A stretch of 42,343 nucleotides of DNA from a virus. The notes beneath the pieces are model-generated. The model ran no database searches. It saw nothing but the letters and a program-made list of their open reading frames with translations, and was not told the origin of the DNA. Positions within the stretch are counted from its first letter, which is position 1. Each line of letters starts with the position of its first letter. This document shows positions 1 to 42,343 of this stretch, piece by piece. The DNA is taken from the IMG/VR virus record IMGVR_UViG_3300010371_000057, positions 1 through 42,343 of that record. The stretch is one strand, 5' to 3'. The translations under genes and the position numbers were made by a program.

Positions 1-123
1 CTCGTCGGTGGCCTCAAGCCGACAATTCACATGCACGATATATCGGTTGCCGGTGTAATGCCGCCATACGGTGTGGGTACGCGGGATCGGGAGGTCCGTG
101 GTTTTGTCGGCGGGGTCAGTCAT
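1..123 (-). CDS. Partial DUF1653-like protein (N-terminal 41 residues)
   Basis: The start ATG at 123 overlaps the stop of the upstream 34-residue ORF (ATGA), and the frame runs off the left edge, so only the first 41 codons are present. The segment VWRHYTGNRYIVHVNCRLEA resembles the RHYKGxxYxVxxxxxHSET core of DUF1653, a small domain common in phages and bacteria, of unknown function. The first residues (MTDP) are shared with neighbouring genes. The family match is by eye on a short fragment. Confidence 0.6.
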   Translation of the reverse strand, partial: MTDPADKTTDLPIPRTHTVWRHYTGNRYIVHVNCRLEATDE

Positions 124-224
124 GTTGCAAGCGTCTCCAGGAAATCCGCGGCATTCTGCATGGCAACGAGGCGGTCAGCGCGGCGCTCCTCGCCGGGCGT
201 CGCGGGCCGCGTTGGGTCAGTCAT
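120..224 (-). CDS. Very small phage ORF, 34 aa, unknown function
   Basis: The ATG at 224 sits 7 nt inside the end of the upstream gene, and the TGA at 120-122 overlaps the ATG of the next gene. It begins MTDPTRPATPGEERRADR and ends in a short acidic/hydrophobic helix (NAADFLETLAT). A longer in-frame start exists at 305 but would lie wholly inside the upstream gene. The coupled position is the main support; no family is recognised. Confidence 0.5.
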   Translation of the reverse strand: MTDPTRPATPGEERRADRLVAMQNAADFLETLAT

Positions 225-471
225 GCTCAAGTATCTCAATGCCGGGGGCCATGCTGCTGCTTCTCGGTATCCACCGCGCGTTTCCGCGATCGACGATGCG
301 CTCACAGGCTTCGTACTGCCTGTCCAGATCGGAAGGCGGGGAATGGCTTCTATACCTGTTCCGCAGCAGATAGCGACCGTCGTGCTCGCGTGCCTGCCGC
401 ATTATGTGCGCTTCCAGCTCGGCGTCGGTGCGCGCTTGGGCGGAGGCGCGGAGGGGTGGGGGGTCAGTCAC
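217..471 (-). CDS. Hypothetical phage protein, 84 aa
   Basis: I chose the GTG at 471 because it overlaps the stop of the upstream ORF (GTGA) and gives the MTDP-type N-terminus seen in the neighbours. An ATG at 477 would add two residues. The middle (residues about 20-62) is charged and probably helical, rich in Arg, Glu and Asp, with a motif like RYLLRNRYR. No domain is recognised. It ends inside the start of the 34-residue ORF, so the two are translationally coupled. Confidence 0.6.
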   Translation of the reverse strand: MTDPPPLRASAQARTDAELEAHIMRQAREHDGRYLLRNRYRSHSPPSDLDRQYEACERIVDRGNARWIPRSSSMAPGIEILEHD

Positions 472-596
472 GGCCATTGTCCGTTCCAAACCATTCGTAT
501 CAGTGCCGCCGCCGCGAGACCGAAGCAGAAGAGGGCCGCGCGGAGGCTCCATCTTTTCTTGGTGGCGTCGGCGGTCTTGTTGGCCCGGTCAGTCAT
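468..596 (-). CDS. Small single-pass membrane protein, 42 aa
   Basis: It starts at the ATG at 596, which overlaps the end of the upstream gene, and stops at 468. The N-terminus is polar and basic (MTDRANKTADATKKR), followed by a hydrophobic stretch of about 16 residues (LRAALFCFGLAAAALI) and a short tail, as expected for one membrane span with the N-terminus inside. A longer ORF reaches 671 but would overlap the upstream gene completely. Function unknown. Confidence 0.55.
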   Translation of the reverse strand: MTDRANKTADATKKRWSLRAALFCFGLAAAALIRMVWNGQWP

Positions 597-801
597 GTTG
601 CAAGCCCCTGGCCTCGCATTCTCTCCAATGCGTCGCCTTGGCAGTCGATAGATCGAGCTTCCATCCGGCATCTATGAGTAGCGCCGGCTCCTTTTGTTGC
701 CAGTAGGCGGTGACTTCCACCAGTATGCGCACCTCCGTCCCGTCGCGAGGCGCGTCATCAACAGGCCGCCAGTCATCGGTGACTTGAGGTTCACGCATCA
801 T
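589..801 (-). CDS. DUF551-like small phage protein, 70 aa
   Basis: Residues around 10-25 read DDWRPVDDAPRDGTEVRILV, close to the WxPIETAPKDGTxVLL signature of DUF551-like proteins that are frequent in phage accessory regions and have no known function. The run ATGATGCGTGA at the junction gives start codons at 801 and 798 overlapping the upstream stop; a further ATG lies at 810. The C-terminus overlaps the next ORF by 8 nt. Confidence 0.7.
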   Translation of the reverse strand: MMREPQVTDDWRPVDDAPRDGTEVRILVEVTAYWQQKEPALLIDAGWKLDLSTAKATHWRECEARGLQHD

Positions 802-1273
802 CTTCAACATCCTCTTGCGGCAGAAAGTGGCGCATCTCGTGCTCGGCCCGCGTAAGCAGCGTCAACCACCCGAGTTTCGTCAGGCGGTGCAGTCGGGCAC
901 CGCGCCCAAGATCGGGCCTCCTCACCCACTCGACCAAGCGAAGCGCCTTCAGCCTACAAGCCAGGTCTGACGGCCGCACGAAATGCAGACTCCCATCCGC
1001 ACCGATGCAGAAGTCCGCCAGTGCGAGCAGTTCCGCCACGTCCTCCCCGGTCAGCAGTGGCGCGATCCGCGACCGCTGCATCCCGAGATCGCCGCGGCGC
1101 AGCCCGGCCGGAAAACCAGCAGCGGTCCGATTGTCTCTCTGACTCACCTGCGACCCTCCAGCTTCAGCCGCGCGAATACACCCCTCCACATACGGCGTCA
1201 GGCACTCGCTCTGGAGCGCCCCGCGCAGGAGTGCGATTGCTTTCTTCATGGCTGTGGCGGTTTGGTCAGACAT
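791..1273 (-). CDS. Hypothetical phage protein with a possible C-terminal winged-helix segment, 160 aa
   Basis: The ATG at 1273 overlaps the previous stop in the string ATGTCTGA. The N-terminal third is helical. Residues about 88-150 (a CIGADGSLHFVRPSDLACRL region, then LRLVEWVRRPDL and HRLTKLGWLTLL) read like a compact helix-turn-helix/winged-helix fold, with TKLGW resembling the wing of MarR-like or phage replication-type domains. This is a visual suggestion only. It lies between small coupled genes leftward of the HTH regulator. Confidence 0.6.
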   Translation of the reverse strand: MSDQTATAMKKAIALLRGALQSECLTPYVEGCIRAAEAGGSQVSQRDNRTAAGFPAGLRRGDLGMQRSRIAPLLTGEDVAELLALADFCIGADGSLHFVRPSDLACRLKALRLVEWVRRPDLGRGARLHRLTKLGWLTLLTRAEHEMRHFLPQEDVEDDA

Positions 1274-1463
1274 GGGGGCGCCCCTGCATCATGGCAGCCT
1301 TCGTCTTCTTCAGAATGAGTGTGGCGAATTGCATCGCTTCATCCGGCGCGAAGGCTACATGATGGTCCAGCGCCGGGATGTAGACTACGACTTGTCCGTT
1401 AACGGCGCCTATTTCGACGTGGCCTGGGCCGCTGGTGATCTTTGTGGAGTCCGACTTGCTCAT
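1266..1463 (-). CDS. Hypothetical protein, 65 aa
   Basis: Starts at the ATG at 1463, which overlaps the stop of the HTH regulator (ATGA), so the two are co-translated. The central part (HVEIGAVNGQVVVYIPALD) alternates hydrophobic and polar residues like short beta strands, followed by a helix (PDEAMQFATLILKKTKAAM). No known family is recognised. As the gene directly after the regulator it may be part of the same control unit (inference). Confidence 0.6.
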   Translation of the reverse strand: MSKSDSTKITSGPGHVEIGAVNGQVVVYIPALDHHVAFAPDEAMQFATLILKKTKAAMMQGRPHV

Positions 1464-1672
1464 GGCTTCCTCCGATACGTCACCACGCGCACCAGCCCGA
1501 GCGCATCCAGAATTGCCTTCCCAGGCTCGCGGCGCCCGTTGAGCACGTCATCCACGTAGACGCTGCTGATACCAGTCGCCCGCGCCCATTGCCGGCGAGA
1601 TGCGGCTTTCCCGACCTCCCGAGCGAGCAGTTTCACCACGTCGTCTTTTTTCATCACCATGCCAGCGTTCAC
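1460..1672 (-). CDS. Small HTH transcriptional regulator (Cro/CI-like), up to 70 aa
   Basis: Residues about 24-58 (ASRRQWARATGISSVYVDDV then LNGRREPGKAILDALGL) have the spacing of an XRE/Cro-type helix-turn-helix: the first helix with WARATGIS, a recognition helix with SxxYVxDVL, and the typical NGRREPG loop. Start codons are available at 1672, 1660 and 1654; with the predicted promoter so close, 1660 or 1654 seems more likely than the leaderless 1672. It faces the rightward gene at 1735 across a 50-120 nt divergent control region, the usual place for a phage switch regulator. A related HTH protein lies at 41491-41727. Confidence 0.8.
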   Translation of the reverse strand: MNAGMVMKKDDVVKLLAREVGKAASRRQWARATGISSVYVDDVLNGRREPGKAILDALGLVRVVTYRRKP

Positions 1673-1674
1673 GC

Positions 1675-1703
1675 TTGCAGAACTGATAACACACTGCTAT
1701 ATG
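1675..1703 (+). promoter_or_regulatory. Candidate sigma70 promoter, rightward
   Basis: TTGCAG (1675-1680), a 17-nt spacer and TATATG (1698-1703) precede the rightward gene whose ATG is at 1735. Its elements interleave with those of the leftward promoter, so one bound regulator could affect both. Consensus inspection only. Confidence 0.5.
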
Positions 1704-1711
1704 GCGGTCAA
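1683..1711 (-). promoter_or_regulatory. Candidate sigma70 promoter, leftward
   Basis: On the minus strand TTGACC (1711-1706) is separated by exactly 17 nt from TATCAG (1688-1683). This lies immediately upstream of the HTH regulator and would drive the leftward small genes. It overlaps the rightward promoter. Consensus inspection only. Confidence 0.55.
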
Positions 1712-1734
1712 GCACGGAATGGATGGAGGCGGCG

Positions 1735-2313
1735 ATGGCCCCGGCACAGACGGAAACGCTCGATCTCAAGCCCTTCTGCGCTGAAGAAAAGTCCCGTCGG
1801 CAGAACATATCTGAGCCGTTCTCGCGAGCCGAATTTACCTACGCGACCAACGGCACGCTCATGGTACGCGTGCCGCGACGCGACGATGTGCCAGAACGAT
1901 CTAACGCGCCACATGCCGAACGTGTGTGGCCGAAGGAATGGCGTGACGATTTTCGTGCAGTTCGCTTCTCCCGTATCGCCAATGCCGAGCGCATCACCTG
2001 TGACGGCTGCGAAGGCAGATGCACCGAGCATGATTGCCCGGACTGCTCGCATGAATGCCCGACGTGCGGCGGGGAAGGCACGATTGAGATTGCATCGGCG
2101 GTCGAGCTGGGACACCGCGAGATAACCCCTCGCGCCGCGCGCTTATTACAACTTTTGCCGGAAATCAAGATATCGCTTCCCGCAACGGACGATGATAATT
2201 TACTGCAATTCCAATTCGTCGGCGGCCAAGGTATCCTTATGATGCTGAAGCGCAATCACGTGAGGGCGGTCCTCGGCAGCATCGAGGTTGCCGAACCTGC
2301 GACGACTGAGTAA
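1735..2313 (+). CDS. Phage protein with cysteine-rich (DnaJ-type) zinc-binding centre, 192 aa
   Basis: The ATG at 1735 has a GGAGG ribosome-binding site five bases upstream; an ATG at 1723 in frame lacks one. Residues 89-115 contain repeated CxxC pairs (C89, C92, C96, C101, C104, C108, C111), ending CPTCGGEG, like the zinc-binding repeats of DnaJ. The flanking N- and C-terminal parts look like beta-rich segments (FTYATNGTLMVRVP; NLLQFQFVGGQGILMMLK). It is the first gene of the rightward group after the divergent promoter. No specific function is recognised; a DNA- or protein-binding role would fit the zinc centre. Confidence 0.8.
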   Translation: MAPAQTETLDLKPFCAEEKSRRQNISEPFSRAEFTYATNGTLMVRVPRRDDVPERSNAPHAERVWPKEWRDDFRAVRFSRIANAERITCDGCEGRCTEHDCPDCSHECPTCGGEGTIEIASAVELGHREITPRAARLLQLLPEIKISLPATDDDNLLQFQFVGGQGILMMLKRNHVRAVLGSIEVAEPATTE

Positions 2314-2325
2314 CCACAAGCCCCA

Positions 2326-2475
2326 ATGCCCCCGCGCATCACAGAACCACAACTGCACGTCCTGCATCTCCTGATGCTGGACGACGACCCGGCGGACCCC
2401 GGCTGGGCGAAATTCACTCCGCCGCTCAATCCGCGCCGAGCTGCCCAGCCAGCCGGTTTTGTGCGGCGGGTTTGA
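2326..2475 (+). CDS. Small ORF, 49 aa
   Basis: ATG at 2326, 12 nt after the stop of the zinc-binding protein, stop TGA at 2473-2475. The N-terminus (MPPRITEPQLHVLHLLMLDD) looks like a small helix of the kind that starts winged-helix proteins, and the rest is proline- and arginine-rich. It fills the gap to the next gene and is on the same strand as its neighbours. No family recognised. Confidence 0.45.
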   Translation: MPPRITEPQLHVLHLLMLDDDPADPGWAKFTPPLNPRRAAQPAGFVRRV

Positions 2476-2499
2476 GTGATACTTACCTAGGTGAATACT

Positions 2500-2667
2500 A
2501 TGCCGCTCTTCCTTCTGATGCAGCTTGCGTCCCTTGTCGCGTATGGGGCGTTGACCGTCGCGGGTCTGTGTGGGGTTGATTGGCCTCGACCTGTATGGGC
2601 GTTCCTGGGATGGCTCGTGCCATTCGTGCTTCTGTCATTGGGCCACACGCTGGCCAAGAGTCCCTAG
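2500..2667 (+). CDS. Small membrane protein, 55 aa, two hydrophobic segments
   Basis: ATG at 2500, stop TAG at 2665. Residues 2-24 (LFLLMQLASLVAYGALTVAG) and 32-48 (VWAFLGWLVPFVLLSLG) are strongly hydrophobic and separated by a short polar loop with DWPRP, giving a two-span hairpin. It sits in the rightward group of small genes. A membrane role is likely; a specific function such as holin or exclusion protein cannot be assigned. Confidence 0.55.
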   Translation: MPLFLLMQLASLVAYGALTVAGLCGVDWPRPVWAFLGWLVPFVLLSLGHTLAKSP

Positions 2668-2681
2668 AACCGAGGCGCACA

Positions 2682-2909
2682 ATGAACCTCACCACCCGGC
2701 AGCGGGCCTTACTCGTGGAGATGAAGACCTACGCCCTGTCGGACGCGGGCGGGAAATACTACCGACTAGGCGGCCATGGCTGCGTCCCACTGCGGTATGA
2801 CTGCCGCACGCTGCCACGCTTGCACGACCTCGGCTTGGTATCGAGACGCGGCTTCGTGTGGGAAATCACGCATGACGGGCGGGCGGCTGTTTTCAAGGTC
2901 ACAGAGTAA
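2682..2909 (+). CDS. Small winged-helix-like protein, 75 aa
   Basis: The ATG at 2682 lies 14 nt after the preceding stop with GAGG upstream; an in-frame start at 2580 would lie inside the previous gene. MNLTTRQRALLVEMK, then TLPRLHDLGLVSRRGFVW and a final beta strand (TEEND-like DGRAAVFKV) read as a winged-helix fold in which LHDLGLV is the recognition region and RRGFVWEIT the wing. This pattern is common in phage regulatory proteins. Target unknown. Confidence 0.6.
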   Translation: MNLTTRQRALLVEMKTYALSDAGGKYYRLGGHGCVPLRYDCRTLPRLHDLGLVSRRGFVWEITHDGRAAVFKVTE

Positions 2910-2925
2910 CCCCGGAGGCCGCACG

Positions 2926-2988
2926 ATGCGCAAGATCACGCCAGAGCATCTGAAACGGCTCGTCGCGGCTTTGGCCGACAATTACTAA
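2926..2988 (+). CDS. Possible 20-aa peptide
   Basis: ATG at 2926 with GGAGG 10 nt upstream (2914-2918), stop TAA at 2986. The peptide MRKITPEHLKRLVAALADNY is a plausible amphipathic helix. The ribosome-binding site and its place in the row of small rightward genes are the only support. Confidence 0.35.
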   Translation: MRKITPEHLKRLVAALADNY

Positions 2989-3092
2989 GCCCCGAGGCGC
3001 CTAGCTGGGCCACCCATGCAGACAATCCCGCCATCTTCGATGCCGCTACATTCAGCCCAGGAAAGGCTCTAAGCCCATCGAACAGGGGAGCA

Positions 3093-3170
3093 ATGCGGCA
3101 GAAGCGGCCTTGGCGATACGCCCGTTCAATCAGGAGCAACCGCGCCTCTCCAGTAGGCGGACAGCGGTGA
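3093..3170 (+). CDS. Possible 25-aa basic peptide
   Basis: ATG at 3093 with AGGGGAG just upstream, stop TGA at 3168. The product would be very basic, with about eight Arg/Lys in 25 residues (MRQKRPWRYARSIRSNR). Only the ribosome-binding site and strand support it; it may be non-coding leader before the gene at 3239. Confidence 0.2.
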   Translation: MRQKRPWRYARSIRSNRASPVGGQR

Positions 3171-3190
3171 CGGGCCGGAGAGACGGCCAA

Positions 3191-3226
3191 CAAAAAACCC
3201 GGCCAGGGCCACGCCCCAGCCGGGTT
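3191..3226 (-). terminator. Rho-independent terminator of the leftward late transcript
   Basis: A perfect 8-bp inverted repeat (3196-3203 with 3219-3226) forms a G+C-rich hairpin with a 15-nt loop. On the minus strand it is followed at once by six T (complement of A at 3192-3197). It lies about 250 nt past the last leftward late gene (3474), so late transcripts would cross the 3239-3457 gene in antisense before ending. Confidence 0.85.
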
Positions 3227-3238
3227 GCAGGTGAACCA

Positions 3239-3457
3239 ATGATCAACCCGACGAGTCCGCCGAGCCATAACAATATCGGTCTCGCTTGCCTCTTTTTTGT
3301 GGCGACGGCGGCGGCTGTCCTCGTAGCGTTTAAGAGCGCGGAATATGCGGATGATCGTGGGTCGCCTTGGTGGTGGCTTCCATTCCTCTGTTCCCTCGGA
3401 CTAGCCTTCTGGTTCGCGTGCCATGCGATAGGAGCTACCTTAATGTTCGCGGATTAA
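3239..3457 (+). CDS. Small membrane protein, 72 aa, two spans
   Basis: ATG at 3239, stop TAA at 3455. After a polar N-terminus there are two hydrophobic segments, about residues 13-31 (LACLFFVATAAAVLVAF) and 44-70 (WWWLPFLCSLGLAFWFACHA), with a charged loop between (KSAEYADDRG). It is the last rightward gene and converges on the late operon end at 3474. Function unknown; a small envelope or exclusion protein is possible. Confidence 0.55.
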   Translation: MINPTSPPSHNNIGLACLFFVATAAAVLVAFKSAEYADDRGSPWWWLPFLCSLGLAFWFACHAIGATLMFAD

Positions 3458-3473
3458 GGCGCGCCGGACACCG

Positions 3474-3659
3474 CTACTTCGCCACCGGGCCGGCTTCATT
3501 CCACCGCATCACCGCGTCATCCCGATCCGCAGCCCGAGGCCCCTGCGCGTGGCAGGCGTCGCAGCGGACCCACCAGCTCTGGCCGATGACCGGGGCCACG
3601 TTGGTGCTCAGGCAGAACGGACAGGCGACGGGCTGGGGTGGCGATTCACGCGGGGGCAT
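3474..3659 (-). CDS. Lar-like zinc-ribbon protein (restriction-alleviation family), 61 aa
   Basis: From the ATG at 3659 the protein reads ACPFCLSTN (residues about 12-20), then WWVRCDACHAQGP and ends DDAVMRWNEAG. This is the CPFCGS...CxxCxAxGP...A...WN layout of the Lar restriction-alleviation family, small phage or prophage zinc-ribbon proteins; Lar of the Rac prophage lowers type I restriction. Longer upstream starts overlap the neighbour. It is the final leftward gene before the terminator. The anti-restriction function is inferred from the family; many members are untested. Confidence 0.75.
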   Translation of the reverse strand: MPPRESPPQPVACPFCLSTNVAPVIGQSWWVRCDACHAQGPRAADRDDAVMRWNEAGPVAK

Positions 3660-3843
3660 CACGATCTCCAAAGAACCGTTCGCGCACCAGGTCGATGACC
3701 TTCGTGCGGGTTTCCGGTGTGCCGTCCTCCGCGACGACCCCGCGTCGAGCGTCGACGTCCTGAGCAAGCGCGGCGACGAAGTAGCAGGCCGCCATCTCTG
3801 TGGGCGTCGGCGCGGGCCGGTTCTTTGTCGGCGCGGTCATCAC
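3646..3843 (-). CDS. Hypothetical phage protein, 65 aa
   Basis: A GTG at 3843 overlaps the upstream stop (GTGA) and is followed directly by an ATG at 3840; either may be used. After a proline/threonine-rich start comes a helix (MAACYFVAALAQDVDARRG), then a charged C-terminus (TRTKVIDLVRERFFG). It overlaps the Lar-like gene by 14 nt. No family recognised. Confidence 0.55.
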   Translation of the reverse strand: MMTAPTKNRPAPTPTEMAACYFVAALAQDVDARRGVVAEDGTPETRTKVIDLVRERFFGDRDAPA

Positions 3844-4037
3844 CCAGCCTGCTGCGCGGCTTGCAGCGCGGCATGCGCCTCATCCAGCGCCGCGTCGATC
3901 TGCGCCTGCTGTTCGGGCGTCGGCGGGTTGCCCGAGCCAGACAGCGCCATGACGGTGTTCACCGCGCCGATGATGGTCGGAGTCAGTTCGAGGCCAAGCT
4001 CCACGAGCTGGGCAACGACGGGCAGAATGGCGCCCAT
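3840..4037 (-). CDS. Hypothetical phage protein with hydrophobic N-terminus, 65 aa
   Basis: ATG at 4037. Residues 1-32 are largely hydrophobic (GAILPVVAQLVELGLELTPT), followed by a Gly/Pro linker and an alanine- and glutamine-rich helix (QQAQIDAALDEAHAALQAA). It follows lysis-type genes. The N-terminal part might associate with membrane, but charged residues make a true span uncertain. No function assigned. Confidence 0.55.
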   Translation of the reverse strand: MGAILPVVAQLVELGLELTPTIIGAVNTVMALSGSGNPPTPEQQAQIDAALDEAHAALQAAQQAG

Positions 4038-4040
4038 GGT

Positions 4041-4367
4041 TCAGTGCTCCTTTACGATGTCAGGAATAGCCGCCAGAAGAGCCGCCACAGCCGCCTTGGC
4101 CGCGCTGGCATCTGCGGCCAGCCCCGACCGTTCCGCCGCCTTCACGGCATCGTAGGCCGCGTTATCGACCCGCTTGATGGCGGCGATGACCGACGCCTCG
4201 GAACACACGGGCGCGGCCTTCGGGCACTGCGGCAGCCGGGCATACTTGGTCGCGAGGGCCTCGGCCCCGGTGAGCGACACGGCAATCTGATCCACCACAA
4301 TGATCGGCGGTTGGCCGGCACACCCGGCGAGCAGGCCGACGAGCGCGAGGATGGCGAGGCGGTTCAT
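4041..4367 (-). CDS. Predicted lipoprotein, 108 aa, in the lysis region
   Basis: The N-terminus MNRLAILALVGLLAGCAG is a textbook lipoprotein signal with lipobox LAGC (cysteine 16). The mature part is helical and alanine-rich with two further cysteines (LPQCPKAAPVCSEA), which may form a disulfide. The ATG at 4367 overlaps the stop of the holin-like gene (ATGA). Its place beside holin-like and spanin-like genes suggests a lysis or envelope role, but a superinfection-type lipoprotein is also possible. Confidence 0.7.
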   Translation of the reverse strand: MNRLAILALVGLLAGCAGQPPIIVVDQIAVSLTGAEALATKYARLPQCPKAAPVCSEASVIAAIKRVDNAAYDAVKAAERSGLAADASAAKAAVAALLAAIPDIVKEH

Positions 4368-4786
4368 GATATTGGTCCTTTCGGGGGAACAGGGACGGGA
4401 TCAAGCGGCAATGGCGATGGCGCGGGGCTGGCCGCCGTGGCGATGGACGCAAGACCGATCTGCGCTTCTATCTTGCCAGCGATCTTCTGCGGCGTGATGT
4501 CGGTGAATCGCGCTAGTTCCTGGGTGGCATTGTCCAACACGTATTGCACGCCAACGGCAAGATTGGACGGCACACCGGGGATGGTCACCGCCGGCCTCCA
4601 CTTACCGACTGCATCGGTCGATGCCTGCTGAATGACCCCAAGCGAGTTCTTGACCGCGTTTCCAATAGTGGCCGCAGCAGCTTGGTCCTTCATGTGCGAT
4701 TGCAGCCAAGCGAGAAACACCGTCCCAACGATGCTGAAAGCGCCACCAATCACCGCGACGATGACGCCGGTCAGATCAATAGTCAT
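4364..4786 (-). CDS. Holin-like membrane protein (LLH-type candidate), 140 aa
   Basis: A strong AAGGAGG lies 9 nt upstream of the ATG at 4786. Residues 5-27 form one hydrophobic span (GVIVAVIGGAFSIVGTVFLAW), followed by a long polar, helical cytoplasmic-type part and a proline-rich tail. One N-terminal span followed by a helical soluble domain of about 110 residues is the layout of LLH-type phage holins. Its neighbours on the promoter-proximal side are spanin-like. The assignment rests on topology and context. Confidence 0.5.
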   Translation of the reverse strand: MTIDLTGVIVAVIGGAFSIVGTVFLAWLQSHMKDQAAAATIGNAVKNSLGVIQQASTDAVGKWRPAVTIPGVPSNLAVGVQYVLDNATQELARFTDITPQKIAGKIEAQIGLASIATAASPAPSPLPLDPVPVPPKGPIS

Positions 4787-4811
4787 ACTGGATAGCCTCC
4801 TTGTTTAGTAG

Positions 4812-5036
4812 TCACGGCACCCCACCAGCCGCATCCCGCCAGCAGTCCCCGCGCGACCGCTCAGCCTCGCGCGCCAGTTCCAGCCGGATTGCGTACTGCC
4901 CGAGGGCATCAACCGATCGCACGCGCGGCAGCCCAGCCGGCACGGCTACGGACGCGGGGCATGCCGGCGCAGGCGGTGGCACGGCATCCGGCGTGCAGCC
5001 CGCCAGCGCCAGCGCAAGGGCGAGCGCGGCCCTCAA
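4812..5036 (-). CDS. Small lipoprotein, candidate outer-membrane spanin (Rz1-like), 74 aa
   Basis: Starts at a TTG at 5036 that overlaps the stop of the upstream gene (TTGA). The N-terminus is MRAALALALALAGCTPDAV, a lipoprotein signal with lipobox LAGC; the mature part opens with a proline-rich stretch (VPPPAPACPASVAVPAG), as in Rz1 proteins, and carries a second and third cysteine. The upstream coupled gene encodes a membrane-anchored coiled coil, giving an i-spanin/o-spanin pair layout. Confidence 0.6.
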   Translation of the reverse strand: MRAALALALALAGCTPDAVPPPAPACPASVAVPAGLPRVRSVDALGQYAIRLELAREAERSRGDCWRDAAGGVP

Positions 5037-5515
5037 TGCGGCTGCCTCACCGGAGCGCCCGTCGCGGCTTCCAGGCGGCCTAGGCGTGCCTCGAAAGCTG
5101 CGGCGGCGATCTCATCCCGCGTTACGCGGCCATCAACCCCATCCTCGCGCGCGGTCAGCCGCGTATCCAGCGTGCCGATTCGGACATCGCCGTCGGCGAT
5201 CCGCCGCTCGGCCTGTGCCAAGCGTGCAGCATAATCCGGAATCGCCGAGATTTTCGCGCCCAGGTCGGCCACCGCGATCTTTAGATCGTCAATCTTCCGG
5301 TTGGCATCGTCGGCCTTGTTGTTCGTTGACGTGATGTAGACGATCGCAAACACGGCGAACACCGCCGCTTGCATGATGTGCCCGGCATCAATCCTCGGCG
5401 TAAAGATCGGTTTCTGCACGGCATCACCTACGGGATTAACGCCACTGTCACGATCCGGGTCTGGTCGCATTTCGTCGGCACGTCCGGCACCCCTCCGATT
5501 TTTCGCGCCCGTCAC
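5033..5515 (-). CDS. Membrane-anchored coiled-coil protein, candidate inner-membrane spanin (Rz-like), 160 aa
   Basis: Starts at a GTG at 5515. A polar N-terminus of about 45 residues is followed by a span (IMQAAVFAVFAIVYITS, about residues 48-64) and then a long heptad-like region (residues 70-150: KIDDLKIAVADLGAKISAI, AQAERRIADGDVRIGTLDTR), as in i-spanins. The Rz1-like lipoprotein overlaps its 3' end. The unusually long N-terminal tail is not typical, and a later start is possible. Confidence 0.55.
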   Translation of the reverse strand: MTGAKNRRGAGRADEMRPDPDRDSGVNPVGDAVQKPIFTPRIDAGHIMQAAVFAVFAIVYITSTNNKADDANRKIDDLKIAVADLGAKISAIPDYAARLAQAERRIADGDVRIGTLDTRLTAREDGVDGRVTRDEIAAAAFEARLGRLEAATGAPVRQPH

Positions 5516-5522
5516 GTCGAAC

Positions 5523-5538
5523 TGTGACGAGCGTCACA
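5523..5538. promoter_or_regulatory. Perfect TGTGA-N6-TCACA palindrome (CRP/FNR-type operator shape)
   Basis: The 16-bp sequence TGTGACGAGCGTCACA is a 7-bp perfect inverted repeat around AG and matches exactly the TGTGA-N6-TCACA shape bound by CRP-family proteins. It lies in the short intergenic gap, 8 nt upstream of the GTG of the spanin-like gene. No -10/-35 pair is obvious nearby. Binding is inference; it might instead serve a phage repressor. Confidence 0.4.
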
Positions 5539-5610
5539 CGGCCCAGGGGCCGGGCGGTTCAGAGTGGGCTGTCATCTCGGGCGATCTCCTTCGCTCGGGT
5601 TGGGCGTAGG

Positions 5611-5640
5611 GCCGGCGTCCTGTTCGAGCAGGGCGCCGGC
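5611..5640. other. Strong 12-bp stem-loop between tail and lysis genes
   Basis: 5611-5622 pairs with 5629-5640 (11 Watson-Crick pairs and one G-T) around a 6-nt loop. No T-run follows on either strand, so it is not a standard Rho-independent terminator; it could be a processing or attenuation site between the 5647 gene and the lysis genes. A 13-codon ORF (5575 to 5534, minus) with AAGGAG upstream follows it. Confidence 0.5.
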
Positions 5641-5646
5641 TCGGGT

Positions 5647-5898
5647 TTAGGTGAGGCGCTTCCCGACGCGTCGTGCATGCCGGTTGCCATTGGCCGCCGC
5701 CACGACAGGCGGGGTCGGCGCCTCGGGTTCGGGCGCGGGACTGGCGGCGACCCGCTGCGACAGCGCCCAGTTGTCGTAAATCAGGTCGATCGCCGCAGCC
5801 ATCGCGGCGCCTTCGGCGTGCGTGCCGCCGTCGATGCCGAACTTTTTCCACCTCGCCAGATCGGCGAGGCGGACGGGGATGAAGGTCTCGGGTTCCAT
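5647..5898 (-). CDS. Hypothetical phage protein, 83 aa
   Basis: ATG at 5898, 9 nt below the stop of the glycine-rich gene at 5908. The first 50 residues look folded (PVRLADLARWKKFGIDGG, AAAIDLIYDNWALS); the C-terminus is a proline- and alanine-rich basic tail. No family recognised. It is the last gene before the stem-loop that separates the tail from the lysis cassette. Confidence 0.6.
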   Translation of the reverse strand: MEPETFIPVRLADLARWKKFGIDGGTHAEGAAMAAAIDLIYDNWALSQRVAASPAPEPEAPTPPVVAAANGNRHARRVGKRLT

Positions 5899-5907
5899 GC
5901 TGTTTCC

Positions 5908-6693
5908 CTATTGCACAAGGCCGGTGATTACCGGCCCGTTGGCTGATACCGTTGGCGTGTAGCCGATAGCGATCTGGCCGCCCCCGCCTCCGAAGCTCAC
6001 TGAGCTGGCAGAGTGGCCACCGCTGCCGCCACCGGGCGCCCCACCGTGGTTGTCAACGCCGGCGCCCGACCGTGAGCCACCGCCGCCGCCGAGCACGTTG
6101 TCGGCCCCTGGGATGCCACCCGCGCCGCCGAGCGCGTTGTCGCCCGCGCCGCCCGTCGCACCGGAGCCGGGCTTGCCAGCGCCGTCCTTGCCACCCGCAC
6201 CGCCAGCCCCACCGCCAGAGCCGCCATTGACGCCGGTCCCGCCGTTGAACTTGGTTGTCCCGACGCTGGCCGACGCCAGCCCGCCCGCGCCACCGGTGTT
6301 GCCAACGCCAGCGGTGCCACCTTTGGCCATGATCGTGACGTTGGACACCCAATAGGTATCCTCGCCGTTGTTGCCGTTCGCCGTGCCCGACGAAACGCCA
6401 GCGCCCCCGTTGGCCACGTAGTAGGCAATGCCGCTGGTCACGTCGCCGGAGGTCACGGTGTAGGTGGCGCGCGAGTACGCCCCGCCGCCTGCGCCGCCCT
6501 GCCCGGTGCCGCCGCCAGCAGAGCCGCCGCCGCCCCACGTCTCGACCGTCAGCACGGTCCCAGCCGGCGCGTCGGCCGGCACCGTCCATGTGCCAGCGCC
6601 CGGCGTCGTGAGCGTGCAGGAGCCGCCCGGGCACGCCGCCCAGGCCGGGAGCGCCAGCACCAGCCATGCGAGGAGGGCGAGCGTGTGGCGCAT
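5908..6693 (-). CDS. Secreted glycine-rich tail-tip or adhesin-like protein, 261 aa
   Basis: The ATG at 6693 overlaps the upstream stop (TGATG). A Sec signal peptide (MRHTLALLAWLVLALPAWA, predicted cleavage after residue 19) precedes a domain starting with a short cysteine pair. Residues about 50-245 hold many GGxG and GGAGG clusters (GGAGGGAYSRA, GGSGGGAGGAGG, VLGGGGGSRSG) with aromatic breaks, like the glycine-rich domains of phage receptor-binding tips. It is the last of four tail-region genes. The signal peptide is unusual for a virion tip protein, which normally folds in the cytoplasm. Confidence 0.7.
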   Translation of the reverse strand: MRHTLALLAWLVLALPAWAACPGGSCTLTTPGAGTWTVPADAPAGTVLTVETWGGGGSAGGGTGQGGAGGGAYSRATYTVTSGDVTSGIAYYVANGGAGVSSGTANGNNGEDTYWVSNVTIMAKGGTAGVGNTGGAGGLASASVGTTKFNGGTGVNGGSGGGAGGAGGKDGAGKPGSGATGGAGDNALGGAGGIPGADNVLGGGGGSRSGAGVDNHGGAPGGGSGGHSASSVSFGGGGGQIAIGYTPTVSANGPVITGLVQ

Positions 6694-7280
6694 CAGGAGG
6701 TCCGGGTCATGTTGACGCCGACGTAGGCATCACTCGGCGATGATGCGACTCCGGTAATGACGATCGTTATCAGTTGGTTGGCGGTGAACGTGTTCGCTGC
6801 CGTGCATGCCGTGTTCGTCTTGGTTGCGCTGTTCACCGTCAGCGCGTTGCACGACGTGACATTCACGCCGCCAATCTGAATCGCCAGTGTGAACGAGCCG
6901 GTCCCAACCTGGTAATCCACCGAAGTGATCGTGCCGGCAAACGGTGGGTAGAAACGCACCGTCGAATTGCTGACCGTCGTTCCAGTTGGCCAATTAGCAG
7001 GGAAGGAGGTGGCCGTGCCGCACACCGACGCGCACCCAGCCAACCCACTGACGTTCGACGCCGATGGTTGCGCCTGCGTCGGCGTACCATCCGTTCCGAT
7101 CGCTGTCAGGAATTGGTTGCTCGCCGCCGCGAGGCTTTTCACGCCGCCGAGCGTGGTGGCTGTCGGGGCCGGCAGATTGGCGGGCGCGACCGCGGCGGGT
7201 GTTTGCGCGCTGGCGCTGGCCGTAAGGCCGAGCAACAGCATCGCCGCGCGAAAAATCCATGTCATGCGCTTAACGGACAT
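6693..7280 (-). CDS. Secreted tail-fibre-related protein, 195 aa
   Basis: Two starts are possible: ATG at 7280 (overlapping the upstream stop by 11 nt) or 7265. Both give a Sec signal (WIFRAAMLLLGLTASASA, cleavage before Q). The mature N-terminus contains PAPTATTLGGVKSL and an ASNVSGLAGC stretch, the kind of short repeat seen in phage tail-fibre shafts. The C-terminal 110 residues are beta-rich with a cysteine pair (VTSCNALTVNS, NTACTAAN). It is co-oriented and coupled with the flanking secreted proteins. Confidence 0.65.
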   Translation of the reverse strand: MSVKRMTWIFRAAMLLLGLTASASAQTPAAVAPANLPAPTATTLGGVKSLAAASNQFLTAIGTDGTPTQAQPSASNVSGLAGCASVCGTATSFPANWPTGTTVSNSTVRFYPPFAGTITSVDYQVGTGSFTLAIQIGGVNVTSCNALTVNSATKTNTACTAANTFTANQLITIVITGVASSPSDAYVGVNMTRTS

Positions 7281-7632
7281 ACCAGCACGTCGCGTTGATG
7301 CTGGCGGAGTTCCATGCCGCCGAGGCGACAAAGATCGACTGGTCCGCTGTCCATGCCTGCAACAGCATCGACGGGCCGTTTATCGGCACTTCCAGCAACG
7401 CGCCGACCGAGACCGCTGCCAACACTTGCGCGCCACCAGCGCCCGTCCCGAGGCTCACAAGCACGGTATGGTTTGCGGTTTCCTTGAACCGGCAGCCGAC
7501 CAGCATCGCGTCTGCCGGCACCGTGCCCAGCGTGCCGTTCGCAGTGAACGTGCCGCCGATACCCTCGATGTTGCCGGAGCTGGTCCAACCTCCGCACACC
7601 AGGGCCGCCGCCAGAGCTATCCAGGCCCTCAT
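7270..7632 (-). CDS. Secreted beta-rich protein, 120 aa, tail region
   Basis: The ATG at 7632 overlaps the stop of the large tail fibre (ATGA); a longer ORF to 7689 lies inside the fibre gene. Residues 1-18 (MRAWIALAAALVCGGW) look like a signal peptide, with a cysteine at 13 that is not in a good lipobox. The mature part is a beta-rich domain of about 100 residues (GGTFTANGTLGTVPA, HTVLVSLGTGAGG, ending INATCWYVR). No family recognised. Confidence 0.6.
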   Translation of the reverse strand: MRAWIALAAALVCGGWTSSGNIEGIGGTFTANGTLGTVPADAMLVGCRFKETANHTVLVSLGTGAGGAQVLAAVSVGALLEVPINGPSMLLQAWTADQSIFVASAAWNSASINATCWYVR

Positions 7633-9758
7633 GTGACCGTCCATGTGCCGACGCTCGCCGTGGCGACCCATTGCGCGGCCTTCGTGCAAACGACGGTGAT
7701 GGAGTTGAACGGCGTGTTGCTCGCGACGTTGCCACCGGCCGCCGAGTTGGTCGCGTTCGCCGCCACCTTGTCGGTTCCATTTGCAACGAATGCGACCGTG
7801 TGAGCCGCATCGACCACAGCCGTGTAACGCAGCCCTACCACGGCGGCGGGAAGGTTGAGATTGACGGTCCCGGCCGCGCCCGTGTTCAGGAACACGCCGT
7901 TACTGTCGGCCGCCACGAGGCTGTAATCGGCCGTCTTTGCCGTGACGAGCTTGCTGTAGTTCAGCGTGCCGGGGATGCGTACGATCGGCGAGCTGGTATT
8001 CGTCGCCGTGGCGCTGATAATCGCGGCGGCGTTGTTGCCGTAGATGCCGAATGTGTTGGCCCCGGCGGATACGATATCCACGCCACGCGTGCTGATGAGG
8101 ATGTTGTCGGAACCTGTCTGCAGTGATGCGGCGGCGCCACTGCCGATGATGATGTTGTTGATGCCGGACGTGATGGCGACGCCGCTGTTATAGCCTATGG
8201 AGATCGAGTCCGCCGCACTCGTGGCCAGCGTCATGGAGCTAACACCGACCGCGACGTTGCGGGCAGCGGTCGAGGATGCTGTGCCCTTGAGCGCCTGCGA
8301 ACCCAGCGCGGTGTTGTTGGCGCCGCTGGTCAAGTTTTGGCCGCTGTTATGGCCAACGAGCGTCTGGTTGCCGCCGCTGGTTACATTCTTGCCGGCAGAG
8401 TCACCGATCGCGATGGACGAGCCGCCGGTTGCGCCCGACGCAAAGGCGTTATAACCGACCGCCACAATGCTATTTCCGGCCGTCGCAGTGCCCATTGCGC
8501 TCGTGCCAATCGCTACTGACTGGGCGCCGCTTACATTCGCAGACCCGGCCGAGTTGCCGATGTAAATGTTATCCGAGGCCCCGATCACCGCTTTCCCGGT
8601 ATCGGTGCCGATGAACACCGAGCGCGATCCGGTCGTCAGGACAAGTCCACTTTGATTGCCGATCGCGATCACATCCGACGAAGAAGTCACCGCGGGCAAT
8701 GCGTTGTACCCGATGGCGATCTGACGGGTTGCCGTAGTCTGCTGGAACCCCAGCAACGCCTGCGTCCCAATGCCGATATTGACAGCCCCAGTTGTGCCGT
8801 CTGCAACGGTCAATACTTCCGTCGCAGCGCCGCTGGCCACAGTCGCCGCAATCGTAACTGGCGCTACCGGCCCAATGCTCTGTGTGCCAATCCAGCGCAG
8901 AGATATTACGTTGCTGCCGGCATTCTGCACGACCGCCCCGCACGCGGCGGTCGATCTATACGAAGTATCCGCGCACAACGGCGCGATAGCTATAGCGTTG
9001 GCAAAACTGGTCGCGAGGATGGCGTTGGTGGTGTCGCCAGCCGCTACCGTGTAATTGACAGTTATCGTCGATCCGCCGTTGATGACGGCGGACTGAAACG
9101 TAAAGCGCAGCACATCGCCGGTGGTCGGTGTGCCGGTAATTGTAATGCTGGAGGAATTTCCCTGCCCGGCCGAGGCCCCGACCATGACCGACGTATTCGG
9201 CGCGCCGAACTTCAGCGCGCTGGCCCCGAACGCTGTCAGGTTCACCAAGCCGCCCGGTAGACTTCGCATCGTGTCGTTGCCGAAGGCGTCTAAATCAGTG
9301 CCTGATGCCGCCGTGACCAGCGCACCCATGCCGTAGGCGCTGACGGCCATGACCGCGCCCGCGTCCGAGCCACCCGCCAACCCCATGTAGCGAGCGGCCC
9401 AAGTGCCGACCGCTGTGCTTTCGCTGGACGAGGCGAGGCTGCCGAGCGCGAACGGCCCTACGCCCACGGCCCATACCCCGGTTGTCATATTCAGCGCGCC
9501 GCCGGCACCGCCGACGAACACGGCGGCGTTCTGCGGATTGCCGGGCGTGACTCCGCCGCTTGCCGTGCCGATCTGGACGCCCGTATTGCCGGCAATGGTC
9601 AGACCGGCCGCGCCCGTGACGTTCAGCGTGGTAAACGCCCCCGCCGCCGGGGTGACGCCGCCGATGCTTGTGCCGTTGATCGTGCCGCCGGTGATGGCGA
9701 CGGCATCAGCATTCTGGTAGCCGAGAGTGCCGATCCGGCGCGTGATGATGACGCTCAT
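7629..9758 (-). CDS. Phage tail fibre with YadA-type head repeats, 709 aa
   Basis: The N-terminus (MSVIITRRIGTLGYQNADAV, then ITGGTINGTSIGGVTPAAGA) is a tail-fibre repeat opening common in phages. Residues about 340-590 contain many consecutive repeats of about 14-20 residues with the pattern xxAIGxxA/SGxxxxxGxxN (VAIGTSAMGTATAGNS, SIAIGDSAGKNVTSGG, TALGSQALKG), as in the left-handed roll of trimeric autotransporter adhesins such as YadA. A trimeric fibre with an adhesin-like knob is the natural reading. The last about 100 residues form another beta domain. Its starting ATG follows the stop of the upstream gene directly. Confidence 0.85.
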   Translation of the reverse strand: MSVIITRRIGTLGYQNADAVAITGGTINGTSIGGVTPAAGAFTTLNVTGAAGLTIAGNTGVQIGTASGGVTPGNPQNAAVFVGGAGGALNMTTGVWAVGVGPFALGSLASSSESTAVGTWAARYMGLAGGSDAGAVMAVSAYGMGALVTAASGTDLDAFGNDTMRSLPGGLVNLTAFGASALKFGAPNTSVMVGASAGQGNSSSITITGTPTTGDVLRFTFQSAVINGGSTITVNYTVAAGDTTNAILATSFANAIAIAPLCADTSYRSTAACGAVVQNAGSNVISLRWIGTQSIGPVAPVTIAATVASGAATEVLTVADGTTGAVNIGIGTQALLGFQQTTATRQIAIGYNALPAVTSSSDVIAIGNQSGLVLTTGSRSVFIGTDTGKAVIGASDNIYIGNSAGSANVSGAQSVAIGTSAMGTATAGNSIVAVGYNAFASGATGGSSIAIGDSAGKNVTSGGNQTLVGHNSGQNLTSGANNTALGSQALKGTASSTAARNVAVGVSSMTLATSAADSISIGYNSGVAITSGINNIIIGSGAAASLQTGSDNILISTRGVDIVSAGANTFGIYGNNAAAIISATATNTSSPIVRIPGTLNYSKLVTAKTADYSLVAADSNGVFLNTGAAGTVNLNLPAAVVGLRYTAVVDAAHTVAFVANGTDKVAANATNSAAGGNVASNTPFNSITVVCTKAAQWVATASVGTWTVT

Positions 9759-10229
9759 TTACATCACCACCGCGCTGATCTTGTGGCCTATGGTGGTCGC
9801 ATTCCAGTTGATTGCGGTGGTGAACCCCGTCGTTATGGTCATGACATCGCCGGGGAATAGTTCGAGGCTGGTGGCGCCCGAAGTAAGAACCGCCGCGCCA
9901 CCAGTGATATTGACGAAAATCGACTCCGCCGCCGCTATTCCCTGCTGTGTGGCGGTCAATGGATTTTCGATGATTAGACCATTGCTGAACGATGCAGCCG
10001 ATGTAAGGGCCTGCGATACTCCGCCAGCTGCGAGCGTCAACGCCCCCGAGGGCGCAACGGGAGTAACTGTTCCGGGCGCATCCAGCGAAACGGGAAGCGG
10101 GTGAGTCGGGGAAACATCATGCCCGGAGCCATCCATTAACTGGACGCGCTTGCCGCCCGCCAGCGTCATACTGTCGGGCTGCACGCCCTGCGCGTAGGTC
10201 GGGGGCGACGTGCTGGCGACTGCGGTCAT
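9759..10229 (-). CDS. Hypothetical virion (tail-associated) protein, 156 aa
   Basis: ATG at 10229. The N-terminal 50 residues include VQPDSMTLAGGKRVQLMDGSG and a PTHPLPVSLDA motif; similar openings are common in small phage proteins located beside fibre genes. Residues 60-156 are beta-rich (LIIENPLTATQQGIAAAES, IFVNITGGAAVLTSGA, LELFPGDVMTITTG). It sits between the tail-fibre-assembly-like gene and the large fibre. Structural role inferred from context. Confidence 0.6.
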   Translation of the reverse strand: MTAVASTSPPTYAQGVQPDSMTLAGGKRVQLMDGSGHDVSPTHPLPVSLDAPGTVTPVAPSGALTLAAGGVSQALTSAASFSNGLIIENPLTATQQGIAAAESIFVNITGGAAVLTSGATSLELFPGDVMTITTGFTTAINWNATTIGHKISAVVM

Positions 10230-10239
10230 TTTCTACCTC

Positions 10240-10776
10240 TTATGCGATGACAAGGGGGACGGTCGGAAGCTCATCGGTCCCTCCCGCGATACGCGCCGCG
10301 ACGGCCTGCGTGAGCGAATAGACATATCCCTCCGCCGCCGCCGCGAAGTTCAGGAAGTCCGCTGCCGTGAATGCGTGCGATGCGCCTGTTATGTCCGAAT
10401 AGAGGAACGTCGCGCCGCCGCTCGGCAAAGGCTTGCCGGACGCAATGCCCGTAGAGATGCCGGTGATCGCCGTCAGTCCCGGTCGCGCGGCCGATCCGTT
10501 CGGATCGAACGAATAGACCGCGTTGAGCGCGGGCGTTGCGGTCGAGTGCACAGCGACACCAGCGGCCAGGACGCGCGGCATCCACTGCGCCAACATCACA
10601 CCGAGCAGATCGGCGGCATCTCGGATCGTGGATGTGATGGTATCGGAACGCGCGACCCAGGCTTGATAATCGGCGTCACTGACAGGCACGAACGCAAGGC
10701 GTCCCGATGCCCATACCGAACTCTCGTCCGTGCCAACCTTCCAATACCAGTCGGTCGGATCGTATTTCGCCCTCAT
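10240..10776 (-). CDS. DUF4376-type tail-fibre-associated protein, 178 aa
   Basis: The ATG at 10776 overlaps the tailspike stop (ATGA). The N-terminus (MRAKYDPTDWYWKVG) and the C-terminal half (FLYSDITGASHAFTAADFLN, then FAAAAEGYVYSLTQA) match the layout of DUF4376 proteins, found with tail fibres and tail-fibre assembly proteins in many phages, where the C-terminal domain has the pattern DxxGxxHxFTxxxFxxF. It probably helps build or attach the adjacent spike or fibre. Confidence 0.65.
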   Translation of the reverse strand: MRAKYDPTDWYWKVGTDESSVWASGRLAFVPVSDADYQAWVARSDTITSTIRDAADLLGVMLAQWMPRVLAAGVAVHSTATPALNAVYSFDPNGSAARPGLTAITGISTGIASGKPLPSGGATFLYSDITGASHAFTAADFLNFAAAAEGYVYSLTQAVAARIAGGTDELPTVPLVIA

Positions 10777-12455
10777 GTGTAGATTCCAGTTCCGTCATTC
10801 GTTCCGGGCGCGTTGCCGGGGAAATAGGTGGCGCCCCCGCCGACCGTTTCGATGATCCCCAGGCTCGTCAGGGCGTAACGGGCGCCTCCTGCCGCGCCGG
10901 AAAACGTCATGCCCGGCGCGTAGACCGTCGATGCTGAATCGCACGCAACGAAGGCGGTAAAGTTTGGCGCGTTGCTGATGGTCACGCCGGAACTGGCGAT
11001 GATGACCACGCCATCCTGCGAGGCCGCGACGTGATATGGCGTATTGCCGCTGATCGTATACGTCTGGCCGAGGCCGTTCACCGTCGCGCCGGCCGTGGAG
11101 TCAATGTGCGATGTCGCGCATGCGCCGAAGTCCACATGCTGAAAGTTCACCTCGGCGCCGTTGTATGCCGTGATCCCAATGCCCGCGATGGAGAACGGGC
11201 CGGATGCGCCGGTCGCCTGAAGCCGCATGCTGTCGAGATTGACGAACACGGCGCCGCCGGCGAGCACCGCGCCGGCATTCGTGCCGCTCAGAATGACGTT
11301 TGTCGGGGTATTGGTGTTGCCGACAACATTGAACTGCGCGGACCCGACCGGCGCACCCTTCACTTCCAGCACGCCGGGCTGGCCTGCCGCATAGGTGCCG
11401 TCCGCCAGATTGATCGTCGGCGTCAGGCCGTTGTGATCGAAAATCTGGTAGAGCAAATAGAGCGCGCGGGACACCGTAAGAACGGACGCCCCGGCTGAAA
11501 GGCCGTGATTGCTGTCCGACCCCGTGGTGGCGACGAAGATATCCAATGCGGTATTGCAACGCGCCCGCGTCTGCTGCGCCGTGACGTAGTATGTCGCGCC
11601 GTCCCAGAGAAACGACGCGCTTTGCCCGGGGCCGAGGTAGAGCCGCGTCGCCGCGCCCGTGCCGCTGATGGCATTGTTGCCCGTGCCGACCATGCCGGCG
11701 CCCGCGCCGAGCTGAATGACCAGCATCGCCGTCGTATCAGCATTGGCGATCTTCGCGGTCCAGTTCGCCGCCAGAACGCCGCCGCCCGTCCCCGGCAGCG
11801 TGTCCACCATGAGCGTCCCGGAGTTCGACCGCGAGATCAGATGCCCGTTGTCGGCCGCGACTGGTGAATAAGAGGTGCCGCTTTGCGACACGCGACGCGG
11901 CGCGGACGATGGCGCGGCCCGGTGCCAGCGATGTCCGGCGCCATCGACCACGATATACCAGCCGTCATCGGCGCTGGTGGAGTCGGTCGAGACGTAGAGG
12001 AAAGTCCCCTCGCCGCCATCCGCCGTCGTGGAAAGCCCCTCCACGTACACGACGGGCGGCACGGGGCCGTTGAGCGCCCGCAACGCCACGACGTTGGCGA
12101 AGGATGGCGCGGCGCCGAGGGCCACCATGGCGGCGAAGGTGGTTGCGGCGGTCACCACCGGGATGAGCGCCGCCGACGCGAAGGAAGAGGTTAGGCCGGT
12201 ATAGGCGGGAATGCTGTTTCCGAGGGCGTCCGTGACGGTGATCTGGTAATCGCCCGCGCCGAACAGAAGGCACGAGCCGTCCGCATCCAGCGTGATGGGG
12301 TTGGCGTTGGCAACCGCCTCGCCAGCATCCTGCCAGGTCGTTTTCGGCGTCGAGCCGCCCGGCACGTAGGTATGCACAAAGCCGCCGGCCAGCGGGTTGC
12401 CGTTGGCGTCGTAGAAGACGGCGCGGGAAAATGGTAGGAGGGTCGCGAGAGACAA
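10773..12455 (-). CDS. Tailspike / beta-helix tail protein, 560 aa
   Basis: Begins at a TTG at 12455 with AGGAAG 6 nt upstream. Residues 1-80 (FSRAVFYDANGNPLAGGFVH then YVPGGSTPKTTW, NPITLDADG) are the particle-binding type N-terminus seen in many podoviral tailspikes. Around residue 300 the phrase IFVATTGSDSNHGLSAGA opens a right-handed beta-helix typical of pectate-lyase-like spikes (FVATxGxDxNxG...A...). The repetitive C-terminal 250 residues fit the helix and a trimerisation end. It probably binds or cleaves a surface glycan; no catalytic residues can be assigned. Confidence 0.85.
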   Translation of the reverse strand: MSLATLLPFSRAVFYDANGNPLAGGFVHTYVPGGSTPKTTWQDAGEAVANANPITLDADGSCLLFGAGDYQITVTDALGNSIPAYTGLTSSFASAALIPVVTAATTFAAMVALGAAPSFANVVALRALNGPVPPVVYVEGLSTTADGGEGTFLYVSTDSTSADDGWYIVVDGAGHRWHRAAPSSAPRRVSQSGTSYSPVAADNGHLISRSNSGTLMVDTLPGTGGGVLAANWTAKIANADTTAMLVIQLGAGAGMVGTGNNAISGTGAATRLYLGPGQSASFLWDGATYYVTAQQTRARCNTALDIFVATTGSDSNHGLSAGASVLTVSRALYLLYQIFDHNGLTPTINLADGTYAAGQPGVLEVKGAPVGSAQFNVVGNTNTPTNVILSGTNAGAVLAGGAVFVNLDSMRLQATGASGPFSIAGIGITAYNGAEVNFQHVDFGACATSHIDSTAGATVNGLGQTYTISGNTPYHVAASQDGVVIIASSGVTISNAPNFTAFVACDSASTVYAPGMTFSGAAGGARYALTSLGIIETVGGGATYFPGNAPGTNDGTGIYT

Positions 12456-12466
12456 GGGGGCTTCCT

Positions 12467-12697
12467 ATGGTTGTCGCATGGGTCGTGGCCGCGTTGGCGG
12501 CCGGCTACTTTTGGCTGCGCGGAGACGCGTGGGCGCGCTGGGTTGTCTGTTGCTGCATCACGCTCGCGGCATTCGTGTTGCTCATCGACATGAGGCCGGA
12601 GCTACAGCGCAACGTTATCGTGATATGCGCGGCAGTCGCCGCGTGGTTCCTATCAGGCGTGCCGGTCTATATTCGCCGGATCAGTACAAGGGGTTAG
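12467..12697 (+). CDS. Small three-span membrane protein on the opposite strand, 76 aa
   Basis: The ATG at 12467 has AAGGGGG about 7 nt upstream; it lies only 11 nt from the TTG start of the leftward tailspike gene, and the 3' end overlaps the leftward ejection-protein gene by 17 nt. Three hydrophobic segments are visible (residues 1-17 VVAWVVAALAAGYFW; 24-42 WVVCCCITLAAFVLLI; 48-68 NVIVICAAVAAWFLSG). Size and topology would suit a class I holin or an exclusion protein. It is the only rightward gene within the late region, as expected of an inserted 'moron'. Confidence 0.6.
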   Translation: MVVAWVVAALAAGYFWLRGDAWARWVVCCCITLAAFVLLIDMRPELQRNVIVICAAVAAWFLSGVPVYIRRISTRG

Positions 12698-15173
12698 GCG
12701 GCGGATACTTCCCGGCATCAGGTCGGGCCATTTCGAGTGCCCGCCGCTGAAGCGCGTTCTCTGTGGCTTTCGAGCGCAACACATTGACGGCGCCAGCGCC
12801 GAGATCGATCGCCAGCCCCGCGCCGGGGATCGTATGGCGCACGACCGCGGACGTCATACCGGCGACATGGCCGGCACCCTGCTTTACCAAGTCCATGAAG
12901 TTCTGCGCCGTGTCGGACCCGCGCGCCTTGGCCAGTTCTTCCGCCGACGCAACGCGGCGGAGATCGTCACGAAGCGCCCAAAGCTGCGCCATAGTCTCAT
13001 CGGGGATCGACTTGAACGGATTGAGGCCGGGCGCGGCGCGGGCTGTCACGATCTGCCTCATGGCCGACTGCACGCGACTCAGTTGCATGCGGCCCTGCGT
13101 GTCGTAGAGCTTCGGCTCTATCTGCTGAAGAACCTGCATGGCGTCGATCGGCCGCGATGCCGCCGCGTAGTTCTCCATATACTGCCGATATCCCGGCGCG
13201 CCCCTTTCGATCACGCCGTCCAGGACTTGTTTGATGTCGGTCAGTTCGGCGGCAACATGCGTCAGGTTCTTGTCATCTGCCTGCGATGCCCGCGAAGTCA
13301 TGCGGTTTATATCCTCGCGCAGCCCATAAAGCTGCTCGGGATCGTTCTTCAACGTCCCATCCGCGTTCTTCAGGCGATCCAGCAGAGGCGCGACATACTT
13401 TTGAAGCTGGGTGTTCTCCATCCCGCGCGGGTCGTTAAGAATGCTCTGGATGGCATCCGCAACCGGCTGTGCGTTGGTGGGTTTCTTGTTCGCGAAGGCC
13501 GCTGGATAGTCCTTGTCGAGTTGCGCCTTGCGCGCCGCTATTGCGCTTTCGATGTCAACCGGAGAGCCAGCGATCTGATTGAAGTAGATTTGTCGGTTTT
13601 CGTTGTGCTCGCGGGCGACATCCTTGAATGGCTCCGGTATCCGCGCCTCAAGCATCTTCTGCTCACGCGACACATTGGCGCTTTGCTCCATGTGCGCCAC
13701 TGTAGGCTCTACACCGGGGACATAGCGAGTCGTGTCAGTTCCCGCCGGTTGCGGCTCGTTCAACTTTTGCAGTTCGGCGGTCGAGCGATATGCCTGCGCC
13801 TGCGCTGGCGCCATTTCGATGGCAGACTGCGGCGATTGTTCGCGCGAGGCTGCCGCGCCCACGGACTGCGGGGCGCGTTCGGTTGCGAGCGCCCCAGCGG
13901 GAACGACGGTCGGCAATGAATTGGGCGGCGGTGTAAGGCGAGTCGTATCCCCCATGACATCGGTGGAAGTAGACGGGGGAATGAAAGAGGGGCGCCCGAT
14001 AGAATCCGAGCGCAAAGTCTCCAGGATTCGTGGGGGCACCGGCGTTCCGGGGGCAATGAAGGCCGGCGCGCTGACAGCGGAAGCGAGCGGGTTGGGCGTC
14101 ACAACTGGCGGCGAATTGGCCAGCGGGTTCCCGGGGCGCCCCTCGCCGTAATATTCCTGGATGAATTGCGGCGTCGGCGGCCCCTCTGGTGCCGAGCGCA
14201 ACGGATTGCCGCTCGGAGTAAGCGAAAGGCCGGTCCCCACGCGGGCGAATGGCAATATCTGGGCAAGAGCGTTGACATCGCGACCAAGCCGAGGCTGTCC
14301 GATTGCGCCCGCACCCTCGACCACGGCCTGCGCGGCGCCCGAACCAAGGGCATTGACGGCCGCCGGCACAGCCCCCACCGCGTGTAGCAAGGGGTTTGTG
14401 ATGTAGCGTCCGATCGGGCCGCTCTGGTCAACGAACGACTGCGCCTGCGGTGTGAGGATGGGCGGCGTGTCGCGATATGCTTGCGCTGCTGCCGAGCCGA
14501 TGCGACCGCCGGCCGAGGCCAGCGGCGTGATGGCGTCAGGAGCGGGCTGTGCGCCCTGTGCCCATGGCTGCGCCGCGAGGTCGCCATACTCACTGACGAC
14601 TGGCAGCGCGCCTTGTGGGGGCTGTGGCGGCGGGGCTGGCGCTGCGGCCGCACCCGTGCGTGCCAGGAACGCATCGTCCGCATTGACCGGCGGCGCTGTT
14701 GCTGCGGCATCGGACGGCAGAGCCGCGCCCGTGCGAGCCAGGAATGCCGCATCATCGGATGGTGCAGCCGCTTCCGCCTGGGGCGCCCCCGCCGCGCTGA
14801 ACTGCCGGTAATGCCTGGCGACCGCCGGCACATAGGCCCTGGTTTCGTCAGGCAGCGGCGCGCCGGCATCCACACGCCCGGGGCCGGCGTTGTAGGCCGC
14901 CAGCGCCTTCTCTGGCGTTCCGTATTTATCGAGCAACTGACTGATGTATTTCGCCGCGCCATAGATAGATTGCGTCGGATCGACTGCGTCGGTGACGCCA
15001 ATGCCCGATGCTGTGTCCGGCATAATCCCCATTAGGCCGCGCGCACCCTTTTTCGAGACCGCCTTCGGATTGCCCTGGCTTTCCTGCTGCGCGATCGCCT
15101 TCAGGAGCACCGGATCAACGTTCCATTCCGCCCCAGCCGCCTGAAAAATGGGATCGTAATCACTGAGCGGCAT
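12681..15173 (-). CDS. Internal virion (ejection) protein with N-terminal lytic transglycosylase domain, 830 aa
   Basis: Residues 8-125 form an SLT-type transglycosylase: DPVLLKAIAQQESQGNPKAV carries the catalytic-type glutamate in QQESQGN, followed by SKKGARGLMGIMPDTA and LAAYNAGPGRVD, all hallmarks of the family. Two short repeats (DAAFLARTGAA at about 140 and DDAFLARTGAA at about 167) follow in a long alanine/proline linker. The C-terminal 350 residues are helical. P22-like and T7-like phages inject such proteins through the envelope to open peptidoglycan during entry. It overlaps the upstream gene by 14 nt. It may be the only peptidoglycan-cutting domain in the window. Confidence 0.85.
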   Translation of the reverse strand: MPLSDYDPIFQAAGAEWNVDPVLLKAIAQQESQGNPKAVSKKGARGLMGIMPDTASGIGVTDAVDPTQSIYGAAKYISQLLDKYGTPEKALAAYNAGPGRVDAGAPLPDETRAYVPAVARHYRQFSAAGAPQAEAAAPSDDAAFLARTGAALPSDAAATAPPVNADDAFLARTGAAAAPAPPPQPPQGALPVVSEYGDLAAQPWAQGAQPAPDAITPLASAGGRIGSAAAQAYRDTPPILTPQAQSFVDQSGPIGRYITNPLLHAVGAVPAAVNALGSGAAQAVVEGAGAIGQPRLGRDVNALAQILPFARVGTGLSLTPSGNPLRSAPEGPPTPQFIQEYYGEGRPGNPLANSPPVVTPNPLASAVSAPAFIAPGTPVPPRILETLRSDSIGRPSFIPPSTSTDVMGDTTRLTPPPNSLPTVVPAGALATERAPQSVGAAASREQSPQSAIEMAPAQAQAYRSTAELQKLNEPQPAGTDTTRYVPGVEPTVAHMEQSANVSREQKMLEARIPEPFKDVAREHNENRQIYFNQIAGSPVDIESAIAARKAQLDKDYPAAFANKKPTNAQPVADAIQSILNDPRGMENTQLQKYVAPLLDRLKNADGTLKNDPEQLYGLREDINRMTSRASQADDKNLTHVAAELTDIKQVLDGVIERGAPGYRQYMENYAAASRPIDAMQVLQQIEPKLYDTQGRMQLSRVQSAMRQIVTARAAPGLNPFKSIPDETMAQLWALRDDLRRVASAEELAKARGSDTAQNFMDLVKQGAGHVAGMTSAVVRHTIPGAGLAIDLGAGAVNVLRSKATENALQRRALEMARPDAGKYPPPNPLY

Positions 15174-16548
15174 TGGAAACCAGCCCGTTTGTAAGCGCCC
15201 AATCCCAACTCTTGCGGAACGCGGACTTATCGGCCTGCGACCGGTAGAAGTTCGCCTTTTGCTCGCCCGTCATACGTGCGTATTGGAACACGCGCGGGTC
15301 AAGATGCGATGCGATTTTTGATTCAAACCCGGCGCGGTCGGTTTGATCTGGATACGTCGCCGCAAGCCGCGATCTGGCCTGAAGATAATCGGCATTTCCG
15401 CGCAACTGGCGGATGATCAGGTCCACACCGGCCGGCGTGAGGTGGGACGATGGGTTGGCGCCCTGATTGACGGCCAGCCGCGCATCGCTGCCCGCGCCCT
15501 GGGCGTCGGCGAGCTGATTTGCGAACTTGTCGAACGACTCATTGGCGGCAATCGCCTCGGGAGATATCCCAAAAGCGGCAGCGGCGGACGGCGAAATGCG
15601 CTGCACCACGCTGCGGAAGCTCTTGATCCCCCCGGCCCCCGGACCTGTCACGAATTGCTGTGTATCGCCGAGCATCGTGTCGAGAATGGCGCCCTGCGCT
15701 CGCGCCTGGACTCCATGCTCGGCGATATCCTGGAACGCCTTGGCGCTCGCGCCGCCCTGCGTGGTGAGTGATGCCTCCTGCGCCGGCCCAACGCCCGCGA
15801 TGACACCTTGCGGTGCTGGCGCGGGGGCGGCAGGGTTCCGTAGCGCGGGCGGCAACCGCCCGGTTCCAAGGCCGCCGGCGCTTTCAATGAACTGCTGGCG
15901 CGTGCCCATGATCGGGGCGCCCGCGCCCGGCCCGGATGGCACAACGCCAATCTGCGTCGGCGCCGTCGCTTCTCCTGGCGTCAGCCCCTTCCCATAACTC
16001 GGCCCGACCGGCGTAACGACGCCCGGTGACACGCTGCCAGCGGGCGACACGGTGGTGGGCTGGATGGTCGGCCCAACGTCCAGCATCGGCCCGGGATGCG
16101 GCACGGCGGCGGCGAGAGCCGTTTCCCCGCTGCCCTGCGAGAGTGAGGCGATCTGCGAACGCACGAAAGCATCGAACGCGGGACTTTGCGGATCAATGCC
16201 GGACTGAATGATGTGGCTAAGCACCGGTTGCGTGACGATGCCGAGGTTGCGCTCGCCGCTCGCCAGCGCCGACGTGACCTTATCAAGCGTGATGCCGCCG
16301 GGCGGGAGCGTGAGCAACGGCGTCAGGACGCTGGTTGCCGCGCGCAGTTGCTGCTGCGCCAGCGCCGTGGCCTGCGATTGGGTTTGCTGGCCCTGCTGCT
16401 GCAACTGGCCAGGGAAGAGCTTGAGCTGATTGAGCGCATTCGCCGCACGGGCAAACTCGCCGACCTGGGTGAGCGGGTTGGGCGCCGTCACTCCCTTGCC
16501 TGCCTGCAAGGGGATTGAGGCGTCGATGCCGCCGATTGACCCGCTCAT
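15160..16548 (-). CDS. Internal virion / DNA-ejection protein, 462 aa
   Basis: The ATG at 16548 overlaps the upstream stop (ATGA); a longer ORF to 16668 has no support. Residues 10-70 contain a Q-rich helix (LKLFPGQLQQQGQQTQSQAT). The middle is Pro/Gly/Ala-rich and low complexity; the C-terminal 200 residues are helical (FGISPEAIAANESFDKFANQ, QARSRLAATYPDQTDRAGFE). The order, upstream of a transglycosylase-bearing protein and downstream of a p32-like gene, is that of the three ejection proteins of P22-like phages. Sequence identity to a named ejection protein cannot be claimed. Confidence 0.6.
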   Translation of the reverse strand: MSGSIGGIDASIPLQAGKGVTAPNPLTQVGEFARAANALNQLKLFPGQLQQQGQQTQSQATALAQQQLRAATSVLTPLLTLPPGGITLDKVTSALASGERNLGIVTQPVLSHIIQSGIDPQSPAFDAFVRSQIASLSQGSGETALAAAVPHPGPMLDVGPTIQPTTVSPAGSVSPGVVTPVGPSYGKGLTPGEATAPTQIGVVPSGPGAGAPIMGTRQQFIESAGGLGTGRLPPALRNPAAPAPAPQGVIAGVGPAQEASLTTQGGASAKAFQDIAEHGVQARAQGAILDTMLGDTQQFVTGPGAGGIKSFRSVVQRISPSAAAAFGISPEAIAANESFDKFANQLADAQGAGSDARLAVNQGANPSSHLTPAGVDLIIRQLRGNADYLQARSRLAATYPDQTDRAGFESKIASHLDPRVFQYARMTGEQKANFYRSQADKSAFRKSWDWALTNGLVSNAAQ

Positions 16549-16982
16549 GCCGGCGGTCCCGGTGGGGGCGATTGCGGCGGCTGTGGAGCGGGCTGGGGCT
16601 GTCCGAGTGCCGCCGCCTTCATGTGCACGATCGCCGACAGGTTCGCCGCGTACAGCCCCCGCAACCACGGCCGCACCTTATCCGCGTCCTCCGGTATCTG
16701 GCCGATCAGCTCCACGGCGCGCGAGGGCGCAATCTTACCGTCCGCCGCCGCCTGCGCCGCCGCGTTGAGCACGTCCTGGCTGCGGACCTTGGGATCTGAT
16801 GCGAGGCGCCCCAGAATCGGCACCGCGTAGTCGCCGAGCGCGATCTTGTCTGGCAGTTCGTCGGGATGGATGGATTGCGCATGCTGCCACGCGCGGGCGT
16901 GGAGCATCATTGGATGCTCCGGCCGCTGATCGGGCGTCGGGCGACGTGGTGCGAGGGGGTTGGGCTTTGCTTCGGGTTTCAT
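16545..16982 (-). CDS. Hypothetical virion-cluster protein, 145 aa
   Basis: ATG at 16982, overlapping the upstream stop. After a proline-rich start comes a helical core (residues 25-125: HPDELPDKIALGDYAVPILG, VLNAAAQAAADGKIAPSRAV, LIGQIPEDADKVRPWLRGL), and a proline/glutamine tail. It is flanked by two ejection-type genes and is probably an internal or chaperone protein of that module (inference). Confidence 0.55.
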   Translation of the reverse strand: MKPEAKPNPLAPRRPTPDQRPEHPMMLHARAWQHAQSIHPDELPDKIALGDYAVPILGRLASDPKVRSQDVLNAAAQAAADGKIAPSRAVELIGQIPEDADKVRPWLRGLYAANLSAIVHMKAAALGQPQPAPQPPQSPPPGPPA

Positions 16983-17992
16983 CCCATTGTGTTCCCAGCA
17001 AATGGGTCAAAGCCTCCGCCTCCCCCGCCCCCTCCGCCACCAAGCAACCGGTTATAGAGGAGATAGTTCAGCGGCGCGCCGCCGATGCTGCTCAGACCGC
17101 TGGACAGGGCGTTGGCACTCCCCACCTGACCGGACGCCAAGGCATTCGCGCCGCCGACCGTCAGGGCGTTGGCGTTCCCCGTCGCCGTCACGCCCTGCGC
17201 ACCTGTCTGCACTGCCGAGTTCTGGCCAAGGTTCGCGGTAAATTCGAGCGGGTCGATGAGGTTGTGCAGATTGGCCTGGAAAATCCGCTGCTGTTGATCG
17301 AGCGTCGTTCCCGCCAAGCCGGTGGCGAACTCGGCCGCGCCCTTCAAGGCCGCCCCGGAAATCCCGCGCCCGGCCGCCGCGTTGGAATTGGCGACGCTTT
17401 GGAGGCCCTGGCCCTTGATGAACTGATAACCCGGCGTTGCTTCAAGCTGCGCCTGCGTTGGCGCGAACGTGAGACTCGGCACCGTGAGGGGATTGCCTGC
17501 CGGCGCCGACGGAGCGGCGGGTTGTGATGTCCCGCCGACAGCCGGGAACAGCGCCCGGATGCTGTCTGGTGATGTGCCATTCGGGAACGATTGCAGCACT
17601 CGACCGCTGGCATCGACCAGATTGACCGGCCCCGGCTCATACGAAGCGCCGCCGAGGTTATCGAAGTTCGGCGTCGTGGTTTGCACGATCTGGAAGCCCG
17701 CCGGCAGTCCGCCCGGCCCGGATGGCTGCGCACCGGGTGCGGTCGTGGTGAGCGGATTGGGCGTCGAGAGGCCGAGGATATCCGACAGCCGCGAAAGGGC
17801 ATTGCCGCCGGCCGCGCGGAACGGCGCAAGATCGGAGCGGGTCTGCTGGAACTGCGCGAGCGCGCGGTCGGATGCTTGGTTCGCCGCCGCAGCTTGCGTG
17901 TCGGCAGCGGATGAGGCGGCGGATGACGAAAGCAGTGAACTACCGACGCTCGCGGCGGTTCCCGCAATCGCAAGAGCTGTGATGCTGCCCAT
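16979..17992 (-). CDS. DNA-transfer (p32-like) internal virion protein, 337 aa
   Basis: The N-terminus MGSITALAIAGTAASVGSSL followed by alanine-rich helix (QAAAANQASDRALAQFQQTR, SDLAPFRAAGGNALSRLSDI) is typical of phage DNA-transfer proteins often annotated p32-like, which are predicted internal virion proteins. The C-terminal third is rich in NALxxG/ANALxSGQ repeats (GNANALTVGGANALASGQVG), ending in a GGGGGGGGG run. The start overlaps the stop of the sulfotransferase-GNAT gene (TGATG). Confidence 0.65.
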   Translation of the reverse strand: MGSITALAIAGTAASVGSSLLSSSAASSAADTQAAAANQASDRALAQFQQTRSDLAPFRAAGGNALSRLSDILGLSTPNPLTTTAPGAQPSGPGGLPAGFQIVQTTTPNFDNLGGASYEPGPVNLVDASGRVLQSFPNGTSPDSIRALFPAVGGTSQPAAPSAPAGNPLTVPSLTFAPTQAQLEATPGYQFIKGQGLQSVANSNAAAGRGISGAALKGAAEFATGLAGTTLDQQQRIFQANLHNLIDPLEFTANLGQNSAVQTGAQGVTATGNANALTVGGANALASGQVGSANALSSGLSSIGGAPLNYLLYNRLLGGGGGGGGGGFDPFAGNTMG

Positions 17993-19050
17993 CAGTCAGC
18001 GCCCAAATGAAGGCTGTATCTCCGCTGGTATTCGACCGCGCCAAGCCGGCGGAAAAGCGTCCCGGCTCGCGCCCCGCGTCCTTCCATGTCGTGGTGAAGA
18101 TCGAAGTCGTGGAATCCAATCGCGCGCAGCTTATCGAGGGAATCCGTGAGCAGCCGTGGCCCGAGGCGAAGCCCCTTGGGCGCATCTGGCGCGACATACC
18201 ATGGCCCCTGGTCCGCCATCGGCACACCGCCCCGCTCTACGTCCCGTGTGAGGGTCCACATGCAGTAGCCCACAAGCCTTTCGTTCACGCGAGCGGACAC
18301 GATCATAAGACCCGCAGCCCGCGCCTGGGCTGCCATCAATTCCACATCCAGCGCGTAAGGCGGTCCGGGGCGCGCATCCGATCCCACCTCATGGTAGTGC
18401 GCTTCGCCGAGCGGCTTGGCTTCTGGCCAGAACGTGTCCCACGCCTCGACGCCGATGCGAACAAACGGCGGCGGATGCGCGGAATCAAGGCGCGCGGTCA
18501 AGTCCGTCACTTCCGCCTTCAATGCCGCGATGGCCTCCGCGTTCTGGTGCGTGCGGCGAAGGACAGACGCGATATCGGTCTGTATGTTCCTCTCAGCCAT
18601 GGCGCGGTGCCATTCAGGATCGAACGGCACGCCAAGACAGTATTGGAACACCTCGGCGCACGCCTGGGGATTGGCGAGGTCGGCATACTCCACGACGCCC
18701 GCGCTACAGTCCCTCACCAGACTGTCGAGCAACGCATCGCGCCGCTCCAACTCCTCGCGCATGCCTGTGACGCCGCAACGAGACAGGCTTTGCTCCACGG
18801 CTTCGACCGGACGCCGCACAACCAAGAACCGAGCACTCGGCATTGCGTGCCGCAGCAATTTACCGGCTACCATCGCGCCGGTCTCGACAGTGCCCGCGAT
18901 GCGGCCAGACCATAGATGGTCAACGAAATCCTGCACCGATCGGCAGTCAATGCCGATATCATGGCCTACCCGAACGCCATTGTAGCTCAGCCATTGACTG
19001 AGCCACGTCGTGCGCGAACGCGGCAGCGCGAAGATGACAAATGGGGGCAT
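17992..19050 (-). CDS. Sulfotransferase-like and GNAT acetyltransferase-like fusion, 352 aa
   Basis: Residues 4-18 (FVIFALPRSRTTWLS) carry the strand-loop-helix PxSRTTWLS that binds the 5'-phosphosulfate of PAPS in sulfotransferases; ARFLVVRRPVEAVEQSLSRC (about residues 73-93) fits the second PAPS-binding RxP motif. A helix with heptads (about 165-190: NAEAIAALKAEVTDLTARLD) links to a C-terminal domain of about 150 residues that ends like a GNAT fold (ERLVGYCMWTLTRD, APKGLRLGPRLLTDSLDKLR, FRRLGAVEYQRRYS). It lies between a neck-region gene and the ejection genes. Substrates are unknown; the product may modify host or virion molecules. Confidence 0.7.
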   Translation of the reverse strand: MPPFVIFALPRSRTTWLSQWLSYNGVRVGHDIGIDCRSVQDFVDHLWSGRIAGTVETGAMVAGKLLRHAMPSARFLVVRRPVEAVEQSLSRCGVTGMREELERRDALLDSLVRDCSAGVVEYADLANPQACAEVFQYCLGVPFDPEWHRAMAERNIQTDIASVLRRTHQNAEAIAALKAEVTDLTARLDSAHPPPFVRIGVEAWDTFWPEAKPLGEAHYHEVGSDARPGPPYALDVELMAAQARAAGLMIVSARVNERLVGYCMWTLTRDVERGGVPMADQGPWYVAPDAPKGLRLGPRLLTDSLDKLRAIGFHDFDLHHDMEGRGARAGTLFRRLGAVEYQRRYSLHLGAD

Positions 19051-19051
19051 T

Positions 19052-19414
19052 TTATGCCGGAATGAACGTCATCACGGGCGCGCGGACGTAGGTCACTTCG
19101 ACGGTATCTCCGATCGTAACCGGGTGCGCGGTGTAGAACTGGCCCGACGCATACCAAGTGGTCCCGTCCTGGCTGTACCGCACCCGCGACACACCGCCGC
19201 CGGTGACCAGCACGTAACCGTTGTTTGTCGCGGTGTAGCTGACGGGCGAGCCTGTCGCGGGGATCGTCGCGGGCGGTCCGAAGTTGCCCCCCGTGCCGCC
19301 GCCCGTGCGGGCGAAGATGCGCAGGAACCATTGATACCAGACATCGGCCACGCGCCCGGCCTCCGCGTCGGAAACGATCGTGGTTGGATGCGGAAGGTTG
19401 GCGCCAACGTCCAT
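19052..19414 (-). CDS. Hypothetical virion-cluster protein, 120 aa
   Basis: The ATG at 19414 overlaps the gp10-like stop (TGATG). The first 40 residues are helical (AEAGRVADVWYQWFLRIFAR); the remaining 75 are beta-rich with aromatic strands (PVSYTATNNGYVLVTGGGVS, VRYSQDGTTWYASGQFY). Small proteins of this layout sit next to neck genes in related phages. A structural role is inferred from position only. Confidence 0.55.
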   Translation of the reverse strand: MDVGANLPHPTTIVSDAEAGRVADVWYQWFLRIFARTGGGTGGNFGPPATIPATGSPVSYTATNNGYVLVTGGGVSRVRYSQDGTTWYASGQFYTAHPVTIGDTVEVTYVRAPVMTFIPA

Positions 19415-20886
19415 CAGCTTGTCATCGGTATTGGTGCGGGATCGAGGAACGCGCCGTTGATCGCCAACTTGCCGGGAATGGTCCCATACACCTCAAACAC
19501 TCGATCCCGCGCCATACCGAGGCGGTTCCACTGTGGCTGCGAGAGATATTGCCCGGTCGCGCCAAGCGATTGCGCGATGGCGTTGCTCCACGTCTCGCCG
19601 CGATCATCGGACCAGCGAAGCCAGACCAGCGGCCCGGTGTCCGGCGCGGCCGTCGTGTCAGGCGATGTTGCGGCCTGCACGTCGAGCACGAAGCCGGGAT
19701 AGATCACGCGCTTGCCGTCCGCCATGATATGCGGGAAGCCGCGCCGGAACTGCATCGGCGCGCCCGCGTCGGTATAGGCGTCAGGGTCGATCGAATAGAG
19801 CTGCCCGGTTTCCCAATCGGCGCCGACGTTCAGGCCGTAGGCATAAGCCGCGCACGCGACGCGATGGCGATGCTCCACGCCGTCGCCATCCGTGTACGGG
19901 CATTCGTGCCAAAGCTCGGTGCTTTCGTCCCAGCGCCAGGAGCGGTCAGCGGTCGGCAGGTTCAGTTGATAGAATGTGTGGCCGCCGAACTGAAAGCAGA
20001 AGCCCTGCGCATCCGTGGTGGTCGAATAGGAGTCGAGCGCAACTTGCATCGCTGGCGTGGATATCGAGCGCGCCTGATAGCCCTCGGCTCGCGCGATGAC
20101 GTTCTTGCCCGCTTGATCCTGCGCGAGCCAGAATATGCGGCCATCGGCCTGCGCGATCGAGGACCAGACCATGCTGCCGTGCTGGATGAACGGCCCCGGC
20201 ATGATCTGGAATGGAAAGTCCGCAGCGCCCGCGTTGAACCATATCTCGGTTGTGCGCTCGCCGATCAACCAAATTGTGCGGCGCGTGACCACGACCCCCA
20301 CGAGATTGTCGGAATATCCATTCTTCGCGGCAAAATAGAGCGCGTCGAACACGATCTCGTTGAGATACGTCGAATAGAAGTTGCGCGTGCCGGGTTGGTT
20401 CAAAAGAATGTAGCCGTCGAGCACATCCACCCGGTTCGCGCCGTAGAAGGCATACGTTGCCCCGCTGCCGATCGGTGGCGAGTTGGTCGCCGGGGTGATC
20501 TGCGAAATGACCCGCGTTGTCAGGTCGATCTGGTAGCCGTTCGGCGAGCCGTCCACCAGCACGGCCGTCGTGCCGTTGTCGGCCATGCTGACGATACCCG
20601 ACGCCGTGCCGATGATGCCGATCTGCGTGCGTTCCCAGGCCGGGGACACGTAGTAGACCGACTGTCCCGCCACGAGATACAGGTCGCCGGAGTTGGCCAT
20701 GTAGAGGCCGCGCCCGGGTTGGCCCGGCGACGATCCGAGCGCCACCAAGCCGGGCGCATTATAGTGCGTGAATGGCACCAACGCGTCGGGCGGATTTTTC
20801 TCGGCGTACAGGTTCACCGCACGCTGCGCATCCGCGATGATGCTGCGCGCGGTGTAGGCGCCTTGGGTGAGCGCGAGCCGCGTCAT
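19414..20886 (-). CDS. Packaged-DNA stabilisation protein, P22 gp10-like tail hub, 490 aa
   Basis: The ATG at 20886 overlaps the upstream small gene (ATGA). MTRLALTQGAYTARSIIADA, then QRAVNLYAEKNPPDALVPF, is the characteristic opening of the phage stabilisation family (P22 gp10). The rest is beta-propeller-like, with repeated strands (GLYMANSGDLYLVAGQSVYY, TRNFYSTYLNEIVFDALYFA, RRTIWLIGERTTEIWFNAG). In P22, gp10 plugs the head after packaging and connects gp4 to the tail. Its position after a gp4-like gene matches. A longer ORF (to 20937) is ignored. Confidence 0.85.
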   Translation of the reverse strand: MTRLALTQGAYTARSIIADAQRAVNLYAEKNPPDALVPFTHYNAPGLVALGSSPGQPGRGLYMANSGDLYLVAGQSVYYVSPAWERTQIGIIGTASGIVSMADNGTTAVLVDGSPNGYQIDLTTRVISQITPATNSPPIGSGATYAFYGANRVDVLDGYILLNQPGTRNFYSTYLNEIVFDALYFAAKNGYSDNLVGVVVTRRTIWLIGERTTEIWFNAGAADFPFQIMPGPFIQHGSMVWSSIAQADGRIFWLAQDQAGKNVIARAEGYQARSISTPAMQVALDSYSTTTDAQGFCFQFGGHTFYQLNLPTADRSWRWDESTELWHECPYTDGDGVEHRHRVACAAYAYGLNVGADWETGQLYSIDPDAYTDAGAPMQFRRGFPHIMADGKRVIYPGFVLDVQAATSPDTTAAPDTGPLVWLRWSDDRGETWSNAIAQSLGATGQYLSQPQWNRLGMARDRVFEVYGTIPGKLAINGAFLDPAPIPMTS

Positions 20887-21062
20887 GCGGGAGGCTTGGC
20901 TCCGCCGGTTACGACGTAGCCCTGATTGAGACTCCACGCCGCATCCGGATCGATCGGCGGCGGGTCGGGGTTGGTCAGGATCACCGATGTATCACCGACA
21001 TCACGCATCGGCGTGGCATGTGGGGACCATGGGCGCGGCGTCACCCGGACGACGGGGAGCAT
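20883..21062 (-). CDS. Small virion-cluster protein, 59 aa
   Basis: ATG at 21062, overlapping the stop of the upstream structural gene by one base (TAATG); stop TGA at 20883 overlaps the ATG of the gp10-like gene. It reads MLPVVRVTPRPWSPHATPMR, then ILTNPDPPPIDPDAAWSLNQ and ends GYVVTGGAKPPA. Double translational coupling and continuous filling between two structural genes support it. No family recognised. Confidence 0.6.
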   Translation of the reverse strand: MLPVVRVTPRPWSPHATPMRDVGDTSVILTNPDPPPIDPDAAWSLNQGYVVTGGAKPPA

Positions 21063-21736
21063 TATGCGCTCACCCCGGCCCCCAGGTTCGACAGGAACGT
21101 GTTGGTGGCAACGACGGTGTAGACGCAGGTCTTCGCGTTGGTCAGCGTGACGCCCGTCGATCCGGTCGTGCCATCGATCTTGTCGCTTCCCACCCCGAAC
21201 ACCGTGGCCGCCGCCGTGCTTGTATTGGCGATCGTCACCGCACCGCCGACACCGATCGCGGCGCTCGCGGGGAGATTCAACCCCTTGTTCGTCGCAGTCA
21301 CGGTCTGAACGTTGTTGAACGCCGCCGTGAGCGCGGTCGCGCCGGCTGTCGCAGTGCCGGCCGCGATGATACCGGTTGCCGCGCTTCCACGGATGAAGCC
21401 GCTGCTGACGATGGTTCCGGCCGTAAGCAGCGTGAATGTCCCCGGCTCTGCGGTGGTGCCCCCAATCGTGACCGCATCCATTGTACCAGCCGTGGCGGGG
21501 TTGATGACAACGGTTCCGGTGCCGGATGGCGCAACGGTAACGGACTTGTTCGCGGGACTCAGCGTCACCGTGCTGGTCGCTGACAGCGTGGTCGCAGCGA
21601 CAGCGCCGCCGGTCGCGGTCGAGAGAATGTCCGCCAGCTTGGCTTGCGTGCCACTGGTGGGCGTGACGAGCGTATTGCCAAGCAGCGTCTGCGCGAAGTT
21701 GGGACCGGTGACGGTGGTCGTATCAGGTGCGGCCAT
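21062..21736 (-). CDS. Beta-rich structural protein with fibre-like repeats, 224 aa
   Basis: Threonine-, alanine- and glycine-rich, with short repeats (VTPTSGTQAKLADILSTAT, TLSATSTVTLSPANKSVTV, MDAVTIGGTTAEPGTFTLL). The phrase VTIGGTTAEPGTFTLLTAGT echoes repeats found in tail fibres. The C-terminal 90 residues (GLNLPASAAIGVGGAVTIAN, TCVYTVVATNTFLSNLG) may be a compact beta domain. Located between gp4-like and gp10-like genes, it could be a head-fibre or neck accessory protein. Confidence 0.6.
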   Translation of the reverse strand: MAAPDTTTVTGPNFAQTLLGNTLVTPTSGTQAKLADILSTATGGAVAATTLSATSTVTLSPANKSVTVAPSGTGTVVINPATAGTMDAVTIGGTTAEPGTFTLLTAGTIVSSGFIRGSAATGIIAAGTATAGATALTAAFNNVQTVTATNKGLNLPASAAIGVGGAVTIANTSTAAATVFGVGSDKIDGTTGSTGVTLTNAKTCVYTVVATNTFLSNLGAGVSA

Positions 21737-21748
21737 GGTAAGCGCCTC

Positions 21749-22477
21749 CTAGTAGGGTTGACCGGAATAGATGTTGTAGAGCAACCGCCGGCCGAGGCCG
21801 CCCGGGATTTGGAGAAGCGGTATCTGCGTATTTGCGACGCGGATGGTCTCAAGCGACGATGCCGCAAGTCCAACCACCCAGTCAGGCAGCTTCGACCCAG
21901 GATAGATCACGGCAATCCTGATCGCGAGATTCGTCCATATCGCTTCTTTGTATTCGTCCGGCAGATCGATGGTCTGCGTGTAGGACGTGAACTGCGCCAG
22001 CGTCGCTTTCAGCGTCAAATGCAGGTCGAAAAGCGATGCCTGGGCCACTGGCCACGGATAAACGCTGCCAAGAGGGTATGCGGCATCGTAAAATATAAAA
22101 TACGGCCAGCTTTGCAGCGTTTTTAGCTGCACAAGGTTGTAATCCTCGCGGGATTGCAGGATTTGCAACGGATAATCGACGAAATTCGGCGCACCGGTGA
22201 TCGTTTGGCGCAGGAATGCCGCCTCAAGCCTCGACGGACGTGGCGTATTGAAGTCTCCGCCGGCGCCCACCGTGTATGAAACGGCCCCCGTGGTTGGAAT
22301 TGACACGTCGATGAGGTGATAAATCAGCCATCGGCGCTGATTCCACTGCGCCAGCATGCCGTTCAGCACGTCGTAAACGTCGGAGTAATCCTCGGCGAGC
22401 GCGGTTTGCCCCACGCCGAGGATTCCAGCCGATTTCAGGCCCAGCGTGATGATGGCCTGGGGCGTCGTCAGTGGCAT
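21749..22477 (-). CDS. Head-completion / tail accessory protein, P22 gp4-like, 242 aa
   Basis: TPQAIITLGLKSAGILGVGQ then DYSDVYDVLNGMLAQWNQRR and DLPDEYKEAIWTNLAIRIA are the recognisable segments of the P22 gp4 tail-accessory family: an N-terminal helical domain, a beta sandwich centre and a conserved EYxEAIxxNLAIRLA helix near the C-terminus. In P22, gp4 binds the portal after packaging and forms the first neck ring. The start overlaps the upstream stop (TGATG). Confidence 0.8.
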   Translation of the reverse strand: MPLTTPQAIITLGLKSAGILGVGQTALAEDYSDVYDVLNGMLAQWNQRRWLIYHLIDVSIPTTGAVSYTVGAGGDFNTPRPSRLEAAFLRQTITGAPNFVDYPLQILQSREDYNLVQLKTLQSWPYFIFYDAAYPLGSVYPWPVAQASLFDLHLTLKATLAQFTSYTQTIDLPDEYKEAIWTNLAIRIAVIYPGSKLPDWVVGLAASSLETIRVANTQIPLLQIPGGLGRRLLYNIYSGQPY

Positions 22478-22773
22478 CAGGCGGCGGCCGGCGGCTCTGG
22501 CTCGGGTTCAGGGGCAGCCGGCTCGGCAACCGACGCGGCGGCCGGCTCTTCCTCCGGTTCAGCCTCGTCCGGCAACCGGCCCCAGCGCTCGCGGAACGCC
22601 GCGTCGTGATCGCGCGTTCCATTCTCGTGCTGCTGTCGGATGGCGTCACGGATGCCCGTGCGCTGGGCGTCCTCACGATCCCACAGCGCCACTAGATCGT
22701 CCCACGCGGCCAGCCGTTCCGCGCGCTGCTGGCGGTAGAGCGCGACCGCGCTGTCCGGGATGAGCCGATACAT
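22477..22773 (-). CDS. Hypothetical head-region protein, 98 aa
   Basis: ATG at 22773, overlapping the upstream stop. Residues 1-68 are charged and helical (DSAVALYRQQRAERLAAWDD, QHENGTRDHDAAFRERWGRL); residues 70-98 form an acidic Pro/Glu/Ala tail (EAEPEEEPAAASVAEPAAPE). No family recognised. It lies between the HeH-type and gp4-like genes. Confidence 0.6.
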   Translation of the reverse strand: MYRLIPDSAVALYRQQRAERLAAWDDLVALWDREDAQRTGIRDAIRQQHENGTRDHDAAFRERWGRLPDEAEPEEEPAAASVAEPAAPEPEPEPPAAA

Positions 22774-23411
22774 CAGGCAGCCCGGGGCGCGGTGGCGCGC
22801 TCCAGCTCCTCACGCAGTCGCGTGGTGGACCACCGGCCATCCACCTTCACGCCGAGCGTCGCCAACTGCGCACGCATGTCTTCTTCGTCGGCGGCGGGGG
22901 CGGCCGGCGCGGCCAGCTTCGCCTCCAGCGCGGCGATCTTGTCGCGCATGGCGGCGATCTCTTCCAGCTCGGCGAGCCGCGCCTGAAGCGCCGCGCGCTG
23001 ATCCGGCGCGGGCGCGTTCATCTTGTCGCCGAGTTCGCGCCGCAGCCGTACCGCCGTCCAGTTCGGATCGACGTTGATACCGGCTTGCGCGCAACGCACG
23101 ATGAGCGCCTGCCGGTCCTCCTCCTGCTGTACCGAGGTCTTGCCGCCGGCGAGGACGCGCTCTTCCTCCTCCTCGGAATTGACGATGATGTGCTGAAAGA
23201 CTTCCTTTGTCTCGGTCCATTCCCGCGTGCGGCGCCCGTCGCCGATGTCGGTGGACCGCTTGATCTCCTGCACGCCTTGCGAGAGGTGCAGCATCTTCGG
23301 ATATTCGCGATATTCGTAGCTGTCGGTCCACAGCTTGCGTTCGCGCAGCTTGCGCAGGTGCGGCGCCACGGGGCCGCCCTGCATGAGATAGATGGTCTGG
23401 CTGTCGGACAT
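22773..23411 (-). CDS. Head-region protein with two HeH/SAP-like helix-extension-helix motifs, 212 aa
   Basis: The ATG at 23411, 14 nt below the coat stop, is preferred over the longer ORF that overlaps the coat gene. The first half (QTIYLMQGGPVAPHLRKLRE, YEYREYPKMLHLSQGVQEIK) is an unrecognised domain. Two similar segments follow: LIVRCAQAGINVDPNWTAVR-LRREL (about residue 110) and MRAQLATLGVKVDGRWSTTR-LREEL (about 180), with the spacing of small nucleic-acid-binding HeH or SAP motifs; an alanine-rich coiled coil links them. A head-tail connector or DNA-organising role is possible. Confidence 0.65.
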   Translation of the reverse strand: MSDSQTIYLMQGGPVAPHLRKLRERKLWTDSYEYREYPKMLHLSQGVQEIKRSTDIGDGRRTREWTETKEVFQHIIVNSEEEEERVLAGGKTSVQQEEDRQALIVRCAQAGINVDPNWTAVRLRRELGDKMNAPAPDQRAALQARLAELEEIAAMRDKIAALEAKLAAPAAPAADEEDMRAQLATLGVKVDGRWSTTRLREELERATAPRAA

Positions 23412-23424
23412 GCGATTGCTCCGT

Positions 23425-24636
23425 TTACAGTGCGTCGGCCACCACGACGGCCCATTCCGGGCGCGTCCACAGCGAGCCATAGAGAACGTCGAGACGGGTG
23501 CCGGTGAAGCCACCCTGGATGACGTATTGCTGGACCATCAGCATGGAGATTCCGTCCAGCACATGACGGCCGCTCGCGACGTTGGGCGGGATTTCGAGGT
23601 CCGCCGTGACCATCGTGAACGCCTGCGGGTGGTAGACGATGTTCTTGCGGTATGCGGTGCTGGCCGGGCTGGCGAGGCTGATCGCGGCGCTGTTGGCGGG
23701 CGATGAGTCCACCGTCTGGTACTGCACGTCCGCGCCCGCGTTGGTCGGAGGCACGATCGCGGGATAGATCGAGATCGAAGTGCCCGCGTTCGCCACGTCA
23801 GCCAGCACGACGAACTGGCGCACCTGCCCGTATGACTGCTTCTCCACCCGGTTGACACCGTTCACGTTGGCGATCGTGATGATGTCGCCCTTCTTCAGCG
23901 TCCCGGTGATCGCGTTGGTGACGAGCGTCGAGCCGGTCTGCCCCGCGCCGTTCACCGTGCCGGCGGAGAAGCTGCCGGGGGTGTGCGTGATGACTGTCTG
24001 GTCGGACATCCACGACAGGCCCAGCGCGTTCTTCATATCGCCTTCGCGATACTGGCGGCTGATTTCCGTCGCGGGATTGAACAGGCCCGCCAGCGCCCCG
24101 GCCACGCGCGCGTCGGTGAACGGGTTGACGATCACACGGTGATCGCCGTCTGGCGCCGATTGCGTCTTCAGGATGGCGTTGGCGTTCAGGAACGTGGTGT
24201 TGCTCGGGGTGATGATCGCCCCGGCGGCCTGATTGTCGGTGTAGTTGCACACGCCGCCTTCGGCGCCCGACATGATGTTGACCGCGACCTTGCCAGCCAG
24301 ATTGTTGACGGCGGTTGCGATGTAACGCTCGGCGAAGTCGTCGATGAACAAGGTCATGTCGCTCTGCGAAAACGACATATCGACGCCCTGCTGGGTCGCC
24401 ATCGTCAGGGTCTCATACTGCTCCGAGACATCCTGGAACGATGCGGCCTGCCCGGTGCGCACCACCCAATCGACGGGCAGCCGGATGCGCAGCGAGTTGC
24501 CGATCTTGGCACCACTGCGCGCGAACTGACCATCATATTGGAAGGAGGCAGAGCGCATGAAGGCGTTCGCGTTGCGGAACATCGTCAACGCAACGCGCGC
24601 GATCATGTTGATCGTGAGAAGCGTATTGCCGGCCAT
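23425..24636 (-). CDS. Major coat protein, P22 gp5-like, 403 aa
   Basis: ATG at 24636 with GGAG about 9 nt upstream; the frame extends to 24666 without support. The opening (MAGNTLLTINMIARVALTMF) and the block IRLPVDWVVRTGQAASFQDV, then VDMSFSQSDMTLFIDDFAER, are typical of the P22 coat family. Length is near that of P22 gp5 (430 aa). It has the HK97-type fold in known members and forms the capsid shell. The gene follows a scaffold-like gene, but with an extra small gene and a 188-nt gap between them. Confidence 0.85.
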   Translation of the reverse strand: MAGNTLLTINMIARVALTMFRNANAFMRSASFQYDGQFARSGAKIGNSLRIRLPVDWVVRTGQAASFQDVSEQYETLTMATQQGVDMSFSQSDMTLFIDDFAERYIATAVNNLAGKVAVNIMSGAEGGVCNYTDNQAAGAIITPSNTTFLNANAILKTQSAPDGDHRVIVNPFTDARVAGALAGLFNPATEISRQYREGDMKNALGLSWMSDQTVITHTPGSFSAGTVNGAGQTGSTLVTNAITGTLKKGDIITIANVNGVNRVEKQSYGQVRQFVVLADVANAGTSISIYPAIVPPTNAGADVQYQTVDSSPANSAAISLASPASTAYRKNIVYHPQAFTMVTADLEIPPNVASGRHVLDGISMLMVQQYVIQGGFTGTRLDVLYGSLWTRPEWAVVVADAL

Positions 24637-24824
24637 TGGTGTGACTCCACACTGTATTGGAAACACGCACTAACGGCCTCACTCTTTGGAGTTCTTGGCT
24701 TGTCGGTGCGCAATACAGCCGTGGCGGAAAAGGCTATCACACGTCACAGGCTCAGGCTGGGCGTCTCACACGGGTTGCAGTCCCGGTCTGGCTCGCTTTG
24801 GTGCCGGCGAGCGCGGGGTGGGGG

Positions 24825-25148
24825 TTAGGCTGAACGAGAATTACTTCGAGCGCCTTCCGAGATAAGACAGCGAAGCATCTTCGCAATATCGTCATCCGAT
24901 AGCGTCGTGATGCGGTAAGTGTAGTCCTCAGGAGGCCATAGTATCTTGTTTGCCGTATCGACCCATGCGGCGTGCAGCGGAGTAATATCAGCGACAGGCT
25001 GCGAAGCGGCAGCTTGCCGTTGCACGAGTTTCATCAAACAAACCAAGTCGGCCTGCCTGGGCAGCCTCCATTCCGAATCTCCATAAAAGAAGCGCGGCGC
25101 ATACGACACGAAAGCCGGGCGCCATCCGGACGTGGTTGGCGGAATCAC
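24825..25148 (-). CDS. Unrecognised protein between scaffold and coat genes, 107 aa
   Basis: GTG at 25148 overlaps the scaffold stop (GTGA). It reads SGWRPAFVSYAPRFFYGDSE, then PLHAAWVDTANKILWPPED and ends DDDIAKMLRCLISEGARSNS, with no known domain. The base composition is visibly lower in G+C than both neighbours, and a 188-nt gap (24637-24824) with no convincing ORF or promoter follows. P22-type phages usually have scaffold and coat side by side, so this looks like a later insertion ('moron'). Confidence 0.5.
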   Translation of the reverse strand: MIPPTTSGWRPAFVSYAPRFFYGDSEWRLPRQADLVCLMKLVQRQAAASQPVADITPLHAAWVDTANKILWPPEDYTYRITTLSDDDIAKMLRCLISEGARSNSRSA

Positions 25149-25927
25149 GCCGACCGCCTCGCATTCCCGCCAAGATGACGGGGCCGCGTTTTCATCCAGT
25201 GATCACGGAACGCTTCCATACTCATCTTTTCGTCGTACACATCCGGTTCTGGCGGCGTGGCCGGGGACGCAATCGGATTGGCGGGGCGCGGCGCGTTCGA
25301 TAGCGGGCGCGCGGGTGCCGGTCGGCTCATCTCTGCGGCCATGCGGCCCATCTCCGTTGCCATCGCCAGCGGCGACTTGTTCAGCAGCGATTGCAGCGCG
25401 TCCACGTCTTCGGCGAGGTGCGCCACGATCTTGGTTGCGTTGGGCAGTTCCACCAGCGCGGCCATGAAGGCTTGATTGGTCGTGGCGCCCATCGAGTGCA
25501 GCACGTCGGCGTGCGCATCCCACACCGCTGCGGTGTATTCCTTGCGCCCAGCCTCGATCAGCGCATTGCGGGCGCGGGCGCTGTCACGTTCGGCCACCAG
25601 TCGGGCGGCGGCCTGCTCCACGGTCTCGGCGGGTGGTGTCGGGGCTTCGTCGGGCTTGCCTGCGTTCAGCAATGCCCGCGCGGCGGCAAGCTCTGTCTCG
25701 GCCGCCCGCCGCGCCTCGGCTTCGGTCGTCAGCCGGGAGGACAGAATGGCGAAGCGGCGATCCGCCTGCGTTGGTTTGGCCGGTTCGTCGGTGGTGTCGG
25801 CAGGGGCGTCAGGGGCGGCCTGAGTGGCGTCCGCGGTTTCGGGTGCCGGCGGATCGGTCTCGGCCGGCGGGGGCGGTGGGGCGTCGTCTGGCGCGGGCTG
25901 GGTGGGGGCTTCGGTGGTCTCGCTCAT
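25145..25927 (-). CDS. Scaffolding-like protein, 260 aa
   Basis: ATG at 25927 (a longer ORF to 25975 overlaps the upstream gene). Residues 1-60 are acidic and proline-rich (PTQPAPDDAPPPPPAETDPP), then heptad-rich helices (RLTTEAEARRAAETELAAAR, VEQAAARLVAERDSARARNA), and a C-terminal basic patch (DHWMKTRPRHLGGNARR). An acidic disordered start, central coiled coil and basic end for binding coat protein are the normal plan of P22-like scaffolds. Position between portal and coat supports it. Confidence 0.7.
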   Translation of the reverse strand: MSETTEAPTQPAPDDAPPPPPAETDPPAPETADATQAAPDAPADTTDEPAKPTQADRRFAILSSRLTTEAEARRAAETELAAARALLNAGKPDEAPTPPAETVEQAAARLVAERDSARARNALIEAGRKEYTAAVWDAHADVLHSMGATTNQAFMAALVELPNATKIVAHLAEDVDALQSLLNKSPLAMATEMGRMAAEMSRPAPARPLSNAPRPANPIASPATPPEPDVYDEKMSMEAFRDHWMKTRPRHLGGNARRSA

Positions 25928-25971
25928 TTCGCCTCGCTCTGTGTCACACGGCTTGTCCCGCCGGGGGTTGG

Positions 25972-26367
25972 TCAATGCAGCCGGCTCGGCACAATCGCCA
26001 CTTCATCGGCCAAGTGCCGGTTCGCGCGGAGGTCCGTATCCTTCACCAGCGCATCCAGAATTTCATCCTTCTGCTTCCTCGGCATCACGTCATCGGGCAG
26101 CGACAGGCAATCCGCCAGCGACCGGCGCGCGTCTTCGAGGAAGCGGGGCGCTGCTGCGCCGATGAACGCCAAGCGGGCGTGGTTTTCGTCGATCGTATGA
26201 CCGGCCGTCATGGCTTTGTAGACCAGATTATCGCGCGCGTAGACTTCCCACATTTCGTTCGCGATCTGGATTGCGACCTCGGCCACCAGCTTGTGCGCAT
26301 TGAGGCCGGGGCCGAACGGCTGGCGCTCGCGGATGGGCTTCGTGCGGATGTGAGGGGCGCGGCTCAC
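25972..26367 (-). CDS. Hypothetical head-region protein, 131 aa
   Basis: I chose the GTG at 26367, which overlaps the upstream stop (GTGA), over an ATG at 26409. The protein is mixed helical with conserved-looking pieces: RTKPIRERQPFGPGLNAHK, VAIQIANEMWEVYARDNLVY and PRKQKDEILDALVKDTDLR. Genes of this size between portal and scaffold are common in P22-like phages of alphaproteobacteria, but their function is unknown. Confidence 0.6.
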   Translation of the reverse strand: MSRAPHIRTKPIRERQPFGPGLNAHKLVAEVAIQIANEMWEVYARDNLVYKAMTAGHTIDENHARLAFIGAAAPRFLEDARRSLADCLSLPDDVMPRKQKDEILDALVKDTDLRANRHLADEVAIVPSRLH

Positions 26368-26633
26368 AGCGGGCACGCCCAGAACCCATTCGGCGCCCGC
26401 TGCCGCCACTCGGCTGCCCGCTCGGCGGCTGTCGCGGCCTGCGTCGTTTCGGTGGCGACGATCGCCTGCGTGGCGGTCTGCAATGCCGCCTCGGCGCGCG
26501 CCAGGCGGTCATACGATGCGGCGGTAACGGGCAGCTCCAGGCATTGCGCACGCGCGTCAGACCATTCCTTCGCGGCGTCCACAACGGCTTGCATCGCTTC
26601 CCAACGCTCGCCCGCAGTCTGCATGATGTCCAT
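26364..26633 (-). CDS. Hypothetical helical protein, 89 aa
   Basis: ATG at 26633 overlaps the portal stop (TGATG). The whole sequence is helical and rich in alanine, with heptad-like spacing (MQAVVDAAKEWSDARAQCLE, DRLARAEAALQTATQAIVA). No family recognised. It is coupled with the portal and the following gene and is probably a head-assembly accessory. Confidence 0.55.
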   Translation of the reverse strand: MDIMQTAGERWEAMQAVVDAAKEWSDARAQCLELPVTAASYDRLARAEAALQTATQAIVATETTQAATAAERAAEWRQRAPNGFWACPL

Positions 26634-28789
26634 CAAACCCCTCCCGGCTGCGCCGCTTGCTGCCCCACGTCCGGCACGCGGATCGGCAGCGCGCCAGATG
26701 CGCCCGGCGGAGGCTCGCCGGCCAACTCCAGGTCCAACCCCTGCGCCGCGCCCATCACGGCGGGACCAAGATTGTCCTGCGCGGCCTGCGCCATTTCCTC
26801 GCGCACCAGTTGCCGCAGCGCCTCGGGGTCGATGGCCAGGAAGTCCTTCAGCGCGCTCAGTCGGCGAGTGTCGGCGTCGAACGCGTCAATCACGGCATCG
26901 GAGTCCTTGGCCTTCACCTTCAGCCGTTCCTCGGTAAGCGCCTGCATGGCCTCGCCAAGCCGGGTGTTGGACGCTCGAAGTTGCTTCTGCAATTCGTCGA
27001 TTGCGGCCTGTGCCGCAGTGGGCATTCCCGGCTTCAGCCGTTCGGCGATTTCGTCGGCCAGCGGGAAGTCAGCCACCTTGAACAGCAGATCGCCGATCTT
27101 TTCGATGAGTGCCGGCGCCCGCGTGATGATCTGCACGATGGCGTTGAACGCCTCTTGCCGCTGCGTGGCATAGTCGGGGCCAACGTCCGGCACCACGTCG
27201 AACTTCCCCAGGTTCGGATTGAAGATCGCCGCCGCGCCTTCCTCGGCCGCCTGGTATGCCTTGTCCGCGTCGGGGTCGATTTGCAGATGCACCTCGCTGC
27301 GATCCTCGCCCATCGTCTTGATCACGCGCGGCGTGTCGTAAATCTCCCGCACCCATTCCTGCACGATCTGGCCCTGGCGGCGGATGGCGATCGCCTGATT
27401 GTCGATGAAGTGGTATGTGGCCCGATCGCCCTGCCGTTGGCGTTCGTTGATGGCGCGCCCGCTCTTTTCGTTGCCCGGCGCGCCCATCTCCGCTTCGTAC
27501 TGCCCCGACGCCGACAGCATGAATTGCCGGGCGAGCGCCACGCCGTCGAGATAGACCGGCGCGGACATCGGCGGTTGCTGGCGCTCGGGCTTGGGGATTT
27601 CCCGCCCTTGGTCATCGCGATGCTTGTACGGCAGGAACGCATGGTTCTCGAAGTTCGCCGTCGCGTAGTAGGTCATATAGTCGGCGACAGTCTCCGCCGG
27701 CACGAGCCATGGCGACTTGCTTTGCAGCGCGCCGAACTCCACCGACGCGGACCAGTTGTAGTTCTCCATCTGCTGCGCGCTGATCAGCGCCCGCGTATGG
27801 CCCTTGCGATCGAGAATGCCGTCAATGACCGTGACCTCACCGACCCATGGGATGATCGGGATCGATGTGCCCGGCACGCGTTCGTCATCGACCACACGGT
27901 CGCCGATGATCTCGTAACGATGCACCCGCTTGGTCACGACGGGACGGCGCTTGAGCTTGCTGCCGTTGGCCTCGGCCTCCGCTTCCCACCGCTTGACCAG
28001 CGACGCCGGCACCTTACTGCGCAGGATCGTCACGCCTTCGTCGTTGCCCAGCAGTTCATCGGCTTCCTCGGTGATCTCGTAGTAGTTGGCGACGCGGATA
28101 TGATCCTTCCGCACCCATTCGGTCGCGCCATCGTCAACCGCGTTGGCCAGCGGCATTACGCCGCGCAACTCCGGGTGCTTCAGCTCCACCTCATCGCGCG
28201 GGCGGTCGGCATAAATGAAACCATATCGCGCGTCGGAGCCGTCGGTCTCGGTAATATCGCAGTCCATCATCACGGTGAGCGGATTGGCGATGCCGCGAAT
28301 GAACACGTCCTGGTCGAAGCTGTCTTCCGACGTGAAGTCCGATGTGACCCACGTATAGCCCAGGCCGGCACGCACCTGAAAGCCGATTGCAATGCCTTGC
28401 GCCATTTGCACATTGCTGATGTTGGCGATGTGCCGATAGATGCCTTCCCACGCCTCGGCGGCCTCTTCGGTCGCCTCGTCACCGACCGCGCGATATTTGA
28501 CGCCGGACTTGTTCTGCTTCGCCTCGTTGATGATGTGGAGGTTGTGTTGCCGGGTCTCGTTGACCGTAAGCGTGACCTTGCCGCTGCGGGTGCTGGCAAT
28601 CTCAACCGGCCATTGATAGTTGTTGTAGCTGTCTCCGGAGTCGAACTTGAGGTCCATGATCCAGTTCGTGCGGGCCTGTGATTCCCACTCGTAGCACCGC
28701 TTCCAACGTGCATGTGCCCGGCGGATGACGGCCGCGAATGGCCTCTCCCCGTCGAGCTGATCGTCAGTGGCGGTGGTGTAGTCGCTCAC
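26633..28789 (-). CDS. Portal protein, P22 gp1-like, 718 aa
   Basis: GTG at 28789, overlapping the stop of the upstream 47-residue gene (GTGA). Diagnostic pieces are RAHARWKRCYEWESQARTNW, VTLTVNETRQHNLHIINEAK and NPLTVMMDCDITETDGSDAR, in the order found in the P22 portal family; the length (P22 gp1 is 725 aa) also agrees. The C-terminal about 170 residues form a helical, coiled-coil-prone barrel region (AAQAAIDELQKQLRASNTRL). Twelve copies form the DNA entry ring bound by terminase and later by gp4. Confidence 0.9.
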   Translation of the reverse strand: MSDYTTATDDQLDGERPFAAVIRRAHARWKRCYEWESQARTNWIMDLKFDSGDSYNNYQWPVEIASTRSGKVTLTVNETRQHNLHIINEAKQNKSGVKYRAVGDEATEEAAEAWEGIYRHIANISNVQMAQGIAIGFQVRAGLGYTWVTSDFTSEDSFDQDVFIRGIANPLTVMMDCDITETDGSDARYGFIYADRPRDEVELKHPELRGVMPLANAVDDGATEWVRKDHIRVANYYEITEEADELLGNDEGVTILRSKVPASLVKRWEAEAEANGSKLKRRPVVTKRVHRYEIIGDRVVDDERVPGTSIPIIPWVGEVTVIDGILDRKGHTRALISAQQMENYNWSASVEFGALQSKSPWLVPAETVADYMTYYATANFENHAFLPYKHRDDQGREIPKPERQQPPMSAPVYLDGVALARQFMLSASGQYEAEMGAPGNEKSGRAINERQRQGDRATYHFIDNQAIAIRRQGQIVQEWVREIYDTPRVIKTMGEDRSEVHLQIDPDADKAYQAAEEGAAAIFNPNLGKFDVVPDVGPDYATQRQEAFNAIVQIITRAPALIEKIGDLLFKVADFPLADEIAERLKPGMPTAAQAAIDELQKQLRASNTRLGEAMQALTEERLKVKAKDSDAVIDAFDADTRRLSALKDFLAIDPEALRQLVREEMAQAAQDNLGPAVMGAAQGLDLELAGEPPPGASGALPIRVPDVGQQAAQPGGV

Positions 28790-28929
28790 TTTTTGGTCGG
28801 CTTCTTCCGGTCAACGCCGCTGATCTTGCCCGCGTTGCGACTGGCATAGAATACCTCGGCGCCTTTCTTCGCGCCGTATTCCTTGGTCATGGCGGACTTG
28901 ATCGTGGTGCCTTTCTTTGTCAGCGGCAT
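28786..28929 (-). CDS. Small basic phage protein between terminase and portal, 47 aa
   Basis: ATG at 28929; the TGA at 28786-28788 overlaps the GTG of the portal gene. The sequence MPLTKKGTTIKSAMTKEYGA, then KKGAEVFYASRNAGKISGV with a lysine-rich end, is of a type I recognise from many phage and prophage packaging modules (LTKKGxKIxxxMxxxYGxKKGxxVFYASxNxGxIxGV). Function unknown; basic charge suggests DNA or terminase contact. Confidence 0.75.
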   Translation of the reverse strand: MPLTKKGTTIKSAMTKEYGAKKGAEVFYASRNAGKISGVDRKKPTKK

Positions 28930-28938
28930 CGTGCGGTC

Positions 28939-30222
28939 CTATCGTGTCATCCATGCGCCACGGTGCTGCATGACCGGGGCGGGAACGAAGGGGGGGATTA
29001 CAGCCGTGGATTTCGGCTCACTGAGTGACATTGCCAGCGTCATGAACGCGTCGGCCGCATGACTATGCTGATCATGTAGCGGTTCTTTGCTTCGCTGGCC
29101 GGTATCAGCCTCTATCTCGTATTGGTAGTGCCGCAAGTGCTGGATGCCGTCTGCGGTTTTCTCGCGATCAAACCAGCATTGTCCGAACACGGCACGGCCG
29201 GCGTCGATCTGTGTTGATTTTGCAGTGCGCGGGACCACACGAACAGAAGAGAATGCCGCGCGCATTTGCTGAGTTATGGTCCGTTCACTGGCTAGGAGGT
29301 CGTGATCCGCATCATGCGGCAACCAGTGCGTGCCGTAGGCGTATGGCCGCTCTTTCAGTGTCTTCACATAATGCGCGAGCTGCTGCCCGCAGTTCTCATA
29401 GAAGTCGAGCACGCGGTACTCGAAGCCGATCACCTGCGCGAACCAGATAGAGCACATATCGCGCTTCCCGAGGTCCCAGAAGGTATCAACGGGCTTTGCT
29501 GGGTTCCACGGCACCGTTGTTATACGATTGGCGACATCACGTAGTTCGTTGGCGAACACAGCGCCGTCGAGGGCGTGCTTGCATTGTCCGCCATAAACAT
29601 GCAGATAATCGTCTAAGTTGCGCTCGCGAAGTTCGAGGGCCTCAGTCTTCAGTGTATCGGGAAACCACGGATTATCCGCAAACCCGATTGGGATGAGTAT
29701 TGCGCCAGCGGGCGGTCGCACCACGAACCGTTGATATGTCTCATCGGTTTCCAGTTCCGGATTGAACGAGACCCAAATCTCTGAACCGTCCTTGCGGATT
29801 GTGGGAATGAGCGTCATCCATGACGTGCGGGAGACGTTAACCGCTTCCTCAACCCAGCAGATATCGATCCCCTCAAATGATTTGATTGCCCCGATGTTGG
29901 TCCGGATACCGGCGAACCGAAACTCTGTGCCGTTAACGCCGTATATTGTCGCCTTTTCAATCGTATAAAAAGCGCCCATGTTGTTTTCGGCAATCTGATC
30001 GCTCAGCAGTTTATGCACGCTGTCGGCAATCGATGATTGAAACTCGCGCGCACATAGAATCCGTAGCTTGGTCTTCGCGCCCAGGATCAGTAGCGCCCGA
30101 GCAAAGCCCCACGACTTCCCGCCGCCTCGACCGCCAAATGCAACCTTGTACCGCGCTGGCGTAAATAGGGGCGCCATCTTCTTAGGCACTTCAAGATTGA
30201 GGTTCGGTCTCTGCGTTGACAA
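28939..30222 (-). CDS. terL: Terminase large subunit, 427 aa
   Basis: Walker A is GGRGGGKS (residues 30-37), Walker B is IDICWVEEA (119-127) with the catalytic glutamate, and the nuclease half begins DTFWDLGKRD (acidic residues 247, 250, 255), with a late acidic site in HSHAADAFM. This is the PBSX/terminase_3-type ATPase-nuclease that translocates and cuts phage DNA. The only start that keeps the natural N-terminus is a TTG at 30222, overlapping the small-subunit gene by 32 nt; an ATG at 30177 would remove 15 residues. The gene is visibly lower in G+C than its neighbours. Confidence 0.92.
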   Translation of the reverse strand: MSTQRPNLNLEVPKKMAPLFTPARYKVAFGGRGGGKSWGFARALLILGAKTKLRILCAREFQSSIADSVHKLLSDQIAENNMGAFYTIEKATIYGVNGTEFRFAGIRTNIGAIKSFEGIDICWVEEAVNVSRTSWMTLIPTIRKDGSEIWVSFNPELETDETYQRFVVRPPAGAILIPIGFADNPWFPDTLKTEALELRERNLDDYLHVYGGQCKHALDGAVFANELRDVANRITTVPWNPAKPVDTFWDLGKRDMCSIWFAQVIGFEYRVLDFYENCGQQLAHYVKTLKERPYAYGTHWLPHDADHDLLASERTITQQMRAAFSSVRVVPRTAKSTQIDAGRAVFGQCWFDREKTADGIQHLRHYQYEIEADTGQRSKEPLHDQHSHAADAFMTLAMSLSEPKSTAVIPPFVPAPVMQHRGAWMTR

Positions 30223-30475
30223 AGGTCACCGTAATGCCCGCGAACAACGGCTCGCCATTCTCTCCCGTGACCTCCTTTGGTAGAAGGCTCGCGATAACGC
30301 GCAGGTAGGCAGAAGGATCGGTCGCGCGCACCCGCTGCACTGCATCGACTCCATGTTCTTGAAAGTCGTTAAACATTGCAGTGATGAAAGATTCGCCCAA
30401 CTTGTTACGCGAACCTTTCGGTCTACCGGGATTGCCGACCGCGAATGGGCGGCCGGGAACTCGCTTGTCGGACAT
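30191..30475 (-). CDS. Terminase small-subunit-like DUF5681 protein, 94 aa
   Basis: ATG at 30475. GRPFAVGNPGRPKGSRNKLG (residues 8-27) is the signature of DUF5681, a small domain encoded just before large terminases in many phages and prophages of proteobacteria. The remainder is helical (GVDAVQRVRATDPSAYLRVI) and ends in a beta hairpin. It is taken to be the DNA-recognition partner of the large subunit, by context. Confidence 0.7.
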   Translation of the reverse strand: MSDKRVPGRPFAVGNPGRPKGSRNKLGESFITAMFNDFQEHGVDAVQRVRATDPSAYLRVIASLLPKEVTGENGEPLFAGITVTFVNAETEPQS

Positions 30476-30501
30476 GCGTAATCCAAGCGTAGTTTCGCGT
30501 C

Positions 30502-30987
30502 CTACAACCGGAACGGCAGCAGCAGCGTGCCATTCAGCGCGACGGTGCCCTGGTTCTGGATGATCGCGACGAAGGAACCAGCGGCCGGTGCGATGGAGAC
30601 GACGGCGGCGGGGCCGTACTGGTTGGTGCCGCTGTGCACGTCGATCATGATGTCCGAAGTGGCCGTTACCAACGAGTTCGTCACCGTGAACGCCTGGGTG
30701 ACATTGGGGGCCGTGGTCAGCGCCTCGGTGAGAATGCAGCCGGTCGTGGTGGCGAGCGTGCCGACGTTGCTGGCGAGCGTCGCGCGGTTGCTGAAGAACG
30801 CGGCGCTCAGCGCGGCGACCTGAAAGGAACGCGCGGCAACCGACTGCGGCGACGCGCCGCCGGCGATCTCGGTATCAGTAACGATCTGCTCGCGGCCGGT
30901 CATGTGCTGATAAGGAATTGGCGAGACCGCCGATCCAGCAATCGTGCCGGGCTGCACGAGGGGTAGCCCATAGGTGTCTCCGGCCAT
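30502..30987 (-). CDS. Hypothetical structural protein, 161 aa
   Basis: ATG at 30987 with AAGGA upstream. The N-terminus (MAGDTYGLPLVQPGTIAGSA) is followed by a helix and a beta-rich C-terminal domain (TSDIMIDVHSGTNQYGPAAV, SFVAIIQNQGTVALNGTLLL). The ending NGTLLLPFRL and the residue composition suggest a capsid decoration or head-fibre protein. Its position upstream of the terminase is unusual for a coat-associated gene. Assignment by composition only. Confidence 0.55.
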   Translation of the reverse strand: MAGDTYGLPLVQPGTIAGSAVSPIPYQHMTGREQIVTDTEIAGGASPQSVAARSFQVAALSAAFFSNRATLASNVGTLATTTGCILTEALTTAPNVTQAFTVTNSLVTATSDIMIDVHSGTNQYGPAAVVSIAPAAGSFVAIIQNQGTVALNGTLLLPFRL

Positions 30988-31002
30988 CGTGGTGGTGTCC
31001 TT

Positions 31003-31572
31003 TCAGGGGTGGGGGTGGACCAGCGCGACAGCGGTGCGCTTGAACTCAATTTGCGAGGAGCCGAGGACGTTCAGCAGCACCCAGACGCGATCGCGGGCGG
31101 TGCGGCTGCAAACGCCACGGAACGAAGCGAAGGGGCCGCCCGTGATCTCCACCTCATCGCCGCGATCGACCTCACGCGGCTCGGCGGGTCGTATGATGCC
31201 GTCTGCCCCACGCTGGGCCATGAGGGTGGCGACAACCCGGGGTGGCACAACGAGCGGCATACCGGCCGGCGAGCGGAGGACTGACGCCATTTCCTCGCCG
31301 CCCGCGTTCCGCACGACCATCCAGCGGTAGTCCTGAACGAACAGGTAGCGCGGGAAGATCGGCCGGATGCGCGTCTGTCGGTTGGCGAGGGCGACGGCTT
31401 CGAGGGGCAACCATGCCGCCGCGCCTTCCTGTCGCACCCTAGCCTCGGTGGCGGCCTCTTGGTGGGGCCGGGTGTAGACGCAATGCCAGGGGGCATCCGG
31501 AATGCTCGCGCAGGGCACAAAGCGGCGGGAATCGGTGCCGCGATGACCCTGTAGGCTGGCGTCTATGCTCAT
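31003..31572 (-). CDS. NusG/RfaH-like transcription antitermination protein, 189 aa
   Basis: The ATG at 31572 overlaps the upstream stop (ATGA); the longer ORF to 31731 is inside the neighbour. WHCVYTRPHQEAATEARVRQ (about residues 30-50) is the NGN-domain start (W-V-RxxxE), IFPRYLFVQ is the typical NusG/RfaH P-G/R-Y-hF motif, and the C-terminus has a KOW-type segment (DRGDEVEITGGPFASFRGV). Such phage paralogues load on RNA polymerase and prevent termination. It lies just downstream of a terminator and before the late genes, suggesting that it promotes late transcription (inference). Confidence 0.8.
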   Translation of the reverse strand: MSIDASLQGHRGTDSRRFVPCASIPDAPWHCVYTRPHQEAATEARVRQEGAAAWLPLEAVALANRQTRIRPIFPRYLFVQDYRWMVVRNAGGEEMASVLRSPAGMPLVVPPRVVATLMAQRGADGIIRPAEPREVDRGDEVEITGGPFASFRGVCSRTARDRVWVLLNVLGSSQIEFKRTAVALVHPHP

Positions 31573-32093
31573 TCCGTGGGCACCGTCAAGTGGGTTTGTG
31601 ATGGTTTTTCGGGCTTTGCTTGGGAAGTGGGCACTATGGCATAGGGCGGTGCCGCTGGAATGGGCAAACGATCGATCTCGGCGCGGGCCGCGTCGAGGTC
31701 CGCCTGAAGTCGCGAGAGCAGAGCGTGCCATGGCTCCGCGATGCAGAGCTGGGCCGCATTGTCACCCCCGCCAGCCGCCCCGTGACCTGCCTCCGGGGTT
31801 GTGCCCGCTACCCCAGGTGCGGCGGGGGCGGCCGGGGGCTGTACGGGCTTCCTGGCGGCCGTGGCGAGGGCGGCGTCCTGTGTTTCCCTGATGCGGGCCA
31901 ATACGTCGGGCCACTGCTCGGCGTTGAGGGGCTGAAGCGCCGGCCCGGCATGCGCCTCCCGCTCCACCACCTCCCACGCCTCGAGGCAGCGCCGCCACCA
32001 GCTGGCCCGCAGTCCCGCGTCGGCGGGGGTGAGGCACAGCACGCCGACGGCGTTATGGAGGCAGGCGAGGTAGTGGCGTTCAGCGGGGGTCAT
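31569..32093 (-). CDS. Hypothetical phage protein, 174 aa, first gene after the repeat region
   Basis: ATG at 32093 with AGGAG 7 nt upstream. The first about 75 residues are an ordered helical domain (TPAERHYLACLHNAVGVLCL, ASWWRRCLEAWEVVEREAHA); the middle is low complexity (PVQPPAAPAAPGVAG), and another helix follows (LLSRLQADLDAARAEIDRL). No family recognised. It is coupled with the NusG-like gene. Confidence 0.6.
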   Translation of the reverse strand: MTPAERHYLACLHNAVGVLCLTPADAGLRASWWRRCLEAWEVVEREAHAGPALQPLNAEQWPDVLARIRETQDAALATAARKPVQPPAAPAAPGVAGTTPEAGHGAAGGGDNAAQLCIAEPWHALLSRLQADLDAARAEIDRLPIPAAPPYAIVPTSQAKPEKPSQTHLTVPTE

Positions 32094-32116
32094 GGAATGC
32101 TCCTGGTTCGACGGTC

Positions 32117-32154
32117 AGACGTGTCCAGACGTGCCACACGACTGAGCACGACTG
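32117..32154. repeat. Two pairs of 8-bp direct repeats with 9- and 10-bp spacing
   Basis: CAGACGTG occurs at 32117-32124 and 32126-32133 (9-bp step), and CACGACTG at 32137-32144 and 32147-32154 (10-bp step). One helical turn between copies would place a bound protein on one face. The block lies 24-61 nt upstream of the start at 32093. Confidence 0.6.
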
Positions 32155-32177
32155 GATGTCACGGTTTGGACGGATAG

Positions 32178-32246
32178 TGTCACGCTTCGGCCCCGGAATC
32201 CGGCCAATCCCGCGCAACAGGCGGCCCGGCATGTCACGCTTCGGCC
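32178..32246. repeat. 15-bp direct repeats TGTCACGCTTCGGCC
   Basis: Identical 15-bp copies at 32178-32192 and 32232-32246 (54 bp apart), with related partial copies at 32157 (TGTCACGG) and 32252 (GTCACGCATCG). On the minus strand these read GTGAC-centred sites. Similar GTGAC runs are often seen in phage replication regions, but that comparison is from memory. Confidence 0.65.
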
Positions 32247-32414
32247 GGGGACGGTCACGCATCGCGGGGCTGCTCGAAATTGCCCGAAAGTCAGCAGGGG
32301 TTTTGAGCAGGCTGGGGCACCGGGCAGGCGGTGATACCCCCGGACGTGGCGGCGTGGCTTGAGGCGGCCGCGCGGTTCCACGAGCGGCATCCGCCGCCGA
32401 GGCGGGGGTAGTCA

Positions 32415-32437
32415 CAACTTTCGGCTGCAACTTTCGG
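32415..32437. repeat. Tandem 10-bp repeat CAACTTTCGG, 13-bp step
   Basis: CAACTTTCGG at 32415-32424 and 32428-32437, each followed by CTG or TTG. Part of the repeat-rich segment between the primase gene and the gene at 32093. Confidence 0.6.
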
Positions 32438-32512
32438 TTGTCAGCCCGGAAAAGCGCCGGGTCGGCGCGTCCCACGCGCGCCCGCTCCCGCGCTGGGGGG
32501 GTCTGGGGGGGG

Positions 32513-32739
32513 AACCTCCGCAACAACCTCCGCACAACCTCCGCAGCCAAAAATCCGGCCATTTCTGCGGGTTTGGCCGGGATGTTACGATGCGGCAAAT
32601 ACCAACCTCCGCAAATGCAACCTCCGCAACCTCCGCAACCTCCGCAACTCGTGTGTAGGGCTGGAAAGATTCCCGAGAACCCCAGTTCCAGACCTCCGCA
32701 AAACGAAGTCACTTTTCAGACCTCCGCACAACCTCCGCA
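32513..32739. repeat. Iteron-like array of (A/G)ACCTCCGCA, 10 copies
   Basis: Copies begin at 32513, 32525, 32536, 32604, 32619, 32628, 32637, 32691, 32719 and 32730; those at 32619-32646 are tandem with a 9-bp step. Two more copies, in opposite orientations, lie at 33811-33820 and 33849-33858 inside the primase-helicase gene, in the codons of its variable linker. The copies fall in different reading frames, so they are held at DNA level. All sit beside or in the replication gene, as expected of an origin or replication-protein binding site. Confidence 0.75.
32549..32580 (-). terminator. Candidate Rho-independent terminator after the early operon
   Basis: CCGGCCA (32555-32561) and TGGCCGG (32574-32580) form a 7-bp G+C-rich stem with a 12-nt loop; on the minus strand the stem is followed by ATTTTT (complement of 32549-32554). 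It lies 130 nt past the primase-helicase stop, so it would end early transcription, and it is embedded in the iteron array. Confidence 0.65.
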
Positions 32740-34754
32740 GCAACCGGAGGTTGAAGACGGCGGATTACGCGAAGCCCGATCGCCTTCGTCCGTTTGTCGT
32801 ACACCTCCGATCGCAGGAAGCCTCCCGCCAGCCAATTCTCCACCTGTTGCGCAACCAGCCGCTCCGGCAATCCGAGGTGGATTTGCGCCCAGAGCGGCAA
32901 ATACCGTCCATGCTTCCGTGTCTGCGGCACTGATGACCACGGTTCATCTGCGTCCCACGCGCGCGCGATTTCCCGGAAGATGGCGTCGATCTGATCCCAT
33001 TCGATGCGGCGGGCGCGGGCCGGCTGGGTGCCGTCTTCGGCGAGGAAGGCGCCTTCCTGCCAGCGGAAGGTGATCTCGCCACCTTTCGGCGCGTAGTTGG
33101 CCTTCATGCGCGATATCAGCCGCGTATCCCCGGTGGGGTCGTCTTCCGGGCGCGTTACGTAAAGCCGGGAACGGAAGGTGTTGTTCCAGGCCGTGTTGCC
33201 GCTGGTGCCGGCGCCGGTGGCAAGCCCGGCCGCAGACGGATGGCCGGCGATGACCACGCCGCAGTTCCAACGTCGCGCGATCTGGCCGCCGACGCCCTGC
33301 ACGAACAGCCGCGCATGGACACGGGCGATTTCGTTGCCCCCGAAGATGTCGGCGAGCGTATCGAGCACGACCAGGGTCGGCGGGAACGCGTCCAGCATCC
33401 GACAAAGGTCGGCGAAAAGGGGCGTAAGGTGCGGGTGGTTGCTCTGGTCGAACGTCATCAGGAGGTTGTCGAAACCGAGCCGAGGGGCCAGCCGCAGATT
33501 TTCCAGGTGCTGCATCCCGACTTGGTAGGCGCGGTTGATCGACTCCTGCCGGCGATGCAGTTCGTGCCGATCGTCCTCGCACATCATGCCGAACGCCCGG
33601 CCGCCCTTCACGGTCAGGCCGAGCCAGGGCAATCCGAGCGCCACGGACGATAGGAGTTGCTGCGCTAACAACGACTTGCCCACCCCGCCATCACCATACA
33701 GGCCGGTGGCATACCCGCGTGGAATCCAACCGTCCACGATCCATTCGCGCAGCGGTGCCGGCGCCGTCCAATCCCGGGGCGGATTGATGATTTGCGCGTC
33801 GGGATCATCCTGCGGAGGTTCGACGGAGGTTGTAGTCTCGGCGTCGTCAACCTCCGCAGGCTCCTCGCCGAGCCGCGCTTCCAGGGAATGCCACCATCCG
33901 GGGTCTTGTGGGGTGGCCGGCGCTGCCTCCTGATGGTGGTGCCCGTTGAGCGGGCGATCGGGCAGTTCGATCGGCTTCGCGCGGCCTCGCTCCAATCCCC
34001 AGGCAATTGTCTTGGCAGCGGCCTTCCAGTCCTTGACCCCGGGCGGCAGCGCCGCGAGCAGGAGCTGCGTGGCGGCGTCGTCCGACAGCCCAGCGGCGTC
34101 CTGGATGCCGCCGAGCGAAAGGGCTGCGTTACGGAGCGCGAAGTGCTTGGCGCCGTCAGCGGCGCGCCCCACCCGGTCAGCGACGCCACGAATGAAGCCG
34201 TCGTACCGTTTGGACTCCACCGACACCGCTGGGTGCGCGACTGGCCGGCGCGGGGGTTCGGGGGGCGGGAGCGCGAGTTCCAGCAGCCAGTCCGGCCACT
34301 CGGCGATATCGGAATCGTTGATGATGCCGTATCCGAGCGACGGCGGCATGACGACGTAGCCACCGTCGCCGCGGACATCGACGCCTTGGGCGATGCGCCC
34401 GGCGCTGTTGCGGACGCCGGGGGCATGCCGGAACAGATAATGCCGGCCGCCCGATTGGGTCTGGTGAATGCGGGTCTCAGGCAATCGGTGCGTGTTGGCC
34501 GATTCCCAGTCCTGAGCGCGGTGCCGGTAATCCAGGTCCAGCACGTCGAACCCGGTGATCTCGCCCGTGGGCGAACCGACCAGATCGCCCGCCTGCCCGA
34601 ACATGACCTTGATGCGCTCGGGATCGGTGCTGGCGTCGAGAAACCCCCGGCCGCCGCGCTCTTTGCTGATGGCCGGCTGCTTGTTCCGCGCGCACGGGAA
34701 TACAGGGAAGCCCTGCGAGGCAATCGAGAGGGCAATGTCGAGTGCTGTTGGCAC
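32709..34754 (-). CDS. Bifunctional primase-polymerase / RepA-like helicase, 681 aa
   Basis: Starts with GTG at 34754. Residues 5-170 are a Prim-Pol (archaeo-eukaryotic primase) domain with FDVLDLD (69-75, metal-binding aspartates), SGGRHYLF (101-108) and VDVRGDGGYVV (125-135). A basic/acidic linker (about 265-330) carries two repeat copies at DNA level. The AAA/RecA-type helicase has Walker A GDGGVGKS (354-361), Walker B TLVVLD (460-465) and an arginine-rich C-terminal region. Such fusions prime and unwind DNA at phage and plasmid origins. The adjacent iteron-like array fits an origin. Confidence 0.9.
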   Translation of the reverse strand: MPTALDIALSIASQGFPVFPCARNKQPAISKERGGRGFLDASTDPERIKVMFGQAGDLVGSPTGEITGFDVLDLDYRHRAQDWESANTHRLPETRIHQTQSGGRHYLFRHAPGVRNSAGRIAQGVDVRGDGGYVVMPPSLGYGIINDSDIAEWPDWLLELALPPPEPPRRPVAHPAVSVESKRYDGFIRGVADRVGRAADGAKHFALRNAALSLGGIQDAAGLSDDAATQLLLAALPPGVKDWKAAAKTIAWGLERGRAKPIELPDRPLNGHHHQEAAPATPQDPGWWHSLEARLGEEPAEVDDAETTTSVEPPQDDPDAQIINPPRDWTAPAPLREWIVDGWIPRGYATGLYGDGGVGKSLLAQQLLSSVALGLPWLGLTVKGGRAFGMMCEDDRHELHRRQESINRAYQVGMQHLENLRLAPRLGFDNLLMTFDQSNHPHLTPLFADLCRMLDAFPPTLVVLDTLADIFGGNEIARVHARLFVQGVGGQIARRWNCGVVIAGHPSAAGLATGAGTSGNTAWNNTFRSRLYVTRPEDDPTGDTRLISRMKANYAPKGGEITFRWQEGAFLAEDGTQPARARRIEWDQIDAIFREIARAWDADEPWSSVPQTRKHGRYLPLWAQIHLGLPERLVAQQVENWLAGGFLRSEVYDKRTKAIGLRVIRRLQPPVAAEVVRRSEK

Positions 34755-34757
34755 GGG

Positions 34758-35375
34758 TTACACCACCACATCGGTCGGCGCCGTGACGGTGCGCGGGCAC
34801 CATTCGTCTTGTTTACCGCCAACATCGGCGTGCAACCGGTCGTGGCATGCCTGGCACACCGCGCGCAGTTCCCACGCGGGCGGCAACAGTCCAAGCGCGT
34901 ACGTCAGGTGATGCGCGGTCACGGCTTTGGCGGTCAGGCAGGCTTCGCAATATCCCCGCGAGCGCCAGAGCACGCGGTCGCGCAGGCTGTGCCACTCGGG
35001 ATTCGTGCGGCAGAACTCCGCGTAGCCTGCGCGCCGTTCACTGCGGCTCTGAAGGGCCGCAACCCGCGACTGATCAGCCGCCGCATAAAACCGCCCCGCC
35101 CGATCGGCTCCCCATTGTTCCCGAAGTGCCGGGTTCCACTCCGCGTAAGTATTCCAGTGCCAATGTTCTGACACCGACAGCGGGCCATCGGTTCCCCGCC
35201 CGCAGCCGTCGCATTGAAGCCAGACCGTCCAGTAGCGCGGGCGGCCCTCCGGCTCTATCTCGCGTCGCACGAGAGTTGCCGTGTCCCCGCCGCATGAGCA
35301 CACACCGGCGAGCGCTTTTTCAACGCGCCGAAGCGACGGGATCGCCATGTCCGGCATCGCATGCGACAACTTCAC
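34758..35375 (-). CDS. HNH endonuclease with N-terminal zinc ribbon, 205 aa
   Basis: GTG at 35375 overlaps the upstream stop (GTGA). The N-terminal part has CSCGG (26-30) and CDGCG (55-59) followed by WNTYAEWN, a layout like Lar-type zinc ribbons. The C-terminal part is an HNH nuclease: GYCEACLTAK (C143, C146), AHHLTYAL (H155, H156), CQACHDRLH (C174, C177, H178, H182). The pattern resembles phage HNH enzymes that nick DNA. It lies between the primase-helicase and small unknown genes. Role in replication, homing or packaging is not decided by the sequence. Confidence 0.8.
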   Translation of the reverse strand: MKLSHAMPDMAIPSLRRVEKALAGVCSCGGDTATLVRREIEPEGRPRYWTVWLQCDGCGRGTDGPLSVSEHWHWNTYAEWNPALREQWGADRAGRFYAAADQSRVAALQSRSERRAGYAEFCRTNPEWHSLRDRVLWRSRGYCEACLTAKAVTAHHLTYALGLLPPAWELRAVCQACHDRLHADVGGKQDEWCPRTVTAPTDVVV

Positions 35376-35722
35376 TCCGCCGCCTCCCGCCACGTCACCC
35401 GTTGCGTCGGGAGGTCGTCATACAGCGTGAGCGTCAGCATCCGCGCGTCGGCATGGATGCGAAATTCGTAACCGTCGATGCGGCCGGTACCGCGGAAATG
35501 CGCTGGGATGGGTGCCAGATCGTCGCTCAGATGCCGGGGAATAAACAGCATCTCGATAACGCACGGCATGCCCCCAGACGTGGGCCGCGCGGTCAGCGTG
35601 GCGCCGGCAGGGGTGCGCTCGACCGACACGAGGTATTCCGGCCGCCCGGGCACGCGGAGGTGCCCCACACGCGGGCTGGTGCCGGAGAGGGTGGTGGGGA
35701 TCGGGGGGAGGCGGTCACTCAT
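35372..35722 (-). CDS. Hypothetical protein, 116 aa
   Basis: ATG at 35722 overlaps the upstream stop (ATGAGTGA). Mostly beta strands (RPEYLVSVERTPAGATLTAR, CVIEMLFIPRHLSDDLA, GYEFRIHADARMLTLTLYD). No family recognised. The junction with the upstream gene is an 18-bp near copy of the next junction at about 36031, so gene boundaries here may have been copied. Confidence 0.6.
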   Translation of the reverse strand: MSDRLPPIPTTLSGTSPRVGHLRVPGRPEYLVSVERTPAGATLTARPTSGGMPCVIEMLFIPRHLSDDLAPIPAHFRGTGRIDGYEFRIHADARMLTLTLYDDLPTQRVTWREAAE

Positions 35723-36044
35723 GCGCCACCCGCCTTTCCCGCCGCCCACGCCCCCATATGCGCTGCTTATCCACCTTGTGCGTCAGCCGGTCATGCTCGG
35801 ACAGCACCGTCACGACCGCAGCGCTCGCCGGCGCGTAGCACACCCGGATGCGCCGTTCGCACGCGGTGACGAACCACACCTCCATCCCGTCCGGCTGCTT
35901 CCGCTGAAGCACCGCGTCGAACCGCACGCCCGCGACGGCATCGGTGATGTCCAGCATGATCTGCCGGAAGTCGGCCACCGTGAGCCGGATGCCGAATCGT
36001 TCCAGCGCGCGTGATGCCGCATGCCCAGGCGCAAGGTCACTCAT
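35715..36044 (-). CDS. Hypothetical protein, 109 aa
   Basis: ATG at 36044 overlaps the methyltransferase stop. Helix at the start (GHAASRALERFGIRLTVADF, RQIMLDITDAVAG), then strands (VWFVTACERRIRVCYAPASA, VTVLSEHDRL). Ends VAHE, as does the methyltransferase, reflecting the duplicated gene junction. No family recognised. Confidence 0.6.
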   Translation of the reverse strand: MSDLAPGHAASRALERFGIRLTVADFRQIMLDITDAVAGVRFDAVLQRKQPDGMEVWFVTACERRIRVCYAPASAAVVTVLSEHDRLTHKVDKQRIWGRGRRERRVAHE

Positions 36045-37251
36045 GCGCCACCTCGGCGAATAGGCCGGCGTCGCGGGTGAGGCGATTTGCAGCCATTACC
36101 GTGTAATCGGGATTCAATTCGATGCCGATGCAGTCACGGCCGAGCCGATCGGCGACAAGGCCGGTGGTGCCGGCGCCGTAGAAGGGGTCGAGAACGACGC
36201 ACGGAACGGGATGCGCGGGCGAGCAAGCGCAGGATTGGTGCCATTCGCTTATTCGCTCACGCATCCCAGCGAGGATGCGAGCCTTAACCGCGCTGGCGTC
36301 CTGAACCCCCGCAGCGGCGTGGTCCTTCGTGGAGCGCCCGTTGTAACATCCCAACGCATCGGCGCCACACGCGGCCTTGTGCGCTTCGTCTGGCGCCCCC
36401 TTTGTGACAATCCGCACCCACGGCGCGCCGCAGGTAGGACAGGCGCCACGCTCGCTTGTGCCAGCCTTGATGCATCGGTCGGCGAGGTCGGGCGGGAATG
36501 TCGCGAAGTGGGCGTCCGTAAAGCTGCGGGTGGTTATCGTCCAAACGTTACGGAGATTGCGGCCGGCTGGGTTCGGTCCTCTTTGGTATTTCTCCCTAGC
36601 CGCCCGCTTCATATCTCCCCCAGGCTGCCGGCTCGCGGGACCGGTCCCCATCATCGCATAATTATACCTGCCCACACTCGCTTCGTTGTATCCCTCCCTC
36701 ACCGCGTCCCCGTCGTAGAAGTACCGCGCTGCCTTCGTCAGCAAGAATACGTGTTCATGCGCTGCGGTAGGGCGGTCCGTGACGCTCTCCGGCATCGGGT
36801 TCGGCTTGTGCCAGATGATATCCGACCGCAACCACCAGCCATCCGCTTGTAGTGCGAGCGCAACACGGGCTGGGATCATCAGGAGGTCTTTTTCCTTAAT
36901 GACACCGCCCAATGCCATGCCGCCCGCCGCGCGGCCGTTGCCGCGTTCGATGATGTAATTGTGCTTCCCCGGGTCGCCTGGCTTGTGTTGCCCCTTGCCT
37001 GCGTCGCATGCGTAAGAGTCGCCCAGATTCAGCCAAACCGTCCCATCCTCCCGCAGAACGCGGCGCACTTCCCAGAACACCTCGCGCAATGCCACGACGT
37101 ATTCGCTCGGCGATGCCTCAAGGCCGATCTGTCCGCTCGCCTTGTAATCGCGCAGCCCGAAATACGGTGGACTCGTTACCACGCACTGCACCGACGCATC
37201 CCCGAGCGTGCGCAATACCTCCCGGCAGTCGCCACGCAGGATGCGGATCAC
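36037..37251 (-). CDS. Site-specific DNA methyltransferase (N4-cytosine or N6-adenine), 404 aa
   Basis: GTG at 37251. TSPPY (residues 26-30) is motif IV and DPFYGAGTTG (355-364) is the S-adenosylmethionine-binding motif I; their order (IV before I) is that of beta-class enzymes. Extra cysteine pairs occur between them (CPTCG at 271-275, CAC at 341-343), a likely zinc-binding insertion. HFATFPPDLADRCI (248-261) is another family landmark. No partner restriction gene is visible, so it is probably an orphan phage enzyme that masks phage DNA from host restriction (inference). Confidence 0.88.
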   Translation of the reverse strand: MIRILRGDCREVLRTLGDASVQCVVTSPPYFGLRDYKASGQIGLEASPSEYVVALREVFWEVRRVLREDGTVWLNLGDSYACDAGKGQHKPGDPGKHNYIIERGNGRAAGGMALGGVIKEKDLLMIPARVALALQADGWWLRSDIIWHKPNPMPESVTDRPTAAHEHVFLLTKAARYFYDGDAVREGYNEASVGRYNYAMMGTGPASRQPGGDMKRAAREKYQRGPNPAGRNLRNVWTITTRSFTDAHFATFPPDLADRCIKAGTSERGACPTCGAPWVRIVTKGAPDEAHKAACGADALGCYNGRSTKDHAAAGVQDASAVKARILAGMRERISEWHQSCACSPAHPVPCVVLDPFYGAGTTGLVADRLGRDCIGIELNPDYTVMAANRLTRDAGLFAEVAHE

Positions 37252-37850
37252 CGCCGCGCCCCCAGGCCGACCTGCATGGCCGTCGTAATCCCCCCGCTGC
37301 CGTAACGCGCACGCCCAGGCTTGGCGCGGGTGGGCTTGCGCACCACGGCCGGCGCACGCTCCTTCGCCACCACTCGCGCCTCATACTCGGCCGCGAGCGC
37401 ATCCGCGTTGCCGTGCACGTCGAATCCGTAATTGCGCAACGCCGCGACGATGCCGGCCATCGAGCTACACACCGCCACCGACTGGCCGGCGCGTCGCATC
37501 GCCGTGTGCACGCCCTCCTGCGCCGACGACACACGCGAGCCGCGCTTCAGCTCGATCCACAAGTCTACGCTGCTGCCACCGTCCTGCGCCGCCTGGCACA
37601 CGAACACGTCCGGCAGTCCGAACTTCACGCCACGCCCCTGTAGCGCCGCGCGTCGGCCTATGTGCGCCATGTCGGCAGCCGCATGGTCGATCGCCGTCGT
37701 GAACATCGGCGGCACCACGACCCGGTCGAGCAACCGATCGGCCCATGCCTGGAACGAATGCTCCGGGCTGCGGCGACGCGGCTTCTGCACCTGCGCCCCA
37801 CCCGCCACGCCGGCCGGGCCGTCTGGGTCGAGGAGGTCGGGGGTCAGCAT
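37248..37850 (-). CDS. VRR-NUC-type nuclease, 200 aa
   Basis: ATG at 37850 overlaps the end of the GapR-like gene. The nuclease core is GLPDVFVCQ (metal-binding Asp), DLWIELKRGSRVSSAQEG (E-x-K motif and conserved Gln) and RRAGQSVAVCSSMAGIV, the order of VRR-NUC domains found in phage-encoded PD-(D/E)xK enzymes that act on branched DNA. The C-terminal 50 residues are a basic tail. Its place beside replication genes supports a DNA-processing role. Confidence 0.75.
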   Translation of the reverse strand: MLTPDLLDPDGPAGVAGGAQVQKPRRRSPEHSFQAWADRLLDRVVVPPMFTTAIDHAAADMAHIGRRAALQGRGVKFGLPDVFVCQAAQDGGSSVDLWIELKRGSRVSSAQEGVHTAMRRAGQSVAVCSSMAGIVAALRNYGFDVHGNADALAAEYEARVVAKERAPAVVRKPTRAKPGRARYGSGGITTAMQVGLGARR

Positions 37851-38119
37851 CCCAACGCCCGCCGGTAAACGTCGAGCAGCGTTTCCTGCTCCTCCACCTC
37901 CGCCGGCTCCTGCCTGCGAATGCGGATCAGCTGACGCAGTACCTTCGTGTCGAACCCGGCGGATTTCGCCTCGGTGTATATGTCCTTGATGTCCGAACCG
38001 AGTGCCTTGCGCTCTTCTTCAAGCCGCTCGATGCGTTCCACCAGCGATCGCAGCCGATCCGCCGCGATGCCGCCCGCTGTCACGTTGTCGGTTTTCTCGA
38101 TTGCGCGGATTGCCGGCAA
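37844..38119 (-). pseudogene. GapR-like DUF2312 gene interrupted at codon 3-4 by a transposon
   Basis: The frame from TTG at 38119 (inside the transposon end) encodes DNVTAGGIAADRLRSLVERI, ERLEEERKALGSDIKDIYTE, AKSAGFDTKVLRQLIRIRRQ, the hallmark of DUF2312, the family of the alphaproteobacterial nucleoid protein GapR. Removing the transposon and one 9-bp repeat restores an ATG at 41491 in the series MAIRAIEKTDNVTAGG, with a stop-start overlap (TGATG) to the upstream HTH gene. Only the first three codons are detached, so the domain itself is whole. The gene may still be made from the TTG or may be silent; no ribosome-binding site is seen before the TTG. Confidence 0.8.
38106..38114. repeat. 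Target-site duplication, left copy (CGGATTGCC)
   Basis: Identical to 41481-41489 on the other side. The exact element end is ambiguous by one base, so the duplication is 8 or 9 bp; 8 bp is the usual figure for the IS1595 family. Confidence 0.85.
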
Positions 38120-38143
38120 TTTTATACTTGACTTACCCAGCGG
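38115..38143 (+). repeat. Left terminal inverted repeat of the transposon
   Basis: 15 identical outermost bases (GGCAATTTTATACTT), then TTACCC and CGG shared with the right end (24 of 29). The TTG within it is in frame with the detached GapR-like gene. Confidence 0.88.
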
Positions 38144-38156
38144 GAAGGGGTAGGAC
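38128..38156 (+). promoter_or_regulatory. Candidate transposase promoter at the left end
   Basis: TTGACT (38128-38133), 17 nt, TAGGAC (38151-38156). The -35 box overlaps the terminal repeat. A ribosome-binding site AGGAGG at 38166-38171 lies five bases before the ATG at 38177. The -10 box is poor. Confidence 0.4.
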
Positions 38157-38176
38157 TTTGGGCATAGGAGGCCCCC

Positions 38177-39142
38177 ATGACCAAGTCCGTCCTGTCCGCC
38201 GACCATTTCCATGACGAGGCCGCCGCCCTGGCGTTCGTCGAGGCGCGGCTGTGGCCGAACGGGCCGGTCTGCCCTCGGTGCGGCGAGACCGCTCGCGTCG
38301 GGCGGATGAACGGCAAGAGCACCAAACTCGGGCAGTGCAAGTGCTATGTCTGCCGCAAGCCATTCGCTGTAACCGTCGGAACCATTTTCGAGTCCAGCCA
38401 TATCCCGCTGCACATCTGGTTGCAGGCGATGCACTTGCTCGGCAGTTCGAAGAAGGGGATCAGCACCCACCAACTGCATCGGACCTTGGGCGTCACCCTC
38501 AAGTCCGCATGGTTCCTGTCGCACCGCATCCGCGAGTGCATGAAGGAAACCCGCGACCTGTTCACCCCGCAGATCGGAGGTGCCGGCATTACCATAGAGG
38601 CGGATGACACCTATATCGGCGGCAGCGGCGAAAATCGCGCGTTCGGGCCGATCCCGCCGAAGCAGATCGTCATGTCGTTGGTTGAGCGTGGCGGGAAAGT
38701 CCGCAGCTTTCATGTCCCGAATGTGACCGCCACCACTCTGGCCCCCATCCTCGGATTCCACGCCCATAAGGACAGCCGGTTCAATTCCGATGAGGCGGCG
38801 GTCTATCGGTACCTTGGCTGGAACTTCCAGGGCGGTCATGGCGCCGTCAACCACAGCGCCAAGGAATATGTCCGGGGCGAGGACTACACCAATTCGGTCG
38901 AGGGCTACTTCTCCATCCTGAAGCGTGGGATTTACGGTTGCTACTTCCACGTGTCGGAAGCCCACCTTCACCGCTACCTGTCCGAGTTCGATTTCCGATA
39001 CAGCAATCGGATCGCGCGGGGCATCGACGATGTGCAGCGTACCGACCTGATCGTGAAGGGCGCCAAAGGCAAGCGGCTGACCTATCGCACGACTAGTGGA
39101 AACTGGACAGTCGAGATTGTCCCACCCCAAGCGGGGGCGTGA
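38177..39142 (+). CDS. IS1595-family (ISXO2-like) transposase, 321 aa
   Basis: ATG at 38177 with AGGAGG upstream. Residues 32-59 form a zinc ribbon (CPRCG ... CKCYVC). The catalytic core has EADDTYIGG (first Asp about 143-144), FNSDEAAVY (Asp 205), then NHSAKEYVRG, TNSVEGYFSILKRGIYG (Asn 239, Glu 242, Lys 249) and LSEFDFRYSNR, the standard order of the IS1595/ISXO2 transposase domain. No frameshift or missing residue is seen, so it may be active. It moves the element bounded by the inverted repeats at 38115 and 41480. Confidence 0.93.
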   Translation: MTKSVLSADHFHDEAAALAFVEARLWPNGPVCPRCGETARVGRMNGKSTKLGQCKCYVCRKPFAVTVGTIFESSHIPLHIWLQAMHLLGSSKKGISTHQLHRTLGVTLKSAWFLSHRIRECMKETRDLFTPQIGGAGITIEADDTYIGGSGENRAFGPIPPKQIVMSLVERGGKVRSFHVPNVTATTLAPILGFHAHKDSRFNSDEAAVYRYLGWNFQGGHGAVNHSAKEYVRGEDYTNSVEGYFSILKRGIYGCYFHVSEAHLHRYLSEFDFRYSNRIARGIDDVQRTDLIVKGAKGKRLTYRTTSGNWTVEIVPPQAGA

Positions 39143-39274
39143 GAGGGAATGGAGACGCGGATCGGTCATTGCCGATCCACGGCAGGGGGAGTTGGCGCTT
39201 GACGCACTCCCAGCGAAGTTCGGCGACCCGTAGCAGGGTCGTAATGCCACAACTCGAACGGAGGGCTGTTTGCC

Positions 39275-39574
39275 ATGCCAAGCATACCAGAAGACAAACC
39301 AATCCCAATCATTGACAGCCCGCTGGCACCGGACGTCTTCGCAGATGATGCGATTGGTGTCTTTTTGAACAATGGGAACGTCCACATTACATTCACCTCA
39401 CGTCGTTGCGATTACACGCAGACACCTAGCTTCTTCACCAATGTCGTGATTGGTAGATTGGTAATGCCATTTTTCGGCGCTGAGGGCATGGTGAAATTCC
39501 TTGCGGACTTTGTAGAACGGATGAAAAAACAAGCCGCAAGTCCTCCGTTAGAAGCCCCGAAGACGCTCCAATAG
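39275..39574 (+). CDS. Transposon passenger, DUF3467-like small protein, 99 aa
   Basis: ATG at 39275 with GGAGGG about 10 nt upstream. It reads PIIDSPLAPDVFADDAIGVF, then NGNVHITFTSRRCDYTQTP, NVVIGRLVMPFFGAEGMVKF, LADFVERMKK. The strand-strand-helix plan with VIGRLVMP and a terminal helix resembles DUF3467-type proteins, of unknown function. A 132-nt gap with a 7-bp hairpin (39159-39178, no T-run) lies between it and the transposase. Small genes like this are often seen beside IS1595 transposases, by recollection. Confidence 0.65.
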   Translation: MPSIPEDKPIPIIDSPLAPDVFADDAIGVFLNNGNVHITFTSRRCDYTQTPSFFTNVVIGRLVMPFFGAEGMVKFLADFVERMKKQAASPPLEAPKTLQ

Positions 39575-39594
39575 TCAGCGAAGTGAAAGAGACC

Positions 39595-39768
39595 ATGCCA
39601 GCACGCAAACCCCGTCCGCCCGACGAAAAGCCCCAGCGCGAACGGTTCATCGAGACCGCGCGCGAGATCGGCGCGTCAGAAGACCCGGAGGAGTTCGAGC
39701 GGGTGTTTCGAAAGGTCATGGCACCTCAGATGCCGAAGAGGCCACAGGTAAAGACCAAATCCGATTGA
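39595..39768 (+). CDS. Transposon passenger, small charged protein, 57 aa
   Basis: ATG at 39595 after GAAAGAG; an upstream GTG at 39583 adds four residues. The sequence PARKPRPPDEKPQRERFIET, AREIGASEDPEEFERVFRK is charged and helical and reminds me of small proteins often found near transposase genes in alphaproteobacteria. Its end overlaps the 3' end of the DUF262-HNH gene by 53 nt, tail to tail, so antisense interference between the two is possible. Confidence 0.55.
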   Translation: MPARKPRPPDEKPQRERFIETAREIGASEDPEEFERVFRKVMAPQMPKRPQVKTKSD

Positions 39769-41356
39769 GTATGTGGTCTTTCACTGAATTGCAGAACGGA
39801 TGGCTGACTTGGGCGTTTGACATATCAGCAGCACCCAAGTTGCGCCGATCTACGGCGTGGTCGATTTGGATCGAGTTCTTGTGAACCAGGGCACCACATA
39901 ACGCGCACCTCGCACCAGCCGGAAGAGCTGCTTCAAAGTACGCCGCAGTCTTTGTCCCACGGTTGAATGACTTCTTCTCCTTCGTTGACTCAGGCCGAGC
40001 GTCGGGCGGTCGGGCCGCAGTCAAAAATGCAAAATCGGGCGCCGCAGAAAACTCGGCCTGAATCTGTTCTGCGCTCTTGCCGTCAAGCAGCCCTCTAAAC
40101 ACGCGATTGTAGTACTCCCGTAGCCGCGGAATATGCCTTGTCCCGCTACCAAGTTGCTTGATCAGGAGTGTTGTTGCCTCCTTGTGTTTAATCAGAAAGT
40201 CCTCAAAGTGCCGCCGGTGCAGAGTGAAATCAATCAGTTTTTCAGTTGCAGCTAGTTCCTCTAGGAAGCCAGAAACAGCCAGAAAGGTGGACGGCTGAAA
40301 TGCTCCGCTTCGAGTATAGAAATACACAACCGGATGCAGGCCAAGCGACCGGGAACTATCCCCTGCGATCCGGTCGATGCGGCGTCGTACTCCTCGCAGA
40401 TATTCCACGGTAACGCTTCCGTCGGCGTCGGGCGGCAATTTCTCCTTGTCGTCCCCCGTGGATGTGCTGTCCGCAATCCTGACGTTGTTGGCTTGGTTTA
40501 CGAGGTCAAACACAAATGGCAGAGCGTTGTACCCCCTCCCGCCGACGGGGACGTCCAATGTAGTTAATGGCATGCCAGTGATGGGCGGCTGGTATAGCGC
40601 CCGATAAATGTCTCTACCTGCCGTTTCGATTTGAGTCTGGACCTCTCCTCCGAACGCATTCCAGTAGCGGTGGCCAGACCCAGCGTGTGTAATTGCGCGA
40701 GCTGAAATAGCACTGGCAGAACCACGCGACCTCAATAGCCGCCGTTCGGTTGGGTCGATGGGCGTTCCCTGCTGATTGATCTTAAAGAAAGAGTCCTCGG
40801 CGGATTTTGCGTCAGTCGCAGTAACCCACTGGGCAACCAAGGAATTGTCCGCAAGGTTGCTAAGCCGCTTCTGCATGTTCTCCGGGGCGCCCCCTCGGTT
40901 ATTCCGGAACGCTTGGTACTGCGCGTAAGAACCCACCAGTTTTAGCGCAAGTTCCCTCGTCCGTTCTGCGACCCGCCGCTGATCGTCGGTGATATGACCG
41001 CCAAAATGGTCGATTGACGTGCGTCTGTCCCCATAGTCGTCCAAAATCCATGCCATCAGAGCGCTCAGACGGTGGGCACCATCAATAACGAATATGCTGC
41101 GCCCCGCTCGCCAAAGAATTATGGCCGGGATTAGGTCCGCATCGAGGAATGACCGAATAAGGTCTACCACTTTGGCGGGGGTCCAATGGGCCGTTTCCCG
41201 CTGGAAGTCTGGTTTCCGCAGATCGCCAGCAAAAAAGTGGCCATCCAGGTGCGCTATCGAAATTCGATCTGGCGGAGTAGCTTTCGATGCGGCGTCGTCC
41301 ACGGCAAAATCATCGCGCGGGATTAGCGCATCCAAGTTAACGACGTTCGTGCTCAT
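39716..41356 (-). CDS. DUF262 domain and HNH nuclease protein (SspE/GmrSD-like layout), 546 aa
   Basis: ATG at 41356 with a G-rich site upstream. Residues about 33-105 are DUF262: PDFQRETAHWTPAKVVDLI, then FVIDGAHRLSALMAW (89-103), which matches the DGQQR motif except that QQ is AH. FFKINQQGTPIDPTERRLL (190-208) is the second family block. A helical middle leads to a zinc-type HNH: CALCG (484-488), IQIDHAVDRR (497-505), N514, HPFCNS (519-524). DUF262 plus HNH is the plan of defence nucleases such as SspE, GmrSD and BrxU, which hydrolyse NTP to control cutting. The gene has much lower G+C than phage genes and is carried by the transposon. Substrate specificity is unknown. Confidence 0.82.
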   Translation of the reverse strand: MSTNVVNLDALIPRDDFAVDDAASKATPPDRISIAHLDGHFFAGDLRKPDFQRETAHWTPAKVVDLIRSFLDADLIPAIILWRAGRSIFVIDGAHRLSALMAWILDDYGDRRTSIDHFGGHITDDQRRVAERTRELALKLVGSYAQYQAFRNNRGGAPENMQKRLSNLADNSLVAQWVTATDAKSAEDSFFKINQQGTPIDPTERRLLRSRGSASAISARAITHAGSGHRYWNAFGGEVQTQIETAGRDIYRALYQPPITGMPLTTLDVPVGGRGYNALPFVFDLVNQANNVRIADSTSTGDDKEKLPPDADGSVTVEYLRGVRRRIDRIAGDSSRSLGLHPVVYFYTRSGAFQPSTFLAVSGFLEELAATEKLIDFTLHRRHFEDFLIKHKEATTLLIKQLGSGTRHIPRLREYYNRVFRGLLDGKSAEQIQAEFSAAPDFAFLTAARPPDARPESTKEKKSFNRGTKTAAYFEAALPAGARCALCGALVHKNSIQIDHAVDRRNLGAADMSNAQVSHPFCNSVKDHILNRIWSLPVASSASEVP

Positions 41357-41451
41357 TGCTTCGCCCCCCAAGGGTAAGGGCCGGCGGCGGGGTTCCCAAG
41401 GCTCGCAACGGCCGGCGGCGCTCACGATTCGCCCCCGATTGTGACAGGATT

Positions 41452-41480
41452 CCGGCGGGTAATGGAAGTATAAAATTGCC
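41452..41480 (-). repeat. Right terminal inverted repeat of the transposon
   Basis: Reverse complement matches the left end at the 15 outermost bases and at the TTACCC and CGG blocks further in. The frame of the DUF262-HNH gene stays open through this end. Confidence 0.88.
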
Positions 41481-41489
41481 CGGATTGCC
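41481..41489. repeat. Target-site duplication, right copy (CGGATTGCC)
   Basis: Direct repeat of 38106-38114. Immediately beyond lies the original ATG (41491-41489, sharing one base) of the interrupted GapR-like gene. Confidence 0.85.
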
Positions 41490-41490
41490 A

Positions 41491-41727
41491 TCACGCCACC
41501 TTCCCGATCCGCCGATATCGCGTTTCAACGATGTAACCGCACGCGTTGGCCAAACTCTCCGGAACCGCCCGATGGCCGCTCAGAGTCAGCGACACAGCGG
41601 TGTGCGACACGCCCGCCGCACGCGCCCAGGCCACGACGCCGCCGGCCGCTTCGGTTGCGCGGCGCAGATCGGCCAGCACGTCGGCTGCGGTGTGGGGTTC
41701 GGTTGTCACGCCGGTTGCGGTGTTCAT
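41491..41727 (-). CDS. Small HTH protein (Cro/CI-like), 78 aa
   Basis: ATG at 41727 overlaps the upstream stop (ATGA); the TGA at 41491 shares a base with the original ATG of the GapR-like gene. LRRATEAAGGVVAWARAAGV, SHTAVSLTLSGHRAVPESLA is an XRE-type helix-turn-helix. It is clearly related to the regulator at 1460-1672 (WARAAGVS against WARATGIS, with a similar C-terminal VETRYRRIG/VVTYRRKP). It is the last gene before the transposon. Confidence 0.75.
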   Translation of the reverse strand: MNTATGVTTEPHTAADVLADLRRATEAAGGVVAWARAAGVSHTAVSLTLSGHRAVPESLANACGYIVETRYRRIGKVA

Positions 41728-41843
41728 GACCTGCGCCTCCGTTCCGCTGCCAGACGCCGGCGTCGCTCGACCCACCACGCAATGGCGAGTCCGATCGCGC
41801 TAACATTGCCAAGCGCGTGAAGAACAGCCGGGATATCCGTCAC
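41724..41843 (-). CDS. Very small membrane-type peptide, 39 aa
   Basis: GTG at 41843 overlaps the upstream stop, and its own TGA overlaps the HTH start. A hydrophobic segment (AVLHALGNVSAIGLAIAWW) is followed by a very basic tail (ERRRRLAAERRRRS), as in a single-span protein with cytoplasmic C-terminus. Double coupling supports it. Confidence 0.5.
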   Translation of the reverse strand: MTDIPAVLHALGNVSAIGLAIAWWVERRRRLAAERRRRS

Positions 41844-42136
41844 GCCGCCTTCACCTTTGCCCATTTGCGCCATCCCGCCTCCAGATTGCGAAAGAACTCG
41901 GGGGATGTGCCGAACGCGCGGGCGAAGTCCTCGCCATCACCAAGCAATAGGTCCGGTTCATCTGGCCCGACCGCGATGTACAAATCGAGCGCGAGGCGGT
42001 TGATGCTGAAGTCGCCGCCCATGCGTAGGGCGAGGTCGTCCAGCGTCCACCCGCGCGCCTTCAGTTCGTCCAAAATAAACACGCTCGGATGAAACATTTC
42101 GGCGGGTATGCGCTCGGCCTTTATTTCGGTTGTCAC
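41840..42136 (-). CDS. HigA-like XRE antitoxin/regulator, 98 aa
   Basis: GTG at 42136 overlaps the upstream stop (GTGA). IPAEMFHPSVFILDELKARG, WTLDDLALRMGGDFSINRLA and FARAFGTSPEFFRNLEAGWR follow the HigA pattern (HPGEFIREELEARGWSQxDLA...AFGTSPEFWLNLQ). A loop of about 20 residues is inserted before the last block. No HigB toxin is adjacent within the window, so it may work as a phage regulator alone. Confidence 0.75.
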   Translation of the reverse strand: MTTEIKAERIPAEMFHPSVFILDELKARGWTLDDLALRMGGDFSINRLALDLYIAVGPDEPDLLLGDGEDFARAFGTSPEFFRNLEAGWRKWAKVKAA

Positions 42137-42312
42137 GCCGCCTTCCTCCCCGCCAGCATCCAGCACCCCGCGCACCACCCCCGCGCCGGGCGTCCCTGCC
42201 CGATCACAACCCGCGTCTCCCCGATGGCCGCGTATTCCGGCGCATCGCCGGGATCGACGGCGACGAGATCGGGCGCGCCGCACGCGCAATGGGTTGGGGT
42301 GGGGAGGATCAC
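42133..42312 (-). CDS. Small cysteine-pair protein, 59 aa
   Basis: GTG at 42312, stop TGA at 42133 overlapping the HigA-like start. THCACGAPDLVAVDPGD at the start and RGWCAGCWMLAGRKAA at the end supply CxC and CxxC pairs, enough for one zinc site. Both ends are coupled with neighbours. No family recognised. Confidence 0.6.
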   Translation of the reverse strand: MILPTPTHCACGAPDLVAVDPGDAPEYAAIGETRVVIGQGRPARGWCAGCWMLAGRKAA

Positions 42313-42343
42313 GCCGCGTCCGCCTGCCTACTGCCCGCCGGCC
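42309..42343 (-). CDS. Fragment: end of a gene running off the right edge
   Basis: The frame ending at the TGA at 42309-42311 gives PAGSRQADAA and overlaps the GTG of the next gene, like other junctions in this region. Only 11 codons are inside the window; the product cannot be judged. Confidence 0.4.
   Translation of the reverse strand, partial: PAGSRQADAA

Follow-up and report, generated by a model that had tools for sequence, protein, structure and literature searches.

The primase-helicase gene and its repeat array

We analyzed a 42,343-base virus record (the window, G000) whose head, portal, terminase and DNA-ejection genes look podovirus-like. On its minus strand lies a primase-helicase gene, and an array of short repeats begins within the last codons of this gene and extends about 200 bp past its stop (32709). 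The features of the locus are as follows.

32709..34754, minus strand: primase-helicase gene, 681 aa
34287..34733, minus strand: Prim-Pol domain (PF09250, aa 8-156, E=9.5e-26)
33234..33767, minus strand: AAA_25 (RepA/RecA-fold) helicase domain (PF13481, aa 330-507, E=3.3e-30)
32757..33002, minus strand: predicted C-terminal winged-helix domain (HHHHEE), the proposed iteron reader (AlphaFold2 model, fold matches, conserved alignment)
33811..33858: second, intragenic site in the disordered linker (aa 294-335), with TGCGGAGGTT at 33811, CGGAGGT at 33824 and inverted AACCTCCGCA at 33849
32513..32756, plus strand: main iteron array, ten exact RACCTCCGCA and one inverted AACCGGAGGTTG, with homologous arrays in relatives
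32495..32512, plus strand: G7-TCT-G8 tract closing the array (a C-tract on the gene strand), from the sequence and comparison with relatives

AAA_25 was the sole helicase family in the primase-helicase, and the same held for eight relatives. The C-terminal domain matched no family in Pfam or NCBIfam and no PDB relative by sequence, and DNA similarity of the window to known phages offered nothing useful near the array.

Exact copies of RACCTCCGCA start on the plus strand at 32513, 32525, 32536, 32604, 32619, 32628, 32637, 32691, 32719 and 32730, and the inverted AACCGGAGGTTG at about 32743-32755 forms part of the same array; on the strand of the primase-helicase gene, the unit reads TGCGGAGGTY. 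The preliminary description had counted ten copies in 227 bp, some in tandem at 9-bp steps, and the exact starts bear this out (32513-32739, with 9-bp steps between 32619, 32628 and 32637). Under a first-order Markov model of the window, 0.0013 copies were expected per 227 bp against the ten observed, and 0.24 across the 42 kb against 13 observed; an isolated extra copy lies at 7587. The reading phases of the ten starts relative to 32513 were 0, 0, 2, 1, 1, 1, 1, 1, 2 and 1, and because all three phases are occupied, a protein repeat is excluded. The earlier view that copies in several frames reflect selection on the DNA agrees with these phases and with the recurrence of the array in relatives described below. 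As in a classical iteron plasmid origin, the copies are tandem direct repeats in one helical register. The array was not clearly AT-rich (43% AT versus 36% overall). A terminator had also been placed within the array, and this was not confirmed: a scan of 32050-32900 detected no terminator-like or promoter-like site and no short hairpin with a T run.

An inverted pair had likewise been noted in the linker of the helicase. The two RACCTCCGCA copies are present there, inverted at 33811 (minus) and direct at 33849 (plus), and the CGGAGGT at 33824 makes a set of three sites. Two copies within 48 bp of the linker have a probability of about 4e-8 under the first-order Markov model. The inverted linker sites recur in two relatives (L033 and L034), in which the encoded residues differ. 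The full-length model gives the linker (aa 294-335) a pLDDT <50, which marks it as disordered, and because the intragenic sites lie in this stretch, selection at the DNA level would cost the protein little.

Several neighboring minus-strand genes were also characterized. A NusG-like protein (31003-31731; PF02357, phrog_6386 transcription antiterminator) is encoded just before the terminase genes and is possibly a dedicated late-gene antiterminator. A 513-aa protein (37844-39385) carries a GapR-like DNA-binding domain at its end (PF10073, E=3e-31). Alphaproteobacteria are the typical carriers of GapR, which binds overtwisted DNA close to replication forks, and the domain hints at the host and at a role in replication. 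The 592-aa product of the gene at 39716-41494 combines a GmrSD_N domain with an HNH at the C-terminus and is a phage-borne protein of restriction-like or defense make-up. The N6/N4 DNA methyltransferase (PF01555) at 36037-37251 contains about 170 internal residues outside its PHROG match, which are perhaps an inserted recognition domain.

Repeat arrays in relatives and their C-terminal domains

A 22-base exact pattern of the repeats matched eight other viral contigs. Six of these (L006-L009, L011 and L012) were rejected, as the matches fell in structural or low-complexity coding genes and represented protein repeats or coincidences of coding sequence. The remaining two (L010 and L013) had the repeats just 3' of an AAA_25 helicase gene and in the same orientation. 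Their helicases are 19 and 27% identical to that of the window overall, and 33-38% identical over the last 75 residues.

We then collected relatives blind to the motif, using the C-terminal domain alone as query against phages, plasmids, IMG/VR, GTDB genomes and further genomes from the class to which the L023 host belongs. To these we added AAA_25 helicases, whatever their C-terminus, from a scan with the full-length alignment, and L010 and L013 were the only motif-selected loci. Among the resulting 95 distinct loci, at least four CGGARGT-type (CGGARNT-type) words within 300 bp were found in 27 of the 37 loci with the domain and in 0 of the 58 without it (Fisher 9e-16). Nearly all motif-blind relatives carried CGGARGT-type arrays, mostly beginning at the 3' end of the gene. 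The arrays 3' of the gene consisted of GGCGGAGAT in the cultured Rhizobium phage RHph_N65 (MN988536), TGCGGAAGT in Caenibius plasmid p1, GGCGGAAGT in EBPR siphovirus 5, TGCGGAGGT in a Hyphomicrobiales genome, TGCGGAGTT in L018, TGCGGAAGT in L020/L021 and L027, both TGCGGAGGT and TGCGGAAGT in L024, and GGCGAAGGT in L025; the motif-blind matches L030/L031 had related arrays at the same place. Across relatives, the word thus varies among CGGAGGT, CGGAAGT, CGGAGTT, CGGAGAT, CGAAGGT and GGCGAAGGT. Two loci with the domain (L105 and L111) showed no array within the available DNA, and a third (L022) had a divergent array only. Some arrays were not adjacent to the gene and lay 0.7-3.5 kb farther 3' on the same contig (L094-L110, L096 and L109), so the array is a DNA element in its own right rather than part of the 3' UTR. 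Conservation of the copies in related phages had been proposed as a check, and the array does recur in relatives with the conserved C-terminal domain.

This domain follows different primase modules, namely Prim-Pol, Prim-Pol with PriCT_2, and a DnaG zinc finger with Toprim. Its carriers are tailed phages of alphaproteobacteria and others, and some are plasmids or circular records (L015 and L014). Two further repeat types were observed. In the very distant member Microcystis phage Mae-Yong1326-1 (L028), ACTGGCGCAAAA-type repeats follow the 3' end of a gene for a RecA-family ATPase, after 3282, and in L107 a further iteron variant, of the GCGGATAA type, lies about 1.6 kb beyond the gene.

When the commonest 8-mer in the 450 bp at the gene end was counted de novo against other windows of the same locus, 50 of 90 AAA_25 helicase loci, with or without the C-terminal domain, had an array at the 3' end of the gene (p<=0.05). 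The words differed by C-terminus: CTCCGC or CTTCCGC accompanied the window-type domain, GGTTGGAA or GGGTGGAA many others, and CCCAGACA that of L005. The last case is a natural swap, with a homologous core (337 bits, 45% identity), a dissimilar C-terminus and a 3' array of CCCAGACA. The converse case is that of L010 and L018, whose cores are dissimilar (about 41 bits) but whose C-termini are similar, with iterons that are the same or near-identical. In a partial Mantel analysis of 70 loci with an array, sharing of iteron words correlated with C-terminal similarity once core similarity was removed (partial r 0.598, p=0.0005) and not with core similarity (-0.089, p=0.99); the loci are related rather than independent, which makes these p-values optimistic and indicative. 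The contrast between C-terminus and core is not subtle: 179 of 236 pairs alike only in the C-terminus shared a word (76%), compared with 41 of 808 pairs alike only in the core (5%). These findings indicate that the swappable C-terminal domain decides which repeat a primase-helicase would use, and the covariation of iteron and C-terminus indirectly supports specific iteron binding by this domain. The central idea of the preliminary description, that the copies are initiator sites read by the primase-helicase, is thereby strongly supported at the sequence level, as the array word changes with the C-terminal domain. A second large C-terminal family (..GPPSKRR..) was seen paired with GGTTGGAA/GGGTGGAA in L084, L073, L080, L077, L091, L044, L051 and L041.

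Predicted fold, array grammar and GC skew

With a 30-row alignment, AlphaFold2 modeled the C-terminal domain at pLDDT 95-98 (about 96), with helices at 30-45, 54-59, 63-71 and 75-88 followed by a two-strand wing, and on this model the domain is predicted to be a winged helix. The VIA-align matches were DNA-binding winged helices, the best being SAMD1 (Z 9.7). A plasmid centromere protein and the winged helix at the C-terminus of MCM were among them, tied with many regulators, and the matches support a common fold only and not a function. Foldseek against the PDB gave no match below E 0.001, and inspection of the C-terminal domain alignment by eye revealed no residue-to-base recognition code.

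Spacing between iterons peaked at 9-12 bp and rose again at 33-35 bp, and of 249 copies, 199 were oriented with the gene and 50 against it. AAGTCATTGAAATCATT-like AT-rich elements occurred between iterons in about half of the arrays; the element was sought in the array of the window and was absent there. This AT-rich 17-mer was observed between the iterons of otherwise unrelated phages (L013, L010, L014, L018, L023 and L094-L104) and is a candidate unwinding element or host-protein site. At the place that corresponds to 32495-32512 in the window, many relatives have a CCCCCxxAxxCCCCC-type C-tract that closes the array and is often accompanied by a TATACTTCGTATA hairpin.

The preliminary description had named cumulative GC skew as a check on the origin, with a switch elsewhere counting against it. 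The outcome was mixed. The raw cumulative skew of the window does have its extreme at the array (32511), but as a maximum, which is the polarity of a terminus. In relatives, the distance from the skew minimum to the array was 210 bp in G390, 954 bp in plasmid p1, 1.9 kb in G386 and 3.5 kb in G389. Across 13 genomes with an array, the array tended to lie near the skew minimum (mean normalized distance 0.355, P=0.034), and more closely so without the window (0.308, P=0.010). The skew therefore supports an origin at the array in relatives, with the polarity reversed in the window.

Proposed origin function, rival readings and known systems

The main array is very probably a replication origin. 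We consider it highly likely that this is the origin of the podovirus-like phage and that the adjoining primase-helicase is its self-recruiting initiator, with an iteron-binding C-terminal winged helix. What the sequences establish is the array and its recurrence, the way it depends on the C-terminal domain, and the predicted fold; from these we infer direct binding, firing of the origin, melting, loading of the helicase and what the linker sites do. In the proposed mechanism, which is modeled on the precedents of SaPI Rep (PMC7581432) and pRN1 (PMC4234260) with a different helicase class, the C-terminal winged helix of each protomer would bind one TGCGGAGGT unit. Neighboring units are spaced by about one turn of the helix, and most share an orientation. 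Several protomers would collect on the array, and the RecA-fold (AAA_25) helicase ring would assemble on, or help to melt, nearby DNA. The N-terminal Prim-Pol, or another primase module, would then make the primer. The inverted linker sites would offer the same primase-helicase a second binding site, perhaps for looping, handcuffing or autoregulation.

The repeats could instead be sites at which the primase-helicase or a regulator controls transcription, as operators of the antiterminator/terminase operon or in autoregulation. The position of the array in the window between the replication genes and the NusG-like antiterminator and terminase genes fits such a role, as do the linker copies inside the primase-helicase gene. 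However, the RHph_N65 array lies between convergent genes, where no promoter of a neighboring gene is expected, the arrays of L094-L110, L096 and L109 lie 0.7-3.5 kb from the gene in other contexts, 32050-32900 has no promoter-like site, and the identity of the iteron follows a domain of a replicative helicase. We regard control of transcription as improbable. A still smaller chance is given to plasmid-partition or packaging sites (centromere or pac): centromeres also have direct repeats about a helical turn apart, a centromere-binding winged helix is among the many structures that the model matches, and some members are plasmids or circular records, but the domain with which the iterons covary is fused to primase and helicase, and they do not covary with ParA/ParB or terminase.

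An action at the RNA level was also weighed, in which GGAGGU on the sense strand, a perfect Shine-Dalgarno core, would let the 3' UTR recruit ribosomes or a GGA-reading protein. The coding strand does carry UGCGGAGGU, and 199 of 249 copies are in gene orientation. Against this, CGGAAGT, CGGAGTT, CGGAGAT and GGCGAAGGT break the Shine-Dalgarno core and yet remain arrays, helicases with other C-termini have unrelated words (e.g., CCCAGACA), arrays lie up to 3.5 kb from the gene, and inverted copies are present; we hold this to be very improbable. The least probable reading is that the repeats arose by chance, encode a protein repeat or are a functionless product of slippage. Slippage could produce 9-bp steps, and six of the eight exact-pattern contigs proved to be coding coincidences or protein repeats, but ten copies stand against 0.0013 expected, three frames are used, the spacing is unequal and the array recurs in relatives found blind. 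These comparative data already refute the reading.

Among known systems, the proposed origin and self-recruiting initiator most directly recall SaPI Rep, which reads iterons directly downstream of its own gene via a C-terminal domain (PMC7581432). Like SaPI Rep and SCCmec Cch2, the window protein would be an initiator helicase that loads itself and reads DNA through its C-terminal domain, and iterons lie directly downstream of its gene (array 32513-32756, stop 32709), likewise in relatives. The helicases of SaPI Rep and Cch2 are DUF927 or D5_N/Primase_Cterm, whereas that of the window is AAA_25, a RecA-fold RepA-like motor, and unlike theirs, the window-type C-terminal domain is exchanged among different primase modules. 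The system would thus work like SaPI Rep and its ori, but its different class of helicase places it outside that family. In pRN1, a cis element immediately 3' of the gene for ORF904 (Prim-Pol, SF3 helicase and winged helix) is essential and remains functional when moved (PMC4234260). The fusion of Prim-Pol, helicase and winged helix is shared with the window protein; the pRN1 element is a 100-nt stem-loop served by an SF3 helicase, whereas the window has an iteron array, AAA_25 and no SF3 family. Kazlauskas et al. proposed that the C-terminal winged helix of PolpTN2 and PrimQH primases recognizes the origin (PMC5862659). That proposal was a structural speculation without cognate sites and concerned other families, whereas here both sites and covariation are found.

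In RSF1010, whose oriV carries iterons, iteron reading (RepC), helicase (RepA) and primase (RepB') reside in separate proteins. The window resembles RSF1010 in its RepA-like hexameric helicase, as judged by AAA_25, its dedicated primase and its iterons, but the primase is fused to the helicase and the three roles would be united in one polypeptide. No RepC-like family was detected in the scanned ORFs of the window, nor was a lambda O-family match, and scans of window ORFs with Pfam or PHROGs found no Rep_3 or other stand-alone initiator. Phage P4 alpha combines primase, helicase and origin-binding domain in one protein and uses two site sets (ori and crr), with crr outside the alpha gene. The window protein would share this combination and has two separate site sets, but helicase class and iteron differ and its second set is intragenic.

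A literature search for the repeat words found nothing, and in the open-licence literature no iterons with AAA_25 phage helicases were found, papers on SaPI/SCCmec, pRN1 and PLE being matched instead. Choice of the repeat by the C-terminal domain was not described for AAA_25 primase-helicases in the open-licence literature searched, and this modular pairing of domain and iteron is the interesting part of the system. Few phages with a Prim-Pol or RepA-like helicase have a known origin or initiator. In at least 60 loci examined here, initiator domain and cognate site can be paired by sequence alone and natural domain swaps provide controls, and the pairing of CGGAGGT, CGGAAGT, CGGAGTT, CGGAGAT and CGAAGGT with one small winged helix offers a testable recognition code. 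It is likely that tailed phages and phage-plasmids with AAA_25 share a modular origin system, in which the winged helix serves as an interchangeable cartridge for reading the address and each cartridge has an iteron array of its own, as a rule at the 3' end of the gene. If so, exchange of cartridge and array would change origin specificity with the replication engine kept, which would explain how one engine is retargeted, and the C-terminus would predict the origins of many uncultivated phages from sequence, serving as a candidate origin finder.
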